Source of the DNA: Notolepis coatsorum
Taxonomy: Eukaryota; Chordata; Actinopteri; Aulopiformes; Paralepididae
NCBI GenBank assembly: GCA_963971535.1
Contig: OZ020591.1
Span: forward strand, 18,770,877 to 18,834,876
Direction of reading: 5' to 3'
DNA: 64,000 bases
Part shown: piece by piece, positions 1-64,000 of the stretch
Layout of the letters: each line of letters begins with the position of its first letter
Numbering within the stretch: the stretch's first letter is position 1
Notes under the pieces: model-generated
Database searches by the model: none
Told to the model about the DNA's origin: nothing
What the model saw: only the letters and a program-made list of their open reading frames with translations
Position numbers and translations under genes: made by a program

Positions 1-262
1 GACCTTTGACCTGTGGCTGTTTGTTTCCTGTTCCCTACACCTGTTTCTATACACCTATTTTTTTTATTTTTTAATACAACTGTTTTTATACACCTGTCTT
101 ATACACCTGCTTTTATCTTATCACGTTTTTATTATTATTGGTAGATATGATGTACATGAATTTTTATCATGTGCTTACTTTTTAATTCATGATGCAGACA
201 TAATTGTGAACGACTGTATGAGCTATGTGAGATCCCTGCATTTCCTGAAGGGGATGAATAAA
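1..262 (+). mobile_element. LINE 3' end (5' side outside the window)
   Basis: This is the 3' untranslated tail of a non-LTR retrotransposon, ending in 'gatgaataaag' and running into a TATC-type microsatellite. The same sequence recurs at 22616-22838. There the upstream part encodes a reverse-transcriptase C-terminal stretch ('VGVHLDDKLAW', 'KGQSRLFFFRRL') typical of Rex/CR1-like fish LINEs. Only the tail lies inside the window here. It sits in an L1-like LINE fragment that resumes at about 645. Confidence 0.7.
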
Positions 263-644
<382 letters not shown>

Positions 645-1296
645 AATGAACTGGGGAAAGTCTGCATTATTGCCACTGAGTGCCTCTGCTGCATGGCTAG
701 CTGCCCCATTTAACATCCCAGTGGTCCAGAATCTTAAATATCTTGGTGTTTCAGTCCACCCCTCGGTTACAAGCACTGTATCAAGTCATTATAAGAAAGT
801 GCTTATGGAGGTAGAAACACACCGGCAAGGGTGGAATACTTATCCCCTCTAATTCCATTATCTTTTTCATATATTAAAATTAATATTCTTCCACAAATGA
901 GCCTTTTCAGCTCCATGCTCCCTCTGGCAGACTCAAACTTTCAACCCTCCAGAGGGAAAAAGGTGAAGGTGGATCGGGACTACCAACCTTCCAATGGTAC
1001 TATTGGTGTCCTGGCACCCTATATAGAGGGAAATTCTGTACGGCCCTCATAGGTTACAATTACAATATGTAATCTATTCCAATATATCTATCAAACAATC
1101 AAAAAACTAATTTGGCTCCATCATTATTGAGCTAATCTCAGTTTGCAGTCTTGCAGAAAATCTCAGGAAAATGACACCAAATTTGTACCTTCAATCGCCC
1201 ATGATAACACTGGTCTCCAGTGGGGAGGCGTCCAATACTGCCCCCCAGTGGTGTAATAAGGGAGTTCTTACACTTGCTGATTTGTTTGGGGTAGAG

Positions 1297-1613
1297 CAAT
1301 AGTTCTAAATTTTTTTACACCAAGTACCACCTGAGAACGTAGCTGCCTCTCCAAGTACCACCATATGACCGGCGTTAAAATACAGTCTATTCAGCTATGC
1401 ACAGTTCACGCAGGAGGCAAATGTATTCCTAATACCATTATTTATTGTTAACTTTTGTCAGACACAGCCACAATGTACAAAGGGTTTTGCACTAGAACTA
1501 GCAAACGCTTCCACACAACTCATACAATGCAAGGGGCATTGAGAACATAATAACTAACATTCTCACATAGCAAGTGAGAAAATTAAGAACTGTATTTCAG
1601 CAAATGTACTTAA

Positions 1614-1659
<46 letters not shown>

Positions 1660-1678
1660 GCAAGCAATTGTCCTTCAT

Positions 1679-1773
<95 letters not shown>

Positions 1774-2739
1774 TATTTTGTTACAAAAACTTAATTTCCT
1801 GCATTCTGGTGCAGGAATTTTTGAGATTTTACCCTTTAAATGCCAGTGTTTGTGATGGGCATCACAAATTATTGTAAAAAAGAAAAGAAAACACATATTC
1901 AATACATTTTTGAATTGTTACCCTTTAAATGCCAGTGTTTGTGTGACGGCATCACAAATTATTGTTAAAAAAAACACACAAAAAGTTTAATATTTTCAAT
2001 ATATCAAATGCAAAGTACATTTTTCTGGTGGGGATTATCACATGCTAGGCATGTGTCAATGATTAGCAACAACACAGATTTTGATGGATTTTTTGTAATG
2101 TCAGATTTAACACCAACTCTTTTCAGAAAAGTGGGAGTATTTCATTTTTTATCTGACATTACAAAAAATCTAAAAAAATAAATGGTTATGATCAGGGCTG
2201 AAGTTGAATGAAAGATTTATGACTGTTTACACTGCATTACTCTGTCACAGTGATCTCCTGGTTGTTCCCCATTTAGGTTATCTAACTATCGCGCCGCCGC
2301 AACCAGAAACACTGGCCTGGCCGCTTGAAGCCTTTTTACAACACATCCGCGTTTCCGGGTTCCCGTTTTGCGCTCTGATTGGCCAGGTCATGTGACATGA
2401 GCACCAATCGTGGGACGGCAAGTTTCTACACTGGTTAAGCTTAGGCACTCTTGAAGTTGGTTAAGGTTAGAGTTTGTCTTAGAGCATGGCGATAGAACGC
2501 CAGGTAGTTTGCAGGCTGTTCGACGCGGAAATGGGCAAACACGCTATTGGGCGCACATGTCACATGACCTGGCCAATCAGAGCGCCGGAAACGCGGACGC
2601 GTTGTAAAAAGGCTACACGCAGCCTGGCCTGCTTCTAAGTTCAGTGGCCTGACTGCAAAAAAAATTAAAAATGATCATTTTTCTTTTTATGTTTTCAAGT
2701 ACCACTAGTGGTACGCGTACCACAGTTTGAGAACCACTG
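1297..2739. mobile_element. Non-autonomous hAT element (Charlie/Tip100-like ends)
   Basis: The element ends in 'gtttgagaaccactg', the complement of the common hAT end 'cagtggttctcaaac'. Its left end, 'caatagttct', is slightly diverged; the copy at 25212 reads 'cagtagttct'. Perfect 8-bp direct repeats 'gggtagag' flank it at 1289-1296 and 2740-2747, the hAT target-duplication length. It holds no transposase ORF. Inside are CT and CA microsatellites, a hairpin around 2090-2170, and GC-rich inverted segments at about 2320-2400 and 2545-2635. Confidence 0.85.
1616..1770. repeat. (TC)n and (CA)n microsatellites
   Basis: A (TC)n run to about 1654 is followed, after a short unique spacer, by (CA)n with a single 'ct' interruption. 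The homologous array at 26007-26184 has a shorter TC run and a longer, uninterrupted CA run. Confidence 0.95.
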
Positions 2740-3234
2740 GGGTAGAGGGTCTCTGCTCATTCCAAGACATTCAGAAACACTTTAATTCACCTGGCACTTT
2801 CTTCTAGCTTCTATTGCGCACAGCAATGGTGTACCTTGGGATAGTCAATTAGGTACCCATCCATTTCACACAATATTTACCAGACCCAGGGGTCTGGTCT
2901 CAACGGTTTTTACGCCATGTTGGCAAAGACTTCTTCAAAGTCTCTAATATAGTGTGCCAGTATGGATATACCATTCAATAGCAGCAGTCTAAATGGGCTA
3001 TTAATCTAGCAAAACATTTTGCTATCCTCCAGAATTCCCAACCACCAAGTCATCCATTTTGATTTTATACATAGGACATACTTTACTCCATGCATATTAC
3101 ATAAAGAAAGCCATACCATCACCTAAAAGCGCTTTGTGCACACAAAAACGCCTTGTGTACCTTTTTCCATATGGTATGGGAGTGCCCAGGATTGGTTGAT
3201 TTCTGGAGGAAGGATGCTTATGGTTGTCCTTCTG

Positions 3235-3350
3235 TAGCAGGTGCCACCTAGCACCTGCCACGAAATTCGACCGTGCCTCGAGTGGGAATCGAACCCTGGG
3301 CGTCTGCACCGGGGCCGACATAACAAACCGTTGCGCCAAGAAGGGAATTC
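3235..3350 (-). mobile_element. tRNA-derived SINE head or tRNA pseudogene
   Basis: On the minus strand the sequence contains an A-box-like 'tggcgcaacgg' and a B-box 'gggttcgattccc' about 45 bp downstream, the layout of an internal Pol III promoter. The cloverleaf is not complete and no CCA-proximal acceptor stem pairs convincingly, so a functional tRNA is not supported. A short palindrome ('gcaggtgc...gcacctgc') lies at its 3' side. The site marks the end of similarity between the two duplicated blocks. Confidence 0.5.
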
Positions 3351-3469
3351 CCCTCTAAGCGCTCAGTTTGTATGCCTCTGGGGAGTGAGTTTTACACACT
3401 TCTATGTGCCGTAGTCACACTATCGCGGCACATATCCGTTACACTTCTTATTGATTGAAAACGTATTAA

Positions 3470-4992
3470 CAGATTGCAGAATGGGTACAATGCTAAGAGG
3501 ATGCAGACCAGAAAAATACTTTTGTTTTGTTTACATCGGGGTCCCCCATTTTCAATTCATCAGGACATTTATGACATACAATCAATCAAATCAAGGTCAG
3601 TGAATACCACGACCACAACACCAGAGGAAGCTCAACAAATCATGTTAAACCCAGATTCGGCTCAAACAAGGTACTAAACACGTTTAGCAATTATGCCACA
3701 TCAATGTGGAACGCCCTACCCAAAGCTGTAAAGGAATGTGAATCACTACCCACTTTCAAAACCACTCTCAAAGAACACCTACGGGAGACTGCAATTCGAA
3801 ACTGGCCACCGTAAATGTCCAAACCCCCCCACCCCCTCCTAATAGACAGTCTCCTCCCCACCGCATGTATATTTCTCTCCCACCCACCCACCCCCTCCTA
3901 ATGTACAGTCTCCTCCCCACCGTATGTATATATTCTCTCCCCACCGTATGTATATTTCTCTCCCACCCACCCCCTCCTAATGTACAGTCCCCTCCCCATC
4001 ATATGTATATACTCTGTCAGGATCTATGGGTAACAGTACTGTATATTTGCATATTGTATGTCACAAATGTAACAGTACTAAATACCTGTATGTCATGTAT
4101 TTCCCTATGCCTTAAATGTCATGTATGTTGTGTATGTCATTGATAAATGTCACTATCAATTGAAAATGGGGGACCCTGATGTAAACAAGACAAACGTCTT
4201 TCTCTGGTCTGCATCCCCTTAACAATTGTGTGTATTGTACACGCAGCCTGGCCTGCTTCTAAGTTCAGTGGCCTGACTGCAAAAAAAAAAAAAATATCAT
4301 TTTTCTTTTTATGTTTTCAAGTACCACTAGCCGTACTGTATTGTACCCATTCTGCAATCTGTTAAATAAAGTTTTCATTAATTCATTCATCATTCATTCA
4401 TTCATCCATTCATTCATTAATTCATTCATCATCCATTCCTTCATTCGTTCATCCCTCTCTCGCACTCTATATTCTATATATCTATGCTCTATCTATAGTT
4501 CAATGTACAATTGTGTTTGTTTGTACAGTGTCTCCTCCCCCCCCCCCTCAATGTACAGTGTTACTTGTTTATACAGTATGCCCCCCGCCCCCCCCCCCCC
4601 CCCAACCACCTCCAATGTAAATTACCCAGTATGGTTGTCAATATCCCAATGTACCCAACCCCCCCCACCCAACCTCCAATGTACAGTTTCTACGTCAAAT
4701 GTATATACTCCCTTTTCTTGACTCCTTCTGTATCACAAACAGTACTGTATTTGCAAATCTGGTATGTCATAAATGTATAGATGTAGCAGTACTGACTATC
4801 TGTATGTCATGTATGTCATATATGTCTATATGAATTGAAAATGGGGGACCCTGATGGAAACAAGACAAACGTCTTTCTCAGGTCTGCATCCCCTTAACAA
4901 TTGTATGTATTGAGCCGTACTGTATTGTACCCATTCTGCAATCTGTTAAATAAAGTTTTCATTCATTCATTCATTCATTCATTCATTCATTC
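3470..4992 (+). mobile_element. CR1-like LINE 3' fragments (composite)
   Basis: Bases 3470-3568 match the 3' tail of the CR1-like LINE in reverse orientation. Bases 3595-3813 encode the C-terminus in + orientation ('WNALPKAVKECES' then 'IRNWPP' and a stop). A 3' UTR with C-rich tracts follows, then the tail 'gttaaataaagttttcatt' with (ATTC)n at about 4360-4450. A second 3' UTR follows from about 4498 and ends with its own (ATTC)n at about 4963-4992. The head-to-tail tails and the inverted piece suggest multiple insertions or rearrangement. The complete relative is at 41771-46195. Confidence 0.8.
4238..4330 (+). repeat. Patch copied from the nearby hAT element
   Basis: This segment ('acgcagcctggcctgcttct' onward, through a poly-A run to 'caagtaccactag') repeats 2612-2708, which is internal to the hAT element at 1297-2739. 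It interrupts the LINE 3' UTR between 'gtgtattg' and 'ccgtactgtattgtaccc', which are adjacent in other copies. No TIR or TSD accompanies it. Confidence 0.75.
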
Positions 4993-5495
4993 ACACTCTC
5001 TCCAACCGCACGTCTCAACCGAGCCTGGTCAGGGGGGAGGGGCTAGGCCCAATGTGGAGTGACGTTCCCTCTCCGCCAATCAGCGCGCGGTTTGTCGGAG
5101 CCACAGCCTTTCCTCGTGCGAGGCAGATATTGGCTGTTTATTTCAAAAGGGGCGGGGCGTGTGGTGCCGCGTGACTCAGAGTAGCTGATTGGTCCAGCCC
5201 TCCCTGACGTCACCAGGAAATACGGAAATGCCATGCAATGTCTCGTCCTAGCCACCAGGGGCACCACACTCCATGGCTTCACCTCGTTGTCTGTGGCTAT
5301 AACGAGCTAATGCTGCTAATCTCTAACGTTAACTCTCTGAACAGATCTAGATGCAGTGATCGTGTAAAGAACGGACTAACTGCAGCTGCTGGAGACACAT
5401 CTGAACTAAGGAGGAGTCGAGACTGGCCGTAAACTTCAGAGTGTTGTGAAAGTGAGATGAAGAAACACAAAGCAGGTTTGTTTAATCAGAAGGTC
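4993..5495 (+). promoter_or_regulatory. GC-rich promoter-like block with possible exon-1 relic
   Basis: The block carries CCAAT-type motifs ('gccaatcagcg', 'attggctg', 'gattggtc'), a GC box ('ggggcggggc') and a CRE-like 'tgacgtca'. A short stretch near 5360-5420 reads 'NGLTAAAG', resembling the 'QRLTAAAEEI' coiled-coil segment found in first exons of teleost zinc-finger genes. It ends with 'agatgaagaaacacaaagcag' followed by 'gtttgt', a plausible phase-1 donor that would fit the acceptor at 15494. The start codon, first exon and link to the zinc-finger gene are inferred. A near-identical copy lies at 28185-28664. Confidence 0.4.
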
Positions 5496-5708
5496 CTTTG
5501 GACATTATTCTTTGATCAATAGGTATATGTTCCCGTTTGAGATTACAGTATTTCACAATTGCCTAACCTTAAATAATGTACCCAACAGTTAGACCAGCGG
5601 TGCTGCCATATATAAAACATTAGATGCGACATTACGCCATAAATCATGGGATAACCGTCCGCCATCTTACCTGGATATTGTTTAGGCAGCAACATGTTTG
5701 TCGGCTGT

Positions 5709-5945
5709 GCAGCCTAGTTACTGTACTAACATGATCAGAGAGACTAGTGCAGCCTAGTTACTGTACTAACATGATCAGAGAGACTAGTGCAGCCTAGTTA
5801 CTGTACTAACATGATCAGAGAGACTAGTGCAGCCTAGTTACTGTACTAACATGATCAGAGAGACTAGTGCAGCCTAGTTACTGTACTAACATGATCAGAG
5901 AGACTAGTGCAGCCTAGTTACTGTACTAACATGATCAGAGAGACT
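5709..5945. repeat. 40-bp minisatellite, about 6 copies
   Basis: Tandem units beginning 'gcagcctagttactgtacta' repeat every 40 bp with no visible changes. The paralogous array at 30711-31345 has about twice as many units, contains 'gcagtctagt' variants, and is interrupted by a LINE tail. Confidence 0.95.
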
Positions 5946-6336
5946 AAGGAGGCTGGCATCACTTTATACACATGAGTATGGAGGAGATTAGATCACACAA
6001 GGCTCAACTACTCTTTTTCTAACACACACATGCACAAACAAGACACTCTGACGTCACAAGACCGCCGCCATCTTAGTTTTGGGGACAACCAAGGGGCTCA
6101 AACAAGGGACTAAACACGTTTCGCAATTATGCCACATCAATGTGGAACACCCTACCCAAAGCTGTAAAGGAATGTGAATCACTACCCACTTTCAAAACAC
6201 CTACGGGAGACTGCAATTCGAAACTGGCCCCTGTAAATGTCCTAACACAACCCCCTCCAATGTACAGTAAATCACCAAGTATGGTCTTGTCAATATTCCA
6301 ATGTACAGTTTTGCTTGTACAGTGTCCCCCACCCAC

Positions 6337-6560
6337 TAGGGTGACCAGGTGTCCCCCTTTTGGTTGTACTGTCCCACCATTTGACCGAACGTCCCACATA
6401 TTGAGAGGATGTCCCTCTTTTTGAAGCAAAAAAAACCATTGGTCTCGGTGAAGACCATGTTATTCTAATAAAAAAAATTACATTATCTATCTGTCCCACT
6501 TTGTCCCACCAAAATCTTACTGTTGTCCTGCTTTTGGACTTTTTGCATCTGGTCACCCTA
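6337..6560. mobile_element. hAT MITE, 224 bp, 8-bp TSD
   Basis: Termini are 'tagggtgacca' and 'tggtcacccta', and the flanking direct repeats 'ccacccac' (6329-6336 and 6561-6568) are perfect. There is no coding potential. It sits inside the LINE 3' UTR at 6093-8025. Confidence 0.88.
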
Positions 6561-6960
6561 CCACCCACCCCTCCTACCGACCCCCCCCCCCCCACACTCC
6601 TACCCAACCTCCCCCCCACCCACCCAACCACCTCCAATGTACAGTACCCCCCACCCCCCCCCCCGCACCTACCCAACCTCCTCCAATGTACAGTTTCTAC
6701 GTCAAATGTATATACTCTTTTTTCTGGACTCTTTTCGTATCACAAACGGTACTGTATTTGCAAATCTGGTATGTCATAAATGTATAGATGTAGCACTAGC
6801 AGTACTGTCTATCTGTATGTCATATATGTTACGATGAATTGAAAATGGGGGACCCTGATGTAAACAAGACGAAAGTCTTTCTCTGGTCTGCATCCCCTTA
6901 ACAATTGTATGTATTGAGCTGTACTGTACTGTACCCATTCTGCAATCTGTTAAATAAAGT

Positions 6961-8003
6961 CAGGGCTGTACACTGCGATGAGATGATCGCGAATTGCCCC
7001 TTTAATTGGCCGTTGCGATTGGTAAATATTATCTGGGGGCGGGCTTGCGAGTAGTGCTTTCAAGCCTTGCATTCGCATTTCACTCCTAAATTATCCAAGG
7101 CGTGTGATGACGCGATGATGTCACTCACGCGAGCTGAGCAGTGAGCACTCAGCAGGTATGATCAGCGGGAACAATCGACTGAGCACTCACTCTGATAGAC
7201 TGGCTGACTGTCTGATTTAGCTATGAAGAAAAGTAAAGTTAGTATTGCTTCATATTTTCGACGCGTTCGACCTATAGTGAGCCGAACTGAACTGAACTCA
7301 GACACACGGAGAGAGCTGCGGCGTCTGCTGCTCCTCCTCCTCCAGCCCTCCCGCACCCGTGGCTGTTGTAAACACTAGTCTCTAGTGGGACACTGGGACC
7401 TCGGTGAGCCTGCCAGCAGGCTAGCTACTGATAGCTCCTGATATCAACAAATGTTCCAGCCTAGTAGTGCATGATAGCTCGCGTTAGCTCACTTCAAAAC
7501 GAAACGTCCCATTAAACTAAATAGTTCACTGAGGAGTTGTCTTATATAGCAGTAGCTACAGATAGCTCCTGATATCAATGTCTTATGAGTCGATGCGTAT
7601 TCGAGCTGAGGGCACGCTGAATATAGTCAATAGGGTCCAGCTGCAGCGCCGGATAATCCTGGCCGTAGCTGGAGGCTACAGTATAGGGTCCAGCTGCAGC
7701 TCCGGAGAATCCTGGCCGTAGCTGGAGGCTACTCGAGTACACACAGACAGTGGAGCTGGTTGCATATAGCGAGCATTTTGACTTGTTGCGTGGTGGCGAT
7801 GTCTCGCAGATAATACAACTACAAGTATGATTATATAATATATATATATTTTATTTAAAAAGAAAATATATAAAATTATTTTTTTCTTTTCTTTTAAATA
7901 AAAAACAATCGATATAAATAATGGTAAAATTGTTATTTAAAAATGTGCCCCTAAAAAATATTTTTGTGTGCCCCTAGTGAAAAAGCTTAGCGTACAGCCC
8001 TGA
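6961..8003. mobile_element. Non-autonomous DNA transposon with CAGGGCTGTAC ends
   Basis: Terminal inverted repeats 'cagggctgtac' and 'gtacagccctg' bound a 1,043-bp element, flanked by 'aaagt' (6956-6960 and 8004-8008). The ends resemble hAT elements, but the clean duplication is only 5 bp rather than 8, so the superfamily is unsettled. The interior contains a GC-rich segment and a tandem pair of about 60 bp around 7630-7735 ('gtccagctgcagc' units). No transposase is visible. Confidence 0.75.
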
Positions 8004-8026
8004 AAGTTTTCATTCATTCATTCAGG

Positions 8027-8261
8027 AAGAGTATTGTCCTCATACCTCGGAAAACTGAGGTGAAACAGCCCCGGCAGCAGGTGGTCACCTCTCTGTTTCC
8101 AGCCCCTCCACCGCAGCCAATAACTCCAACACCCAAGCCAGCGGTCTCTCCACCCCAGGATCTAGACCCCAGCAGTGGACTTCCTCCTGACCTTGTGTGC
8201 CCTCTCAGCCCTCGGGTGTCAATGGAAGAAGAGGAGAGCCCTCAAAGGCTGAATGAGAAGA
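8027..8261 (+). CDS. Probable internal exon of the zinc-finger gene
   Basis: An open segment encodes a proline-rich, then acidic peptide ('APPPQPITPTPKPAVSPP' ... 'MEEEESPQRLNEK'). It is preceded by 'ttcattcattcag', a possible acceptor, and ends at a strong donor 'aga|gtgagt' (8262). The donor phase (one base, A) combines with the acceptor at 15494 (AC) to give an in-frame Asn before 'SMALQLSICEEE', so both exons can belong to one transcript. The exon's 5' boundary is uncertain by a few bases because the acceptor abuts a LINE tail. No known domain is visible. Confidence 0.5.
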
Positions 8262-8349
8262 GTGAGTACTGGGGTTTGCATACATGTTGTACATCTCAAA
8301 ATGGGTGGCCCGTATTTTATTTTCATGTAAACTTTATTATAGTGGAAAT

Positions 8350-8835
8350 TAGGGCTGTCTTAAATACTTCTAAGCTTCGAACCTTCGTTCGATGGGCATG
8401 GGATTCGAATATGAAAATAAAATTTGAATATATTAAAAGACAATTTTTATAAATTTTTATTTTAAATTTGTTGTTGCAAAATCAACTCTGCCTCTCTTTG
8501 TTAACTACAACAAGCAATGCTGTTTGTTATTTAAGATGAGGTCGGACTCTGCACTGACAGATTTGTGTTCATTGTGCTGCTTTTATAAAGCCTCAAATGA
8601 CGGCTTAAAATATTCCATGAAAGCAAAGTGTTTCGTTTGTTTAAAGATTTAAAAAGGTTTAAACTTTACAGCACTGACAAAGTTGAACAAAGTGCTGTAC
8701 AAGTACCACAACATAAAAATAATAATAATACAAAATAAAAATTATAATATTTTTTTTATCTCGAAGCTTCAAATTAAAATCGAATCTCGTCCCAGAAGCT
8801 TCGAATTCCAAAAAAAAATTCGAAGGTCAGCCCTA
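8350..8835. mobile_element. hAT element rich in AAGCTTCGAA, 486 bp
   Basis: It runs from 'tagggctg' to 'cagcccta' and is flanked by perfect 8-bp repeats 'gtggaaat' (8342-8349 and 8836-8843). The subterminal regions contain many 'ttcgaa' and 'aagcttcga' motifs. It is non-coding. Confidence 0.88.
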
Positions 8836-9220
8836 GTGGAAATCTCTGGGCATGTTTGCGCTTTTTCAGCATTGCGCTAGGGCTGACCTTCGAATTTTTT
8901 TTGGCAATCAAGCTTCGATTTTAATTCGAAGCTTCGAATTAATTTTTTCTTTTTCTTTTTTTATAATAATTTTTTTTTTTTTTAATCTTATGTTGTGAGA
9001 CTTGTACAGCACTTTGTTAAACGTTGTTGTTTTTAAATGTGCTCTATAAATAAAGTGGATTGGATTAATGAATTAAGTAGCCCCTTTCGTGACTGTGACG
9101 CAGCCAACACGGCTGTGTGATTTAATTCAAGGTGGATCGCTGTTGTCGTTTGAACAACTTCAGATTTCATGGGAACTACCAATCCCCCAAATCAAGAATG
9201 TTTAAGATGAATGAAGTAAG

Positions 9221-9679
9221 GCGGTTAGGTGGCGTAGCGGAGATTGCGTTCGTCACCAACCCCGGAGCTGTCACAGCTCCGGGGTTGTCACCAGCTTGGC
9301 TGGCCGTTCACACTAATACAATTGGCTGTATTAGAGGGTGGGAGAAGCTGGCGGGGTGGGTCCGGGTCGTTGTAAACAGCGACTCCTACAGTTCGGTCGG
9401 GGCGCCTGCTAAGCGCGGATAGGACCTGAGTGGGATAGTGTGATCCTTCCACACGCTACGCCCTCTCAGGGAGGATCCGCGCTGCCAGGTGAAAAGAAGC
9501 GGTTGATTGGCTGGACATGTGTCGGAGGAAGCACGTGATAGCCTCCACTCTCCCAGATGATCTGACTGTGGGGGGTAAGTGCGCAGCGACCAGGAAGGGA
9601 TTGGGAATTGGCATACGACTAACATTGGGATGAGAGAAAATCGGAGGAAAATGGAGGGGGAAAAAGATTAAAAAAAAAT
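9221..9679 (+). mobile_element. tRNA-related SINE, full length, 14-bp TSD
   Basis: The head contains an A-box-like 'ggcgtagcgg', the body is about 400 bp, and the 3' end is A-rich ('aaaaagattaaaaaaaa'). Flanking repeats 'atgaatgaagtaag' (9207-9220 and 9680-9693) match exactly. Two relatives lie on the minus strand at 25231-25689 and about 54230-54575, making this a dispersed family in the window. Confidence 0.85.
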
Positions 9680-10029
9680 ATGAATGAAGTAAGATTGATT
9701 ATTTGAAATATGGCCTGTGTAGACTAAACTATGCACAGAATTATGTCAGTCTACAAGGTCCGGATTCTACATGGTCCGGCAATGTAGACCTTGTAGACTC
9801 CACTACAGACCAATTATCAGTGAATGTTCATGCATTTTTAAGAAGGGCTACTTCCACAAAAAAACAAAGAACTCACCAAAACATCTCAGTAGCACCTTAT
9901 CTAAATGTTCTATTTCATATATGGAGATTCATATTTATTTATGTATTGCATGCATTTCTACATTTTATTTCCTATTTTGTTTATTCATCCCAGTATCTTT
10001 CTTTCTTATGTGTGGAATTCTACAAGGCA

Positions 10030-10195
10030 TTTACATTCACATTTACATTTAGTCATTTAGCTGACGCTTTTATCCAAATCGACTTACAAGTTCTGTACGA
10101 CAGGTCATCAGGAAGGATACAACTCTATCAGCTGAGTAACAATATTCATCAAAGTGTTGCGTGTTACAGTGTAGGTTAGTTTATTAGGTGCATGA
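10030..10195 (-). mobile_element. L2-type LINE 3' end
   Basis: The segment 'ttagtcatttagctgacgct' and the following ~140 bp match the 3' end of the L2 LINE at 56010-57560, in the same (reverse) orientation. No coding sequence remains. It lies inside the hAT element at 8878-10376. Confidence 0.75.
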
Positions 10196-10478
10196 CAGTA
10201 AGGTTAGTTAGGGTTAGATTTATTTTATTTATTTATTTTTTATTTTATTTCAGATAATGGTTGAAGAAGTGCGTAGAAGTATTTTTTATTTTTATTTTTT
10301 TTAACTTCGATTTTCTTTTTTAATGTTCGAAGCTTGTGCCATCGAACGAAGCTTCGAAGTATTTAAGACGGCCCTACATTGCGCTGCCATGCACTCATAA
10401 AGTTATCCACACACTTCTAGGAGCTGATGAAAACTAAGAAATATATTGTGATATGATATTTTGGCCTTATCATCCAGC

Positions 10479-10594
10479 TAGGGCTGAGCCCAAACGTTCG
10501 AACCTTCGTTTGTTACGTTGGCATTCGAATTCTAAATCAACATTCGAATTTGTAATAATAAAAAATTATTAGCGATATCCATTCATTTTTCATC
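10479..10594. mobile_element. Truncated hAT copy of the TTCGAA family
   Basis: It starts 'tagggctgagcc' with the same 'ttcgaaccttcg' motif as its neighbours, but the right terminus is lost. Flanking 8-bp repeats 'catccagc' (10471-10478 and 10595-10602) suggest a genuine insertion later deleted internally. Three relatives of one family thus sit within 2.3 kb. Confidence 0.65.
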
Positions 10595-10602
10595 CATCCA
10601 GC

Positions 10603-12499
10603 CTGACGTTATCATTGGGAATGGGTCTGAGCTCGAAAAGGGCAAATACTGCCGCCTATCGTCTCCCGGATGGTATTGCACATCATTGGATTGGATTGGG
10701 TGGGACTGTGCATCAGAAAAGAATTCCGGTCCCGGGGTTTCCCATCTCGGGCATGCAGTATCGTTATAACAGATGGACCGAGGACACTCAGAGCAGCGTG
10801 GGTTATGTGTTTTGGTGCTATAACGTTGGATCAATAAACACAATCAATATTTGGAATGGCGATCAGGAATTGGATTCATCTTTTTGCAGAACATCTGATG
10901 TAGGTAAGGACTCTATTTTACCAGTCTTGGCTTAATCAGATGTTTTTTTCTCCGCCATCACAGCGTGTGTGTGCATAACGTTAGCGCTGACCACGGCATG
11001 GATAATCGATTTTTCAGCCCGCTTCTCTAGCGTGCATAAGTACACATATACTATCGATACTTTAGAGCATATATATAATTATTTATATAATTAGTAAACT
11101 GTCGGGTGCTTTTCTTGCCCCCCTTAACTGATTTTCGGTGGCATTTGGTCAATTTTTGAGGGCATTTTGCCCCAAGCCCCCCTTAATTTTGAACCCTGCA
11201 TTATACCATTCTGAATTATGTTTTTGTGCTTCGTTTTCTAGAGGGGGCTTTTGAAATGTAAAATAATATACCTAAAATTCTGAAATCATATTCAGTCTAT
11301 GGATTTACTTTGTTCTAAATAATGCACGTCATATACGGCGCTCGCGAGGTGCGATATACACACTATGTGGTTATTTGAATAACGTCGGAGCATTGCAAAT
11401 GTGAATCCCGCAGGGATGTTTTTAATGAATGAAACCTATCAGGCGTTTGGCTCTGATTAGTTTCATATTCTTGGCTGTGGATGTATTTGCGCCCGGATTG
11501 TGTTTCATTCAAGCATAAATTGAAGCGTCTTCATGCGTGGATTGTGGATATGAATTACGACAAATCTGAATATGTGGATTATTGAATTGTGTCACTCACA
11601 CGTTATTGTGATATTGTAACTGGGATTAAAATGTTTGAGGAGATCCGCTGTTTGACGGATTTGATGACGTGGACGTGACTTGAGAAAATGAATGAGCAAT
11701 TGCAAGCCTTTGACGGTTTGATGAATGCATTTGAGAAAATGCATTTATCTGTTCAAGAACTGTTAGTGTTAATCTGATGATGAACAAGAAGGTGATTAAC
11801 ATGACTGGTGTCACTGGTATAAACCAAAGGTTAATCAATTCAATGCATGTATGGATGATGTCCGAAACAGATTAAAACCTGATTAATAGTGAAACTGTAT
11901 AGCCTCCAAGCCTCTCTGACATGTTATTTTGGGGGTCGCACCTTGAAAACTTTGGGAACCATGTATTTATATAGTACATGATACCTAAGCACATACAGTA
12001 CAGATATCCTCATAAGTATCTATTAATTCGTATCAATTAGATATTCTTTGGGCTTGTTTTTGTCTACTTATTCGGAAAGAGTTTAACTAATTATTTTCGC
12101 TAGCAAGATCTCATTCGATTATTCATTCCATTAAGCCTACTGCCAGCAGGCACATTTAAAGAAATATAATCTGATTGATTGGGGTAATGAGGGACTTAAA
12201 ATTAGCCTATAGATTATGTATTTAACTTGTCGGCGAGGCTATTGAGCCATACTGTATTGTACCCATTCTGCAATCTGTTAATACATTTTTCAATCAATGC
12301 CGTTAGAAAATCAGGATTTCTGCGATCGACATATGATGCCTTTTCAGGTGAGGCGGCCGCACGCAATTATCCTGAGTATCAAGTCTGGTTCGAATTAATG
12401 ACAGTGAATCAGCGTTCGAGGAACAGGGAAAGCCTGGATTCAAACATCGGGTTAATTGAATCTGGATAATGGGACTTTTGATCGACTTAGTTGAACCAT
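10603..12499. other. Unclassified intronic DNA
   Basis: No supported gene is seen. There is a short open stretch at 10615-10935 ('SSKRANTAAYRLPDG') with no recognised motif, an AT-rich tract at 11040-11100, a 'cccccttaactgattttcgg' repeat-like fragment near 11120-11190, and a 50-bp scrap of CR1-like LINE tail near 12240-12290 ('gtattgtacccattctgcaa'). Confidence 0.4.
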
Positions 12500-13147
12500 G
12501 CTGCGTGCGAGCTGCTACCATTCTGAGAGCTTAACGTTAGCACTAGAGCTGCGGGCGAGCTGCTACCATTCTGAGAGCTTAACGTTAGCACTAGATGCTG
12601 CAGGCTAGCTGCTACCATTCTGAGAGCTTAACGTTAGCACTAGAGCTGCGGGCGAGCTGCTACCATTCTGAGAGCTTAACGTTAGCACTAGATTGCTGCG
12701 GGCGAACTGCTACCATTCTGAGAGCTTAACGTTAGCACTAGATGCTGCGGGCAAGCTGCTACCATTCTGAGAGCTTAACGTTAGCACTAGAGCTGCGGGC
12801 GAGCTGCTACCATTCTGAGAGCTTAACGTTAGCACTAGATTGCTGCGGGCGAACTGCTACCATTCTGAGAGCTTAACGTTAGCACTAGAGCTGCGGGCGA
12901 GCTGCTACCATTCTGAGAGCTTAACGTTAGCACTAGATTGCTGCGGGCGAACTGCTACCATTCTGAGAGCTTAACGTTAGCACTAGAGCTGCGGGCGAGC
13001 TGCTACCATTCTGAGAGCTTAACGTTAGCACTAGATGCTGCGGGCGAGCTGCTACCATTCTGAGAGCTTAACGTTAGCACTAGAGCTGCGGGCGAGCTGC
13101 TACCATTCTGAGAGCTTAACGTTAGCACTAGAGCTGCGGGCGAACTG
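12500..13147. repeat. 48-49-bp minisatellite, about 13 copies
   Basis: Each unit contains 'gctgctaccattctgagagc' followed by 'ttaacgttagcactaga'. Two alternating junction variants ('gagctgcgggcgag' and 'gattgctgcgggcgaa') indicate expansion by multi-unit blocks. The array lies in the zinc-finger intron. A poly-C run (about 13186-13210) follows. Confidence 0.92.
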
Positions 13148-13381
13148 GCCATCTCCGTGATTTGTTTACTTGGTAACACGGGTTGCCCCCCCCCCCCCCC
13201 CCCCCCCCCCGCTAATGATAATGAAAGTTATACCGTCATATACCGTATACCGGGGTATTAGGTAATCAAGGTATAACGGTATGAAAAAAGTCATACCGTC
13301 CAAGCCTAGATCAGACCACCTGTAGTCGATACTGATCACATGTAGCTAGTATCAGCCTGGTAGTGGTATTGGGTATAGCGG
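13148..13381. other. Poly-C run and hAT-like terminal debris
   Basis: After a ~25-bp C run, a segment with repeated 'ataccgtcatacc' and 'ggtataacggtat' motifs resembles the ends of fish hAT MITEs. No complete element or TSD was found. Confidence 0.4.
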
Positions 13382-15339
13382 CAGGGGAGGAATCTAACTT
13401 TTTGGCTTACCAGCCAACTGGCGAGTATATGATTTTTTTTTACCAGCCAAACAGATTTTTTACCAGCCATAAATAAATCGCTAATTGCGATAATTACTTC
13501 TTTGTATGTCTTCGTCTAAATTGGTTTTCAATCATAGTAGTAATCACACCGTGTCTCTACTCTTTAAAATATTTATTACCATAAAACATTAAGTGTTTCT
13601 ACTCTTCACAATATTAGCATAAAACATATATTAATCACACCGTCTCTACTCTTCAAAATATTAGGATATCAAATATTACCATGAAAGAGCGAACTATGCT
13701 GGACTGGGTTGAGCTGAACTGGGCAGGGAAAGTTGGGCTGGTCTAGGTTGGACTGGGTTGGGCTGGACTGGGCTGGGCAGTGAAAGAACCAAGCATTTCA
13801 ATGTAATGTAATAGCTAAATAAAACAACTTGAACTTGACTTGTTACATTTGCACTCTGGTTGGATGCCAAACGTATTCTGGTTGTACTGTACTTGTGCTG
13901 TATGATGACAATACATTGGAATCGAATCTCATGTCAACGCTAGGGGTTCAGCAGGTGTATTCTGAATGACAAGTATGACAACATCACCGTTGTGAAGGGC
14001 ATATGGGCGAGTGGTGATATGGGGGGAAACCCGGTAATAATTCGGTAATAATAAAATGTCACTCGGCTGCATTTAAGCAAAGCCGCTCAGTATAGTAGTC
14101 CACTATGTTGAATGTGCGTTATGGTAGCTTGTTACATGCTAGGTAGCTAGCCGGCTAATGCTTGTTGACTTGTCATTCTCATCCGACTCGAAGGAGACGT
14201 GTCGCGTGCTGTTGTTCGCCCCCATGTCAGACCGCACTGATATCCGAAAGCCCCCCCCCCCCCCCACACTCTCGGGTCTGCTGAAGAATGAAGAATGCCC
14301 GAGGTCTATGCGCAAGGCCACGCTGGGGAGTCAGTCAAGATAAGATCCGGGATGCGGCGTTCCTACCCAACACCGTACCAAGAACAGAACGAAACTGTCT
14401 GGAGTAGATAAGATGGATGGCAGGCCCCCCACCCCCAATCCCTACCCAAACCCCCCCTCCCGCGTGTACGCCTGGCGATGTGCGCGCGCTGGAGGGGAGG
14501 AACCCAAGGCTGTCTCATCACCCATCACCAAAGCCAAAACTCCCACCCCTATGACGGCAACTGTAGTCATAACCTCCCCCTCCGGTACTAGCTGATGGCA
14601 ACTGTAATTAGTCTAAGCCGGAACCTCTCTCCGTCCTCCCTCCCACCCCACCAACCCCTCCCCTCGGGGTGCATCAGAGACACACAGACTCACGGCTAAA
14701 TTAACATGTTTCAACAAATTCACATGTTTGTATTAATTAAGGGTTGTGCCATTATTGCTATGCAAATGTAATAATTGTGAATGATTTTCTGTAATGAGTT
14801 GTATGTGTTGTTTTCAAGCATCCTTGACTTCCAAGGACAACGATGTAAATAAGTCATTGGCTTTTCGTTCCTCTCCTTGACAAAAGCAAATATGTGATGT
14901 AATGATCTGTATATGTTTTGTTGTCTAAAATAAATACCATACCATACCAAGCGACAACTCTACATGCAATTATTTTCATCCACTGATGTGTTTTTGTCTA
15001 CGATGTCAAGCCAGTGACAGGAGTCTGTAGGGCCGCACGCAGTGGTCTGTCCACTTCCCCTAGATGGGCGACATCTTCTAGAAAATGAGTGTTCATTGGA
15101 GGAGCTTAGAGCGCAATGATGATGTTCATTGGTTATGGATTATTATGAGGCGCAAATGGGAGGAATCATAAGGGGGGAGTTAGAGTTCGGCTTGCCAGTA
15201 AGCGAATCAGCAGATTGCAGAATGATTTTTTTGGTTTTGCTTACTACTTGCCAGTGTGGCGAGTGCTCTTCATGAATCACTCGCCAAACATAAAGAATAC
15301 TCTCATTTGGCGAGTAAAATGGCCTAATTTCCTCCCCTG
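13382..15339. mobile_element. hAT-like element with CAGGGGAGGAA ends
   Basis: The ends 'caggggaggaa' and 'ttcctcccctg' form inverted repeats, and 'ggtatag' occurs on both sides (13372-13378 and 15340-15346), an imperfect TSD. Repeated 'taccagcca' motifs mark the left subterminal part; a related fragment is at about 54590-54670. The interior includes poly-C tracts and GC-rich DNA with no convincing transposase ORF. Confidence 0.6.
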
Positions 15340-15493
15340 GGTATAGGATCTGTGCATCCCTATATATTGGTTCAGCGTGTTGTTACTTTCCTGTTAAGAG
15401 TGTAGTGTGAAATAGTGACCTGTCCCTTTGTTACTTTCAAAAGCAATGGTTACAACAAATTACATTTAAATGATTGTATGCCCTTCTTTCTAG

Positions 15494-15942
15494 ACTCCAT
15501 GGCCTTACAGCTGTCTATCTGTGAAGAGGAGGTTCCCCCTGAGCAGCAGGAGAGGAGCCCCAGTCTGGTCCAGGAGGAGCCAGAGCGCCTACAGATTAAA
15601 GAGGAACAGGAGGAACTCTGGATCAGTCAGGAGGGAGAGGAGCTTCCTGTCTCTGTGAAGAGTGAACATGATGAAGAGAAACCTCAGTCCTCACAGCTCA
15701 GCCAAACCCAGGACACAGAGCTCCTACGGATCAAAGAGGAACAGGAGGAACTGTGTCAAGATCTAGAGGAGGCTGATGGCTCCAAGATGACCTTACAACC
15801 TATGAAATGTGAAAATGAAGGTGAGAACACTCTGTCCTCACAACTCATGCAAAACCGGGACCCAGAGCAGATTAAAGAAGAACTAGATCAAGGGCTGGAA
15901 GAAGCTGATCTCCAAGATCACAGTAGACCCAGTGAAATATGA
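15494..15942 (+). CDS. Zinc-finger protein terminal exon: acidic N-terminal part, ends at a frameshift
   Basis: The exon begins after a good acceptor ('cccttctttctag'), with an in-frame ATG at 15499 ('SMALQLSICEEEVPPEQQ'). It encodes the acidic segment common in teleost C2H2 proteins, including two 'IKEEQEEL' repeats, one followed by 'WISQEGEEL'. At 15909/15910 the sequence 'gctgatctccaag' lacks two bases present in the internal repeat 'gctgatggctccaag' (15772-15786). Because of this the frame leaves the finger frame and stops at 15942. Without the shift it would join the finger array. The exon continues an upstream exon, probably 8027-8261. It may be a pseudogene, a polymorphism or a sequencing error. 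Confidence 0.75.
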
Positions 15943-17278
15943 AGATGGTCAAGAGAACGCTCGGTCCTTCCAGCCTCTTCAAACCCAAAGGGAGAAAAAC
16001 AGAGAAGCATACTCTTTACCCAGCACCTCAACTGAACACATGAAAACAGAACCTGAAGGAGAGAACTGTGGAGTAGCGGAACTAACCAGTAACTTAGATC
16101 CAGCTGGTGATTTAGAACCAACTAGAGATAGCCAGCCTCTCTCTTCAGACTGTTCTCTAACTGAGACTGATGACAGTGATGACAGTTCTGGAGCTGAGAC
16201 TGATGACGGTGATGATGACAGTTCTGGAGCTGAGACTGATGATGAGAAACCATTTAGTTGTTCAGTTTGTGGGAAAGGGTTTAGTAGGAAGCAAATTCTA
16301 AAGACACACATGAGAACACATACTGGAGATAAACCATTTAGCTGTTCAGCTTGTGGGAAAGGGTTCAATGTTAAATCAAATATGAAGAAACACATGAGAA
16401 CTCATACTGGAGAGAAACCATTTAGTTGTTCAGTTTGTGGGAAAGGGTTTAGTAGGAAGCAAATTCTAAAGACACACATGAGAACACATACTGGAGATAA
16501 ACCATTTAGTTGTTCAGTTTGTGAGAAAGGGTTCAGTCAGCAAACAAGTCTAAAGACACACATGAGAACACATACTGGAGAGAAACCATTTAGCTGTTCA
16601 GCTTGTGGGAAAGGGTTCAATGTTAAATCAAATATGAAGAAACACATGAGAACTCATACTGGAGAGAAACCATTTAGCTGTTCAGTTTGTGGGAAAGGGT
16701 TCAGGCTTAAAGAAGGTCTGAAGAAACACATGAGAACACATACTGGAGATAAACCATTTAGTTGTTCACTTTGTGAGAAAGGGTTCAGTCAGCAAATAAA
16801 TCTGAGGACTCGCATGAAAGTTCATACTGGAGAGAAACCATTTAGCTGTTCAGTTTGTGGGAAAGGGTTCAATGTTAAATCAAATATGAAGAAACACATG
16901 ATAACTCATACTGGAGAGAAACCATTTAGCTGTTCAGTTTGTGGGAAAGGGTTCGGGCTTAAAGACATTCTGAAGAAACACATGATAACTCATACTGGAG
17001 AGAAACCATTTAGCTGTTCAGTTTGTGGGAAAGGGTTCAGTCAGCAAACAAATCTGAAGACACACATGATAACTCATACTGGAGAGAAACCATTTAGTTG
17101 TTCAGTTTGTGGGAAAGGGTTCAGTCAGCAAAGATATCTGAATAAACACTTGATAACTCATACTGGAGAGAAACCATTTAGCTGTTCAGTTTGTGGGAAA
17201 GGGTTCAATGTTAAATCAAATATGAAGAAACACACTGGAACTCATACAGGAAAGAAACCATTTAGTTTTTCCGTTTAA
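15932..17278 (+). CDS. C2H2 zinc-finger array (12 fingers), 448 aa from internal Met
   Basis: This is the DNA-binding half of a poly-zinc-finger protein, presumably a nuclear transcription regulator. An acidic, Ser/Asp-rich linker ('TDDSDDSSGAETDDGDDD') precedes twelve 84-bp fingers of the form KPFSCSxCxKGF...H...H with TGE/TGD-KP linkers, then a truncated thirteenth ('KPFSFSV'). Finger 7 ('INLRTRMKVH') has Arg in place of its first zinc-binding His. Helix types recur: 'NVKSNMKKH' in fingers 2, 5, 8 and 12; 'SRKQILKTH' in 1 and 3; 'SQQ...' in 4, 7, 10 and 11. Fingers are almost identical at the DNA level, showing recent duplication or conversion. The Met at 15932 is just the first in frame. 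The true start is likely upstream, across the 2-bp frameshift. Confidence 0.85.
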   Translation: MKYEDGQENARSFQPLQTQREKNREAYSLPSTSTEHMKTEPEGENCGVAELTSNLDPAGDLEPTRDSQPLSSDCSLTETDDSDDSSGAETDDGDDDSSGAETDDEKPFSCSVCGKGFSRKQILKTHMRTHTGDKPFSCSACGKGFNVKSNMKKHMRTHTGEKPFSCSVCGKGFSRKQILKTHMRTHTGDKPFSCSVCEKGFSQQTSLKTHMRTHTGEKPFSCSACGKGFNVKSNMKKHMRTHTGEKPFSCSVCGKGFRLKEGLKKHMRTHTGDKPFSCSLCEKGFSQQINLRTRMKVHTGEKPFSCSVCGKGFNVKSNMKKHMITHTGEKPFSCSVCGKGFGLKDILKKHMITHTGEKPFSCSVCGKGFSQQTNLKTHMITHTGEKPFSCSVCGKGFSQQRYLNKHLITHTGEKPFSCSVCGKGFNVKSNMKKHTGTHTGKKPFSFSV

Positions 17279-17303
17279 GCTGAGAGTAGACTTGATTGAT
17301 TGA

Positions 17304-18237
17304 TTGACAAGTTTATTAACAGATTGCAGAATGGGTACAGTACAGGGGGGGTTGGGTAGGGGGGGGGGACACTGTACATTGGAATACTGACAAAGCCATA
17401 CTTGGTCATTTACTGTGCAACTGGGTTAGGACATTTGTAGGGGCCAGTTTCGAATTTCAGTCTCCCGTAGGTGTTTTTTGAGTGTTTTTGGAAGTGGGTA
17501 GTGATTAACATTCCTTTACAGCTTTGGGTAGGGCGTTCCACATTGATGTGGCATAATTGCGAAACGTGTTTAGTCCCTTGTTTGAGCCGAATCTGGGTTT
17601 AACATGATTTGTGGAGCTCCCTCTGGTGTTGTGATCGTGGTATTCACTGACCTTTGGGAAGTATTTTGACATGTACATGGGTACCTTGGTCGTGTAGTGT
17701 ATCTTGTAGACCAGGCCCATTGCAAGTTGCTGTACTCTGTCGTCTACTCTAAGCCATCCTAGGTTGTCAAAGTGGGCAGGGGTGAGGTGGGTTCTAGGAG
17801 TCAGGTCAAGCAGTAGTCTGACTAGGTTTTTTTTAGATGTTTGTAATTATTACATTGGATGCCATTTTGTCACAGGAAAGATTAGCCTCTAGGATGGAAC
17901 CCAGGTAGGTAATTTCATCTTTCCTTGTGACAATATTGTCACCCACTGTAACCGAGAAGCCGTCGGTCTTGCTGAGTTTGTTATTTGAACCGAAGAGAAT
18001 GGACTCTGTTTTGCCCATGTGTAATGATAGTTTGTTGTCGGCGAGCCATATGCAGATTTTGCCTAGTTCTGAGCTGAGGGCTTTTTCAACCTGTAACTTG
18101 TTCTTGTCAGAGACCAGCAGGGCTGAGTCGTCCGCAAACAGGAACAAGTTGCAGTCACAAGCTGACGACATGTAATTTGCATAAATTATGAATAGTAGCG
18201 GTCCTAGTATGCTTCCTTGTGGAACACCACAGCTCAC
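17304..18237 (-). mobile_element. CR1-like LINE, 5'-truncated, in the zinc-finger 3' region
   Basis: It is the reverse complement of the LINE 3' half, from the RT core ('GVPQGSILGPLLF', 'LFADDSALLVSDKN') to the tail at about 17304. Compared with 29206-30384 it lacks about 170 bp at 17851, where 'gtaatt' joins 'attacattggatgcc', a microhomology deletion. The reading frame is broken there. Its 5' truncation point is at about 18237. Confidence 0.85.
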
Positions 18238-18598
18238 TTGAAAAGAATAAAGAGAACAGGTCCCCAAACACAGTTTTCAGTATATTAAATAGAAACACCA
18301 TGTACTTTTTTAGAAGAAGAACACACATGCGAGATGGGTGACACACAGGAACACTCACACACACATGCACTGATGAAATGTCTCTCTGCACTTTTCCCAT
18401 CCCGTCGTCCTTCCCCCCAAGGGCAGCCGGGAGCAGACATGGGCTGTGGCGTGGGCTGCGCCCGGGGACCAATCCAAGTGCTCCTGTCCATCTTCGTCAG
18501 GGACGCGACAGCGTTAGCGATCTGTTCTGCATGTTTTTCCTTTGGGTTTATCTTATCTGGAGGGGGATCCCTTGCGAGCACGGGGAGAACATGCAAAC

Positions 18599-18893
18599 TC
18601 TAAGTAGTATACTCAACAGGAAACCCATGTACTTATACTAAGTAGTATACCCAATAGGAACCCCATGTACTTATACTAAGTAGTATACTCAACAGGAACC
18701 CCATGTACTTATACTAAGTAGTATACTCAACAGGAACCCCATGTACTTATACTAAGCAGTATACTCAATAGGAACCCCATGTACTTATACTAAGCAGTAT
18801 ACTCAATAGGAACCCCATGTACTTATACTAAGTAGTATACTCAACAGGAACCCCATGTACTTATACTAAGTAGTATACCCAATAGGAATCCTT
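18599..18893. repeat. 38-bp minisatellite, about 7.8 copies
   Basis: The unit begins 'actaagtagtatactcaaca' and ends 'ccccatgtacttat'. Variants alternate between 'caacagg' and 'caatagg', and 'agtagt' and 'agcagt'. Confidence 0.93.
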
Positions 18894-20428
18894 AGGACTT
18901 ATTTTTGTTTTGTGATTGATTTCCGTTTATCTTCATTCATATCAAACACAAAGATTCTGTACCTCCTTTTTTGATTCAGTCAATAAAATATATCTCATAT
19001 GCTTGTTTTGACTCATTCATTATGAGTGTTATAATTTAAAATGCTGTGTAGCCATTAGGACATGATATTTTACTTAAGTTAAAAGTAGAATACTCTACAG
19101 AAAATAGTTGCTAAATGAAATACAAAGCTATAGACATTAATGTTGAGATTTTCAAATGTATTATTTTGGCACAAACCCGGTGCCATTTAGCTCCATTGTA
19201 TTGGAGTGACAGCAGACATCTCTACTGCAGATATGTCGTGCTCTAGTGGGCTTCGCTCATAAGTAGTTCAAGGTAGCAGTCAGAAGACTGAGGTGTGACA
19301 GCAACAGTGTATTCCTTCAATAACTGGTGGCGCCAGAGAGCATCTGACAAAACCTCAGAGCCTGTTTCACCACAGAACTGGTGGGTCATGTGCTTGAAGC
19401 TCTGATCCCAGGAAGACTTCAGTGTTCAATATTGAAAGACGGACACATCACATTGGACCTGGACTTCAATTTAAAAAACAGAAATGGACTTCCATAATGT
19501 TATTACTGTATATATTAAATGTATCAATGTTGTAGAATATGGCAGCAATATTATCATTCATTGATAATTGTTCCACGGTAACAATTAGGGATTGGAAATG
19601 TAGCAGCCAGAATAGTAATTTTGTGTTCATGAAGATTTTATATTCATTTATTCTCATTTACATTATTGAATTGAAATATTTACACTAATCTAATTTGATT
19701 TAATATAAAGATTTAGTTTTTGTTCATATTACCGATGGTATGGCTATATTATTAATTTGTGATACATCTCTGTGGGTTTAACCTATTAGTCCATCCCCCT
19801 CTCCCCGTAATATAAGGAACAGGAAGTGATTTCTTTGTCAGTAAGAGTTTAGAGACATAACCTAGGCAGAAAAAGAATGGTTTAATTTAAAACAAGTGTC
19901 TCATTCTCTGTTGCTACTTTACTGTTTGTTGGACTACCATTCCCCCCTGCAGCTAACCACACAATAGGGCAGTTTTGGACAAGTATTTTAAGTTAATTAA
20001 TTTTCTATCATTGAAATGCATATTCAGTATGAAGTTACAGCTTTTCACCACAAGAGGGTGATATTACACAGGTTCGCTGGTAATCAGCTCTCTGGCACCT
20101 GTTAACAATATATAGACATGCCATAGTGAACCTATTGTTTGTCATTGATATACATGCATTACAAATATTTATGAATTAATTATTGTCCATTGTAATAAGC
20201 CCCGCCCCTTTCATATATCATGGACCATTCCTCGTACAGACTTGTGGGAGGGGTTAATGAGTGGTGGGGGCTTCCCCTGGAAGGTTGGTGGTACCGTTCA
20301 AAACGGGCGTAAAAGCAGGGAGGCAGCAATGTTAGCTGTGCTGTTGGGTTTCCTGTTAAGGTCCGATATTGTGTGTAGTCCCGGCCACACGCCACGTGGG
20401 TCATAGCTGCTTAGCTCCTTTCCAGGTG
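18894..20428. other. AT-rich DNA downstream of the zinc-finger gene
   Basis: No gene is supported. A canonical poly(A) signal 'aataaa' at 18982-18987 lies 1.7 kb after the zinc-finger stop and could end its transcript if the LINE and minisatellite are part of the 3' UTR. The rest shows no recognised repeat ends. Confidence 0.35.
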
Positions 20429-20545
20429 TTGGCCGTTCCAGTGAAGCCCCAAGCAGATGGGGCTATCTTAGTGGCCCAACCACATGCGACTGTGGCACAG
20501 AACCCCAGACCATGGAGCACCTCCTTCCATGTCAAGGGGGGGGGG
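20429..20545 (+). mobile_element. Scrap of LINE ORF C-terminus
   Basis: One frame reads 'PTTCDCGTEPQTMEHLLPC', matching the Cys/His-rich C-terminal motif of several fish LINEs. No flanking structure is preserved. Confidence 0.45.
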
Positions 20546-20970
20546 GTGACCTCATCGCCCAGCCGAAGGGCATTGTCTCTGATTAGTACAACGTTGGGGA
20601 GAATTAAGAGGAGGGGCGAATGCAAGGGAACAAACAACACACACATACAGTAAACAAAAAGAACACATCAACAACTTATTTTCTCATACATAAAATAAAC
20701 TCCACATAAACTGATGGAAGTCACCACTACTGAGATGCATTTATGTGTCCATTTTAGTGAAATGTGGTGACTTTTATGGGTTTATGTGACACATTTTAAG
20801 ATACATTGGAAGCCAATTAGCACCACATTTTCAGTAATGGTTAAAGATGATGAAAAAGGAACGGCACAGTGAGTGTTGTATCAAGGCAAGAATGACTTGG
20901 AACCCACATGTCAAAAATAACGTTGATATCCAGGGGGATAGAGAGCAAAGGGATTTAGTCATAATGTTCT

Positions 20971-20978
20971 CAACGACG

Positions 20979-21014
<36 letters not shown>

Positions 21015-21038
21015 CCAACAACAACAACAACAACAACA
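20971..21038. repeat. (CAA)n microsatellite
   Basis: A trinucleotide run with a few GAC and CAC interruptions. Flanking DNA from 20546 to 21590 shows no supported gene. Confidence 0.93.
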
Positions 21039-21589
21039 GTTCTAGCATTTTGGGTCATTTTATGTCAACATACATTCTGTTAAAAAATGTAAAGTAAAGT
21101 GTGGCACAGTAATTGATTAACGTTTCACACAGACCATACTTGTATTGATAAATGAGGCTCTCAGATATCTAATAAACTTTTAAGTTCAAAGTTCTACATG
21201 TGTGTCTCTTATCATTAAATAAAATCCAAACCCATGTTTATTGTGTTGTAAGCATGTTGTTTATTTAAACCCATGATCATTACAGTAAAATATACAGTTA
21301 AATATAGTATACCATAAATAGATGGTATATTGCACTCTATTTACCTTGATCTTGATCCTATATATTAGGCATATCTGGGGTTTTAATGTGACATGTATAT
21401 AGAATGAATAAATGTTTAATGTGCAGATGTTTCTGTCTTCAGGTGCGATACAAATAAAGATTATTATTATTATTATAATGTTGGGTCTGTGGCCCAGGGA
21501 TGCTTGAGGAGGTTCAGGGGGTTCACAAAAAATGGGGAATATTTTAACTTCACTATTTCATTCACTAGAAGTTAGTCTAATGAGAGAAT

Positions 21590-21920
21590 ATACTGTATAA
21601 GAATGACTAAAGCTAAGAAAGGGATTCAAAGGAGATGTATTTCTATGGTTGGTTAACATGTGGAACAATGCTGATATACACAAGTCATTCGCTTTTGGTT
21701 TTCAAGAAAATGGTTTGTGTAGCTATTTTTGAGGATTACAAATGTGAATAATCCTTATTTAGTTAATTTCATAAGAATATAGGACAGGTATATCTAAGCA
21801 TTATGTGTCAGCCTGTACCTTTTTAGTCACTGCCCAAATCAGACTGTTGACAGTCTGGAATGATTGTGCACTATTATTGTTTTGTGTGTGATGGCTGAAT
21901 AAAATAATCTACTATACTAT
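21590..21920 (+). mobile_element. LINE 3' fragment related to 40248-40814
   Basis: It encodes a frame-broken version of 'AKKGIKRRCIS' followed by a decayed 'VNLWNNADI' segment and a 3' UTR ending 'ggctgaataaaataatct'. The same C-terminal segment is seen on the minus strand at 40488-40787. Confidence 0.6.
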
Positions 21921-22387
21921 TCTGATAGATTTCAATCTCTCCACTGTTATCTCCCCACTTACAGTGTGTTGTTTAGATGCTATATTGCACTATATTTACC
22001 TTGATTTACCAGTAACGGTAAAAGATTATGAAAAAAGAATGGCACCTTGATTGCTGTATTAAAACAATAGCACACATAATTATTAGACAACATTACATGC
22101 TAAAACAAAGTGTGCTACGTCGGTGGTCCTATCCTACCAACTACCTTCAATCCCGCTGGGAACCAGGCAAGTGATCTGGAACAAACACTCCATGTCACAC
22201 ATATTGCAAAGCACACAATTAAAACCGCTATCCATAACCCATAGATGCTACCACTGCCTACCGTAGTGTATAATGCTCGTTCCTGCATCACGGAGTGAGG
22301 TGTGCACTGCCTCACTGCACCGGCCGGAACAAACAGTTCACCTCACGTTCCGCCTGCAGGTGGCCCCCTATAACGGAACCTGGCTCA

Positions 22388-22838
22388 TTGAGGCCCCTCC
22401 TCCTTTCTCATTAGCGCCACCCGCCACATAAGTATGTAGGTGTGCACCTGGACGACAAGCTGGCCTGGTCTGCAAACACGGACGCGCTCTATAGGAAGGG
22501 ACAGAGCCGGCTGTTCTTCTTTAGGAGGCTCAGCTCTTTTAATGTGTGTGGGGAAATGTTGTATATGTTTGATCAGGTCCTTTCTCCCCACAGCCATCAG
22601 ACTGTACAACAGCTGACCTTTGACCTGTGGCTGTTTGTTTCCTGTTCCCTACACCTGTTTTTATACACCTGTCTTATACACCTGCTTTTATCTTATCACG
22701 TTTTTATTATTATTGGTAGATATGATGTACATGAATTTTTATCATGTGCTTACTTTTTAATTCATGATGCAGACATAATTGTGAACGACTGTATGAGCTA
22801 TGTGAGATCCCTGAATTTCCTGAAGGGGATGAATAAAG
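22388..22838 (+). mobile_element. LINE 3' end, coding C-terminus plus tail
   Basis: An open frame with 'VGVHLDDKLAW', 'KGQSRLFFFRRL' and 'FNVCGEMLYMF' is the region after the RT catalytic core in Rex/CR1-like LINEs. The tail (22616-22838) is the same as 1-262, and this copy includes more 5' sequence. Confidence 0.7.
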
Positions 22839-24097
<1,259 letters not shown>

Positions 24098-24361
24098 AAA
24101 ATGAACTGGGGAAAGTCTGCATTATTGCCACTGAATGCCTCTGCTGCATGGCTAGCTGCCCCATTTAACATCCCAGTGGTCCAGAATCTTAAATATCTTG
24201 GTGTTTCAGTCCACCCCTCGGTTACAAGCACAGTACTGTATCAAGTCATTATAAGAAAGTGCTTATGGAGGTAGAAACACATCGGCAAGGGTGGAATACT
24301 TCTCCCCTCTAATTCCATTCTCTTTTTCATATATTAAAATGAATATTCTTCCACAAATTAG

Positions 24362-24808
24362 TAGGGATGTCCGATATTATCGGCCGACCGATATTATCGG
24401 CCGATATCGGCAGTAAAATGTGATATCGGAAAATATCGGTATCGGTAACAAAAAAATGTTTTTTTTTTTTTTTTTTTTTAACCTTTATTTACCCAGGCAA
24501 GCAAGTAAGAACCAATTCTTATTTTATTTATTGTCAAAAGTATGCATGTTGGTTTAATTCAACAACTTGTATGTTAATTTTAACTTTTTTAATTATCATA
24601 TTTTGCACAGATAATGCTTACATTTAGAAAGCCTTTTGAATGCATCCAGTGAAATTATTAGTTACCTGAAATTATTCCGTTTTTTTGGGGGGAAACCCTG
24701 CATATATCGGTATCGGTTGATATCGGTATCGTATCGGTATCGGAAATTAAGAGTTGGACAATATCGGAATATCGGTATCGGTAAAAAAGCCAATATCGAG
24801 CATCCCTA
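24362..24808. mobile_element. hAT MITE with 'tcggtatcgg' repeats, 8-bp TSD, empty site known
   Basis: Ends are 'tagggatgtccgata' and 'tatcgagcatcccta', and flanking repeats 'caaattag' (24354-24361 and 24809-24816) are perfect. The paralogous site near 892 has no insertion. It is non-coding, with a T-rich tract in the middle. Confidence 0.9.
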
Positions 24809-25230
24809 CAAATTAGCGTTTTCAGCTCCATGCTCCCTCTGGCAGACTCAAACTTTCAACCCTCCAGAGGGAAAAAGGTGAAGGTGGATCGGGACTACCA
24901 ACCTTCCAATGGTACTATTGGTGTCCTGGCACCCTATATAGAGGGAAATTCTGTACGGCCCTCATAGGTTACAATTACAATATGTAATCTATTCCAATAT
25001 ATCTATCAAACAATCAAAAAACGAATTTGGCTCCATCATTATTGAGCTAATCTCAGTTTGCAGTCTTGCAGAAAATCTCAGGAAAATGACACCAAATTTG
25101 TACCTTCAATCGCCCATGATAACACTGGTCTCCAGTTGGGAGGCGTCCAATACTGCCCCCCAGTGGTGTAATAAGGGAGTTCTTACACTTGCTGATTTGT
25201 TTGGGGTAGAGCAGTAGTTCTAAAATGTTT

Positions 25231-25689
25231 TTTTTTATCCACTTTTTCTCCCATTTTCTATATTTTCTCCCATCCCAATTTCGTATCATCCAATTCAACC
25301 CTCCCCTGTCACGGACGCTGTTTCTTGCCTCCCACAAGCCGGCTGCAATGTGGACTAAGTCATACATACAGTAGCACAAGTCCCCTCCGGTACTTGAGGT
25401 AACAGCAGTCGCATCTTTTCACCTGCGCAGCTCGATCTCTCAGTGGCGAGGAGTAACGCGTGGGCGGCTCACGCTGCCCCCGACACTTCCTGATTCTACT
25501 GCGCAGGCGCACCAACCGACCTGTAGGAGTCGCTGTCCACAACGCCCGATCCCCACCCATCAGTTTCCCACCCCCTAATACGGCCAATGTGTATTAGTAC
25601 GGACGACCAGCTAAACTGAAAGAAGACGAGCCCAGCGTCTCCAGCATTTCGTGGCGAGCGCCTTGCCCACTACGCCACGTAGCCGCCTA
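25231..25689 (-). mobile_element. tRNA-related SINE, 17-bp TSD, empty site known
   Basis: This is the reverse complement of the family seen at 9221-9679; its head ('ggcggctacgtggcgtagtg') is at the right and its A-rich end at the left. The target duplication 'gtagttctaaaatgttt' is exact (25214-25230 and 25690-25706). The paralogue near 1299-1312 lacks it. Confidence 0.9.
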
Positions 25690-26003
25690 GTAGTTCTAAA
25701 ATGTTTTACACCAAGTACCACCTGAGAACGTAGCTGGCTCTCCAAGTACCACCATATGACCGGTGTTAAAATACAGTCTATTCAGCTATGCACAGTTCAC
25801 GCAGGAGGCAAATGTATTCCTAATACCATTATTTATTGTTAACTTTTGTCAGACACAGCCACAATGTACAAAGGGATTGCACTAGAACTAGCAAACGCTT
25901 CCACACAACTCATACAATGCAAGGGGCATTGAGAACATAATAACTAACATTCTCACATAGCAAGTGAGAAAATTAAGAACTGTATTTCAGCAAATGTACT
26001 TAA

Positions 26004-26187
<184 letters not shown>

Positions 26188-27594
26188 TATTTTGTTACAA
26201 AAACTTAATTTCCTGCATTCTGGTGAATTTTTACCCTTTAAATGCCAGTGTTTGTGTGACGGCATCACAAATTATTGTTAAAAAAACACACAAAAAGTTA
26301 AACATTTTCAATATATCAAATGCAAAGTAAATTTTTCTGGTGGGGATTATTACAGGCTAGGCATGTGTCAATGATTAGCAACAACACAGATTTTGATGGA
26401 TTTTTTGTAATGTCTTTTCAGAAAAGTGGGAGTATTTCATTTTTTATCTGACATTACAAAAAATCTAAAAAAATAAATGGTTATGATCAGGGCTGAAGTT
26501 GAATTAAAGATGTATGACTGTTTACACTGCATTACTCTGTCACAGTGATCTCCTGGTTGTTCCCCATTTAGGTTATCTAACTATCACGCCACCGCAACCA
26601 GAAACACTGGCCTGGCCGCTTGAAGCCTTTTTACAACGCATCCGCGTTTCCGGGTTCCCGTTTTGCGCTCTGATTGGCCAGGTCATGTGACATGAGCGCC
26701 AATCGTGGGATGGCAAGTTTCTACACTGGTTAAGCTTAGGCACTCTTCGAAGTTGGTTAAGGTTAGAGTTTGTCTTAGAGCATGGCGATAGAACGCCAGG
26801 TAGTTTGCAGGCTGTTCGACGCGGAAATGGGCAAACGCGCTATTGGGCGCACATGTCACATGACCTGGCCAATCAGAGCGCCGGAAACGCGGATGCGTTG
26901 TAAAAAGGCTACACGCGGTCTGGCCTGCTTCTAAGTTCAGTGGCCTGACTGCAAAAAAAAAGTATATATATATTTTTTTTTTATGTTTTCAAGTACCACA
27001 AGCAGTACAACCAAGTACCACTAGTGGTACGCGTACCACAGTTTGAGAACCACTGGGGTAGAGGGTCTCTGCTCATTCCAAGACATTCAGAAACACTTTA
27101 ATTCACCTGGCACTTTCTTCTAGCTTCTATTGTGCACAGCAATGGTGTACCTTGGGATAGTCAATTAGGTACCCATCCATTTCACACAATATTTACCAGA
27201 CCCAGGGGTCTGGTCTCAACGGTTTACGCCATGTTGGCAAAGACTTCTTCAAAGCCTCTACCCATTGATATAGTGTGCCAGTGTGGATATACCATTCAAT
27301 AGCAGCAGTCTAAATGGGCTATTAATCTAGCAAAACATTTTGCTATCCTCCAGAATTCCAAACCACCAAGTCATCAATTTTGATTTTATACATACTTTAC
27401 TCCATGCATATTACATAAAGAAAGCCATACCATCACCTAAAAGCGCTTTGTGCACACAAAAATGCCTTGTGTACCTTTTTCCATATGGTATGGGAGTGCC
27501 CAGGATTGGTTGATTTCTGGAGGAAGGATGCTTATGGTTGTCCTTCTCAAGCGCGTGGAGCGTTTGACCTACTGTCAATTTGCCACTGCACCAC

Positions 27595-27715
27595 TGGCTG
27601 TATTGTACCCATTCTGCAATCTGTTAAATAAAGTTTTCATTCATTCATTCATCATTCATTCATCATTCATTCATTCATTCATTCATTCATTCATTCATTC
27701 ATTCATCATTCATCC
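27595..27715 (+). mobile_element. CR1-like LINE tail with (ATTC)n
   Basis: It contains 'gtacccattctgcaatctgt' and 'taaataaagttttcattc', followed by ATTC/ATC repeats. Only the last ~40 bp of the LINE remain. Confidence 0.8.
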
Positions 27716-27753
27716 CTCTCTCGCAGACTCGCACTCTCTCCCATAGATATCTA

Positions 27754-28153
27754 TAGCTTAAGGCGGAGTCACCAGCGTCACTGAACCGCCGCCATCTTGC
27801 CCCAGTCAGCCTTGAGTGAGAGTGAGTGAGCAGACAAAAATACTCATAACTCGCTGAAATATTGACGGATTTACAAACGGGTTGGTTTGCTATAAACATC
27901 AAAGATGTAGTTATGATACTGCATACTTATAAAAAAATATTCTTTAAAGATGTTTTTTTTACAAACCGCTTGAATCATAGCCACGTTAATAATGCTTGTA
28001 ATAAACCAAACCGTTTGTAAATCCGTCAATATTTCAGCGAGTTATGAGTATTTTTGTCTGTGCAGCTCACTCACTATCACTCAAGGCTGACTGGGGTAAG
28101 ATGGCGGCGGTTCAGTGACGTCGCTCTCCATTGGCCGGCAGCGCGGGTAAGCT
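27754..28153. mobile_element. Palindromic foldback MITE, about 400 bp
   Basis: Arms at 27774-27880 and 28012-28124 are near-perfect reverse complements ('gaaccgccgccatcttgccc' versus 'atggcggcggttc'), with a ~130-bp AT-rich loop. The outermost bases 'atagctta' and 'taagctat' also pair. No clear TSD was found. It is absent from the paralogous block. Confidence 0.7.
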
Positions 28154-28184
28154 ATCTAGTGTTCTATATATATCTATGCTCTCT

Positions 28185-28664
28185 CCAACCGCACGTCTCA
28201 ACCGAGCCTGGTCAGGGGGGAGGGGCTAGGCCCAATGTGGAGTGACGTCCCCTCTCCGCCAATCAGCGCGCGGTCTGTCGCGGCCACAGACCTTCCCTGT
28301 GCGAGGCAGCTATTGGCTGTTTCTTAACAAAGGGGCGGAGCGTGGGGTGCCGCGTGACGCGTACGTAGCTGATTGGTCCAGCCCTCCTTGACGTCACCAG
28401 GAAATACGGAAATGCCATGCAATGTCTCGTCCTAGCCACCAGGGGCACCACACTCCATGCTTCACCTCGTTGTCTGTGGCTATAACGAGCTAATGCTGCT
28501 AATATCTAACGTTAACTCTCTGAACAGATCTAGATGCAGTGATCGTGTAAAGAACGGCAGCTGCTGGAGACAGATTTGAACTAAGGAGGAGTCGAGACTG
28601 GCCGTAAACTTCAGAGTGTTGTGAAAGTGAGATGAAGAAACACAAAGCAGGTTTGTTTAATCAG
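28185..28664 (+). promoter_or_regulatory. Second copy of the GC-rich promoter-like block
   Basis: It matches 4993-5495, with the same CCAAT, GC-box and 'tgacgtca' motifs and the same 'aaacacaaagcag' donor-like end. An 8-bp deletion near 28556 removes part of the 'LTAAA' stretch. No zinc-finger exon follows within this window, so this copy is probably orphaned. Confidence 0.4.
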
Positions 28665-30487
28665 AATGAATGAATGAATGAATGAAAACTTTATTTAACA
28701 GATTGCAGAATGGGTACAATACAGTACGGCTCAATACATACAATTGTTAAGGGGATGCAGACCTGAGAAAGACGTTTGTCTTGTTTCCATCAGGGTCCCC
28801 CATTTTCAATTCATATAGACATATATGACATACATGACATACAGATAGTCAGTACTGCTACATCTATACATTTATGACATACCAGATTTGCAAATACAGT
28901 ACTGTTTGTGATACAGAAGGAGTCAAGAAAAGGGAGTATATACATTTGACGTAGAAACTGTACATTGGAGGTTGGGTGGGGGGGGTTGGGTACATTGGGA
29001 TATTGACAACCATACTGGGTAATTTACATTGGAGGTGGTTGGGGGGGGGGGGGGCACACTGTATAAACAAGTAACACTGTACATTGAGGGGGGGGGGGAG
29101 GAGACACTGTACAAACAAACACAATTGTACATTGAACTATTGACAAAACCATACTAGGTAAATGACTGTACATTGGAGGGGGTTGGAATGATTGGGTTAG
29201 GATATTTACAGGGGCCAGTGTTGAATTGCAGTCTCCCGTAGGTGTCCCTTGAGAGAGGTTTTGAAAGTGGGTAGTGATCCACATTCCTTTACAGCTTTGG
29301 GTAGGGCGTTCCACATTGATGTGGCATAATTGCGAAACGTGTTTAGTCCCTTATTTGAGCCGAATCTGGGTTTGACATGATTTGTGGAGCTCCCTCTGGT
29401 GTTGTGATCGTGGTATTCACTGACCTTTGGGAAGTATTTTGACATGTACATGGGTACCTTGGTCGTGTAGTGTATCTTGTAGACCAGGCCCATTGCAAGT
29501 TGTTGTACTCTGTCGTCTACTCTAAGCCATCCTAGGTTGTCGAAGTGGGCAGGGGTGAGGTGGGTTCTAGGAGTAAGGTCAAGCAGTAGTCTGACCAGTT
29601 TGTTTTGAGATGTTTGTAATTTTGTTTTTAGCGCCTTTGAGGTGCTTTGGTACCATGAGGTGCAAGCATAGTCGTAGTACCCCTGAATGAGTGCTCCTGC
29701 CAGAGTCTTCAGGGTGTTCTTGTTTACCAGAGAGGAGATCCGGTACAAGAATCGAGTTCGTTGGTTGACTTTTTTTATTACATTGGATGCCATTTTGTCA
29801 CAGGAGAGATTAGCCTCTAGGATGGACCCCAGGTAGGTAATTTCATCTTTCCTTGTGACAATATTGTCACCCACTGTAACTGAGAAGCCGTCGGTCTTGC
29901 TGAGTTTGTTATTTGAACCGAAGAGAATGGACTCTGTTTTGCCCATGTGTAATGATAGTTTGTTATCAGCGAGCCATATGCAGATTCTGCCTAGTTCCGA
30001 GCTGAGGGTTTTTTCAACCTGTAACTTGTTCTTGTCAGAGACCAGCAGGGCTGAGTCGTCCGCAAACAGGAACAAGTTGCAGTCACAAGCTGACGACATG
30101 TCATTTGCATAAATTAGGAACAGTAGCGGTCCTAGTATGCTTCCTTGTGGAACACCACAGCTCACTGTGAGGGGGGGGGATAGGGTACCGTTTACCTCCA
30201 CCATCTGTTCCCTCCCCTCAAGGTAGGATTGCATCCAGCTCACTGATAGACTATCAAAACCAATTGCTTTTAGCTTGTCAATCAGAATGGAGTGATTGAC
30301 CGTGTCAAAGGCCTTTTGTAGGTCCAGCATGACCATGCCGCAGTATTTGCCTGCGTCCACCTCTTGTTTGATGTGGTCATTCAAATAGAGAAGGCATGTG
30401 TCAGTGGAGTGGGATGTTCTGAAGCCAGATTGGAATTCGTAGATTAGATTTTTTTCCGCTAGGTACTTTTCGACCTGTTCGTAGACT
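28665..30487 (-). mobile_element. CR1-like LINE, 5'-truncated, 1.8 kb, empty site known
   Basis: The tail '(atga)n' begins at 28665, the 3' UTR follows, and an open 392-aa frame occupies 29206-30384. The paralogue at about 5490 reads straight through ('ttaatcagaaggtcc'), giving the pre-integration site. No long TSD is present. Confidence 0.92.
29206..30384 (-). CDS. LINE reverse transcriptase fragment, 392 aa
   Basis: It encodes the C-terminal half of the CR1-like ORF: palm motifs 'LDLQKAFDTVNHS', 'CGVPQGSILGPLLFLIYAND' and 'FADDSALLVSDKN', then the long C-terminal region ending 'IQHWPL'. There is no endonuclease because of 5' truncation, so it cannot be an active element. The frame is intact over its whole length, consistent with a young insertion. 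It is about 95% like the matching part of 41771-45772 by eye. Confidence 0.9.
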   Translation of the reverse strand: MNDHIKQEVDAGKYCGMVMLDLQKAFDTVNHSILIDKLKAIGFDSLSVSWMQSYLEGREQMVEVNGTLSPPLTVSCGVPQGSILGPLLFLIYANDMSSACDCNLFLFADDSALLVSDKNKLQVEKTLSSELGRICIWLADNKLSLHMGKTESILFGSNNKLSKTDGFSVTVGDNIVTRKDEITYLGSILEANLSCDKMASNVIKKVNQRTRFLYRISSLVNKNTLKTLAGALIQGYYDYACTSWYQSTSKALKTKLQTSQNKLVRLLLDLTPRTHLTPAHFDNLGWLRVDDRVQQLAMGLVYKIHYTTKVPMYMSKYFPKVSEYHDHNTRGSSTNHVKPRFGSNKGLNTFRNYATSMWNALPKAVKECGSLPTFKTSLKGHLRETAIQHWPL

Positions 30488-30710
30488 AATAAGGTCCTTT
30501 GGACATTATTCTTTGATCAATAGGTATATGTTCCCGTTTGTGATTACAGTATTTCACAATTGCCTAACCTTAAATAATGTACCCAACAGTTAGACCAGCG
30601 GTGCTGCCATATATAAAACATTAGATGCGACATTACGCCATAAATCATGGGATAACCGTCCGTCCGCCATCTTACCTGGATATTGTTTAGGCAGCATGTT
30701 TGTCGGCTGT

Positions 30711-31345
30711 GCAGCCTAGTTACTGTACTAACATGATCAGAGAGACTAGTGCAGTCTAGTTACTGTACTAACATGATCAGAGAGACTAGTGCAGCCTAGT
30801 TACTGTACTAACATGATCAGAGAGACTAGTGCAGTCTAGTTACTGTACTAACATGATCAGAGAGACTAGTGCAGCCTAGTTACTGTACTAACATGATCAG
30901 AGAGACTAGTGCAGCCTAGTTACTGTACTAACATGATCAGAGAGACTAGTGCAGCCTAGTTACTGTACTAACATGATCAGAGAGACTAGTGCAGCCTAGT
31001 TACTGTACTAACATGATCAAAGAGACTAGTGCAGCCTAGTTACTGTACTAACATGATCAGAGAGACTAGTGCAGCCTAGTTACTGTACTAACATGATCAG
31101 AATGAATGAATGAATGAAAACTTTATTTAACAGATTGCAGAATGGGTACAATACAGTACGGCTCAATACATACAATTGTTAAGGGGATGCAGACCTGAGA
31201 AAGACGTTTGTCTTGTTTCCATCAGGGTCCCCCATTTTCAATTCATATAGAAGAGAGACTAGTGCAGCCTAGTTACTGTACTAACATGATCAGAGAGACG
31301 AGTGCAGCCTAGTTACTGTACTAACATGATCAGAGAGACTAAGGA
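30711..31345. repeat. 40-bp minisatellite, about 12 copies, interrupted
   Basis: Same unit as at 5709-5945. Variants with 'gcagtctagt' alternate in the first units. A LINE tail at 31101-31254 interrupts the array, and two units follow it. Confidence 0.95.
31101..31254 (-). mobile_element. Very short CR1-like LINE insertion in the minisatellite
   Basis: It consists of '(aatg)n' then 'aaaactttatttaacagatt' and ~110 bp of 3' UTR. The minisatellite unit continues on both sides ('catgatcag' and 'agagactag') with essentially no duplication. Confidence 0.9.
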
Positions 31346-31470
31346 GGCTGGTATCACTTTATACACATGAGTATGGAGGAGATTAGATCACACAAGGCTC
31401 AACTACTCTCTTTCTAACACACACATGCACAAACAAGACACTCTGACGTCACGAGACCGCCGCCATCTTA

Positions 31471-32637
31471 GGCTATGGTTAGACTAGTGTATTCCTGGCG
31501 TTTTTTTATACGTTTTTGACGACGTTTGATGTCCTATCTACACAGAAATGCGTTTTTTGGCGTTTTTTTGTGGATACGGCTGAAACGCAAAATTGTGTTT
31601 GCGTTAGGAGATACGAAAAAAAAACGCGCCGACAACAGCGTGTAGTCTGCACGCTAGCCGTTGTTGCGAAAACGCCCATGCGCAGTAGATACCATCGCGT
31701 GCCCTTCCGGTGACAACAGTGTGTGTGTTTGGGACATAGCTCCTCCGTGTCCCAAATAGCTTCAGCTACCATGTGTTGTCAAGTTATTGTTATAAGGACC
31801 CCAGTCCAAGCTACAACAGTCTGCATTCCCTTAACAATTGTTTGTATTGAGCCGTATTGTATTGTACCCATATGCAATATGTTAAATAAAGTTTACATCC
31901 ATTCATTCTGCTAGCATTACCGATTGCATGAGCAGCTGGCTAACGTGAGCTATCAGGATTCAGACCCTGTTAGCTCAGAGCTACTCTTTCAACTTAACAA
32001 GCATTAAACAAAATGGCCCAGTCATCTATTCACCTTTGTTTAATACACACAGCGTTGTCTCTAATGTTATCTAACTACTGATAGCTCGCGATATCATCAG
32101 TTTGTGCTGGCTAAGTAGCGTGAGCTAACGTTAGCTTCTAGCCACAATGCTATATTGTTATAATGGCATACTCCATTGACGTTAGCATGCAGCTAACAAT
32201 GCTACCGATCGTTTTTTAGACTAAACTATCCGCTCTTGGTGGTCACTTGTGTTGATGTTAGTTTTGTTTCATCAACAAATGACAGGCAGAACACACAGTG
32301 AATGTATCCGTTTTGTTTATTGCACTTTTATTAGGCTTTGCTGAAGAAGAATTGCTGCATTGAGTAAATAGGCAAGATGGTGGCATAGGCGCCTGCCTTA
32401 TTGACATATTTTCTTTGCTGGAGCTTCCAGGAAGTGTATTAGCACATTCGTTCTGATTGGTTGAAATTGCCTTCATGTTTGCCACCTACTGCCACCTACT
32501 GCTTTGGCAGTGTACTACATCAGTGTGCTCGGGTGACAAAACGAAAAAAAAACGAAAGTGTGACTCGAGGCCACGACGTTGCGGCGATACGTATAAGAAA
32601 ACAATACGAAGATGATACGAAAGGTGTAACCGCAGCC
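31471..32637. mobile_element. Non-autonomous PIF/Harbinger-like element, 3-bp TSD, empty site known
   Basis: It is bounded by 'ggctatggttagac' and 'gtgtaaccgcagcc' and flanked by TTA (31468-31470 and 32638-32640). The paralogue at 6073-6075 is the unoccupied site ('catcttagttttgg'). Near its right end, 'ttctgattggttga' and 'cctactgctttggca' also occur in the same order near the right end of the autonomous Harbinger element (52550-52615). A LINE tail is nested at about 31790-31910. No transposase is encoded. Confidence 0.8.
31790..31910 (+). mobile_element. CR1-like LINE tail
   Basis: It includes 'cccttaacaattgtttgtat' through 'gttaaataaagtttacatcc', a diverged 3' end. It is nested in the Harbinger-like element. 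Confidence 0.75.
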
Positions 32638-32916
32638 TTAGTTTTGGGGACAACCAACCAGCAAAAGTGAGCTCCGTTTTTAAAAAGTAGTATAAACATG
32701 AAAAAGGCATGTAGGCTACTTGAAGCCTCGATTGCACATGTATACTGAGAATGGACTATATGGCGAAGTAGCTAGTGTAATGTTTCTGTTCTGGCTGTCA
32801 CTCTTAGTGTCTAGCAGAAAGAATTGAATGTCCACACGATGACAATATAGCTGAAGGTTCTTTACTTCCACACTTTGGGTTGCATACATCCAACTGGCGG
32901 GCACCGTATCTGACGT

Positions 32917-32957
<41 letters not shown>

Positions 32958-33072
32958 GATCAAATTTCTATAGCGCCTTTCATAGAACCCAAGGTCGCTT
33001 CACAATCAGGACAAAAAATAGGGCTAGGGAAGTAGGGGGGGGGGGGAAGGGGCATGAGGGCAGGTAAGGGAT

Positions 33073-34402
33073 GCGTGTATCACTTCCGCAACGGATTTAG
33101 TCGGATTTCGGTGTCCGGGTTGGCCTGATTGGCCGCGACGGCCACGTGACACGCGTGACACGCCCCCACGGCAGTGGCTGAGGCGCCGCTACACGCTGCT
33201 GTGTTTCACTGCCGCTTTCCCACTTCAACGCAATAGCAATATTGTCGCGCCATCTTCTGAGTGCAGACGCGCTGCTGTTTAATCACTTTTCCCACTTCAA
33301 TGACAGAGCTGCTGTTTTATCACTTTTCCCACTTCAATGACAGAGCTGCTGTTTAATGCTCACTTTTCCCACTTCAATGACAGAGCTGCTGTTTAATAAT
33401 AATGTCGCGTTGTGGAAAGCAGGATGAGAGAGCGTAGATTTCAGTGTGTATCATTTAATCATTTATCATTTAACATTTGAAAGGCATACATTGTTGTCAT
33501 ACAGAAGTACAGAATACTTTTATCCAAAATGCTTCTTACTGTTACTGTTAGAGACTGTGCTAGACAAGATAAGTATGAAATAAAATAGTATAGCATGTAA
33601 AATAGAAGTAAAAATAGAGGTCACGCTGTTCAGTATAGACATATGTACAATGTTCGATGCAGAATAGAAGTAACTGAGTTACCATACAATATACTATGCA
33701 ATGTACTAATATACAATACGCTATAGTGCAAAGCAGAAATGGGATGAGGTACAATTTACAGTAAGGTGTACGAGTTGCAGTGCAAATGCTTCTTACTGTT
33801 GCGCTCCAGAGACTGTTACTGTACCATACAATATACTATGCAATGTACTAATATACAATACGCTATAGTGCAAAGCAGAAATGGGATGAGGTACAATTTA
33901 CAGTAAGGTGTACGAGTTGCAGTGCAAATGCTTCTTACTGTTGCGCTCCAGAGACTGTTACTGTACCATACAGTAAGAAGCATTTTGGATAAAAGTATTC
34001 TGTACTTCTGTATGACAACAATGTATGCCTTTCAAATGTTAAATGATAAATGATTAAATGATACACACTGAAATCTACGCTCTCTCATCCTGCTTTCCAC
34101 AACGCGACAATATTATTAAACAGCAGCTCTGTCATTGAAGTGGGAAAAGTGAGCATTAAACAGCAGCTCTGTCATTGAAGTGGGAAAAGTGATTAAACAG
34201 CAGCGCGTCTGCACTCAGAAGATGGCGCGGCAATATTGCTATTGCGTTGAAGTGGGAAAGCGGCAGTGAAACACAGCAGCGTGTAGCGGCGCCTCTGCCG
34301 CTGCCGCGGGGGCGTGCCACGCGTGTCACGTGGCCGTCGCGGCCAATCAGGCCAACCCGGAAACCGAAATCCGACTAAATCCGTTGCGGAAGTGATACAC
34401 GC
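33073..34402. mobile_element. 1.33-kb foldback element, 9-bp TSD, possibly Mutator-like
   Basis: The arms at 33073-33542 and 33970-34402 are long reverse complements beginning 'gcgtgtatcacttccgcaac'. The flanking repeats 'gtaagggat' are exact (33064-33072 and 34403-34411). Long terminal repeats plus a 9-bp duplication are typical of Mutator-like elements, but no transposase is encoded. The left arm has three 'cccacttcaatgacagagct' units and the right arm two. The inner arms and loop are LINE 3' UTR sequence like that at 59830-60130. Confidence 0.82.
33681..33964. repeat. 142-bp tandem duplication in the foldback loop
   Basis: 'accatacaatatactatgca' recurs at 33681 and 33823, and the start of a third unit appears at 33965. 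The two units look identical. The unit derives from the LINE 3' UTR. Confidence 0.93.
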
Positions 34403-35040
34403 GTAAGGGATAATGGACCTAATCTAAACTAACTGATGGGGAAAAGCCTTGGTGAAGAGGTGTGTTTTAAGAGCAGTTTTGAAGGTGTCCAGGGTTGGGG
34501 CGTTGCGAATTTTGCGGGGGAGAGAGTTCCAGAGGGTAGGGGACGCCACGCTGAAGGCTCTGTCCCCGAAAGTCCGTAACCTGGTGCGAGGGATGGAGAG
34601 GAGACCTAGATCAGAGGATCGTAGGTTCTGGGATGGAGTGTGCTGGTGGAGGAGATCAGACAGGTATCGGGGGGCGAGGGCATGGAGCAGGAGTTTGAAA
34701 GTGATGCAGAACTTGACTGGGAGCCACTGGAGGTGGATGAGGGTGGGGGTGATGTGCTGCCAGGGCTTGGTGTGAGTGAGAACCCTGGCAGCTGAGTTCT
34801 GAACATACTGGAGCCTGTCCAGGGCTTTGCTGGGTACCCCGAACAGGACTCCGTTACAGTAGTCCAACCGGGAGGTGATAAATGAGTGGATCAGGGTTTC
34901 AGCCACAGAATCTGGGCTAAACCAACATATGGGTGAAACCATTATTCCAGGATACCACATCCCCCTTCTTTTAAAGGAGAAGCATGACGCATAGCTGAAA
35001 ATCAAAGCACAAAAACCTATCAACTTTGCAGACAGTCTCA

Positions 35041-35331
35041 CTATATTCCTCTCTGTCTGGTTCTCTCTAGCATGGCACGCAGGTTGGCATCATGCTCCTC
35101 TTTCGTGCGGCCATACACAATGATGTCATCGACAACGGCGGCGCCGCCCGGGAGCCCCTCGTAGGCCTCATCCACTCGTCTCTGAAACTCATCTTGTGCA
35201 GATATGATTCCGAATGGGAGTCTATTGAACCTATAATCTGCCATAGATGGTGTTGAACGTGGTGAGAACGGATTCGGCTGAGTTTTATTGTCCAGTACCC
35301 AGACCTGGCGTCTAGCACACTGAAATACTGT
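35041..35331 (-). pseudogene. Ty3/gypsy RT, C-terminal piece
   Basis: It contains the motif 'VLDARSGYW', then after a frame change 'YRFNRLPFGI' and 'VVDDIIVYGRTKEEH', where 'VDDI' is the RT catalytic YVDD-equivalent of Ty3/gypsy elements. It stops after 'ERTRQRGI', where RNase H should begin. The LTR element at 35332-40106 separates it from the rest of RT. Confidence 0.85.
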
Positions 35332-36224
35332 TGTAAGATTCTGATCAAACTGGCCAGTATCACGTCTTCGTCTGTTTGGCTCTCCATCCAATTCCTCTGC
35401 GTTGTGTACTTTTAATGGTCCTGACGTCTCCGATACTGGTAGATAAGATCCTTATCTCCCCCCCGTTAGTGCAATCCGTAAACCATAATACTTCCCCACC
35501 TCCGTAAGAATTCGACACTTCGACAACGTGAAATACCTTACAAGGAAAAGCATGGTTTTATTTCTCTAAACAGAAACCTCAGCTCAGATGTTAACAGATT
35601 GTATTGTCCTTGAAGAGTATATTTCTAATGATCTTTCGGTGTGTTCATATTATCGTCCTTTTGCTGTTCAGTCCAATAGTGTTCAGGCCTGTTCGTTAGC
35701 CTAAAACCATCCTCGTGGTAGCCGAAGCTACTGGTGATGTGCCATTCTCCCCCCCCCCCCCCCCCCTCTCTCTCGTCGAGAGGAGAGAGTCTCTTCTGGT
35801 TTCTTCCCTCTTAGTCTCAGTCAGATTTTAGTCTGCTCAACACCCGGAAACACCGTTCGACTTATAGATGTTCGTCGTCGACGGCCCCGCATTCTGGTTG
35901 TCATGTGACGTGTTGTCATGACAACTGCGTTTAACCTTTCACACATTAAAATGCAGTTTCATTCACTGTTGCATTAAGATGAACCTCTCTCCCTCCTGCT
36001 CGTCGAGACAGTACACTCTAATCTCAGATGTTCTAATGAGGAATGTCAACAAACATTCTCTCGCTGGCAGTGTGGCTCACAACAATCACCCTGCTACTGA
36101 ACCACCGTCTCCTGCTTCCACCGTCCGCATGCACTTCGACCTCTCTGACCCGGCACCGTTTTAGCTGTGGTCACTCCCCCCAATCTATACATCACATACA
36201 TTGAAAAACCACCATTTTCTCTCA
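35332..36224 (-). repeat. LTR (3' LTR of the minus-strand element)
   Basis: It is 893 bp and nearly identical to 39214-40106; the only difference seen is C versus A near 36208. It includes an 18-C run and an 'aataaa' on the minus strand near 35562, a possible poly(A) signal. Confidence 0.9.
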
Positions 36225-36814
36225 ATCCCCCCTTGATTCTTATCACCCCTTCAGAATCATAAATCATTATTTGGTTTTTTAATTAATTATGCCAAAAATA
36301 GCCTGTGGTTGAAGCAAACCAACCTCGTCTCTCGTGCACAAGAAACGAAGACGGCCCACGGTCAACCCAGTGATCCTGCTGCCTGATGTCTGTTTGCGCC
36401 CCCCTTCGTGCACAAAGGGAACCGAAACCGACCACCAAAACCAACAACATCCAACGACTCATAACCATTGGAGCCCCCCTGTCTGCTCCCAATAATTATA
36501 TCCTGTTGTTCTACTGTTCTCCCTCTTATCTACCTTCTATATATATATATATCCTTCTATACATATATCTTATATATGAATCCTCCATTTATATCTCATA
36601 CTCCTAATCAATGAACACAGGACTTCTCGCTGTTGTCTCGTCTCTCGATCTCCTGATTGACTCTGAAAGGAAGTCCCTGTTTGTTCATGATTCACCGCCC
36701 GTGCTCTGTTGTTTCAAAACGCTCTCTAAACAGCGTCTCCGCCGGGAAGGCCCCTCCGATGTCCGCCTCGTTCTCCCCTGGGCAACACCGCCTGCGACCG
36801 CTGGACTCCGCCTC

Positions 36815-36880
36815 GTCGGCCGTCTCCGCCCCGTCGGTCATCTCCGCCCCGTCGGTCATCTCCGCCCTGTCGGTCATCTT
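36815..36880. repeat. 18-bp tandem repeat
   Basis: 'gtcggtcatctccgcccc' is repeated about 3 to 4 times, with small changes. It is internal to the non-coding LTR element. Confidence 0.85.
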
Positions 36881-37611
36881 GGTTGAGGCTCATCTCCACC
36901 GCCGTCGGCCCTCTCTCTCGTCGTGGACGGTCTGTGTACCAGGCTGCCGTGCCTGGCCCCTGCGGCTTCCTCCTCCTCCAGTCTGTCTCCTGGCCATCTC
37001 CATCGCTGTCGGTGTCATTCCCCCCTTGAAAGCAGAAACACAACACCGGCAGTCTTTCTGTACACTCGACCCTGTGTTTTCTATTAGTCTACCGTGACTT
37101 TGGGCCTGCAGCTCGTTCTCTATATATATTTTTTCCTCTGCAAGCCCCTGCCATGGCCACGCCCTTTCAGACTGTTGGACGGTGTGAGTGTCCTACAGCC
37201 CATGGCGCTATTTGTTCTCTATTAGTCCCCCACCTTCTCAACACCCATATCTAATCCTACAGGGCTGTTCCCTGTTTTGTTGTCTTCCGGCGTGACACCA
37301 GCAGCTAAACGATACCCACTCGGCGCTCTACGTTTGTCCCACGGTTGACCCCCAGCGCGCGCCAGTTCTTTCTGGTGACGTGTCCCCTCAAGACTCTGCC
37401 TATTTATTAGGTGTGAGAAGGCCCCACTGGAGATCGAACTCCCTCTTATTTCATAATTAAACTTATTTAATTAACCTGTATATCGATCTTATTATTATGA
37501 TAATAACATACAACCGAGCATCGCTCTAACATACAACAGAGCAGGTTGGTTCCCTGCTCCTAACTCACATACGTACTCGTACTATCATCTAACATACAAC
37601 AGAGCTGTCCG

Positions 37612-37925
37612 TCGCCCTATACCCTACGGGGCTGTCTACCGTCGCCCTGGAGCTGTCACCGTTGCTCTATACCCTACGGGGCTGTCTACCGTCGCCCTGG
37701 AGCTGTCACCGTCGCTCTATACCCTACGGGGCTGTCTACCATCGCCCTGGAGCTGTCACCGTCGCTCTATACCCTACGGGGCTGTCTACCGTCGCCCTGG
37801 AGCTGTCACCGTCGCTCTATACCCTACGGGGCTGTCTACCGTCGCCCTGGAGCTGTCACGTCGCTCTATATACCCTACAGGGCTGTCTACCATCGCCCTG
37901 GAGCTGTCCCGTCGCTCTATATACC
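37612..37925. repeat. 50-bp tandem repeat, about 6 copies
   Basis: 'accctacggggctgtctacc' recurs at 37621, 37671, 37721, 37771 and 37821, with a diverged unit after 37870. A 90-aa open frame through it is a by-product of the repeat. Confidence 0.93.
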
Positions 37926-38004
37926 ACACTTTGAGTTCCTTTACAAAGTTCTCACATACACCACCGTGTATACACACAAGCAGTTGGTAATTTTGAAAAA
38001 ATTC

Positions 38005-38346
38005 AACTCCTTAATTAACTTAAACTCTACATATTCGCCTATGGGTAATGGAAACTCCCCAGCACTACCCCCCCCCCCCCCTCCGCAATTAAACTCCTTA
38101 ATTGAATTAAACTCTAAATATTCCCCTATGGGTAATGGAAACTCCCCAGCACTACCCCCCCCCCCCCTCCGCAATTAAACTCCTTAATTGAATTAAACTC
38201 TAAATATTCCCCTATGGGTAATGGAAACTCCCCAGCACTACCCCCCCCCCCCCCCTCCGCAATTAAACTCCTTAATTGAATTAAACTCTAAATATTCCCC
38301 TATGGGTAATGGAAACTCCCCAGCACTACCCCCCCCCCCCCCCCCT
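38005..38346. repeat. 86-88-bp tandem repeat with variable C tracts, 4 copies
   Basis: Each unit contains 'atgggtaatggaaactcccc' and a C tract of varying length followed by 'tccgcaattaaactccttaa'. Unit length varies only through the C tract. It lies in the LTR-element interior. Confidence 0.93.
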
Positions 38347-39213
38347 CCGCCACTAGGTGGCGACCTACTCCTCCATTTGCCTGTATTATCCCACTGCCCC
38401 CCTAGATGGCGGCCAAAACTCAGTCTAGAGGATTGTAGGTGACGTGTCACTTCCTGATTCTAAACCCCTCGTGGCTCTGCGGCCATTTTGACTCGGTGCA
38501 AATGGCTACTCTCTCAACAAACGGCCGCTGCCCTTCCTTCCAAGGCCGGAAAACACCGCTGTTTTTCCTCTCTTTCCTATCCATTATCAGGGGACGCTTT
38601 CTCAGACTAATACTCTTGCCTGATCGGACATAATACACACTGGTACAATCTCCTTTCGACTTTCCTTCTGTTATGAAAACAGTCCCGCCATAACAATTTT
38701 TCGATCTGATTCAAGCGCCCCCCCCCCCCTTTCCTCATCTCGCATTTACCCTCCTTAAACCAAAACTGTGCAGCCTGCCTCGTTTGCTTTTCATTCTCTG
38801 TAGATAACACCCTCGATTTTCACCATGGTTCTCTGCTCATATTATTACAGCTGGCATTCTCTCTGTCGAACTAGAAATGTTTACGTTTACGGATTCACTA
38901 TCTGTTCGTTTTTATTTGGCTTAAAATCAAAACAACCGTGTGCACAGTGAACTCACATTTTTGATCGGAGCGCTGTTTCCCCTACAGCGCTGGTTCGCCT
39001 CCTGACCGCTCGACTCGCCGCTCTCTCCCAGGGCTGGCCGGCCTTGCTTCGATCATGATTCTCCCACACATTGATGACTGTTGTCCACTGTCGCCCCATT
39101 ATTGAAAAAGTCTTTATCCGTTGTTCTTATCTCTTGCAAATCCGGCTGTCATCAACAACCAACTGTTCCCGTTGTTTTAATCTCTTGCAAATCCGGGTCC
39201 CAACGGCATCAAC

Positions 39214-40106
39214 TGTAAGATTCTGATCAAACTGGCCAGTATCACGTCTTCGTCTGTTTGGCTCTCCATCCAATTCCTCTGCGTTGTGTACTTTTAATGG
39301 TCCTGACGTCTCCGATACTGGTAGATAAGATCCTTATCTCCCCCCCGTTAGTGCAATCCGTAAACCATAATACTTCCCCACCTCCGTAAGAATTCGACAC
39401 TTCGACAACGTGAAATACCTTACAAGGAAAAGCATGGTTTTATTTCTCTAAACAGAAACCTCAGCTCAGATGTTAACAGATTGTATTGTCCTTGAAGAGT
39501 ATATTTCTAATGATCTTTCGGTGTGTTCATATTATCGTCCTTTTGCTGTTCAGTCCAATAGTGTTCAGGCCTGTTCGTTAGCCTAAAACCATCCTCGTGG
39601 TAGCCGAAGCTACTGGTGATGTGCCATTCTCCCCCCCCCCCCCCCCCCTCTCTCTCGTCGAGAGGAGAGAGTCTCTTCTGGTTTCTTCCCTCTTAGTCTC
39701 AGTCAGATTTTAGTCTGCTCAACACCCGGAAACACCGTTCGACTTATAGATGTTCGTCGTCGACGGCCCCGCATTCTGGTTGTCATGTGACGTGTTGTCA
39801 TGACAACTGCGTTTAACCTTTCACACATTAAAATGCAGTTTCATTCACTGTTGCATTAAGATGAACCTCTCTCCCTCCTGCTCGTCGAGACAGTACACTC
39901 TAATCTCAGATGTTCTAATGAGGAATGTCAACAAACATTCTCTCGCTGGCAGTGTGGCTCACAACAATCACCCTGCTACTGAACCACCGTCTCCTGCTTC
40001 CACCGTCCGCATGCACTTCGACCTCTCTGACCCGGCACCGTTTTAGCTGTGGTCACTCCCCCCAATCTATACATCACATACATTGAAAAAACACCATTTT
40101 CTCTCA
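39214..40106 (-). repeat. LTR (5' LTR of the minus-strand element)
   Basis: Partner of 35332-36224. The near-identity implies recent insertion, since LTRs are identical when an element integrates. Confidence 0.9.
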
Positions 40107-41085
40107 CTGTGCACCCGCTAATTTTGGGGTAATGTCATCTAGAATAGGGAGCGGGTAGTAGGGTCTCTGGATGGCTTTGTTCAGGGGGCGGGGATCTAGA
40201 CAAATCCTAAGCTTTCCTGTTTTGGGCTTTTCTACTAACCACCAGTGTAGTAGTAGTTTTTTTTTTTCAGTCATCAAAAAAAAAGTACAATATACATCAT
40301 CATTTATCAATATTTGATTATTTACAGTGACTGAAAAAGGTACAGACTGAAGCATAGTGCTTATATGTGCCTGTCCTATATTCTTACCAAAACATTTTCC
40401 AAAATTTAGCATTAATAAAAAATACAAAAATGTAGATTCCAAAACAGTATTCTAAAAGAAAAAAGAAAAAAAGCAAACAAAACAGTGTTATTCACCCTTG
40501 TATTTTTCAAAAATTGCTTTACAAACCTTTTTCTTAAAAACCAAAATCGAATTACTCATTCTTAACTGTATATCCGCATTGTTCCACAAGTTAACCCCAA
40601 TAATAGAAATACACCTCCTTTTAATCCCTTTCTTAGCTTTCTGAACAGTAAATTTACAAATATCTCTCAAATCATATTTTCTTTCATGTGTTGTAAAAAA
40701 CCTTTGCACCCCACTTGGGAGTAACTTTGCTTTAGCTCTGTACATTATTTGCATATTTTTATAGTAAACCAAATCATTAAATTTCATAATATGAGACTTC
40801 TAGACAAAAAATTAGGGATCTAGACAAATCCTAAGCTTTCCTGTTTTGGGCTTTTCTACTAACCACCAGTGCATTGACCCAGTCTGTTGGCTCAGTGACC
40901 TTCTGGATTATGTCCATTTTCTCCATTTCATCCAGCTCATTTTTGAGCCGACTACGTAGGGCGTATGGTATGCGGCGAGGTGGGCACACCACTGGTGTTG
41001 CGTCAGGTTTGAGGTGAATGGTACACTCACCGGGAAACAGTCCAATGCCTTCAAACACATCTGCATATTCATCCATGATGTTCAT
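40107..41085 (-). pseudogene. Ty3/gypsy RT, N-terminal pieces
   Basis: Minus-strand frames give 'YADVFEGIGLFPGE', 'CPPRRIPYALRSRLKNEL' and 'EPTDWVNALVV' at 40860-41085. After a frame change come 'LVEKPKTGKLRICLDP' and 'YPLPILDDI' at 40110-40230. This is the RT fingers and palm region. The LINE fragment at 40248-40814 interrupts it, and the next RT piece is at 35331. Confidence 0.88.
40248..40814 (-). mobile_element. LINE 3' fragment with 57-bp target duplication
   Basis: A 99-aa frame at 40488-40787 reads 'HERKYDLRDICKFTV', 'KKGIKRRCISIIGVNLWNN', the C-terminus of a fish LINE also seen at 21590-21920. The poly-A side is at the left ('tttttttttttcag'). The host sequence 'gggatctagacaaatcctaa' onward is duplicated for 57 bp on both sides (40191-40247 and 40815-40871). 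Confidence 0.85.
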
Positions 41086-41194
41086 GTGTGGTTTGGGCTG
41101 TGCATTGGATTATTTTGACCAAATTCAGGTCTAGAAGACATGCTCTCATGCCCAACACAGGTGGAGCATTGGCATCAATTATATCAAAGTCAAG

Positions 41195-41641
41195 CTAACA
41201 TGCCTGCAGGCTTAATACTACATTTCCAAATAGCTCATGGAATGTGTTGGCTGGTATTACATTAGCCTGGGCAGCACCTGTGTCAATTTTGAATTTGAGC
41301 TTGTGCCTCTGTTTTCCAATTTGTAATTCTTGTTCTTTGTCTGTGCTTGCATGCTGTTTTGTTATAATGTCAATGTACAGTTCATCATCATCACTTTGCT
41401 GCTCACCAGTGTCAGATATAGCAGCATCCTCTTTGCCTGTGGCTTGATCTGACGTCGCTGTGGTGCTGACCTGCACATCCTGGCAAAGTGGTTGAATTTG
41501 TTGCAGTTGTTACATTGACGTCCCTTAGCTGGACATTCCTCAGCACGGCTGTGCTCTCTCCCGCATGCTCCACAGTCCTCCTGCATGACGTCAGCCTTGC
41601 TTACTGTTTTGCGACCATAACGTGCTTGGTTCGGTTTGAAT
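41195..41641 (-). pseudogene. Ty3/gypsy zinc knuckle and protease region
   Basis: Minus-strand frames contain Cys/His motifs ('CGACGREHSRAEEC', 'CNNCNKFNHFARMC') of the nucleocapsid. Further on, 'KFKIDTGAAQANVIP' has the Asp-Thr-Gly-Ala active site of a retropepsin. The two lie in different frames. The region is cut at 41641 by the hAT insertion. Confidence 0.85.
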
Positions 41642-41747
41642 TAGGGGTGGGAATCACCAGTTTCATCACGATACGATATCGATTCTTTGGCCAACGATAC
41701 GATATTTGCAGATATCACAGTCTGCCACGATACGATTCTATTAGATT

Positions 41748-44700
41748 CAGGTAGAGCATCCGGCTTCAACATGGACGGTCGCATTTTACGTAGCTCCCGT
41801 AACCAACGCAACAGAGCAACAACAACAAAGTACTTTGCGCATTTTCTACTTTCCCTCCTGTGGATTATGGATTTGTACCTGAATTCACAACTCAAGCAGC
41901 AACTCCAGACAGAAGTGGAGGATAGCGAAAACGTAAAACAGCAGTCCCATTGCGACTTCTATTTGTTAACGGGCTCGGAGAGGAAACATCCAGCCTTCGG
42001 AGCCACGACCATCCACACAGTACTTACTGCAAATCCGGAACGAAAGAAATTACCCCCGGCAGGCAAGTGTAATAAGAGATCAATGTTTTTATTATACCTG
42101 CTCATGTCGGGTGACATTCATCAGAACCCTGGTCCCGTAATGACACGGAACCAGAGACTACAGTCAAATCTGCTGATCCAAGAAGCAGCAGCCAGCACAA
42201 CAGATCAACGGCTACCCACACATACTGCGGCTAACGACATGATCAACGGCAACATTCCTCCTCTGCCACCCCTGCAAAAGAACCCACGAGAGGCCACAGC
42301 GAGAGGGAAGGAACCGGGGTTCACAACCGAGGCGCCCAGCACGTCGCGGGGACAAAACAGCGAGGCATCGCTCCTCACACCGGCGCCGGAGATCAACAGC
42401 ATCCACGCAATTGACGCCTCAGCCAGCAGTTGCACCAGCCGACCAGCAAGCGGCGACATACCCTCACAGAAGCCCCAGCGGACTCGGCGAGTGGCTAAAG
42501 GGAGAGCGGCGCGGGACATCGAGACCACCAAGGACCCGACGGTTAGCTTGGCTGGCCCCGCCAAGGCCGCCATGCCAGCAAGTCTACCCGGGCCGAGGCC
42601 AGGACAAAAGGCACCCCCCCTCCCCCACAATGGAGTACAATCAGACATATCTGTAATCAACCAGCCCCCCCCCCCACATCGCGGGCTTTCACACAAAGGA
42701 ATACAGACACCAGCAAAGGACAAAGCATCACCCCTCCCCCCCCTCCCCACCCACGGCACAAACAGCAACAACGCCCCCCCTCCCCCCACCACAGGACAGG
42801 ACACAATTGAACAAAGTTACCTCAACTGTGACGACGTCAATCTTATTACAAGCAAAAATGGACTTCACATATTTCATCTGAATACAAATAGCCTGAGACC
42901 GAAACTGGCTGAAATCAAACAATTGTTTTTAAACGGTAAGGCTAACATATTGTGTTTCACAGAAACAAAATTAGACTCATCTGTACAGGATCCAGAGATT
43001 GAAATTGAAAACTACTCAATAGTCAGGAGGGATAGGAACCAGTATGGAGGTGGCGTCTGTGTGTATATACACAAGGATACCAAATACATCAACCGTACTG
43101 ACCTTAACCATGATGAAATTGAAACTGTTTGGATTGAAATCTTATTAGACAGGGCGAAACCGGTACTAGTAGGCACAATCTATAGACCACCAGAACAGAG
43201 TGGGTTTTATGACACACTTGATGGGTGTTTAGCTGGGGTGGAGGGGGTAGAAAAAATTCTTATTGGGGACTGGAACACGGATATGCTGCGTAAATCAGCA
43301 CCCGTCTTCAAGGCCTTCAGTAGATTTTCTGACCTGCACGGTTTCAGCCAGCTAATCACACAACCCACAAGGGTATGCGATTCGACACAAACCACCATTG
43401 ACCTCATTTTGACCTCTGACAAGTCCATGATCTCCAGTAAAGGGGTGATAGCATGCGGGTTAAGTGATCATTATATGATTTTCTGTACCCGCAAAAAGCT
43501 AAAACAGAAGGCCGGCTGTCACAAAACAGTCACATCTAGAGACCTCAAAACTTACTCTAGAGAGGCCTTTAACCTAAAACTGGGGAGCTTGGACTGGTCA
43601 GATGAGCTCAGTGGTACACAGGTTGAAGAAACATGGCTTGGATTCAAAACCAAATTCACAGCAATACTCAACAACATGGCACCGATAAGAACCACCAGGG
43701 TTAAAAATCGCGCTGAGGCATGGATGCACACTGAAATACTGGCCGCTATGAAAACCAGAGACAAAAAATGCTCTGAACTTCATAAAAGTCAGACAAAGCT
43801 TTCCAAAAGCTCAAACAGTGAACTCCAAGCCCACGTGGTTGAACTAAAAATCCAAAGAAACAGACTAAGAAATGACGTAAACACCATGATCAGAACCGCA
43901 AAAAGAAATTTCATCAACGACAAAACTGAGGAAAACAAAAACAAACCCCGCGAACTTTGGAAATTACTCAATAATCAACTAGGCTGCAGTAAAAAACTTA
44001 AAACCAGATTCTCAAACATAAACATAAAGACGGACAACACGCTCATCACAGACAAGCTGGATGTAGCCAATTACTTAAACATCTTCTTCACAAACATAGC
44101 CACAACACTGGTAAACAAACTACCCTCCCACTCAGGGCATTATGGGGTAGAACACATAGTAGCATACTACAAAAACCTAGGGGTCCACAAAGACGACTTC
44201 AAACTTGAAATGGTAACAACCGATGAGGTACTCAAAAAATTGAGCGCCCTCCAACCTAACAAGGCCACTGGCCATGACAACATCCCCTCCAAATTCCTCA
44301 GAGACGCAGCAGCCGCCATCACCCCAGTCATCACACACATAATAAACCTCTCTATAAAACAGGGGCACGTCCCCAAGGACTTCAAAATTGCGAGAGTGAC
44401 CCCTCTACACAAAAAGGGCAGCAAATTAGACCCAGGCAACTACCGCCCTGTTTCTATTCTTACCTCCATCTCGAAAGTCATGGAGAAAATAGTCTACGAA
44501 CAGGTCGAAAAGTACCTGGCGGAAAAAAACCTAATCTACGAATTCCAATCTGGCTTCAGAACGTCCCACTCCACTGACACATGCCTCCTCTATTTGAACG
44601 ACCACATCAAACAAGAGGTGGACGCTGGCAAATACTGCGGCATGGTCATGCTGGACCTACAAAAGGCCTTCGACACTGTCAATCACTCCATTCTAATGGA

Positions 44701-46195
44701 CAAGCTAAAAGCAATTGGTTTTGATAGCCTATCAGTGAGCTGGATGCAATCCTACCTGGAGGGGAGAGAACAGATGGTAGAGGTAAACGGTACTCTATCC
44801 CCCCCCCTCACAGTGAGCTGTGGTGTTCCACAAGGAAGCATACTAGGACCGCTACTCTTCCTAATTTATGCAAATGACATGTCGTCAGCCTGTGACTGCA
44901 ACTTGTTCCTGTTTGCGGACGACTCAGCCCTGCTGGTCTCTGACAAGAACAAATTGCAGGTTGAAAAAACCCTCAGCACGGAACTAGGCAAAATCTGCAT
45001 ATGGCTCGCTGATAACAAACTATCATTACACATGGGCAAAACAGAGTCCATTCTCTTCGGTTCAAATAACAAACTCAGCAAGACCGACGGCTTCTCAGTT
45101 ACAGTGGGTGACAATATTGTCACAAGGAAAGACGAAATTACCTACCTGGGTTCCATCCTAGAGGCAAATCTTTCCTGTGACAAAATGGCATCCAATGTAA
45201 TAAAAAAAGTCAACCAACGAGCTAGATTCTTGTACCGGATCTCCTCTCTGGTAAACAAGAATACCCTGAGGACTCTGGCAGGAGCACTCATTCAAGGGTA
45301 CTATGACTATGCGTGCACCTCATGGTACCAAAGCACCTCAAAGGCGCTTAAAACAAAATTACAAACATCACAAAACAAACTGGTCAGACTACTACTTGAC
45401 CTGAACCCCAGAACCCACCTCACCCCTGCCCACTTTGCCAACCTAGGATGGCTTAGAGTAGACGACAGAGTACAGCAACTTGCAATGGGCCTGGTCTACA
45501 AGATACACTATACGACCGGGGTGCCCATGTACATGTCAAAATACTTCCCAAAGGTCAGTGAATACCACAACCACTACACCAGAGGAAGCTCAACAAATCA
45601 TGTTAAACCCAGATTCGGCTCAAACAAGGGACTAAACACGTTTCGCAATTATGCCACAACAATGTGGAACGCCCTACCCAAAGCTGTAAAGGAATGTGAA
45701 TCCCTGCCCACATTCAAAACCGCCCTTAAAGAGCACCTACGGGAGGCTGCAATTCGAAACTGGCCACCGTAAATGCCCAAAACCCCCACCACCTCCTAAT
45801 AGACAGTCTCCTCCCCACCGCATGTATATATTCCCTCCCCGCCGTATGTATATTTCTCTCCCACCCACCCACCCCCTCCTAATGTACAGTCCCCTCCCCA
45901 TCATATGTATATACTCTGTCAGGATCTAGGGGTAACAGTACTGTATATTTGAATACCGCCTATGTCACAAATGTATCAGTACTAAATACCTATATGTCCC
46001 TATGCCATAAATGTCATGTATGTTATGTATGTCATAAATGTCTATATGAATTGAAAATGGGGGACCCTGATGGAAACAAGACAAACGTCTTTCTCAGGTC
46101 TGCATCCCCTTAACAATTGTATGTATTGAGCCGTACTGTATTGTACCCATTCTGCAATCTGTTAAATAAAGTTTTCATTCATTCATTCATTCATC
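41748..46195 (+). mobile_element. Near-full-length CR1-like LINE
   Basis: It consists of a single long ORF (41771-45772), a C-rich 3' UTR and the tail 'gttaaataaagttttcattc' with (ATTC)n to 46195. It interrupts the hAT element, whose 'cgat'-rich sequence resumes at once. Other copies at 3470, 6093, 17304, 28665, 31101, 31790 and 51735 are 3' fragments of the same family. The exact 5' junction is uncertain by about 20 bp. Confidence 0.88.
41771..45772 (+). CDS. LINE polyprotein: 2A-like motif, APE endonuclease, reverse transcriptase
   Basis: The 1,333-aa frame has three parts. First, an N-terminal segment ends in 'LMSGDIHQNPGP' (last Pro about residue 122), matching the 2A ribosome-skipping motif except that His replaces the usual Glu; a Pro-rich linker follows. 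Second, an AP endonuclease starts near residue 365 ('HLNTNSL', 'TETKLD', 'GGGVCVYI', 'YRPPEQ', 'GDWNTD', 'SDHYM'). Third, the RT ('LDLQKAFDTVNHS', 'GVPQGSILGPLLF', 'FADDSALL' near 1048) has the usual C-terminal extension ending 'IRNWPP'. No stop or frameshift interrupts it, so it may still be active. A separate ORF1 with Cys/His motifs is not seen. The true start could be further downstream. Confidence 0.9.
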   Translation: MDGRILRSSRNQRNRATTTKYFAHFLLSLLWIMDLYLNSQLKQQLQTEVEDSENVKQQSHCDFYLLTGSERKHPAFGATTIHTVLTANPERKKLPPAGKCNKRSMFLLYLLMSGDIHQNPGPVMTRNQRLQSNLLIQEAAASTTDQRLPTHTAANDMINGNIPPLPPLQKNPREATARGKEPGFTTEAPSTSRGQNSEASLLTPAPEINSIHAIDASASSCTSRPASGDIPSQKPQRTRRVAKGRAARDIETTKDPTVSLAGPAKAAMPASLPGPRPGQKAPPLPHNGVQSDISVINQPPPPHRGLSHKGIQTPAKDKASPLPPLPTHGTNSNNAPPPPTTGQDTIEQSYLNCDDVNLITSKNGLHIFHLNTNSLRPKLAEIKQLFLNGKANILCFTETKLDSSVQDPEIEIENYSIVRRDRNQYGGGVCVYIHKDTKYINRTDLNHDEIETVWIEILLDRAKPVLVGTIYRPPEQSGFYDTLDGCLAGVEGVEKILIGDWNTDMLRKSAPVFKAFSRFSDLHGFSQLITQPTRVCDSTQTTIDLILTSDKSMISSKGVIACGLSDHYMIFCTRKKLKQKAGCHKTVTSRDLKTYSREAFNLKLGSLDWSDELSGTQVEETWLGFKTKFTAILNNMAPIRTTRVKNRAEAWMHTEILAAMKTRDKKCSELHKSQTKLSKSSNSELQAHVVELKIQRNRLRNDVNTMIRTAKRNFINDKTEENKNKPRELWKLLNNQLGCSKKLKTRFSNINIKTDNTLITDKLDVANYLNIFFTNIATTLVNKLPSHSGHYGVEHIVAYYKNLGVHKDDFKLEMVTTDEVLKKLSALQPNKATGHDNIPSKFLRDAAAAITPVITHIINLSIKQGHVPKDFKIARVTPLHKKGSKLDPGNYRPVSILTSISKVMEKIVYEQVEKYLAEKNLIYEFQSGFRTSHSTDTCLLYLNDHIKQEVDAGKYCGMVMLDLQKAFDTVNHSILMDKLKAIGFDSLSVSWMQSYLEGREQMVEVNGTLSPPLTVSCGVPQGSILGPLLFLIYANDMSSACDCNLFLFADDSALLVSDKNKLQVEKTLSTELGKICIWLADNKLSLHMGKTESILFGSNNKLSKTDGFSVTVGDNIVTRKDEITYLGSILEANLSCDKMASNVIKKVNQRARFLYRISSLVNKNTLRTLAGALIQGYYDYACTSWYQSTSKALKTKLQTSQNKLVRLLLDLNPRTHLTPAHFANLGWLRVDDRVQQLAMGLVYKIHYTTGVPMYMSKYFPKVSEYHNHYTRGSSTNHVKPRFGSNKGLNTFRNYATTMWNALPKAVKECESLPTFKTALKEHLREAAIRNWPP

Positions 46196-46734
46196 GATAT
46201 GAGACGATATTATGTGGCCATTTAACACAATCAGTCACATTTAGATCAACTAAAAAAAGGCTACGGAAATATCAATTGACGTTTTTATTTGAGCTCTTCC
46301 AGACATTTAAATGAAAAACAATCTATTGTTTTTAATACAAATAGACCTCCTGTTCACTGTAAAGTGCCACGTTTTTATATATTGAGCTTTAAGTAAAATG
46401 TTTTGGAACTCACAACACGCAAGCTAAAACCCCTTCCTCTCCCAAACCGTTCCTACAATTGTTTTATGTTGCATGATGATCATATCAACATTATCTGTCC
46501 ATCCTCAGTAAATAATATCAATATAATAATACTCCTGACTTCATCTGGTATTTTCAAACGCACACGCACGCGCACACACACACACACACAGAATGCCCCT
46601 CCCCCAGTCCCCACACACACACAGACAGAATGCCCCCGCCCCTCCTCCTCCTTCCCCTCTCCTCTCTCCGTTTCTCTCTCTCTTAGCTTAGTTAGCATAA
46701 GCAGCTAATGTAACGTTAATTTAGGTCTGGCCAC

Positions 46735-47020
46735 TAGGGATGGGTACCTTTCACATTTGAACCGGTACCTGTGAATCGATACCGGTACCCAACGGTACCT
46801 TTTTTCGTTACTTTAGTCTCAAGAAATTAAATTTACCTCAGCCGTAAAAAAAAATCCAAACTTCAAATAACTACAATTTCGACAGTTTTCGGCTTGTCAT
46901 TGCTCCGACTGCTTTGTTGTTGAATCAAGTCAAATCCTAGGTAAGCATATATTGTGCGTGTGAACGTTAACACGAAAAAGAAAAAAAAAGTAAAAAAAAA
47001 ATGGTAAAAAAAAAGAAATA

Positions 47021-47051
<31 letters not shown>

Positions 47052-47137
47052 CGGTTTCTCACTTGATTCGATACTCGGTAGTACCGACGTGTTTCGGTTC
47101 GGTGCCTCAAAAGTACAGAATTCGGTACCCATCCCTA
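46735..47137. mobile_element. hAT-like MITE, 403 bp
   Basis: Ends 'tagggatgggtacc' and 'ggtacccatccc' pair precisely, with repeated 'ggtacc' motifs inside and a TA-rich centre. Flanks ('ctggccac' and 'ctggtggc') only partly agree. It is nested within the larger hAT element. Confidence 0.75.
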
Positions 47138-47807
47138 CTGGTGGCCACGCGACGTGGGCATAAAATAATGGCGACGATGCAAAGCATGTTAGATACATTT
47201 GACCCGTTACGGGGGGAAAACTGCACAGACTTATATCGGGTCACAAAATAGAGGCTCCCTAGCGCTGCTCTGCTGAACAGAGCTACACGGAGTTTCACAA
47301 CACTGGGCGCGGGGCGGATATGACGTCGCCGGATTTTCAAAATAAGAGTATCGCAATATGAATCGATCTTTTTACGTTGCATCGATCCTATTTGATTATT
47401 GATAATCGATCGATATATCGATCTGGATCTATGTATCGTCCCACCCCTAGTTTGAATGGTCTCCTGCTGCTAACTGCGTGGACAGACTGAGGCCCCGTCC
47501 ACATGAACGCTGGTTTTAATATAACCATGATTGTATGTGCGCAGTTCCACTGTTCGGCCACACACAACCGGGGATTTGCTACGCTGCAACCGCGGTCTTT
47601 AAAACCGGTGGCAAGGGTGAAGTTTTGCGGTTTTGCAGTTGCGTGTGGGCATAGCAACCGAGGTTATCCGAGGTTATTCCCAGTGTTTACGGCTGACGCA
47701 ATTATTGTCCATGTTTACGGCAGACTGTCGCAAACAATAGCAAGTTAGAGAGGAGCAGAGCCAGCTACATCTGAGGGAACACCGTTTTGAAAAAGACAGC
47801 TACTGAA

Positions 47808-49827
47808 ATGGAAGTGGTGGTGTCGGCTGTTCATGGATGTTATGCTCTGTTGATGACCGCGTTGCGCGAACAGAGGCGCATGGTCGAGAATCGAAGAAGG
47901 ATACTGCTCCTCTTGTTTGCAAATACAACTACACGAAGACAGCGGCGATGCGCTCGCCAGCGGAGGTTCTGGACGAGACCAGGTCGGACCTCTAGCTGGT
48001 GGGATAATTTCGAGAATGAGGTAGTGTTGGAAGAAGAATGGCGAGAGAACTTTAGGATGTTCCGACCAGCACTACTGTCGCTGAGTGAAATGCTTCGCCC
48101 GCACATTCAAGGACAAACAACAGTCATGCGTTCGCCGGTCGGTGTGGTAAAGAAAGTAGCCTGCACTCTCTACTATCTAGCAGATGAGGGAAGACTGCGA
48201 AAGACAGCTAATGCATTTGGCTTGTCGAGACGGGTGGTCTCAAAAATAATCCGGCAGGTATCTCGGGCAATAACAATACACGTGGGCGGCCCCCAATATA
48301 TTCGTTTGCCTCGCACGGTTTCCGAAGTCCAAGAACTGACCACAGCCTTCGAAAGAGCCCATGTCATGCCACAATGCATCGGTGCGGTCGATTGTACACA
48401 CATTGACATACGACAGCCGCTTTCCAACTCCATGGATTACGTGAACAGGTGAGACAACCTTTCACTTTATATTGTATGACAGCTTTGTGTACAATACCAT
48501 TGGATTAATTGATAAATCTGGTGTGTGCTGTGTGTGCCCATTAGGTGTGCTTGATTAATCAACTTATTAATCCAATAGTATAGGACAGGAAGCAAAGATA
48601 GTGAGTAACATGTGTAACGAAACAGGTGTTTCCCTTCTTTCTCCCCCATCCCTCTGCAAATTTTTTAAACTGTACATTTGAGTAAAAATAGGTGCCTTAA
48701 CAGTTATATTATGTTTTATTGCATGTCCTTTTTTTTACCATGCATATCTTGTCATCTTATTTTTTCAATGCCTGTATTCTATTTTATTATTGTATTTTGC
48801 ACAATATAATAGACAAAGAGTTAACACTGTAAATTGTATATTGCATAGTAGTGTACATAAGAACCAGTTTCTCAGGAACCTAGCATGTCTTTTTTTTTAC
48901 CATGCATATCTTGTGTCATCTATTATTTTTTCAATGCCTATTGTATTCTATATTATTGTATTTTGCAATAATAGGATTGCTGTTGTAGAATTCTGACATT
49001 GTTTTCCTTTGTGTGTGTGTGTGCCTTTTTGATTTTGAACAGGAAGAAACGATATTCTCTCAATGTCCAGGCTGCCTGTGACTACAAGTACTCCTTCATT
49101 GATGTGGACGTGAAGTGGCCAGGTTGCTTACATGACGCTCGTATCTGGGCCAATTCAACGCTGGCGTCGCATCTAAAGAACGGGGTTATCCCTTCCTGTC
49201 CCAAAAAAATCCTGGACCACGAGGAGCCTGTCCCAGTCTTTCTCCTTGGAGACCCAGCTTATCCTTTGTCTCCCTACTTGATGAAGGAGTATGCAAGTGG
49301 AGGCAGCACTCTCACGGAGAAGTACTTTGGACTGACCTTGTGTCAGGCGAGAATGGTAATTGATGGATTGATTACTACATTATTGCTGTCTAAAACTATA
49401 CATTTTGACAAATATAGCCACAATATAGGTGCTGCTTACAGGTTGATAAAAGCAGTACATTTTAGTATCTCTAGAGATGGCCAATAATGTTATACTAGTT
49501 GCAACTATGCAAGTGACAAACATCTGACTGCCTTTTTACTTACAGGTGATCGAATGTGCTTTTGGAAGATTGAAAGCACGCTTTGGTGCACTGAGAAGAC
49601 CGATGGACATCAATTTAGATGATCTCCCTTTCGTTATTTATGCCTGCTTTGTCCTCCATAACTACTGTGAGGCCCAACGTGAGACGTTGGACGAGCACAT
49701 AGTCAGAGAGGCAGCTCAGCAAGACCGGGACAACCAGCCTGCCGCTGACCGCAACTTCAGAGCAGACTGCGTCTCAGCAGAAGGAAAGAGGGTCAGGAGG
49801 GTCCTTACTGAATTCATGGATCCGTGA
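47808..49827 (+). CDS. PIF/Harbinger DDE transposase, three exons, 411 aa
   Basis: This protein would cut and rejoin the element ends in the nucleus. Exons are 47808-48448, 49043-49355 and 49546-49827. Donor 'cag|gtgaga' and acceptor 'gaacag' keep phase 2; donor 'atg|gtaatt' and acceptor 'ttacag' keep phase 0. A basic N-terminal region ('[12 protein letters not shown]') and a helix-turn-helix-like stretch ('[21 protein letters not shown]') precede the DDE_4-type core. The three acidic residues are in '[10 protein letters not shown]', 'LLGDPAYPL' and '[13 protein letters not shown]'. No stop or frameshift is present. Length fits HARBI1-type transposases. The start is chosen as the first ATG after an upstream non-ATG stretch. 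Confidence 0.92.
48596..48975. repeat. Left arm of an internal inverted repeat
   Basis: It matches the reverse complement of 50658-51030, including 'gtaacgaaacaggtgtttcc' and the 'ttgtattttgcaataatagg' end. It lies wholly within the first transposase intron. A tandem partial repeat ('ttttttaccatgcatatctt') is present inside. Confidence 0.9.
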
Positions 49828-50657
49828 AAGAGGCTGCGAGTTCTCCTGTTCTCCTTGCAAAAGGGGAGCCGCAAGACAGTTGTGCTGACCGACTTCCAAG
49901 GTCTACAAAAGTTGTATTGTGTAACATGACAAATAAATATCTTGAATCTTGAACCTAGTCACCTAATCATATTGAATTGAAATTTTAGAATGTAGGTATT
50001 ACTGCTGTCTAATATTAAGGCACCTATTTTTACTCATGTACAAACGAGTAAAGAAATGCAATATGTATATTGCCACACAATACTGTCTGGCTTTGCAGAC
50101 ATCTACACCACAAAACAATGCATGCCCACGGCCACACCCACGTGCCTGCCCCCACTGCAACAAGCACCCACATCCAATTTACATTACACAAATTATCATA
50201 CTAAAGGATACATGCATCCACTATGTACCCTACACCTGAATATTCAAATCTTGTGTCTGCCAGAATCACACTGCCTACTTGAAAAGTGGCCATTGAACTT
50301 GACTGCTCATTATAGTACAATCTACTTTTAGAATGTAGGCATTACTGCTGTCTAATATTAAGGCACCTATTTTTACTCATGTACAAACGAGTAAAGAAAT
50401 GCAATATGTATATTGCCACACAATACGGTCTGACTTTTTCAGGCCAGATACCTGGGCTTTGTATATCGGCCAGTACAGTATAGATTTGGACCGTCATTTG
50501 ACAAATTATTGAGATATACATTTTTCTCCATTAGAGTGTGCAGAAAATAGTAATAAGTCGGTGCAAATCTTTCCAATGTGAGGTATCAAGAGGTTTATTT
50601 GTTAAAATAAAAATAGATAAGACATGATATGCATGGTAAAAAAAGACATGCTAGGTT
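49828..50657. other. AT-rich spacer between the convergent Harbinger genes
   Basis: An 'aataaa' at 49932-49937, about 105 bp after the transposase stop, is a likely poly(A) signal. A segment 'ctgctgtctaatattaaggc' occurs twice (near 50005 and 50345), a direct repeat of about 80 bp. No further ORF is supported. Confidence 0.6.
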
Positions 50658-51030
50658 CCTATTATTGCAAAATACAATAATATAGAATACAATAGGCATT
50701 GAAAAAATAATAGATGACACAAGATATGCATGGTAAAAAAAAAGACATGCTAGGTTCCTGAGAAACTGGTTCTTATGTACACTACTATGCAATATACAAT
50801 TTACAGTGTTAACTCTTTGTCTATTATATTGTGCAAAATACAATAATAAAATAGAATACAGGCATTGAAAAAATAAGATGACAAGATATGCATGGTAAAA
50901 AAAAGACATGCAATATAATATAACTGTTAAGGCACCTATTTTTACTCAAATGTACAGTTTAAAAATGTGCAGAGGGGTGGGGGAGAAAGAAGGGAAACAC
51001 CTGTTTCGTTACACATGTTACTCACTGTCT
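50658..51030. repeat. Right arm of the internal inverted repeat
   Basis: Partner of 48596-48975. It ends just before the stop codon region of the MYB-like gene on the minus strand, so it may form part of that gene's 3' UTR. Confidence 0.9.
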
Positions 51031-51052
51031 GTACCATTTCCCAACGGGGTAT

Positions 51053-52457
51053 CTATTGCTGAGTTGTTGAAGGTACTGTTGTGTGGGTATGTACCAGGTA
51101 TTGCTGTAGGGTATGTAGGTATGTACCAGGTGTTGCAGAAAAGTTGTGAGAATATGTGCCCTGTCCACGTGTTGCTGAGGAGTTGTGTGGGGATGTGCCA
51201 TAGCGGCTTCCGTAATGTGTGTGACCACTATGATGTTGTGGATTGTGATGTTCATGTTGTGGTGCCATGTTGAAGAGTTGAGGTGCATGTTGCATATTGG
51301 ATTGTCTCATAAACGCAAGTCCTTCTACAATGGACCTGGTCAGTGTCGCTAGGGTATTTGCCATACTCTTCATATTTGTATCTAGGGTATTTGCCATACT
51401 CCTCATATTTTCATTTGACTGCAACTCAGACGCCTCAAGCAGGTCAATGATCCTTTTCTTGGCCTTGACGTCTTCCTCGATCGCATGCTGGAGCTGTCGA
51501 ATCAGAATTGTATTTAAATTTAAGTTAAGACCACCGTGCACATTTCACATCTGTTACACAGAACATTTCTGCTTTATCACCAATGATGATTACCTGTGTG
51601 TCAGCAGAAAGCTTTCTTTTCAGGCGATCCTGTCTGTGTCCTTGGAGTCTTGCCTTTGGGGATAAATAGATAGAAAGAAATTAGGCTAATTGTAAACCAC
51701 ATAAATTAGGTCATTGGCATTTGGTAATTTCATTTAGTCTTGTTTACATCAGGGTCCCCCATTTCAATTCATCATAACATATATGACATACGGATAGACA
51801 GTACTGTTACATCTAGACATTTATGACATACCAGATCTACAGATATACAGTACTGTTTGAGTACAAAAAACAAAAGAGTTTACAAAGAGAGTATACATTT
51901 GAGGGGGAAGAAACTGTACATTGGAGCAAGCATATAGTAATAGCTACCTGTAATAGATCCCTTCTTTGTCTCACCACAACTTGGTTACTGAGCCCTGGTT
52001 CTGGCGAATCTGATGCTTCTTCAATCTCCTGTTCAGAAGCCTCTGTAGTACTATCTTCTGGTACAATGAAATCAGCAGTTTCGATTCCCGATGGAAGGGC
52101 AGTGGTCGCAGGCGACCCACCCCACACTTGCTCACAAAGTTCAAAATACAAGAAGACCACTCTTCCAAAGCCACTCCTGGTACCTTTGTCAACTGCTCCT
52201 CGATATTTCAACTTTATTTGTTTGAGCTTGTTAATTAGTACTGCCTTGGTGATGTCCTCCTTCTTGTGTGGAAAGTCGGAGTCCGTTTCACAGCGATACT
52301 GCTCGAGGAATAACGCTAAAATGTCCGCATACTTGCTTTGTACGGACTCCCAGTCGACGGATTCTGTTATTTTATTCACCTTGTACTCGTTCGTGATACT
52401 CAGGAGTAGTTCGACCTCACTGTCGGTCCACAGGAAAGATTTTTGTGCTGCTGCCAT
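51053..52457 (-). CDS. Harbinger MYB/SANT-like accessory protein, three exons, 336 aa
   Basis: In vertebrate Harbinger elements a MYB-like partner binds DNA and helps the transposase enter the nucleus. Exons on the minus strand are 52457-51948, 51653-51594 and 51493-51053, all joined in phase 0 with 'cag|gtagct', 'aaag', 'cag|gtaatc' and 'gacag' sites. Exon 1 starts 'MAAAQKSFLWTDSEVELLLS' and has a trihelix/SANT pattern with conserved Trp residues and 'KLKQIKLKYRG'. Exon 2 is a 20-residue basic segment ('ARLQGHRQDRLKRKLSADTQ'). Exon 3 begins 'LQHAIEEDVKAKKRI', has a 'SMANTL' repeat, and ends in a His/Thr/Tyr-rich tail. The 60-nt exon and its boundaries are inferred from splice consensus and phase. 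Confidence 0.85.
51735..51925 (-). mobile_element. CR1-like LINE 3' UTR fragment in the MYB-like gene intron
   Basis: 'catcagggtcccccatttca' and the following ~170 bp match the LINE 3' UTR in reverse orientation, diverged. It ends about 20 bp before the exon 1 donor of the MYB-like gene. Confidence 0.8.
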
Positions 52458-52769
52458 GTTCGTTGATAGCTGTAGAATGTTTGTTTTGGCTGTGAGCAGG
52501 AGGGATGTTTTGTATTCGGCGCTTCAGTTCAGTTCCGGTAACGCTAAGCCCTTCTGATTGGTTGAGATGGCCTTCATGTCTGAACAACATCGCCGCCTAC
52601 TGCTTTGGCATTGTATTACATTGTACTAAATGTATCGGTTGCTGGGTTCCCAGCTCTGCCGTGAGTACGCAGTTATACACGGTTATACACCTGTGTTCAC
52701 CGTGTGGACGGAGTTTTATTTTTTCAAACTTCGGTCATATTAAATCCAAACGCTCGTGTGGACAGGGCC

Positions 52770-52971
52770 TGAGATTAGCTCCACTCACAGTCGCACACTC
52801 CATTGTTTTTAGTTGCTGCTGTGAAACGTCATGTGATCTTGGATGTCAATCGTCTTCTCCAGCGTTAAGTCTGGACCGTAGCAGAGTAGCTTCTGCCTCA
52901 CTCTTGCTGAGTTAGTGGCAAACACAACCATTTTGTCACTTTTGTCGTAAGTACAGTCCTTCACTAGCAGC
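52770..52971 (-). pseudogene. Ty3/gypsy gag, middle piece
   Basis: The minus-strand frame reads 'LLVKDCTYDKSDKMVVFATNSARVRQKLL', broken into 'LLVKDCTYDKSDKMVV' and 'FATNSARVRQKLLCYG', then 'DLTLEKTIDI'. A 2-bp loss near 52843 puts the following 'SQQQLKTMECATVS'-like stretch in another frame. This is the C-terminal capsid region of gag. Confidence 0.8.
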
Positions 52972-52975
52972 TTAA

Positions 52976-53829
52976 AGTGGAGATGAAGCAGTGAGCAATG
53001 TGATCCTAGTTTGTTTGTTGTGTACCTTGTGTAAGACAGGGTTCTATAATCAAATGTGAAATCTATCTTATTTGTCTGAAAAATATAATATAATATCCCT
53101 GTTTTCAACATGGGCGCCGCCATTTTGTTGCTGACGTCATGGCTGACGTCATGCCGGGGGTTGGGTGTATACACTCTGGTTAGCTGCCTATATTGAATGG
53201 GTCAGTCAGCAAATAAAATGTTGCCTACAAAACAACGGGACCGCGGTGGTTCTGTTTGTATTGCTCCTGGCTGTTCAAACTAATTTTACCATGTGAGAGA
53301 GAGGAAAGTTGGTTAATTTCCACAAACTACCACTACCAAACATCCCACCCCAACAACATAATCCGAGGCAATGAAGTGTTCTCTGCAGATCCTCCTTCCC
53401 TGTCCAACAGGCTGGTCGCGCCGCCTGAGTGCAGCCAGCCCGAGCCAACATGTCAACAACACTGTTTTTTTCACTGGTAGTTTGTGGAAATTAACCAACT
53501 TTCCTCTCTCTCACATGGTAAAATTAGTTTGAACAGCCAGGAGCAATACAAACAGAACCACCGCGGTCCCGTTGTTTTGTAGGCAACATTTTATTTGCTG
53601 ACTGACCCATTCAATATAGGCAGCTAACCAGAGTGTATACACCCAACCCCCGGTATGACGTCAGCAACAAAATGGCCGCGCCCATAATGCTAAATGCTTC
53701 AGAAATGTACACAACAAATCGTTTTTTCTTAGAAACTGCTTATTTTTATAACGTGACTTCTTCTGTGGCTTATCTAAATACTAATGTGATGCTATGAATA
53801 TGTATTTATCGCACTGCTTCATTTCCACT
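52976..53829. mobile_element. TTAA-flanked foldback element with THAP remnant, Kolobok-like
   Basis: Ends 'agtggagatgaagcagtg' and 'cactgcttcatttccact' are inverted and each is bordered by TTAA (52972-52975 and 53830-53833). An inner palindrome has arms at 53110-53332 and 53475-53685 with a 142-bp loop. The TTAA target and a THAP-domain remnant fit the Kolobok superfamily. piggyBac also uses TTAA but has no THAP domain. Gag reads in frame across the empty site. Confidence 0.75.
53313..53498 (-). pseudogene. THAP-domain remnant
   Basis: The minus-strand frame has 'VNFHKLPVKKT', a central Trp ('LTCWLGLAAL') and 'RRICREHF', which supplies the C-x2-H half of a THAP zinc finger. The other half, 'VCIAPGCSN' (C-x4-C), is encoded in the arm just upstream but in a different frame with a stop between. 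The coding part spans the palindrome loop. It cannot make an intact domain. Confidence 0.65.
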
Positions 53830-53833
53830 TTAA

Positions 53834-54190
53834 GCTCAGTTACAAACTGATCAAAGTTCTCACTGTCGCCTTGCATCCTTTTCGTGGAACTTATAACGTG
53901 CAAAAATGGGGTTAGCTTTGGGTATAACATAGGCTTCAAAACCTTCATAGTACGTCTTCAGTACCTTCCTTTCGTCTACCGACAGAGTCCACATATTGTA
54001 GACGTCTCTCTCTGCCCTTCTCTCCGATCCACAGGAGTAGGTAGCTGCATTTCGCCTCCTCTGTTTTTGCAGACAAAGGTTCCGAAAACATTAACTCCAC
54101 GGCGAAACTTTCTCCATGCATCGGGTAGGTTGGAGGAGTCCCAGTCCATTCTCGGCATTGGAACGCCCGAACTGTCCATTCCAAACATTC
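53834..54190 (-). pseudogene. Ty3/gypsy gag, N-terminal piece
   Basis: Starting near 54188, minus-strand frames give 'MPRMDWDSSNLPDAWRKF', 'KTEEAKCSYLLLWIGEKGRE' and, in a third frame, 'STKRMQGDSENFDQFVTEL', the usual order of fish gypsy gag. Frame changes between them show decay. Confidence 0.8.
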
Positions 54191-54229
54191 CAAAATAAGC
54201 TTAAAATTCTGATCCCACTTCATTAAACT

Positions 54230-54575
54230 TTTGTAATCTTTCTCCGATTTTTCTCTTTTTTTCTCCCTGTCCCAATTTAGTCATTGTGCCAATTTCCCCC
54301 CCTCCCCTACCTGGTTGTTGTGAGCATGTTCCTCCTACTGGTCGGTACAAGGGAACCCTGAAGTCTACCACATGCTTCCTCCGACACATGTGGAGACAGC
54401 CAGTGGCTCTCTTCTCACCTGGCAGCGAGGGCTCTCATTGGTGAAGTGTAACGCGTGGGAGGTCACGCTGCCCCCACCAATTCCTGCCTTTTGCTGAGCA
54501 GGCGCCCAGACCTGACCTGTAGGCGTCGCTGTCCACAACGCCAGATTACCACCCTCGACTTGCCCTCCCCCTAAC
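54230..54575 (-). mobile_element. tRNA-related SINE, diverged and 5'-truncated
   Basis: It aligns by eye to the SINEs at 9221 and 25231: 'gtaacgcgtgggaggtcacg', 'caggcgcc' and 'gtaggcgtcgctgtccacaa' are shared. The A-rich end is at the left; the tRNA head is missing at the right. Confidence 0.8.
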
Positions 54576-54724
54576 CAGGGAACAAAATTTACTTTTTGAC
54601 TTACGGTAAATTTGAAAAACTACCAGCCAGGCAGATTTTTTACCAGCCAAAAATTATAAGTAGCTTTTTAGTATATCGCCATGTGTTATTATTACTATAT
54701 AATACTCTCATATGCTATTTTCAA
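54576..54724. mobile_element. hAT-like debris with 'taccagcca' motifs
   Basis: 'ctaccagccaggcagatttt' and 'ttaccagccaaaaatta' match the left subterminal part of the element at 13382-15339. No termini are kept. Confidence 0.6.
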
Positions 54725-54728
54725 TTAA

Positions 54729-55674
54729 CACTTTAATCGCCGATGACGTGTTTAGACGTCATTCCTAGCCATGCTCATTCTGCCGAAGACGCCGTAACTC
54801 ATCTTTGATATCAATATTTCAAAAATCTGTGATCGAAATCATATTTCTCCTCCGGGGACCTGAGATGTATTGCAAAGCTCCACTCAACTCTCTAGCGGTT
54901 CAAGAGCGCCATCTGGTGGCCGATCGGCAGATCGCCAACAGGAAGCGACTCGTCAGACCGGAAGTGCTCATCCATATGTCGTCCGGGCACTCGCTATCGT
55001 TAGAGAGACTCCGTCTTGACACAGTGAACATCGATCGGTGCAAATAACTCGAAAAAACAACATGATTTGGACGTATATACTATTATACAACCTGGAAATG
55101 GATCGGGCATTTCTCCATCCCATAATAGAAAAAATTCTGTTCCACGCTCATCTGCCAGCGGCGCGAGGAAGCCACAGTGAGTTGCAGCGTTATATTCTAA
55201 CGTGTTCCATATAAACTGCTATGATGATCATATGACCCACACTGGATGAATCATCTAACGCTGCCCACGGAATTATAAACGACCCCCCGCCCATCCGGTC
55301 ATCATCAGATGATACGTAGTAACTTCTAGAAGTACCTCCAGTTGAAATTTTTGATCTGGCACAGATCGCTATCAAACTGTATTTCATCATGCATATAATG
55401 CATTTGGGGCTATAAATCACGTTCTGAAGAAAGCTGCAGAAAACGATAAAAACATACTTGTACTGTAGACCGTATTTTAGTATGAATATATGAAAAAGTA
55501 TAACGTTGCTACACACTGAACAATATATATAGGACCTTGAATGGGCCATGATAATGTCAATTTAGCAATACAATTAAAAAAGTTATAGCCCTGCAAAGAA
55601 GGGGAACTTCTCCATAGACAAATAGAGATGGTGAGGGATGGTAAATTATGAATTTAACCATGGCGATCAAAGTG
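54729..55674. mobile_element. piggyBac-like non-autonomous element, 946 bp
   Basis: Ends 'cactttaatcgcc' and 'ggcgatcaaagtg' are inverted and bordered by TTAA (54725-54728, 55675-55678). There is no transposase ORF. A truncated relative begins at 58984. Confidence 0.82.
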
Positions 55675-56009
55675 TTAATATCATAAGGAATATTAGCATA
55701 ATTATGAGTGGACTGAAGGAATGAGTCAGCGTTAATAGTTTTAAATGCAAATAATTTATTGAAACATAGAAGTGGGGTCGGGACACACACACACACACAC
55801 ACTGTTTCAACTCACCACCCCCGCATCATATTGTAGTCTAGTCTGTCTTCAAACTTCCACTCCTCTCGAAACTTTCTTTTTCGTCTGAGAAAGGCGCGGT
55901 GGGTTTTCTTTTTAGCGGCAGGCTTACTCCTTCCATATGGTTCCACTTCCACATATTTGTAATTGTAACCCATTTAATAATAATAATATTTACATTTATA
56001 TATTTAATT

Positions 56010-57560
56010 ACATTTACATTTAGTCATTTAGCTGACGCTTTTATCCAAAGCGACTTACATGTTCTGTACGACAAGCCAGCAGGAAGGGCACAACTCTATC
56101 AGCTGAGCAACAATGTTCATCAAAGTGTTGAGTGCTACAGTGTAGGTTAGTTTATTAGGACAAGTGCATGACAGTACGGTTAGTTAGGGTTAGATTTTTT
56201 TTTATTTTTTTTTATATAAATTCAGATAATGGTTGAAGAAGTGCGTCTTTAGTCGACGGCGAAATATTGGACGTGTTTCGGCTGTCCTAACTGGGGTGGG
56301 TAGTTCATTCCACCATTGTGGGGCAAGGACTGAGAATAGGCGACTTCTCTTTGATGACCCTCCCGGAGCTTGGATAGGAGTAGGTCTGAGGTGGCCAGAA
56401 GATGCAGAGCGTAGGGGTCTTGAGGGTGTGTAGTTAGAGACCATTGACCGGAGGTAGGCGGGAGCGGTTCCCTTTGCCACACGGTATGCTAGGTCGAGGG
56501 TCTTGAAGCGGATACGTGCAGCAATGGGGAGCCAGTGCAGGTCCCTAAGAAGTGGGGTGACATGGGCCGACTTCGGTAGGTTTGAGATCAGGCGGGCCGC
56601 TGCGTTCTGAATGAGTTGAAGAGGCTTAGTGGCAGTGGCCGGGAGGCCAGCGAGCAGTGCGTTGCAGTAGTCGAGGCGGGAGATGACTGTTGATTGGACG
56701 AGGAGTTGGGTGGCTTCTTTGGGTGGTCAGGAAGGGGCGGATCCTTCTGACGTTGCTCAGGAGGAATCGGCAGGTGCGATGTGAGCAGAGAAGTTCAACT
56801 GGTCGTCGAGGACAACACCAAGGTTCTTGGCGGTCGGGGACGCGGTCACAGCTGCATTCTCGACTGTGATGGAAAGGTCGGTCAGGGGGGAGGATTTGGC
56901 CGGCAGGTGGATCAATTCTGTTTTGCTTAGGTTCAGTTTGAGGTGGTTGGTCGTCATCCAGGCGGAGATGTCGGACAGACAGGCCGAGATCCGCTCAGAG
57001 ACGTGGATATCTGAGGGAGGGAAGGAGAGGAAGAGTTGAGTATCATCGGCATAACAATGGTAGGAGAAGCCATGAGACGTGATAATGTTACCCAGTGATT
57101 TAGTGTAGAGGGAGAAGAGATGGGGTCCTAAAACCGAGCCCTGGGGGACACCCGTCCGCAGGGGGCGGGTGGCCGACAGGGTCCCTCTCCATGACACTTG
57201 GTAGGAGCGGTCATTGAGGTATGATGACAGACATGTCAGCGCAGAGCCAGCCACTCCCATTCCTGCGAGGGCCGCAAGGAGGATCTGGTGGTTGACTGTG
57301 TCGAAGGCTGCAGATAGATCTAGGAGAATCAGGACAGAGGAGAGGCCTTTCGCTTTTGCTAAGTGAAGTGCCTCTGTGACCGCAATGAGGGCTGTCTCTG
57401 TGGAGTGACCAGTCCTGAAGCCTGACTGATTAGGGTCTAGGAGGTCATTCTGTAAGAGATAAGCAGTAAGTTGGTTGGATACAGCACGTTCAAGTGTTTT
57501 AGAAAGGAAGGAGAGAAGAGAGACAGGACGGTAGTTGCCTATGACGGTAGGGTTCAGGGA
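56010..57560 (-). mobile_element. L2-clade LINE, 5'-truncated
   Basis: The minus-strand frames contain 'LLDLSAAFDTVNHQI', 'TGVPQGSVLGPHLFSLY', 'YCYADDTQLFLSF' and 'VVLDDQLNFSAHI' (56757-57350). After a frame break near 56757 come 'TAPAYLRSMV' and 'RRLKTHFFNHYL' (56202-56480). The tail 'acatttagtcatttagctga' is the L2-type 3' end also found at 10030. Intervening text at 56500-56750 is coding but frame-shifted. The element is dead. Confidence 0.88.
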
Positions 57561-57644
57561 TGTTTTTTTTAATTACTGCATATATATATATTTATAGGGC
57601 AACCAACCTTTTTACACTGCCATACACTGAGGCATCAGGGCATG

Positions 57645-57915
57645 TATAAACCCCTTCCTCTCCCAAACCGTTTCTACAATTGTTTTATGTTGCATGATGA
57701 TCATGAATTCATTTATTATTATTTTTTTTATATTTGAATATCAACATTATCTGTCCATCCTCAGTAATCCTCAATTTACTATAATATACTCCTGACTTCA
57801 TCGTCTTTCCAAATGCGCACACACAGAGAAGGGGAGAGTGCCCCCCTCCCCCCATTTCCCTTTCCCCAGTCCACACTGTCTGCTGTTCTCTGGCTCTGCC
57901 TCTGATCAGGATTAG
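57645..57915. mobile_element. Fragment of the 41642-47449 hAT family
   Basis: 'ccccttcctctcccaaaccg' through 'gttgcatgatgatcat' and the following 'caacattatctgtccatcct' match 46428-46600. Ends are not preserved. Confidence 0.75.
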
Positions 57916-58861
57916 CTTAAATTAGATGAAATGCAGTAAAGCTTAAGTTATATGGACATTTTGGTAAATGGCTTCTTTTTATATAGATATTTTGATTTAC
58001 GTTGAATATGCCTATATATAGTATCGCTATGATGAGATATGTATGCAGTAAGTTGTGACATTGAGGCGATATATATACAGTAATTGTAAAAATAAATATA
58101 TGCATACAACGTAATCGATAACAATATCCCTATATAATATCTGTTGCATTTCATGAATGATAAACAACAATATGTGGTGTGTGTACAGTGTATGAAATTA
58201 TGCACTTGGAATAGTGTGTCTCGGACGAGAAAATATGATTTGCGCTCCCCGCAGAAAACCCTTCATAACTCCGCTTCCAGGAAATCCGCTTCGATTTCGG
58301 CTTGTGTTTACCTTTTTTAGCGTGGAATTGTGAACGAACGACGGCATGTATAAACAAACGGCTTTTGGCGTATTGTACAGCAACTCGTCTTTTGTCAAAT
58401 GAGCCCAACCATTTCCACATAGCTAAACTATAGAATATAGAAAGCGATCTGCGGAAATCATGAAATATCGCTAATTCGCGATTTCTTTATTAGTTTGTCA
58501 TGACAAACCAATTACATAATCCAACATATGTGTAAAGAAACAACATATTCCAGTTAACGGTATATTTTTTTAATGATTCGTTACGGTGAAATCAATACTT
58601 CCATTTGTATAAATTACATTAACTCGAGGATGGTATTCCTCCCTGCGGGACCAATATTATTCTATGACAGCCCCGTCCCCCATTCGCTAACCAACCAATC
58701 ACTGCTACGCAACATCAACGCAAGGTTGTTCAGATTAGATTTTGGGGAGAGGTACGCAACATCCTCACAACACACTCTACAACACCCTCTGCAACATGTT
58801 GCGTTGAAGTCGTGCTGATGTTGTGTTGCAGTTGCGTTGCAGTTGCTGTATCATGTAGAGG
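57916..58861. other. Unclassified AT-rich DNA
   Basis: No supported gene. A block at 58200-58410 contains 'ccgcttccaggaaatccgct' and simple hairpins. A stretch with 'gcaacatgttgcgttg' palindromes at about 58790-58850 lies just left of the gypsy LTR piece. Confidence 0.4.
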
Positions 58862-58983
58862 CCTTTAGTGTCTAGCAGAAAGAATTGAATGTCCACACGA
58901 TGACAATATAGCTGAAGGTTCTTTACTTCCACACTTTGAGTTGCATACATCCAACTGGCGGGCACCGTATCTGACGTCATTAA
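58862..58983 (-). repeat. Ty3/gypsy 5' LTR piece
   Basis: It matches 32804-32922 of the 3' LTR with one or two changes ('tttgagttgc' versus 'tttgggttgc'). It ends at TTAA (58980-58983), where a piggyBac-like element begins. The rest of this LTR was not located. Confidence 0.75.
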
Positions 58984-59550
58984 CACTTTCCCCGCCAATC
59001 ACGTTGTACGACGTGTTTCAAGTTCATGCGAATTCTGCCAATCCACGGCGTACGACGTTATTGAGATCATATTTCATATTTTCGCCATGGTATTCATATT
59101 TCCCTCACGGAGCCTGGTCTGATGCTGTGTGAGCCGGCACAACTCTGCAACTCTCCGGCCACTCGCATATCGTCGCGGGACTCTAGCCACACACCGTGGA
59201 TATGGAACGCTGGATAACTCAATAATCGACATGATTTGGGCGTGTATTAGTATTATACATACTGGAAATGGATCGACTCGATCCCCATCAAATAACTGGG
59301 ATCTTTTTGCTCCAGTCTCATTGCCCAACGGTAAGAGGAGGCTGACGTAACTTTCAGCCTGTTTGTTTATTATTATCCATACAAACTGCTCTGATCTATA
59401 TATCACCCATACTACATAAAGCATTTAACGATGATCACGGAATTATAAATGACCCCCCCCCCCTCCGTTCACCCGCGCATGATCAGTCATAACGTTTAGG
59501 ACCATACAACAGTTGAATTTTTTAATATAGCGTGGATCGGCAACAAACGG
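58984..59550. mobile_element. piggyBac-like element, right end lost
   Basis: It starts 'cactttccccgcc' after TTAA and shares order and motifs with 54729-55674 ('acatgatttggacgt' versus 'acatgatttgggcgt', 'cacggaattataaa'). No right terminus was found before the LINE sequence at 59810. Confidence 0.65.
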
Positions 59551-59804
59551 CATTTGATAATCTATATATGCATTTATGCAGGGCCACCTGGGAGAAATGC
59601 GAGGCCCTGTGCGAGATTTTACCCCCCCTAAAGGTAAAAAAAAAATTAAATAATAATAATAATAATATAATTTTTTTTTATTTTTCTTTATTTTATTTTT
59701 TATATACAGTCAACATATTCTTAAATAATAGCGCTGCCCGAGGCTGGGCATGATACAGTCAACATATAGCGAGAGAGCGAGAGAGAGCTCCCGTTCTACA
59801 GTCA

Positions 59805-60550
59805 ATAGTTTCAAGTTTCTTTAATAGTTGTCATACAGAAGTACAGAATACTTTTATACAAAATGCTTCTTACTGTTACGCTCCAGAGACTGTGCAAGAC
59901 AAGATAAGTATGAAATAACATAGTATAGCATGTAAATTAGAAGTAAAAAATGAGGTCACAGTGTTCAGTATAGACATATGTACAATGTTCGATGCGGAAT
60001 AGACGTAACTGAGTTACCATATAATATACAATATACTATGCAGTGTACTAATATACAATACTATATAGTGCAAAGCAGAAATGGGATGAGGTACAATTTA
60101 GTTACAATTTACATTAAGGTGTACGAGTTGTAGTGCAAATCCTTTATCAATAAATATAAAGTGTGGAGAGTGGGTGCTGCAGTGTGTTTGTTTAAAGTGG
60201 GTGTGTTTCAAGTTTCAAGTTTCTTTAATAGTTGTCATACAGAAGTACAGAATACTTTCATACAAAATGCTTCTTACTGTTACGCTCCAGAGACTGTGCT
60301 AGACAAGATAGTATCAAACATAGTATATGTGTAATTTAGAAGAAGAAAAAGAGGTCACAGTGTTCGGTATAGACATATGTACAATGTTCTGAGTTACCAT
60401 ATAATATACAATACTATGCAGTGTACTAATGTACAGTACTATCTAGTGCAAAGCAGAAATGGGATGAGGTACAATTTAGGTACAATTTACAGTAAGGTGT
60501 ACGAGTTGTAGTGCAATCCTTCATCAATAAATATAAAGTGTGGGGAGTGG
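59805..60550 (-). mobile_element. LINE 3' UTR, tandemly duplicated
   Basis: The segment starting 'tttcaagtttctttaatagt' occurs at 59809 and again at 60209, about 400 bp apart, each followed by 'gtcatacagaagtacagaat' and ~300 similar bp. It is the 3' end of the LINE whose ORF lies at 60690. The same sequence forms the inner part of the foldback at 33073-34402. Confidence 0.85.
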
Positions 60551-60689
60551 GTGCTACAGTGTGTTTGTTTAAAGTGGGTGTGTGCTATAAAGTGTGGAGT
60601 GGGTGCTACAGTGTGTTTGTTTAAGTGAGTGTGTGCGTGTGGATGTGTGTGCTATGTGCGTTTGGTGGTTGTTGTTGTGTAGTGTTCAT

Positions 60690-62868
60690 TCATTGTTCGT
60701 TTAGCAGCCTGATGGCCTGGGGATAGAAGCTTCTTCTGAGTCTTTCTGTGCTCGCCTTGAGACTCCGGTATCGCTTGCCTGACCGCAGCAGTTCAAAGAG
60801 GCAGTTGTTCGGGTGACTGGAGTCTTTAATGATTCTCTTAGCCTTGCCCTTGCAACGCTTGTTGTAAATGTTCTGGAGGGTGGGGAGCCCCCCTCCAATT
60901 GTGCGTTCGGCTGAACGTGTCACTCTTTGTAGTCTGCTTCGGTCTTGTGCAGTGCTATTCCCAAACCAGGAGGTGATGTTGCCGGTCAAGATGCTCTCTA
61001 TTGTACATGAGTAGAAGTTCTTAAGGATCTTCTGACTGACTTGGAACTTCCTTAGGCGCCTGAGGAAGTAGAGGCGTTGTCGTGCCTTCTTCACAACACT
61101 GTCAATGTGTGTGGTCCATGTCAAGTCCTCGGATATGTAGGCTCCGAGGTACTTAAAGCTGTTGACTCTCTCAACCGGTGCCCCGTCGATGCTGAGGGGG
61201 CTGTAGTCCTTGACCCCCGACCTCCTGAAGTCCACAATCATCTCCTTTGTTTTGCTGACGTTCAGGGAGAGGCTGTTTTCCTGGCACCATCCCGCCAGGA
61301 CCTTGACCTCTTCCAGGTAGGCCTTCTCGTCGTTGGCAGAGATCAGGCCCACCACCACTGTGTCGTCAGCAAATTTGATGATTGTATTGCTACTCCGCTG
61401 AGCCACACAGTCGTGTGTGTACAGGGAGTAGAGGAGGGGACTCAGAACACAGCCCTGGGGGGCCCCTATGTTGAGGGTGATGGATGAGGAGGTGCAGTTG
61501 CCTGCTCTCACCACCTGGGGTCTGCCAGTCAGGAAGTCCAAGACCCACTGGCAGAGGTCATAGTTCAAGCCCAGGTCCCTGAGCTTGGCTATGAGTATGG
61601 AGGGGACTATGGTATTGAATGCCAAGCTGTAGTCGATGAATAGCATTCTCACATAGTTCCCCTGCCTCTTGTCCAGGTGTGATGCTGCTGTGTGCAGCAC
61701 ATGGGCTATGGCGTCCTCCGTGGACCTGTTGGGGCGGTATGCAAATTGCAGGGGGTCCATGTTGATGGGGAGGGAGGAGCAGATGTAGCCCTTTACTAGC
61801 TTCTCAAAGCACTTCATGGCTATGGAGGTGAGAGCTACAGGGCGGTAGTCGTTGAGGCAAGCAGGCTTGGATTTTTTGGGTACAGGGATAATAGTGGACT
61901 TCTTCAGGCAGGTGGGGATGACAGCCTGTTCTAAGGACAGGTTAAATATGTCAGTGAATACTGGGGCCAGTTGGTCGGCACAGACTTTTAGGACGCGGCC
62001 GTGGATGCCGTCCGGACCTGCTGCCTTCCTGATATTCACTTTTTTAAAGGTCCGCCTCACCTCATGCTCTGTTACCCTGAACACTGCGCCTCCATCAGCA
62101 GCCGACCCCCCCCCCCCCCCCATTGCCGTGGCTTGTGAGCTGGTGTTGTTATTACCAGCATCAAACCTCGCATAGAAGGTATTGAGGTCATTTGCTAAGG
62201 AGATGTCACTGTTCAGTTTGAGGGAGGCGCCTTTGTAGTCTGTCATCGTTTTGAGCCCCTGCCACATAGCTCTAGAGTCAGCTTGTTCAAACTGGAGTTC
62301 AATTTTATCCCTGTAGCGCCGTTTGGCCTCTGACACTGTCCTCCTTACGTTGTATCGCGCCACCTTGTGGTCATTCATGTTGCCTGCCACTAGGCCGTCG
62401 TTGTATGCTTTGGTGCGCTCTCTCAGAGCTTCACGGACGGATTTGTCTACCCAGGGTTTTTGATTTGGGTAAACTCTCATTTTGGTAGTGGGGATTGTTT
62501 CTTCCACCCTAGTACAAACATAGTCCAGCACTGTTTCCGTGTAGACATTAATGTTATCTGTGTCGCGGAACACATTCCAGTCTGTGCAGTGAAACACAGA
62601 CCGGAGCGTGTCCTCTGACGTCAAATCCCATTTCTGCACCTCTCGCGAGACTACAGGAGTACTTTTAATTCTCTGTTTGTACTTTGGTGAAAGAAAGATT
62701 GACGCGTGATCTGATTTACCAAAGCCACTATCAGAATGAGCCTTGTAGCCACCTTTAAATTGCGTGTAACAGTGATCTAGGATGTTACCGCCTCTGGTGT
62801 TGCAAGTCACATGCTGATAGAAGTCAAGTAATACCTTTCTCAGATTGGCGCTATTGAAATCTCCCTGT
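60690..62868 (-). CDS. LINE endonuclease end, RT and C-terminus (706 aa from first Met)
   Basis: Open from about 62868, where 'GDFNSANLRKVL' gives an APE motif upstream of the first Met (62810). The end of the endonuclease ('GKSDHASIFL') is followed by a linker and an RT with 'RKAAGPDGIHGRVLK', 'NDYRPVALTSIAMK', 'APQGCVLSPLLYSLYTHD' and 'KFADDTVVVGLI'. The C-terminus is rich in Arg/Lys ('KKARQRLYFLRRLRKFQ') and ends 'AIRLLNEQ'. The Rex/CR1-like group is likely; the clade is not assigned. 'SLAFNTIV' replaces the more usual 'SSAFNTI'. There are no internal stops, but the 5' part (ORF1 and most of the endonuclease) is missing, so it is not autonomous. Confidence 0.88.
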
Positions 62869-62879
62869 GCGTGTGGATG

Positions 62880-63060
62880 TGTGTGCTATGCAGTGATGCC
62901 ACAGATTACTTGTAAAAGTAATCCGATTACTGATTACTGATTACTTCTTTAAAAAGTAATCCAAGTTACTTTACTGATTACTTGATTATCAGAGTAACTT
63001 AGTTACTTTGAAAGTAACTAGGTTACGAAGTCGTCGTCGTTCCCCCAACAGTTTTTTTTA
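62880..63060. mobile_element. Possible hAT end rich in 'gattact' repeats
   Basis: 'cagtgatgccacagattact' followed by repeated 'gtaatcc' and 'gattactt' resembles one end of a fish hAT family. The other end is not in the window, or was not recognised. Confidence 0.4.
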
Positions 63061-64000
63061 ACGCTTTATTGAAAGTGCATAAATTGTTTTTAACTTGTTT
63101 CTCTGCACATAACGTAAATTGTTAAACTAGTGCTTCAGCTTCTGTACCATCAAGTATGGTAAAGCAACAGTCTATGATGCTCACAGCATTAGAGCAGCCA
63201 GCCAGTGGTTTTACAAAACCAGTGTATCCATTCACATCTAACAAATGCAGGCTGAACTATTCAATTATATCAACTGTAACTATTAAATTGTTTTTATAAA
63301 TGTCTCTCTATAAACATACAATCAGTCTCTCTTTAACATGTAAATTAACTGTAAATCTGGCAAATAAGAGCTTTTGCTCTGCCACCATCAAATATACATT
63401 AATCAAAAGGGAAAGAAACAATCTCTCTCTTTTGCTGTTTGGCTGGCCTCCGAGTCCTCCTGTACCTAGTCGAAGCGTCGGCTAGTGTTGTGATTCCAGA
63501 TGCTTTCAATGCAATTGGATGTGCTGTTTTTAGCGGTAGACAGTATTTTGTTTCCTCCGCATATGCATAGACAAGCGTTTTGGGGTGGAAGTCTGAACAG
63601 AAACCGCAAAAGTCTTCTTGCGGTTTCACTTTTAATTTTGCGTTTAGACAAGCGTTTTGGGGTGGAATTCTCAGACGAATGCAGACGAGGCTGTAACAAC
63701 GGAGCCCTGCTGTCACACGATTGGCGCATATGTCACATGACGTGCTGTGAAGACCCGCCCTACTCTGCCTCTGATTCGCAGACTGTGGATGGGGAATGTG
63801 ACTGTACCAAAGCAGAGTCACTCACAGACAGAGTGTCCAGTCACGCCGCGGGACACATTCTTGTGTAACCCTTTCACTGCCACACTACGTCACTCCCAAA
63901 TAAGAAAAACAGCTCAAAATGTATTTTTGACTGTCGAAAACGAAATAAATACTGCATTCCGCCTGCATTATGAATTTATGATGAGATAGTAACAAAATAG
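63061..64000. other. Unclassified DNA at the window end
   Basis: No supported gene. 'agacaagcgttttggggtgg' occurs twice, at 63570 and 63647, an interrupted direct repeat. Open frames here (for example 63399-63821 on -) overlap each other and have no recognised motif. 'aaccctttcactgcc' at 63865 resembles a piggyBac-type terminus, but no TTAA or partner was seen. Confidence 0.35.

Follow-up and report, generated by a model that had tools for sequence, protein, structure and literature searches.

We have found that positions 47491 to 52769 of the window (the whole 64,000-nucleotide stretch of DNA that was analyzed) very probably hold one copy, young and nearly complete, of a multicopy NuwaII-type element of the PHIS/Harbinger superfamily in a ray-finned fish. 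An intronless rhodopsin (query 1-333 of 333, 82%, open frame of 359 aa), a mark of ray-finned fish, supports the assignment to fish. The element is of the ordinary two-gene cut-and-paste kind and has many relatives in the same genome (3.42 Gb, searched for copies). Its ends, duplications, genes, catalytic residues and family of copies can be read directly, and the layout is as follows.

47487..47490, no strand: left target context, C plus the TGA duplication, from the sequence
47491..52769, + strand: NuwaII-type (Harbinger-like) DNA transposon, 5,279 bp, delimited by ends, repeats and further host-genome copies
47491..47527, + strand: left terminal inverted repeat, with a private substitution at its position 14
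47566..47660, no strand: left subterminal AACCG cluster, candidate Myb-like binding sites
47808..48448, + strand: transposase exon 1, D195 codon at 48390-48392
48596..48976, + strand: left inverted arm in transposase intron 1, a derived insertion by sequence and copy comparison
49043..49355, + strand: transposase exon 2, D284 codon at 49251-49253
49546..49827, + strand: transposase exon 3, E321 codon at 49552-49554, then the stop
49932..49937, + strand: AATAAA, likely transposase poly(A) signal
50594..50599, - strand: AATAAA, likely Myb poly(A) signal
50657..51030, - strand: right inverted arm (last family-frame Myb codons, stop and 3' region), the likely template
51053..51493, - strand: Myb/SANT-like exon 3 in the window reading, frameshifted close to its end by a private 4-bp loss
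51594..51653, - strand: Myb/SANT-like exon 2
51733..51926, - strand: LINE 3'-region fragment within Myb intron 1
51948..52457, - strand: Myb/SANT-like exon 1, with one private codon
52732..52769, - strand: right terminal inverted repeat
52770..52773, no strand: right target context, the TGA duplication plus G

The limits given in an earlier note on this DNA, 47491 and 52769 with a TGA on each side, are borne out by the sequence. The ends begin with GGCCC and the terminal inverted repeats (37/38 bp) are imperfect, matching in 30 of 38 aligned columns, with a local score of 44, where 1,989 pairs of stretches drawn at random from the window scored 30 at most. The same note called the ends clean, which is not the case for the left repeat, where the change at position 14 was found at none of the 22 other loci. 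The AACCG motif, chosen post hoc, occurs five times in the left 210 bp and twice more at 52636 and 52680. RNA folding of the leftmost 210 bp gave no signal (z -0.15), and scans for tRNAs and, at the gathering threshold, for Rfam families came back empty.

The target site was examined in the other copies. Identical 3-bp flanks were found in 11 of the 14 that have both ends (ten TNA, with TGA, TCA and TAA among them, and one ACA, the flank of L011), and the full C|TNA|G context was present in nine of the 14 as well as in the window copy; in L018 an A precedes the TAA. The three copies with non-identical flanks were L009, with a damaged right end, L025/L030 (TAT, TGT) and L026/L029 (TTA, TAA). 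Among 20 further ends, picked in list order, 17 were preceded by TNA (TGA, TCA, TAA or TTA) and 11 by CTNA, compared with 7.2% and 1.4% of window positions; the three remaining ends have one common flank. Ten of the 17 TNA ends were TGA or TCA, hence non-TWA.

Because the targets are TNA, mostly C|TNA|G, and not TWA, the element does not belong to PIF/Harbinger in the narrow sense, and the TGA at the window copy is itself outside TWA. The transposase carries the DDE_Tnp_4 domain of the PHIS/Harbinger superfamily and, judged by target site, ends and the published description, the element is NuwaII-type within it, with the C|TNA|G target, GG ends and repeats in the 13-46 bp range. The CWG of NuwaI was not seen (of the 11 copies whose flanks agree, 10 have TNA and one has ACA). 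Neither of the ISL2EU marks, an AT duplication and a YqaJ gene, was found, the duplication being a 3-bp TNA and neither protein matching a YqaJ family in Pfam at E 1 or below. The earlier label of PIF/Harbinger thus stands for a two-gene Harbinger-type transposon and fails for PIF/Harbinger proper. A canonical PIF/Harbinger element with TWA duplications, both genes intact and probably active, would share the two-gene layout, the open frames and the DDE triad, and a young copy would suit its activity. We consider it very unlikely, since the TGA and TCA ends contradict TWA, and an intact reading is hard to square with a private frameshift in the Myb gene and the left-repeat substitution.

As the earlier note had predicted, the four junctions of the two genes are GT..AG and the spliced frames are open. 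The transposase (411 aa) matches Pfam DDE_Tnp_4 over the entire profile (1-158 of 158, E 5.9e-32), and the three expected catalytic acidic residues, D195, D284 and E321, fall within the match. Inactivating substitutions in these residues had been named as a possible refutation; on comparing the copies, the window transposase showed two private substitutions and one extra codon, with the DDE residues intact. Sequence searches of solved structures gave weak matches only for both proteins (best E 0.086 and 0.33), and NCBIfam had nothing useful for transposase exon 1 or Myb exon 1. The sampled copies, among them broken ones, are unevenly constrained from exon to exon: pooled pN/pS was near 1 in transposase exons 1 (0.87) and 2 (0.98) but only 0.15 in exon 3, and it was 0.39 in Myb exon 1.

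The second gene, Myb/SANT-like, is kept in the copies and runs convergent with the transposase, with a spliced window reading of 336 aa. Its exons were said to be intact, and this is contradicted by the last one, in which the window is without 4 bp present in 16 of 16 other readable loci (the count demanded exact flanks and excluded changed copies). Because of this loss the C-terminus is out of the family frame, whose stop lies at about 51020. The Pfam match to the Myb/SANT domain was below threshold (E 0.049, 14.5 bits, cut-off 27) and the single-sequence fold of exon 1 was poor (mean pLDDT 44), so that the SANT fold is only putative.

The 19-bp end pattern has 452 exact matches in the genome and none when read backwards. 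Comparison with other copies, as had been suggested, gave 14 private substitutions over 5,209 covered positions of the window copy, and long copies, with gaps excluded, share about 99% of their aligned letters. The proposal that the element was recently active or still competent fares well for recent movement; competence is unproven, and both the Myb frameshift and the left-repeat change tell against it. The transposase is open and the Myb C-terminus is out of frame; with this private frameshift, autonomy of the window copy is doubtful, at least as judged from the sequence. Both genes are open in five of the 14 other copies with both ends, which gives no support to the view that such copies are uncommon in fish, and these might act in trans on the window copy. 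For reference, two intact ORFs were reported in 88 of 214 PIF/Harbinger, 11 of 23 NuwaI and 22 of 30 NuwaII families (Han et al., 2015; PMC4482050), figures that count families over all eukaryotes, not fish copies. Truncated copies (element 61 to about 3496) were considered as a second element type and discarded, being near-identical blocks that include their flanks. Viral and prokaryote collections gave 6 and 25 pattern matches, with no relative confirmed. The case matters chiefly for getting the label right: this is a NuwaII-type family that has moved recently in a large fish genome, and several of its copies have both genes open.

The element probably works as zebrafish Harbinger3_DR and rice Ping do: its Myb/SANT-like protein would bind subterminal motifs, perhaps the AACCG repeats, and would carry the DDE transposase to the nucleus and to the element ends. 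The transposase would then excise the element, and the TNA would be duplicated when it inserts at C|TNA|G.

In transposase intron 1, the left arm repeats the stop and 3' region of the Myb gene in inverted orientation over 381 bp. It is identical to the right arm at 371 of 381 columns, perfectly so over 249 bp. The left arm is absent in seven of 23 other loci measured, and these armless alleles show the short stretch that was replaced and both junctions, where there is microhomology of 4 bp (AGAT) and 3 bp (GGA). From the armless loci and this microhomology, we infer that the Myb 3' region was copied, inverted, into a gap in the intron; most likely the arm arose once, in the ancestor of the arm-bearing lineage, by such templated filling. 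Together, armed and armless alleles show clearly the states before and after a gap inside a transposon was filled with an inverted segment bounded by microhomology. The literature on internal inverted repeats in Harbinger elements, judged by titles and abstracts, held nothing specific.

Near identity and an abundance of short repeats could also suggest that a small, independent MITE-like mobile element inserted twice to give the arms. This is improbable, as the arm ends have, by eye, neither terminal repeats nor a duplication, the right arm starts in the last Myb codons of the family and is present in the armless copies L011 and L022, and the left arm stands where armless copies have a short stretch of their own, with microhomology at either junction. 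Outside the element, no arm match was found in the window (E up to 1e-3, low-complexity filter on). Continuing gene conversion that homogenises the arms, with dsRNA from the element silencing it, is a somewhat weaker candidate still. The 249 bp without difference would agree with it, as would one site where the window has C in both arms and 17 of 17 other covered loci, several of them from one duplicated block, have A in the left arm. However, this is a single site, the arms of other copies were shortened at different crossover points and keep arm-specific states, and the likely transposase poly(A) signal precedes the right arm. The differing crossover points were the reason for largely setting aside concerted evolution of the arms. 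Since window states alternate at 23 diagnostic sites, a mosaic of subfamilies with and without the arm was also considered, and was dropped in favor of a simpler history, in which the window copy would have split off before the short-arm group acquired its changes. Least probable of all is the idea that the arm, a self-made regulatory insertion from gap repair, altered splicing or RNA control of both genes and gave the arm-bearing lineage its success.

Among known systems, NuwaII is described with a C|TNA|G target, mostly GG ends, repeats of 13-46 bp and a mean length of about 4,685, from 12 species of which three are bony fishes (Han et al., 2015; PMC4482050). Compared by description, our element is alike in target, GG ends, repeats (37-38 bp) and the pair of DDE transposase and Myb/SANT-like protein, and differs in its length of 5,279 bp and in the inverted arm in intron 1. 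PIF/Harbinger proper, e.g., zebrafish Harbinger3_DR, also has two genes, a DDE transposase, a Myb-like partner and a 3-bp duplication, but targets TWA instead of TNA/CTNAG. NuwaI, with 12 of 16 species being bony fish (Han et al., 2015; PMC4482050), has the same two kinds of gene and GG-rich ends, with a CWG duplication where TNA is found here. The left arm resembles gap-filled Pack-TIRs (PMC8277862) in having filler with short breakpoint microhomology and a nearby template, although those captured host DNA, whereas here the filler came, inverted, from the Myb 3' region of the element itself.

The 5,279-bp DNA transposon at 47491-52769 of the window is flanked on both sides by TGA. Its terminal repeats pair in 30 of 38 columns, with a local score of 44 (the highest among 1,989 pairs drawn at random within the window was 30), and a pattern built from both ends, allowing up to 3 mismatches, matched only those two ends in the window (chance mean 0.10). 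Its main features are:

47808-48448, 49043-49355, 49546-49827, + strand: transposase exons, reading 411 aa
49932, + strand: AATAAA signal
52457-51948, 51653-51594, 51493-51053, - strand: exons of the convergent Myb-like gene, reading 336 aa
50594, - strand: AATAAA signal
48596-48976: left arm, in transposase intron 1, an inverted copy of the right arm
50657-51030: right arm, at the Myb 3' end, spanning the Myb stop and 3' region

All junctions of both genes are GT..AG. The transposase matched the Pfam domain DDE_Tnp_4 (E 5.9e-32) and has the triad D195, D284 and E321; the sole Pfam match of the Myb-like protein was Myb_DNA-bind_4, below threshold. The earlier note had this anatomy right, from the ends with TGA to the open spliced frames, junctions and triad. 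Given the positions of the AATAAA signals, both genes probably end before they meet. AACCG, a motif picked post hoc after inspection, occurs five times in the left 210 bp, twice in the right subterminal stretch and once in the remainder; the two subterminal stretches combined reach 16 times the rate of the window as a whole. Of 1,823 window stretches, 60 reach two and 4 reach five, so that the left cluster alone is notable.

The search of the assembly for copies that the earlier note had proposed (3.42 Gb, 4,787 contigs) gave at least 163 matches to the element. The assembly also contains a rhodopsin gene without introns, in keeping with a ray-finned fish as host. A 19-bp end pattern had 452 exact occurrences, which may include non-autonomous and related elements, and none when read backwards. 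We analyzed 38 stretches, chosen mostly by match score, some of them parts of one copy (L025, L030 and L046; L026 and L029; L022 and L045). Both ends were seen in 14 other copies, 12 in one stretch and two across two (L025/L030, L026/L029). Identical 3-bp flanks were found in 11 of the 14 (10 TNA, one ACA); the others were L025/L030 (TAT and TGT), L026/L029 (TTA and TAA) and L009, whose right end is damaged. The full C|TNA|G context appeared in 9 of 14. Among the first 20 listed matches to the 19-bp end pattern, TNA precedes 17 and CTNA 11, and the three without TNA share one flank. As defined by Han et al. (PMC4482050), the targets are TWA for PIF/Harbinger, CWG for NuwaI and C|TNA|G for NuwaII, so that the PIF/Harbinger assignment of the earlier note has to be abandoned. 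Since a later paper describes Nuwa and canonical Harbinger as one lineage (PMC12730594), the label Harbinger superfamily stands and only PIF/Harbinger proper falls. The element is real, young and ordinary and, judged by its target sites against these published definitions, of NuwaII type.

Among the 5,209 positions with coverage from 5 or more loci, 14 substitutions are private to the window copy. Two of them give S85F and Q142R in the transposase; there is also a private codon near residue 160 and one in Myb exon 1, and no private change in transposase exons 2 and 3 compared with the other loci. Contrary to the earlier note, the second gene is not intact: the window copy lacks 4 bp of Myb exon 3 present in all 16 other loci readable there. 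In 11 of 14 other loci translated at this place the protein ends in ...GNGTDSE, its stop lying a short way into the right arm; of the remaining three, L011 is broken before this point, L013 diverges here and L022 was read to a point short of the stop. The open Myb frame of the window therefore has an out-of-frame tail, although an assembly error may stand in place of a true 4-bp loss.

Among the 12 one-stretch copies, the transposase is open in seven (L009, L012, L013, L015, L016, L017, L023), the Myb gene in seven (L009, L010, L012, L015-L018) and both in five, all with start codons and DDE motifs and four with identical flanks too. As both split copies have a broken transposase, this makes 5 of the 14 both-ended copies, and the supposed rarity of such copies is not borne out. 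Pooled pN/pS, broken copies included, was 0.87, 0.98 and 0.15 for the transposase exons and 0.39 for Myb exon 1. Truncated copies with parts of element positions 61 to about 3496 (L020, L027, L039, L040, L041, L043, L044) are 99-100% alike in their main pieces, flanks included; from this sequence likeness, we take them to be a larger block, carrying a broken copy, that has recently multiplied.

The arms are alike in 371 of 381 columns, 249 bp being perfect. The left-arm place was measurable in 23 other loci: 14 have the arm (219-385 bp anchor to anchor; L020, L027, L043 and L044 represent one duplicated block), seven have 58-68 bp instead (L011, L022, L024, L025, L026, L034, L035), and L028 and L031, which are longer, were placed in neither group. 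Copies L011 and L022, without the left arm, have the right one. At the arm junctions AGAT and GGA are common to acceptor and template; gap filling with template switching and breakpoint microhomology has been described in animal TIR transposons (PMC8277862). Besides the window copy, L013 and L014 have a long left arm; in the remaining 12 armed loci it measures about 220 bp. Short right arms (L015, L016, L018, L019, L023) have a crossover point different from that of the left arm. One site, A in the left arm of all 17 other loci covered and C in both arms of the window, is at most a hint of conversion between arms.

Other repeats were seen in the window. A 1,375-aa open frame at 41645-45772 resembles, by eye, LINE endonuclease and reverse transcriptase, and 29204-30488 is a 94.6% piece of it. 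Within Myb intron 1, 51733-51926 is a LINE 3'-region fragment, about 77-81% like other LINE tails of the window in the longer matches, whose last part seems missing. At 32451-32640, a 71-bp stretch 83% like the right subterminal region of the element comes before the end-like sequence GGTGTAACCGCAGCC|TTAG and may be a remnant of some related family. An inverted repeat of about 220 bp (53110-53332 and 53475-53685, 93.7% alike) lies close to the element on its right, and a long array of a four-base repeat at 22833-24104 gives a stop-free Ser-Ile-Tyr-Leu repeat in several reading frames.

Zebrafish Harbinger3_DR and rice Ping each require both proteins; in Harbinger3_DR, subterminal motifs are bound by the Myb-like protein, and the transposase requires this protein to enter the nucleus (PMC2836001, PMC9710019). 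By analogy, our element would need both proteins, its Myb-like protein would bind the subterminal motifs and its transposase would depend on it for nuclear entry. Two-gene Harbinger elements are reported as widespread and transcribed in teleosts, where the same authors describe finding no single-ORF form (PMC9179366).
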